Assembly: GCA_009692985.1 (NCBI GenBank)
Contig: SHYF01000043.1
Span: 1 to 11,380 of the forward strand
Direction: 5' to 3'
From: Dehalococcoidia bacterium
GTDB taxonomy: Bacteria; Chloroflexota; Dehalococcoidia; Lucifugimonadales; SHYF01
DNA length: 11,380 nucleotides
Shown: positions 1 to 11,380 of the stretch, piece by piece
Layout: each line of letters opens with the position of its first letter
How positions within the stretch are numbered: the stretch's first letter is position 1
Position numbers and translations under genes: made by a program
The notes under the pieces: model-generated
What the model saw: only the letters and a program-made list of their open reading frames with translations
Database searches by the model: none
What the model was told of the DNA's origin: nothing

Positions 1-45
1 CTTGGCTAGTTCTGGCGAATGCCAGTCAATCCTTTGTGGTACGAA

Positions 46-193
46 TAGCAGGTTGCTGAAAAGGGAAGTCCAGAGGGGCTTTGCCCCTCTGGTGGGGGTC
101 TGGGGGTATCCCCCAGATATACCTTCCGCCCCCCCTTCCTGGCCAGGAAGGGGGCTAGGGGGATGGTCGAGGGAGTTTTTCATCACCCTGCTA
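46..193 (+). mobile_element. MITE-like GC-rich repeat element, copy 1
   Basis: A 148-base element with imperfect terminal inverted repeats. The left end reads TAGCAGGTTGCTGAAAA and the right end, read on the other strand, TAGCAGGGTGATGAAAA, matching at 15 of 17 positions. If the outer TA is the target-site duplication, this resembles insertion by IS630/Tc1-mariner-type transposases, which is inference. Inside are a 10-bp-stem hairpin with a 3-base loop (70-92), an 8-bp-stem hairpin (99-117) and a perfect 24-base palindrome (131-154). It encodes no convincing protein. A clear second copy lies in reverse orientation at 3724-3867, and a diverged one at about 2261-2403. The repeat relationship is directly visible; the transposition mechanism is not. 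Confidence 0.75.
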
Positions 194-249
194 TGTTCAT
201 GTTTTTCGAGCTCCATAAACAGTCCTAGTGTTGCCACTGAAGGCTTCAT

Positions 250-325
250 GGTTCGACTAGCTCGCCACGAGTGGCAATAGGCCCGCTCATCCTGAGTTGA
301 GTTTACCCTGAGCGAAGCCGAAGGG
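250..325. repeat. Dispersed hairpin repeat of the GGTTCGAC...GAAGG type
   Basis: The left arm (250-274) begins GGTTCGACTAGCTCGCCACG and the right arm (282-325) contains CCGCTCATCCTGAG and CGAAGCCGAAGG. Together they form an imperfect inverted repeat. The right arm looks interrupted: CCTGAG occurs at 291-296 and again at 307-312, as if a short internal duplication had been added. Similar 'cctgagc..gtcgaagg' palindromic repeats are scattered in intergenic DNA of many bacterial genomes; I recognise the pattern from memory and have not searched. It lies 34 bases beyond the recJ stop and might form part of the transcript end, but there is no T-tract of the rho-independent type. Confidence 0.55.
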
Positions 326-358
326 AAGGAAATTAGCGTGCCGTTCTGTAACGCACCG

Positions 359-2185
359 CTAGGTGATTCGTCCTGCCGCCCGCATGTCCAGCACGTTGAG
401 GCGGAGTGTATCATGCCCGTTCCAGCGGTCCATCTCTACTGCATAGACCACGTCAATTGCTTGAGCATTCGCTGGCAGGCTGGCGCTCTGCCGGAAAGCC
501 ACGGCGTCCCAGCCGACTCCGTTGTCCCTGAGCTTAAGCCTTAGATGCTCTCCGCCGGCGCCCATAGGATGTGCGTCCACCACCTGCACGTTGCGACTTA
601 GAAACACGGGTGCAGGGTTGCCCGCTCCAAAGGGGGCCAGTCCCTGGATGAGGCGGTAGATGTCCCTGGGCAGCCCACTCAGGGCCAGCTCCATGTCTAT
701 GTTCCTATGTGGCTGCAACACCTCTTCGCCCAGTGTCTCCCTGGCCAGGGCCACCAGGTGCTCGGCTAGGAGAGGAAGCTTCTCGGTGGCAACCGAGAAG
801 CCCGCGGCTTGGGGATGCCCTCCGTATCGTATGAAGCCACCAATGGCGGGCGCTACCCGGTGCAGGGCCGCGCCGATGTCAAACTCTGGAGTGCTCCGGC
901 AGCTACCACGGCAGACATCCTGACCAAGGCTGACCACCACCGCCGGGCGCGAGAACTCCTCCACCAGCCTTCCTGCCACCAGGCCAATGATGCCAGGGGA
1001 GAAAGAGGGATCGCCCACCATCAGGAGTGGCGCCATCTTTACCAAGGTTCGCGCCTTCTCCAGGGACTCGCCGGTCAGCCGCTGGCGTTCCCGGTTCTGC
1101 TCTTCCAGGATGGCCGCCAGTGCCGCCGCCTTCTCGTCCGACTCCTCTACCAGAAGATCATAGCTGACGCTGGCGCTATCAATGCGTCCAGCGGCGTTCA
1201 GGCGTGGAGCCAGTATCCAGGCGATTGTTTCGGAGTCCACGGCGCGGGCTTCTATTCGGGCGGAGCGTATCAAGGCCCTCAGGCCTGATATGGACGACTT
1301 GCCCATTTCCAGCGCTCCCTGGCGGACGATGGAGCGGTTCTCATCCAGCAGGGGCGCCACGTCCGCCACAGTCCCCAGGGCTGCCAGAGAAAGCAGCGGA
1401 CGCTGCCACTCGCCATCTTGCTTTCCCAGGGAGTGGTACAGCGCCTGGGCCAGCTTCCAAGCCAGGCCAGCCCCGGTCAGGTGGGGAAACGGGTATTGGG
1501 AGTCGGGAAGCAGGGGGTCCACCACGGCGCAGGCCGGAGGAGGCCCCTCTGGCACCAGGTGGTGATCGGTGACGATGGTATCAATGCCAAGCTCGGCGGC
1601 GGCGATGATTTCTTCGTGGGATGTTATGCCGCAGTCCACCGTGATCAAAAGGTTGGTCCCCGCTTCGGCCAGGGTACGCACCGCTGGAAGGGTGAGGCCG
1701 TGGCCCTCATTTACCCGGTGTGGGATGTATGGAATTACCTCGCACCCCAGGGGCTTCAAGGCTCTGGCCATTAGTGCCGTGGCCGATACGCCGTCCACGT
1801 CAAAGTCGCCAAAGACGGCGACCTTCTCTCTGCGCTCCAGCGCCTGGCGGAGGCGTTGCACAGCGGCGCTCATGCCTGGCAGCGCCAGTGGATCGTGGCT
1901 GACCGGCTCCGTGGAAAGAAAGGCCTGGGCCTGCGGCGCGTTGGCAACGCCACGGTTGTAGAGAAGCTGAACTAGCAGCGGATGATATCCGGCCCTGCCC
2001 AGGGCCGAACGCACCTCAACTGGAACGGCTAGCCTCACACGCCACGCCTTTTGCCCGCTTGTGACCAATGGGGTACTTTGCGGGTTCAAGCTACTGTTCA
2101 ATGCTAATCCAAGGGTGGTTGCCCTCGGTGATGAGGGCGACTCCAATCCGTAGGTGTTCGTGAGTTGGTGTTGGCAAGGCAGCAA
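359..2185 (-). CDS. recJ: Single-stranded-DNA-specific exonuclease RecJ
   Basis: RecJ is a 5'-3' single-strand DNA exonuclease of the DHH phosphoesterase superfamily acting in RecF-pathway recombination, base-excision and mismatch repair. The 608-residue product is close to the usual length. Visible motifs: GDFDVDG (126-132, metal-binding motif I), VDCG (183-186), TDHH (206-209), VDP (222-224), NAAGRI (330-335), the DHHA1 motif GGHPQAAG (455-462), then PFGAGNP (518-524) and a C-terminal OB-fold-like region. The start is TTG at 2185, with AAAGG six bases upstream. The first 45 or so residues are Ser/Thr/Pro-rich and unlike RecJ, so a start further in is possible. It is the last gene of a codirectional run, 259 bases after fabF, with a repeat element in the gap. 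The identity is secure from the motif set. Confidence 0.95.
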   Translation of the reverse strand: MLPCQHQLTNTYGLESPSSPRATTLGLALNSSLNPQSTPLVTSGQKAWRVRLAVPVEVRSALGRAGYHPLLVQLLYNRGVANAPQAQAFLSTEPVSHDPLALPGMSAAVQRLRQALERREKVAVFGDFDVDGVSATALMARALKPLGCEVIPYIPHRVNEGHGLTLPAVRTLAEAGTNLLITVDCGITSHEEIIAAAELGIDTIVTDHHLVPEGPPPACAVVDPLLPDSQYPFPHLTGAGLAWKLAQALYHSLGKQDGEWQRPLLSLAALGTVADVAPLLDENRSIVRQGALEMGKSSISGLRALIRSARIEARAVDSETIAWILAPRLNAAGRIDSASVSYDLLVEESDEKAAALAAILEEQNRERQRLTGESLEKARTLVKMAPLLMVGDPSFSPGIIGLVAGRLVEEFSRPAVVVSLGQDVCRGSCRSTPEFDIGAALHRVAPAIGGFIRYGGHPQAAGFSVATEKLPLLAEHLVALARETLGEEVLQPHRNIDMELALSGLPRDIYRLIQGLAPFGAGNPAPVFLSRNVQVVDAHPMGAGGEHLRLKLRDNGVGWDAVAFRQSASLPANAQAIDVVYAVEMDRWNGHDTLRLNVLDMRAAGRIT

Positions 2186-2191
2186 GTATTA

Positions 2192-2196
2192 CCTTT
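2192..2196 (-). promoter_or_regulatory. Ribosome binding site supporting the recJ TTG start
   Basis: On the minus strand AAAGG lies six bases before the TTG codon at 2183-2185. It is the best Shine-Dalgarno match near the 5' end of the frame and is the reason for choosing a TTG start. The match to the anti-Shine-Dalgarno sequence is moderate, not strong. Confidence 0.45.
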
Positions 2197-2260
2197 CAAT
2201 AAGCCGCGTTAAGATGTTCGTCCCCAGCTTCGGGATGCATTCGTGGCCTGCCACGGAACG

Positions 2261-2403
2261 AACCATCCCCCTGTCTCCCCATTCCTTTCCGGGAAGGGGG
2301 AGAGAAGATTCTGGGGGACACCACCAGTGCCCCCGCCCCTTCGCTTCGCTCGAGGGCTTCCGCTCAGGGCAGGCTCCGGGGCTTTCGTCCCTCTGGACTC
2401 CCG
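2261..2403 (-). repeat. Diverged third copy of the GC-rich element, fabF-recJ gap
   Basis: It has the same orientation as the copy at 3724-3867. Aligned segments are CCATCCCCCTG, then a decayed palindrome around 2277-2300 ending GGGAAGGGGGAG, then GGGGGACACCACCAGTGCCCC where copy 2 has a hairpin, and finally CCCTCTGGACTCCC (copy 2 has CCCTCTGGAATCCC). About 40 extra bases (roughly 2340-2378) sit in the middle. The palindrome and hairpins are degraded and the outer ends are not recognisable, so this looks like an old, decayed copy. A reverse-strand frame through it (2189-2422) is Pro/Gly/Ser-rich and not convincing as a gene. Apart from this repeat, the 259-base gap holds only the recJ leader. 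Confidence 0.5.
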
Positions 2404-2444
2404 AGAACCCAGGACTGAACATAACACCGACTTTGGCAAAGGCG

Positions 2445-3692
2445 CTATCCCAGGTCTGAGATAGCGCGGAAGATCAGGGATGAGTTGTGGCCGCCAAACC
2501 CGAATGAGTTGCTCATGACGGCGTGAAGCTGCAACTGCCTGGCGACGTTTGGGGTATAGTCCAAGTCGCACTCCGGGTCCGGGTGCTCCAGGTTGATGGT
2601 TGGCGGGATTAGTCCTTTCTGGAGTGCCACAACGCTGATGGCTGCCTCCAAGGCTGCGCCTGCGCCCAGCAGGTGCCCGGTCATTGACTTGGTGGAGCTG
2701 ATTGGGATTCGGTGCGCGTACCCCCCGAACACCGCCTTGATGGCCATGGTTTCAAACTTGTCGTTCATGGGCGTGGATGTGCCATGAGCGTTGACATAAC
2801 TGATGTCTTGGGGTTCCAGCGCCGCAGCTTTGAGCGACAGCCGCATGGCGCGGGCTGCGCCTTCACCCTCCGGCGCGGGCTGCGTTACGTGAAAGGCGTC
2901 GGAGCTTGCGCCGTACCCCACCAGCTCCGCCAGGACGTGCGCATCCCTGCGGCGCACGCTTTCCAGGCTCTCCAGCACCAGGATGCCTGCGCCCTCGCCC
3001 ATGACGAACCCATCTCGGCCCGCATCAAAGGGCCGGCTGGCGTGTTTGGGGTCGTCGTTACGGCGGGATAGTGCCTGGCACGAGTTGAATCCTGCGACCG
3101 CGATGGGGCAGATGGGTGCTTCGGCTCCCCCGGCGACGGCCACATCCACATCCCCACGTCGGACCATGTTCCACGCCGTGCCAATAGCCTCAGCGCCGCT
3201 GGAGCAGGATGAGACGGTGGCGAAGTTTGGCCCTTTGATCCCAAATGCCATGGAGACTTGGCCAGAAGCCATGTCTGCCAGCATCATTGGAATCAGGAAT
3301 GGGCTGACGCGCGTGGCGCCGCGCTCCTTGAGCACCTGGAACTGCTCGGAGAGGGTGGATATCCCACCGATTCCGCTGCCGACGATGGCAGCCGCTCGGG
3401 TGGGGTCCATTTTCGTCATGTCCAGCTCGGCCTGCCACAACGCCTCCTGGACTGCCACCATGGCGAACTGGGCAAACCGGTCAAGATGCCGGGCCTTCTT
3501 TTTGTCGATGTAGTCTGTGGGATCAAACCCCTTCACCTCTGCTGCGAAGCGAGTCTCAAACCCTTCGGTATCGAAGGCAGAGATGTGGTCAACACCAGAT
3601 ATGCCTTGGATGAGGCTGTTCCATGTGGAGGTGGTATCCAGGCCCAGAGGAGATACCATACCCAGGCCGGTTACGAATACGCGATTAGTCAA
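2445..3692 (-). CDS. fabF: Beta-ketoacyl-ACP synthase II (FabF)
   Basis: A condensing enzyme of type II fatty acid synthesis that elongates acyl-ACP with malonyl-ACP in the cytoplasm. The 415-residue length is typical. The catalytic triad is visible: Cys163 in TVSSCSSGAEAIG, His303 in NAHGTST and His340 in STKSMTGHLLGAGA, with the conserved Lys335 and the C-terminal NSFGFGGHNSS (394-404). The nucleophile context SSCSSG differs from the common ACATS but retains the Cys. The start is TTG at 3692 with a strong GGAGG seven bases upstream. No acpP, fabD or fabG lies beside it; the neighbours are recJ downstream and a radical SAM gene upstream, each about 250 bases away with a repeat element between, so it is probably transcribed independently of a fab operon. 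FabB is the main alternative name; the sequence favours FabF. Confidence 0.93.
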   Translation of the reverse strand: MTNRVFVTGLGMVSPLGLDTTSTWNSLIQGISGVDHISAFDTEGFETRFAAEVKGFDPTDYIDKKKARHLDRFAQFAMVAVQEALWQAELDMTKMDPTRAAAIVGSGIGGISTLSEQFQVLKERGATRVSPFLIPMMLADMASGQVSMAFGIKGPNFATVSSCSSGAEAIGTAWNMVRRGDVDVAVAGGAEAPICPIAVAGFNSCQALSRRNDDPKHASRPFDAGRDGFVMGEGAGILVLESLESVRRRDAHVLAELVGYGASSDAFHVTQPAPEGEGAARAMRLSLKAAALEPQDISYVNAHGTSTPMNDKFETMAIKAVFGGYAHRIPISSTKSMTGHLLGAGAALEAAISVVALQKGLIPPTINLEHPDPECDLDYTPNVARQLQLHAVMSNSFGFGGHNSSLIFRAISDLG

Positions 3693-3699
3693 ACTGGTT

Positions 3700-3704
3700 C
3701 CTCC
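3700..3704 (-). promoter_or_regulatory. Strong ribosome binding site of fabF deciding a TTG start
   Basis: The minus strand reads CAGGGAGGAACCAGT directly before TTG, so GGAGG is spaced seven bases from the TTG at 3690-3692. The translated product begins with the family's usual MTNRVFVTGLGMVSPLG, so the Shine-Dalgarno site and homology agree on TTG as the initiator. Confidence 0.7.
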
Positions 3705-3723
3705 CTGTTGAATTGCCGTGGCT

Positions 3724-3867
3724 TAGCAGGGGGAAGAAAAACTCCTTCGACCATCCCCCTGGCCCCCTTCCTGGCCAGGAAGGGGGAGGAAATAGATTTG
3801 GGGGATACCCCCAAACCCCCGCCAGAGGGGCGAAGCCCCTCTGGAATCCCCTTTTTCAGCAGCCTGC
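3724..3867 (-). mobile_element. MITE-like GC-rich repeat element, copy 2
   Basis: The reverse complement aligns along its whole length with copy 1 at 46-193. It begins GCAGGCTGCTGAAAAA and ends near GGAGTTTTTCTTCCCCCTGCTA. It keeps the 10-bp-stem hairpin (3822-3844), the second hairpin (3797-3815) and the perfect 24-base palindrome (3763-3786). One end is flanked by TA; the other reads TT/AA, and the terminal inverted repeats match less well than in copy 1. It fills most of the 252-base gap between the radical SAM stop and the fabF start, so any fabF promoter must lie inside or just beside it. There is no coding potential. Confidence 0.75.
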
Positions 3868-3944
3868 AAAAGAGGGATACTAACGGGACTTGTGACCATC
3901 CGCTCTTCAGGCCATCCTAGGTGGCTGCGGTAACTCCTGTCAGG

Positions 3945-5999
3945 TCAACGGGACGGGGTAATTCCTGACCGCCTGGGAGGGGATATGGTGTCCAGCCGGC
4001 CCTTGAAATCGTTCATGGCAACGGCGATGGAATCTCCCATCTCTCCAAGCTTCACGGAAACCGACTCGCCCAGTTCGCTTATGTGCGCGGAGAAAGATTC
4101 CTCCAATCCGCCCTTCCGGGAAGCTAAGGTCTCCATTAGCTCTGTCAGGCCTGTAGAAGCCGAAGTGCGCAGCTCTCCGAGCTTGACCGAGACTGACTTG
4201 CCCAACTCGTCAGCTTTGAATGCTAGAGATTCCTGGAACCCTTCGCGGGTGGACGACAATGACGCTCTAATGTCCCCTATCTTGGTGGAAAGTGTGTCAT
4301 TTAGCTCTTCCATCCTCAAAGAGATTGTCTCTTCCAGGTTGTTAACCCTGGCCGTGATGGCGTTTCTCATCTCCACTGACCGGGACACGCCAGGAGCAGT
4401 TGTTTGGCCGAACTTCGCGGAGACGGAGTTTGTCAATTCTTTCAGTGTGAAGAGCACCGACTCTTTGGTCTGTTGCAGTGTGGCGAAGACGCTCTCCTCC
4501 AACTGTCCAATCCTGGGCTCGGCCAGCTCTTGGACGCGGCCACCGGAGATGGATGCCACGCTCTCAGTGCGGCGCTGCTCAATCACCCCGTCATAGGCCC
4601 GGCTGCGGAACATTCGGAAAATCCGCTCGTACATCTTGTCCACAGGATGGAGCCTGCCTGTGTACTTGGCATAAATCTCTTGGGCCTCTTGCATGCCCCA
4701 CCGCTTGTCCTGAAACACAAACTGCCGCCCGGTGTACATGTGGTAGGGCCTCATCTTGTCTTCGGGCAGAACGGAACCATCCTCGTCCAGGGGAGTCAGA
4801 TTCCAGTTCACGGTTGCTGGCAGCGGCGTGAGCCAGTTGGCTGTCTGATACCGGCTGACTGTCTTGACCCAGTCGGCCATCTCCATAATTCCTGCTTCCG
4901 TATCGTATGGAAGGCCGATTATGGTCATAGCAGCGACGATGAACCCCATCTTGTTCAATGTCACCAGGTCGCGATGTACCTCAGTGGGGTCCTGGCGCTT
5001 CCTTATGATTTTCAAGTTTTCGGCGCTGCTGGACTCCACGCCCAAGTACAGCATCTCTATATTCGCTTGCCGCATGGCCTGAGCCAACTCCGGGTCCTGC
5101 CCAACCTCCGCGCGGGTCTGGCAGATCATCCACATATCGTCGGAATGGCCCTTCCAGCTCTTGAGACGGGCAAGCCGTTCGTCCCGGAACTTGGTGGCTC
5201 TTAGAGGTGGGGGATGCAGGTCGTCGGAGATGAACACGCTAAACCGCCCGTCCTTGGCGGTGTATATCTTGCCATCTTCCGCCAGCTTATGAATCTGGGC
5301 CAATCGGAGGAGCTCCGTCTCACGCGAGACCATGCGATACCCCAGGAACTGCTGGATAACCTGGCAGAACGTGCACTTTTCCGTGCAACCACGAACTGTT
5401 TCCAAGACACCAGCGGCCAGGGGATTGCGAGGCGTCAGGTCCCGCATGGAATCAAAGTCAGGCAATTTGACGTAGTCAGCAGGAATCAGGCCGCGCTTTT
5501 CCGTGTGGGCGAACTTTCCGCCGTCCAGGAAGGCGATGCCTGGGACCTTGTGGAGATGGGCGGTCAGGTCATCGCCGGTGTACTTGACCATCACGTCGCA
5601 GAGCTGGCCCACCACGTCCTCGCCTTCCCGTATGACAACCACGTCCACTTTGCCGTATCTCAGGGCCTCTTCAGCCAGTGGGCTCATATGAGGGCCGCCG
5701 CCTATGATCTTGAGTTCAGGATGGCTCTCCCTGGCCGCACGGGTTATCTCGTAGGCTCTGGGCGCTTCGTTGATGAGGGCTGTGACCATGAGGATATCAA
5801 CGTCCTCCAGGTCTTTGTCCGGGTCTATCTTCCCGTTTCGGTCCTCGTACCAGATATCGCGGTCGTAGAGGAATTCGCCATGCCACTGCTTCAGAGCGCC
5901 GGAGATGTAAAGAGGCCCCTGCCTGGGGATAGCCACATACTCAAAGTTGCCTCCGGTGGACTTGGGGGCAACCAGCATCACGTTTCTTATGTGGGACAT
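3945..5999 (-). CDS. B12-binding-type radical SAM protein with a hendecad-repeat tail
   Basis: A 684-residue product from the ATG at 5999. Residues 1-150 resemble a cobalamin-binding domain (VMLVAPKSTGGN, then GGPHMSPLAEEAL at 101-113), but the base-off motif DxHxxG is not seen (DIWYEDRNG at 48-56). Residues 195-400 hold the radical SAM core, with the [4Fe-4S]-binding cysteines C205, C209 and C212 in RGCTEKCTFC. Such enzymes generate a 5'-deoxyadenosyl radical; relatives methylate or rearrange lipids, hopanoids, pigments and antibiotics, but the substrate here is unknown. From about residue 499 to 674 the protein is a run of sixteen 11-residue repeats. The frame opens upstream to GTG at 6089, but a TATAAT lies inside that extension, and AAGAG precedes the ATG at 5999. 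It runs codirectionally with, and 155 bases after, the recombinase-like gene. Confidence 0.85.
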   Translation of the reverse strand: MSHIRNVMLVAPKSTGGNFEYVAIPRQGPLYISGALKQWHGEFLYDRDIWYEDRNGKIDPDKDLEDVDILMVTALINEAPRAYEITRAARESHPELKIIGGGPHMSPLAEEALRYGKVDVVVIREGEDVVGQLCDVMVKYTGDDLTAHLHKVPGIAFLDGGKFAHTEKRGLIPADYVKLPDFDSMRDLTPRNPLAAGVLETVRGCTEKCTFCQVIQQFLGYRMVSRETELLRLAQIHKLAEDGKIYTAKDGRFSVFISDDLHPPPLRATKFRDERLARLKSWKGHSDDMWMICQTRAEVGQDPELAQAMRQANIEMLYLGVESSSAENLKIIRKRQDPTEVHRDLVTLNKMGFIVAAMTIIGLPYDTEAGIMEMADWVKTVSRYQTANWLTPLPATVNWNLTPLDEDGSVLPEDKMRPYHMYTGRQFVFQDKRWGMQEAQEIYAKYTGRLHPVDKMYERIFRMFRSRAYDGVIEQRRTESVASISGGRVQELAEPRIGQLEESVFATLQQTKESVLFTLKELTNSVSAKFGQTTAPGVSRSVEMRNAITARVNNLEETISLRMEELNDTLSTKIGDIRASLSSTREGFQESLAFKADELGKSVSVKLGELRTSASTGLTELMETLASRKGGLEESFSAHISELGESVSVKLGEMGDSIAVAMNDFKGRLDTISPPRRSGITPSR
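3978..4505 (-). repeat. Sixteen tandem 11-residue (33-base) repeats in the radical SAM tail
   Basis: Residues 499-674 divide without insertion or deletion into 11-residue units starting at 499, 510, 521 and so on to 664. Typical units are ELTNSVSAKFG (521), ELNDTLSTKIG (565), ELGKSVSVKLG (598) and ELGESVSVKLG (642). Hydrophobic residues fall at unit positions 2, 6 and 10, acids often at 1 and 4, and Lys/Arg often at 9. One unit (532-542) is degenerate and contains Pro and Gly. The spacing 4-4-3 is a hendecad pattern, compatible with a nearly straight coiled coil or a membrane-lying amphipathic helix. The periodicity is directly visible; the structural reading is inference. Confidence 0.85.
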
Positions 6000-6080
6000 G
6001 GATTTCTCTTTTGGGAGTTCCGTACCGGGCACGTCAGTCGTAGAATGGAGATGTTTCTGGCGCTCGAAAAAGTCTATGGC

Positions 6081-6086
6081 ATTATA
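6081..6086 (-). promoter_or_regulatory. Putative -10 box of the radical SAM gene
   Basis: The minus strand reads TATAAT, a perfect -10 hexamer. No good -35 is seen 16-18 bases upstream (the region reads CTTTCACAGTCGC). If used, transcription would start near 6075, leaving a leader of about 75 bases before the ATG at 5999 and ruling out the GTG at 6089. One perfect hexamer alone is weak evidence. Confidence 0.35.
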
Positions 6087-6153
6087 CACCTAAGCGACTG
6101 TGAAAGGGAATAAGTCGAGTGCAACATTGCATGCAATCATCCGGGCTACGCAA

Positions 6154-7554
6154 TTATCTGTCGCTGCTCTGCCGTACCACGACTTTGGCCTCGCCGTCGG
6201 CAACGTCAATGCGCTCCACCCACTGCTGTAGTAGTTGCTGTTGCGCATCCGGGTCCATCTTCTCCCATTGGGCGGTGTCCAGGATGGCTCTCGCGTCCGC
6301 CGCTTGATCGGGCCCCGATGGTGCGAGGCCAACTCCCACGCCCTGCTCCTGTCCCGGCGAAGTGGGGCCAAGCTCGCTGAGCAGAGATCGCAGGCGACGG
6401 AGCGGGATAGCGCCGTCGGCGGCCTGGCGCAGGTATTTCAGGTAAAGTCGCCTCTGTCGGATTTGGATTCGCCGGTCATCGACAGAAGTTGCGCTGTCCG
6501 TCACTTCCTGCTGGCGTCGAGGTATAGCAGTGGTGACCTGAAGCTGCTGGCGCAGCTCCTTTACCACCGCCTCCTCGAGCAATGGGGCCCGCCAGGTGTG
6601 GTACGTGCATACGCTCTGGTTGATGCGGGTCTGGCACTGGTAGTACCGGTAGACTCCCTGTATGCGCTGCCCGTCTTTCCTTTTCCATGACTGGCGGCGG
6701 GTGACCCCGGCCATGCGGTTTCCGCACTGGGCGCAGTGGGCCAAGCCGGACAGCAGGAATGGCTGTACCAGCCCCTTGTGGCGGTTGGGTGTGCGGGTCT
6801 GCATCAGGTCCTGGACTCGGCGGAAAGCCTCTGGGGACACCAGGGGTGGATGGTTTCTGGGCACACGCAGTCCGAACCGTTGGTACGTGCCTGTGTACGT
6901 GCGATTGCGCAGTATGTCCCGGATTGTGACCAGGCTCCAGTTGCCGTCCCGCCTGGTTCGGAACCCTTCCTGGTTCAGGTGGCGCGCAATGTTGCGCAAC
7001 CCCATGTCCTGCTCCAAGTACAGGCGGAAGATAAGTCGCACCACATCTGCCTCAGGAGGCACCTCCTCAAGCTTCTTCCCTTTTCCAATGCGATAGCCGT
7101 AGGGCGGTTTCCCTAGTCCTTCGCCTCGGATCGCTTTGGATTGCATGGCATCCAAAATGCGCTGGCGGCGTTCCGCCCCAGGCACGGTCTTGTGCAGGGT
7201 GCGGACCACAGTCTGAAAAGCGTCGGGTTGCCCCTGCAATGTGGATGCCACTCGGAAGCCAAGGGCGTCAATGGCCAGGACTGTCTCTAGAGCCTCCTCA
7301 GGGGTGGATCCCAGGTGTGATGGGTCCGTAACCACGACCAGGAACGTGCCGCGCTGCTCCCTGAGGTGCTGAAGCAACCTACCGAGCGCCGGATGGCCTG
7401 CCTGGGCGTTGTTTTTGGACTCCGGGAAGGTGTCGGAAAGGGTGTGGCCCTCCCGCTGGCAGAATTGGGAAAGCTGTCTTTGCTGGGTCGCTCGGGAGGC
7501 TGGCAAGCCTGGAGGAGCTTCCGGGTCGAATAGAAAGTAACCAAGGGCTCGCAT
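6154..7554 (-). CDS. Serine-recombinase-family protein with degenerate catalytic domain
   Basis: A 466-residue product with large-serine-recombinase layout: a resolvase-like N-terminus (1-125), a recombinase DNA-binding domain (about 128-250, with RRQRILDAMQSKAIRGEG and KPPYGYRIGKGKK at 149-161), a zinc ribbon (C274, C277, C307, C316) and a helical C-terminus. The catalytic signature is not recognisable. Active members begin Y-x-R-x-S; here Y6 is followed by FLFDP, so Leu and Asp stand where Arg and Ser are expected. The later DRLxR motif reads DPSHLG (77-82). Active recombinases integrate or excise DNA through a Ser-DNA link; this one probably binds DNA without cutting it. The ATG follows the stop of the zinc-ribbon gene by 3 bases, so the two are likely translationally coupled. 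No att sites or phage genes are nearby. Confidence 0.85.
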   Translation of the reverse strand: MRALGYFLFDPEAPPGLPASRATQQRQLSQFCQREGHTLSDTFPESKNNAQAGHPALGRLLQHLREQRGTFLVVVTDPSHLGSTPEEALETVLAIDALGFRVASTLQGQPDAFQTVVRTLHKTVPGAERRQRILDAMQSKAIRGEGLGKPPYGYRIGKGKKLEEVPPEADVVRLIFRLYLEQDMGLRNIARHLNQEGFRTRRDGNWSLVTIRDILRNRTYTGTYQRFGLRVPRNHPPLVSPEAFRRVQDLMQTRTPNRHKGLVQPFLLSGLAHCAQCGNRMAGVTRRQSWKRKDGQRIQGVYRYYQCQTRINQSVCTYHTWRAPLLEEAVVKELRQQLQVTTAIPRRQQEVTDSATSVDDRRIQIRQRRLYLKYLRQAADGAIPLRRLRSLLSELGPTSPGQEQGVGVGLAPSGPDQAADARAILDTAQWEKMDPDAQQQLLQQWVERIDVADGEAKVVVRQSSDR

Positions 7555-7557
7555 ACG

Positions 7558-8307
7558 TCAGCCCGCGTAGAGGATGCGGCCGCAACTGCTGCAAGTGACG
7601 GGTTCCTGAGAGGTCCGTACTCGCTGTAGCTCGCTGGCCGGTAATGTGAGGCGGCAGCCCATGCACATTCCGCGTTCCACCTTCGCCAAGGCCACTCCCT
7701 GGCGGGCCTTCCGCACCTGTTCATACTGGGCGAGCAGGGCAGGGGCGATACCCACCACGATTTGGTGGCGATTTGCCGATGAAGCCCGCAACCGCTCTGA
7801 TAGGGTAGCCTGCTCATTTGTTAGTGTGGCAACTGTTTGAGCACGGCTCTTCTCGGCCAAACCAAGGTCCGTGTGCGACATGGCGAGCCCTGCCTCGGCC
7901 TCGTCCACGGCCAGCATGAGGCTCAGCAGCCCATCCTCCTCCTCGTTCGCCTGAGACTTGGCAAACTGGAGCTCGGCATGAAGTGCCTCCAGCTCCTTGG
8001 CGTTTCGTATGGAGCCGCCGTAGAGCCGTTGGTCAAGGCCCTTCGCCTTGTCCTGTAGCTCCTGGACTCCCTGGGACTTACTGGCGTGCTCCTTTCGAAG
8101 CTGGAGTGACCTCTCCTCCAATTCGGATACCTTGGAGCGAGTCTTCACCAGGGCGCTTTCGTCTGCAAGGCGCGCTTCCACCGAGGCAAGTTCAGTCTGA
8201 TGGCGGCCAATCTGTAAGTCCAGTTCCTGGAGGTCGAAAAGCTGACGAAGGTTTGCCAGGGGTGCCACCTCGCTTACTGCATTGAGTCTCAGGAGCATCC
8301 TAGACAT
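7558..8307 (-). CDS. COG1579-type zinc-ribbon coiled-coil protein
   Basis: A protein of about 249 residues made of a long helical hairpin (20-200, rich in Glu, Gln, Leu and Ala) and a C-terminal four-cysteine zinc ribbon: C215 and C218 in GMCMGCR, C239 and C242 in CSSCGRILY. The family signature RLYGGSIRNAKELEALHAEL (94-113) is present. Characterised relatives include Helicobacter HP0958 (FlgZ) and the chlamydial protein CdsZ, which bind export substrates, RNA or RpoN. The role here is unknown, but a nucleic-acid or protein scaffold is plausible. The start is uncertain: the frame extends to GTG at 8460, ATG codons lie at 8307 and 8298, and GTG lies at 8268. If the promoter at 8297-8325 is real, GTG 8268 is the best start, giving about 236 residues. 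It is the first gene of a pair with the recombinase-like gene. Confidence 0.85.
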   Translation of the reverse strand: MSRMLLRLNAVSEVAPLANLRQLFDLQELDLQIGRHQTELASVEARLADESALVKTRSKVSELEERSLQLRKEHASKSQGVQELQDKAKGLDQRLYGGSIRNAKELEALHAELQFAKSQANEEEDGLLSLMLAVDEAEAGLAMSHTDLGLAEKSRAQTVATLTNEQATLSERLRASSANRHQIVVGIAPALLAQYEQVRKARQGVALAKVERGMCMGCRLTLPASELQRVRTSQEPVTCSSCGRILYAG

Positions 8308-8325
8308 GGCTGGGAACCTTGTCAA
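8297..8325 (-). promoter_or_regulatory. Sigma-70-type promoter before the zinc-ribbon gene
   Basis: The minus strand carries TTGACA (8320-8325), a spacer of exactly 17 bases, and TAGGAT (8297-8302, four of six matches to TATAAT including TA and AT). This is the best promoter I see in the window. It overlaps the possible ATG starts at 8307 and 8298, and transcription would begin near 8290. It would drive the zinc-ribbon and recombinase-like genes. The hexamers and spacing are directly visible; use in the cell is inference. Confidence 0.6.
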
Positions 8326-8513
8326 GGGAAAGGGGATGGTCGCCCCGATGTGTCTGGGTTCATCACTCTGCTGGACAGAAGGATTATATCGTGGACTGAG
8401 GGCCGCAAGTGTAGAATGGGGTAGGGGAGTGACAACAAACTTGGCTTGGAGGAAAGGCACTTATCAACCGCGAAGCCATCGACAAGGCGGCAGAACAGGA
8501 GAGGGAGTAAGAA
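8308..8513. other. Divergent intergenic region
   Basis: This 206-base stretch separates the minus-strand zinc-ribbon gene from the plus-strand signal-peptidase-like gene. On the plus strand TAGAAT (8412-8417) could be a -10 box, but no good -35 precedes it. Near the right end there are a GGAGG at 8448-8452 and an open stretch ending TAA at 8508-8510 that encodes a charged peptide (NREAIDKAAEQERE), but it has no usual start codon. I see no RNA gene. Confidence 0.4.
8497..8507 (+). promoter_or_regulatory. Ribosome binding site of the signal-peptidase-like gene
   Basis: AGGAGAGGGAG contains two overlapping Shine-Dalgarno-like cores; GGGAG (8503-8507) is six bases from the ATG at 8514. An in-frame TAA at 8508-8510 excludes any longer upstream start, so this ATG is well fixed. 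Confidence 0.7.
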
Positions 8514-9605
8514 ATGCATCTCTGGAAACTTGTCCTTGGGATTGTTATTACTGTTGCTGTTCTTTCACTGGCCTATGGAGTAGTTAATAAGCGATACCAA
8601 GCCGTCCTAAATGAACGTGATGAAAGTATCCGCCTAGGGCAGCAGCTCTCAGTCAATATTGCCGAACTGCAACAGCGACTAACGTCAACGGAAGGAATAC
8701 TAGCAGGTAAGGTGGGGGATATTAGAGTTTTGCAGGCAACCTTGGATTATAAGAATCTCCAGCTTGGAAAGCTTGAGGTGTCAGAAGCGGGGCTTAAGGC
8801 ACAATTAGGTACACTTCAGACAGAGAGAGACAGTCTAGTGGATGGACTGCGTCTACTTGATCTGAGTCACAAGGAACTGCAACTGGACTACGGAACCTTA
8901 CAAGGGGAATACACTACCTTGTCCTCTGCAGTGGGAACTTTGGAAGGAGTAAAGTCCCAAGTAAGTGGGCTCCAACAACAAGTGCAGTCGCTTAACGGGG
9001 ATATGGCACGACTGCAGGCTGCAAGAGCTCCCCTAATTGTGGAGTCCTATAGAGTTGGCTTCAAATGCACAGGAAGTATGGAACCCAAGATTACCTGCCT
9101 TGACGAGGCTACATGGCTATCTAACTTCCGACCGCAAGAGGTAAAAGTCGGAACAGTCATCTCATTTACTCCCACCGCAGAGTGTAAGCTGTCGAGTGCT
9201 AGTGTAGCGCATCGAGTAACAGCAATAAATTTGGAAGCTGGGACTATCTACTATAGGCCAAAAGGAGATGCCAATTCCAGTGATGATGGCTGCTGGATAC
9301 CTAGTTCTAGCGTAAATGGCTACATCATAACCCTGTACAAGAATACCAAGTTAGAGAATGCTCATATTAGGGATAGAATCAATGCACTGAAATGGGCCTT
9401 AGACTTCGCCTTGGCAGGCTCAGAGCAGTCCTCTCAGATCTACAAGCAGTATGTAAGTCTTCACTGTCCAGGGAATGTATGTCCTAGCCAGTATTATGGT
9501 ACTGCTGTGAGTCTATATGAGGATGTACAGCAGAAGTACTCCCAGTATACATCAGCCTATGACACTTACAGGGCAGCGATAGAGGCGGAAAAGAGGAGGT
9601 TGTAG
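8514..9605 (+). CDS. Membrane-anchored coiled-coil protein with SipW-like signal peptidase domain
   Basis: A 363-residue product. Residues 6-24 form one hydrophobic segment (LVLGIVITVAVLSLAYGVV). Residues 27-172 are Leu/Gln/Glu-rich and look like a long coiled coil. Residues 182-275 carry the boxes of ER/archaeal-type type I signal peptidases (S26B): TGSMEP with Ser188, KVGTVISF (211-218), VAHRV with His233, and KGDANSSDD (250-257) with Asp252, followed by VNGYII. That family uses a Ser-His pair where bacterial LepB uses Ser-Lys. Six cysteines in the domain and tail suggest an exported, disulfide-bearing location. The substrate is unknown. The start is ATG with GGGAG six bases upstream. The gene is AT-richer than its neighbours (26 and 27 of 60 bases are G/C in 8521-8580 and 9181-9240), suggesting acquisition by transfer. 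It converges on the DUF5667-type gene. Confidence 0.8.
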   Translation: MHLWKLVLGIVITVAVLSLAYGVVNKRYQAVLNERDESIRLGQQLSVNIAELQQRLTSTEGILAGKVGDIRVLQATLDYKNLQLGKLEVSEAGLKAQLGTLQTERDSLVDGLRLLDLSHKELQLDYGTLQGEYTTLSSAVGTLEGVKSQVSGLQQQVQSLNGDMARLQAARAPLIVESYRVGFKCTGSMEPKITCLDEATWLSNFRPQEVKVGTVISFTPTAECKLSSASVAHRVTAINLEAGTIYYRPKGDANSSDDGCWIPSSSVNGYIITLYKNTKLENAHIRDRINALKWALDFALAGSEQSSQIYKQYVSLHCPGNVCPSQYYGTAVSLYEDVQQKYSQYTSAYDTYRAAIEAEKRRL

Positions 9606-9649
9606 TGGGTAAAGGCTACCGCAGTAGCGAAGTGGAAATCGTAGGGAAG

Positions 9650-9671
9650 GGGCGGGGCGAAAGCCCCGCCC
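9650..9671. terminator. GC-rich hairpin with GAAA loop between convergent genes
   Basis: GGGCGGGGC and GCCCCGCCC form a perfect 9-bp stem closed by the tetraloop GAAA. It lies 44 bases after the signal-peptidase-like stop and 67 bases from the end of the convergent DUF5667-type gene. No T-tract follows on either strand, so a classical rho-independent terminator is not shown; it may still stop or protect transcripts from one or both sides. A weaker stem (GGCGC...GCGCC, about 9680-9700) follows. Nothing else is visible in the gap 9606-9738. Confidence 0.45.
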
Positions 9672-9738
9672 TGGACCCTGGGCGCGACGGGCGTGCGCCT
9701 CGACGGGCACTCCCTGAGCCGTCGTATCGTTCGGAGCG

Positions 9739-10662
9739 TTACTTGGTATCTACCGGCGTTGTATCTTGCTCTGCCAGCCACTTGACTGCCTGAAGCATGG
9801 CCTGATACTTCTGCCGGGTGGCCTGCTGCGCCGTTTCCAGCCCTTTCCTGGCAGGCTCCGGCGCTTTCCTTAACTGCTCCTGGAATACCTTGTCCTGAAC
9901 TTTTTGCTCATTCTCCAGACGTCGTTGCAGCGACCGCAAGTTGCGTTTGTCCGCAACGTCTAGCTTCAGAAGCTTCATCTCATCTATGAGCTCCTGTGGC
10001 GGGGCGTTCAGCTCTATTCCTGGCGCAACCTGTGTCACAGTGACTGGGAGACCAGGTAGCGCGTTGTCCTGCACCTGTTGCAATTGCTTCTCCGCCTCTA
10101 TGGCCAGTCGCTCCGCGCGCTTTGTGTTGCCTCTGGCGGCTACTATGGCCATCTCCTGCGATCGGCGGCTGGCCAAGCCGGCGTATAGCTGCGCTTTGGC
10201 CTGATGGTTGAACGTGGTGGTCAGCCTGACCTGCTCCACGGCCCGCTTTACTGGATATAGGGGCTGGCCTGGCACGCTTTCGGATGAGGCGGCAACCATG
10301 CCCGTGCCACCCAGCGCTACTATCAGAACGGCTGCTGCCGCCGTTGCCACAGCCCACCGGCGTGGCCCAACGAGCAACTGCGCGGACACGCCACCCAGAA
10401 GGCCCCAAACGCTCCGCTGTGGCCTGGCCTTGCGCTGTCGCAGGGCGGTTTGCAATGCCATCCGCGCTTTATCCTTGGCGCTGGCGCTGGATGTGAACTC
10501 CAGGGTTCGCCTGGTCTCCAGGGCTGTCGTGAGAAGTGGCCCTAATTGAGCGGCGTGTTGGGGATAGTGCTGAAGGCACGATTCCACTGTGGCCCCTTCC
10601 TGTATGACCTTGTCCAGGCATTGGTCCAACACCTGCGCGAACTCTTCCTGTTGCCTCTTCAT
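9739..10662 (-). CDS. DUF5667-type transmembrane protein, likely anti-sigma partner
   Basis: A 307-residue product. The N-terminal cytoplasmic part (7-51) has the pattern of ECF-linked proteins: a helix, then EGATVESCLQHYPQHAAQLGPLL. One membrane segment lies at about 102-120 (RWAVATAAAAVLIVALGGTGMV). The outer part begins with SVPGQPLYPVKRAVEQVRL (129-147), the DUF5667 signature, and continues as charged helices to the end, with a Pro-rich break at 202-222. Its ATG overlaps the sigma stop as ATGA (10659-10662), so the two are translationally coupled. By position and topology it probably holds the sigma factor at the membrane and senses an outside signal. No zinc-binding HxxxCxxC anti-sigma motif is present, so a function as anti-sigma factor is inferred, not shown. 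Confidence 0.8.
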   Translation of the reverse strand: MKRQQEEFAQVLDQCLDKVIQEGATVESCLQHYPQHAAQLGPLLTTALETRRTLEFTSSASAKDKARMALQTALRQRKARPQRSVWGLLGGVSAQLLVGPRRWAVATAAAAVLIVALGGTGMVAASSESVPGQPLYPVKRAVEQVRLTTTFNHQAKAQLYAGLASRRSQEMAIVAARGNTKRAERLAIEAEKQLQQVQDNALPGLPVTVTQVAPGIELNAPPQELIDEMKLLKLDVADKRNLRSLQRRLENEQKVQDKVFQEQLRKAPEPARKGLETAQQATRQKYQAMLQAVKWLAEQDTTPVDTK

Positions 10663-11216
10663 GGCTGACGTTCCTCTGCCTCGAAACTCTCCTGGCTTTG
10701 AGGCCCCATGACCCGCCGCATTGTCTTCAGCGCGCTGCTTTGCAGTTCGCGCACGGCTCCGCTGCTGCGCTTCATCACCGCTGCCGCCTCCGTGGAGGTG
10801 AGTCCTCCAAAGAAGCGCAGAGATACAATCTCCCTCTGGGCAGGAGTCAACGTCTCCATGATTTTCACAAGCTCCTCTCGCTGGAGGGTTTGAAGGACCT
10901 CTGCCTCTGGGTTATCTGTTGATGCGACGAAGTCCGCATCTTCCAGAGGAGAGCTCTTCCTGTGAGAGTTGCTGCGCAGGTGGTCCACGGCCAGGTTGTG
11001 TGCGATACGGAACAGCCAAGCCTGCATTGGGATACCCCGCCACTGGAAGGTGTCAATTCTCTCCAGCGCCCGGAGGAAGACCTCGGACGCCAAGTCTTCC
11101 GCCAGATCCCTGCTGCCGGTTCGCGCCGCAATATAGCGGACCACTCGTTCATAGTTCGCCTCGAAGAGGTCGGTCAGGGCGGCTACGCCTTGCCTCTCCT
11201 GGTCTGATCCTTGCAT
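10659..11216 (-). CDS. ECF-type RNA polymerase sigma factor
   Basis: A 185-residue sigma-70-family factor with only regions 2 and 4, as in the extracytoplasmic-function group. Region 2 spans about 17-83 (LFEANYERVVRYIAARTG, then DLAEDLASEVFLRAL, then the -10-recognising helix AWLFRIAHNLAVDHLR at 66-81). A Glu/Asp-rich linker follows, then region 4 at 118-170 (TLTPAQREIVSLRFFGGLT and a helix-turn-helix with STEAAAVMKRSSGAVRELQS). It directs RNA polymerase to a stress or envelope regulon. GAGGA lies four bases before the ATG at 11216. It is the first gene of a two-gene operon with the overlapping DUF5667-type gene. ECF factors often activate their own promoter, but I could not find a GGAAC-type -35 with a matching -10 upstream. 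Confidence 0.92.
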   Translation of the reverse strand: MQGSDQERQGVAALTDLFEANYERVVRYIAARTGSRDLAEDLASEVFLRALERIDTFQWRGIPMQAWLFRIAHNLAVDHLRSNSHRKSSPLEDADFVASTDNPEAEVLQTLQREELVKIMETLTPAQREIVSLRFFGGLTSTEAAAVMKRSSGAVRELQSSALKTMRRVMGPQSQESFEAEERQP

Positions 11217-11380
11217 GAGTTCCTCGCCATTCCTTCCGGATGAAGGCGGTAGTTTACTCGCTTATGATAACGGAAAAGTAGGTGGAAGCGTCAGCAGTGG
11301 GTTCTCGTTTGCTTCCAGTTGATAGCGGCTTGTCCTGGCACTAATGGGTATAAACGAAATAACTTAGCAGGCAGTTAGAC
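11217..11380. other. Upstream region of the sigma operon
   Basis: There are 164 bases with no gene. On the minus strand TATCAT (near 11265) could be a -10 box for the sigma operon, but the sequence 16-19 bases upstream is a poor -35. A short TTATGATAA palindrome lies at the same place. Nothing else is recognisable before the window ends. Confidence 0.3.

Follow-up and report, generated by a model that had tools for sequence, protein, structure and literature searches.

A coiled-coil-stalked S26B signal-peptidase-like protein of Dehalococcoidia and an N-terminal tag linked to its sister branch

The locus and its surroundings

The window, that is the whole analysed stretch of 11,380 nucleotides, was contig 43 in the metagenome-assembled genome (MAG) of a Dehalococcoidia bacterium, which had a size of 1.3 Mb and a completeness of 71%. 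A gene on its + strand encoded a protein designated P0001, whose ATG start at 8514 was preceded at a short distance by AGGAGAGGGAG. On one side the gene was flanked by a zinc-ribbon coiled-coil gene and on the other by a DUF5667 gene with an ECF-sigma gene beyond it; these three genes were on the - strand. There was no surface-protein gene among these neighbours, which counted against the explanation favoured below. The features of the locus were as follows.

8497..8507, + strand: likely ribosome-binding site AGGAGAGGGAG, predicted from the sequence
8514..9605, + strand: stalked S26B signal-peptidase-like protein P0001, 363 amino acids (open reading frame, TIGR02228, SEC11 profile)
8529..8585, + strand: membrane helix, residues 6-24 (hydropathy)
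8592..9029, + strand: stalk of the coiled-coil type, residues 27-172, which as a single straight helix would measure about 22 nm (heptad periodicity)
9039..9359, + strand: S26B catalytic domain, residues 176-282 (TIGR02228, SEC11C profile, hhalign)
9066..9068, + strand: Cys185 (Ser-3), proposed to form a disulfide with Cys195 (pair in 19/19 members)
9075..9077, + strand: Ser188 (TGSMEP), presumed nucleophile (invariant, 19/19)
9096..9098, + strand: Cys195 (Ser+7), putative bond partner of Cys185 (together in 19/19)
9183..9185, + strand: Cys224, proposed to form a disulfide with Cys260 (both in 14/19, neither in 5/19)
9210..9212, + strand: His233 (AHRV), presumed general base (invariant, 19/19)
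9267..9269, + strand: Asp252 (KGDAN) (invariant, 19/19)
9285..9287, + strand: Asp258 (Asp252+6) (invariant, 19/19)
9291..9293, + strand: Cys260, co-occurring with Cys224 (never either alone in 19)
9369..9602, + strand: C-terminal region, residues 286-363, without a membrane helix (hydropathy, alignment)

Several other elements were present in the window. Inverted repeats at 59-193 and 3724-3855 had arms of 63 and 74 nucleotides that were 94% and 84% complementary, and the sequence CCCCCTTCCTGGCCAGGAAGGGGG occurred with them in three copies, the middle one (2277-2300) at 83% identity. On the - strand, a B12-binding radical SAM protein was encoded at 3945-6089, the tail of which resembled the Pfam apolipoprotein model (E 5e-13, below the cut-off). 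A serine recombinase gene was located at 6154-7554 (- strand). Since a genome of the same genus (G001) also had a serine recombinase gene near the same genes, this was not a fresh insertion.

The GC content of the P0001 gene was 0.468, compared with 0.598 in the remaining window, and the initial annotation had taken the AT-rich composition as a sign of recent acquisition. However, G001 possessed an orthologue between the same neighbours, bar one extra gene on one side, with a GC content of 0.471. The same place and the same composition meant that the gene was at least as old as the genus, and recent acquisition was not supported. At 22 other loci of the family, the difference between gene and flanks ranged from -0.142 to +0.054 and the gene was lower in 15; the value at the window (-0.13) was near the low end of this range. 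With regard to a phage origin, one scan of IMG/VR returned no relatives of P0001.

Catalytic domain, stalk and cysteines

The initial annotation had placed an open reading frame at 8514..9605 with a membrane helix at residues 6-24, Ser188, His233, Asp252 and a G-x-V-x-x-F box, and all of these were present in the order given, the box being GTVISF at residues 213-218. Conservation of Ser188 and His233 in homologues had been proposed as a check, and both residues, as well as Asp252 and Asp258, were identical throughout the 19 members of family alignment A2, over which all such counts were made. The Ser/His/Asp/Asp order was that of SEC11, with the Asp pair six residues apart in both; yeast Sec11 requires each of these two Asp. 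Compared with PDB, a profile of the catalytic domain matched SEC11C (E 4.2e-10) and SEC11A (E 6.2e-9). The SEC11 alignment brought together the GSMEP, HRV and GDxNxxxD motifs, namely the nucleophile, the His and both Asp; the Asn of GDxN varied in some family members. When 15 S26B domains of the ordinary kind from the phylum were compared by hhalign, the result was 99.7%.

Matches to the model libraries were weaker. The TIGR02228 model (archaeal signal peptidase I) matched P0001 with E 4.7e-10 and 39.6 bits, below its cut-off of 51.85. It matched each of the 19 members of A2 individually (E<=0.001), and one family member passed the cut-off (G042, 56.5 bits). The SipW model NF046067 gave E 6.6e-5 and 22.6 bits and did not reach its cut-off of 190, and the Pfam S26/S24 models gave no match to P0001 at E up to 1. 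Thus, both NCBIfam, with its TIGR02228 model, and Pfam would miss this protein at their cut-offs.

The LepB type (S26A) was rejected: its Lys position was occupied by His in 19 of the 19 members, and at E up to 1 there was no match of PF10502 to P0001. Each of the seven family genomes tested, including that of the window, encoded a LepB-type (PF10502) peptidase separately. Against the orthologue from G001, dN/dS was 0.12 for the catalytic part, 0.32 for the stalk and 0.20 for the C-terminal part, the last with a dS of 1.56 that was near saturation. Judged by its sequence, P0001 is a peptidase of the Ser-His (archaeal/SipW/ER) S26B type and not of the LepB type, and its domain is probably active; the initial annotation had reached the same assignment.

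The position of this domain relative to the membrane was unusual. The top hydrophobic window of P0001 was at residues 6-24 (Kyte-Doolittle mean 2.60), and the gap from this helix to Ser188 was 162-164 residues, so that the catalytic Ser did not adjoin the membrane helix as it does in ordinary S26B proteins. Ordinary S26B proteins of the phylum, represented by 20 rows, had Ser 1-11 residues after the helix (3-18 by the best-window measure), and none of these rows had the stalked architecture. The predicted coiled coil of about 160 residues between helix and Ser188 was also confirmed. Namely, hydrophobic residues in the stalk (27-172) peaked at a period of 3.50, with a power matched by none of 5000 composition-preserving shuffles, and its 146 residues included no Pro. 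Outside the stalk the heptad signal was absent (matched by 4242/5000 shuffles at 175-285 and by 1139/5000 at 286-363).

Periodicity was also measured in 21 further family stalks, two N-terminally cut members having been left out as too short. In 15 of them no shuffle among 1000 matched the observed power, and one did so for L078. The signal was weaker in L079 (2/1000 shuffles), L075 (6), L074 (11), L070 (28) and the Pro-rich L077 (38). The stalks of L062 and L073 had their top period at 2.35 rather than 3.5, yet no shuffle matched their power at 3.5. Most family stalks kept a single heptad register with few prolines, and the coiled-coil stalks with a complete N-terminus would measure 14-38 nm if straight.

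A search for this architecture in relatives used 51 S26B rows, which were only those that fitted the search pattern, other rows being dropped uncounted; one row (L066) was set by hand because the pattern had matched its stalk. The rows comprised 27 with a gap above 60 residues, 21 without a stalk and 3 without a gap value. The missing values concerned L007/L076 and L063, which had lost their N-terminus at contig ends, and L072, which had an in-frame stop. Thus, the helix, long spacer and S26B domain recurred in 27 of the 51 rows. All 27 carried the Cys pair at Ser-3 and Ser+7, as did the three rows without a measurable N-terminus, and 20 of the 21 stalkless rows lacked it. The exception (L012_141) adjoined a stalked gene. 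The genome G007, which had five stalked copies, encoded a short stalkless S26B protein with the Cys pair (L025:356-724) upstream of a stalked paralogue (L025:1196-2404). In ordinary signal peptidases the active site is supported by the membrane helix, and we consider that the Cys pair around the catalytic Ser probably takes over this role. The five members without Cys224 and Cys260 all belonged to one branch, and a single event, rather than five, was the probable cause.

A hydrophobic window above 1.39 was not found C-terminal to the catalytic part in any of the 24 members examined, and Arg286 and Cys323 of the C-terminal region were invariant in the ten-member alignment A1. The charges around the P0001 helix (one Lys/Arg before it and three after) did not settle its orientation. 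Several of L008/L077, L110, L111, L112 and L117 appeared to have lipobox-like N-termini. An outside location of the domain was favoured by these putative anchors together with the paired cysteines.

The stalked family was patchy and mainly confined to Chloroflexota, with Ser 76-310 residues after the helix. A search with P0001 in 59 near genomes found relatives in 10 and family members in 7, and the GTDB collection yielded relatives at 18 loci. Within the order, 14 of 250 genomes had relatives at E<=1e-33, with 21 copies, and 46 had any S26B match; in the class sample, relatives were present in 10 of 393 genomes at E<=1e-18. The searches of the order and of the class sample used the catalytic domain; they took the place of a phylum search by full-length alignment, in which coiled coils dominated the matches (200 of 400 genomes). 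Among the papers listed by literature searches, none described a stalked signal peptidase.

In a tree of 97 columns, with the Ser+7 column masked and no root inferred, a branch with a support of 99/94 separated 24 rows, P0001 among them, from the others, and each row of this set had the Cys pair. This set included L008 (the gene L077), which had a Pro/Thr-rich stalk without a coil and whose placement rested on a long branch. Outside the set, the coiled-coil L110 grouped with the Pro/Thr-rich L111, L112 and L117 (support 96/85). The kind of stalk therefore changed yet the spacer remained long, which suggests that distance is what selection keeps. The loci listed had no neighbour gene common to the whole family, and linked genes were found only in the sister branch described below.

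A few members had irregular genes. In a SAR202 MAG, an in-frame stop (L072:8325-8327) separated stalk and catalytic domain. At L077:8219-8551, the family C-terminal region overlapped the peptidase ORF but was encoded in a different frame, which points to a frameshift in the MAG or the gene. Additionally, contig 177 of G001 (L080) had two adjacent ordinary membrane-proximal S26B genes.

The N-terminal tag of the sister branch

The members without Cys224 and Cys260 formed a sister branch with a tree support of 100/99. Their neighbours encoded secreted proteins that had about 70 N-terminal residues in common and unrelated bodies. In the shared part, a signal helix was followed by the tag F-x-L-P-x2-L-E-[EQ]-G-R-[PT]-[AP]-P, which varied between proteins, and by a stretch rich in Pro and Thr. 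The bodies contained LRR, fn3, SWM repeats or VWA. When ten of them were compared by BLAST, an LRR pair and the Acidimicrobiaceae protein were unrelated to the fn3/SWM group at 1e-5. LRR proteins are among the eukaryote-like proteins discussed for sponge symbionts in the available part of PMC6306507. A C-terminal membrane helix was absent from the 14 tagged proteins examined, two interior windows reaching 1.70 and 1.61. Thus, the N-terminal helix was their only evident anchor.

In the order, the tag was found at E<1e-13 in 17 proteins from 5 of 250 genomes: ten in G575, three in G004, two in G574 and one each in G455 and G621. Four more genomes had matches at E 0.005-0.01, which were taken as chance. 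The sister-branch peptidase was present in G575, G004 (L069), G455 (L067) and G574 (L072), and all four carried the tag. Since genes next to the peptidase in these four genomes and in G942 had served as seeds for the tag model, co-occurrence at those loci was not an independent test. The independent part was provided by the 246 genomes of the order without the sister branch, of which one had the tag, and by G685, which belonged to another order and was not a seed. G685 possessed a sister-branch peptidase (L070) together with three looser tag matches (E 7.3e-11 to 4.7e-8), and it was the one genome among 393 of the class sample with the tag; a further stalked peptidase in G685 (L171) was of the other kind. 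These searches scored up to 23 (order) or 15 (class) first-look candidates per genome, and absence refers to that sensitivity.

The most extensive array was on contig 21 of G575 (3.4-32 kb; L125, L153), where ten tagged genes and a stalked peptidase gene among them were located on one strand; the bodies scanned there differed and contained fn3, SWM or LRR. Altogether, 15 of 21 tagged genes were within about 24 kb of a peptidase gene, and the other 6 were not near one, which counted against the link.

Carriers of the tag were scattered over families f4, f18 and f41, another order (G685) and a MAG assigned by name to another phylum (G942, Acidimicrobiaceae). At the same time, five congeners of G455 (G452, G453, G454, G456 and G457) had neither the tag nor the sister-branch peptidase. 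In G942, the gene for one tagged protein of 193 amino acids adjoined the peptidase gene (L065:7683-9659). Searching 100 genomes, namely G942 and its kin, gave a strong match only in G942 itself (2e-45), with four others at 5e-14 to 7e-11. A horizontal move into Acidimicrobiaceae and a mis-binned contig are both possible origins of this locus.

Overall, the tagged proteins are probable substrates of the sister-branch peptidase. Searches for the tag in the genome of the window (71% complete), in G001 (97% complete) and in further stalked branches found none. Because of this and of the missing surface-protein neighbour, the step from the sister branch to P0001 is one that we infer.

Possible function and relation to known systems

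We somewhat favour the view that P0001 is a surface endopeptidase on a coiled-coil rod that trims or releases particular surface proteins. P0001 would be an exported Ser-His-Asp serine endopeptidase with its one N-terminal helix as the anchor, and the rod would lift the domain about 20 nm over the cytoplasmic membrane. SAR202, a part of Dehalococcoidia, has monoderm isolates that lack genes for peptidoglycan synthesis and have an S-layer-like coat, as described in the available part of PMC10444878. In such monoderm cells, the rod would keep the active site close to the coat, and particular surface proteins, once exported, would there be cut in their N-terminal segment. In the sister branch, a cut near the tag, just past the signal helix, would mature or release the tagged proteins since this helix is their only evident anchor. 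Action on cell-envelope substrates had been suggested in the initial annotation; it gained from the surface-protein linkage in the sister branch and found no such neighbour at the gene in the window. In weighing this and the following readings, we relied on the array of ten genes, on G685 and on the lack of relation between the bodies of the tagged proteins.

The main rival, which we regard as unlikely, was a signal peptidase working at the level of the membrane, with the coil folding back, lying flat or pairing with another protein, so that the active site would still reach the membrane face and cut the signal peptides of a few dedicated clients. In 14 proteins, the tag was 9-20 residues past the signal helix and thus within reach of an ordinary cut. 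A dedicated S26B-like enzyme is exemplified by SipW, whose client TasA has a special residue just past the cut according to the available part of PMC10269814. However, the single heptad register and the few prolines of most stalks argued for a rod. The Pro/Thr-rich stalks (L077, L111, L112 and L117) would hardly form hairpin coils and still gave a long spacer, and the Cys pair went with the stalk.

It was also rather improbable that the tag served surface anchoring or display and was recognised by another factor, with the peptidase as a mere gene neighbour. This would agree with G621, where a tagged VWA/fn3/SWM protein (L154:1427-5113) was encoded in a genome without an S26B match, a case that counted against the preferred link, and with G685, whose three tagged genes were on other contigs than its peptidase gene. 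Moreover, the overlap of tag and peptidase was partly by construction, given how the tag model was seeded. On the other hand, the near absence of the tag from genomes without the branch, in the order as well as in the class sample, and the scattered carriers beside five congeners lacking both spoke against this reading.

A self-cutting protein would be a very unlikely alternative, in which P0001 frees its own domain or stalk and the cut itself is the function. LexA/UmuD-like self-cutting proteins belong to the same Ser protease clan as S26, and the segment between stalk and domain was partly conserved. However, no residue between Leu153 and Cys185 was invariant in the 19 members, and the tagged neighbours would be left unexplained. 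Finally, a retired peptidase serving as a structural S-layer post or adhesin would fit a stalk that resembled coiled-coil posts and weakly matched the NCBIfam SlaB model in the coil only, but the invariant Ser, His and two Asp and the catalytic dN/dS of 0.12 made it hardly credible.

Returning to the surface endopeptidase, a broader and only tentative proposal is a new surface-protein sorting system. Here, a stalked, disulfide-stapled S26B peptidase would read the N-terminal tag of unrelated secreted proteins and mature or release them at the height of the S-layer, away from the membrane; enzyme and clients might spread together from lineage to lineage, with separate clients for every branch. 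The defining property of signal peptidases is a cut at the face of the membrane. The long spacer between anchor and active site, if it is real height, would mean that S26B chemistry was moved to the cell surface, and the linked tag provided a concrete candidate substrate class for stalked peptidases. For the sister branch, this was a strong lead to the substrates.

Compared with SEC11 and archaeal signal peptidase I, P0001 had the same residue order and the same three motifs, but its Ser was far from the helix, it carried the Cys pair and it had no C-terminal helix. In the sortase/LPXTG and exosortase/PEP-CTERM systems, a short tag on unrelated bodies is handled by a gene-linked dedicated membrane peptidase; by contrast, the sister-branch tag was N-terminal and the enzyme, which would cleave at it, was of the S26B type. 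SipW is an enzyme of the Ser-His type. P0001 differed from it by its stalk, its other clients and the weak score with the SipW model. According to the available part of PMC10269814, SipW of Bacillus, which serves TasA, is likewise a second peptidase beside the LepB type with a client marked near the cut. Tetrabrachion of Staphylothermus marinus is a coiled-coil S-layer stalk that holds the protease STABLE; this protease belongs to the subtilisin family and its stalk, 70 nm long, is a separate molecule, whereas P0001 combined stalk and S26B domain in one chain (PMC5744192, available part). The S-layer stalk SlaB of Sulfolobus, also a predicted coiled coil, would extend about 20 nm from the cell surface; it is structural and anchored by a C-terminal helix, with no protease domain described in the available part of PMC5744192, whereas P0001 has one.
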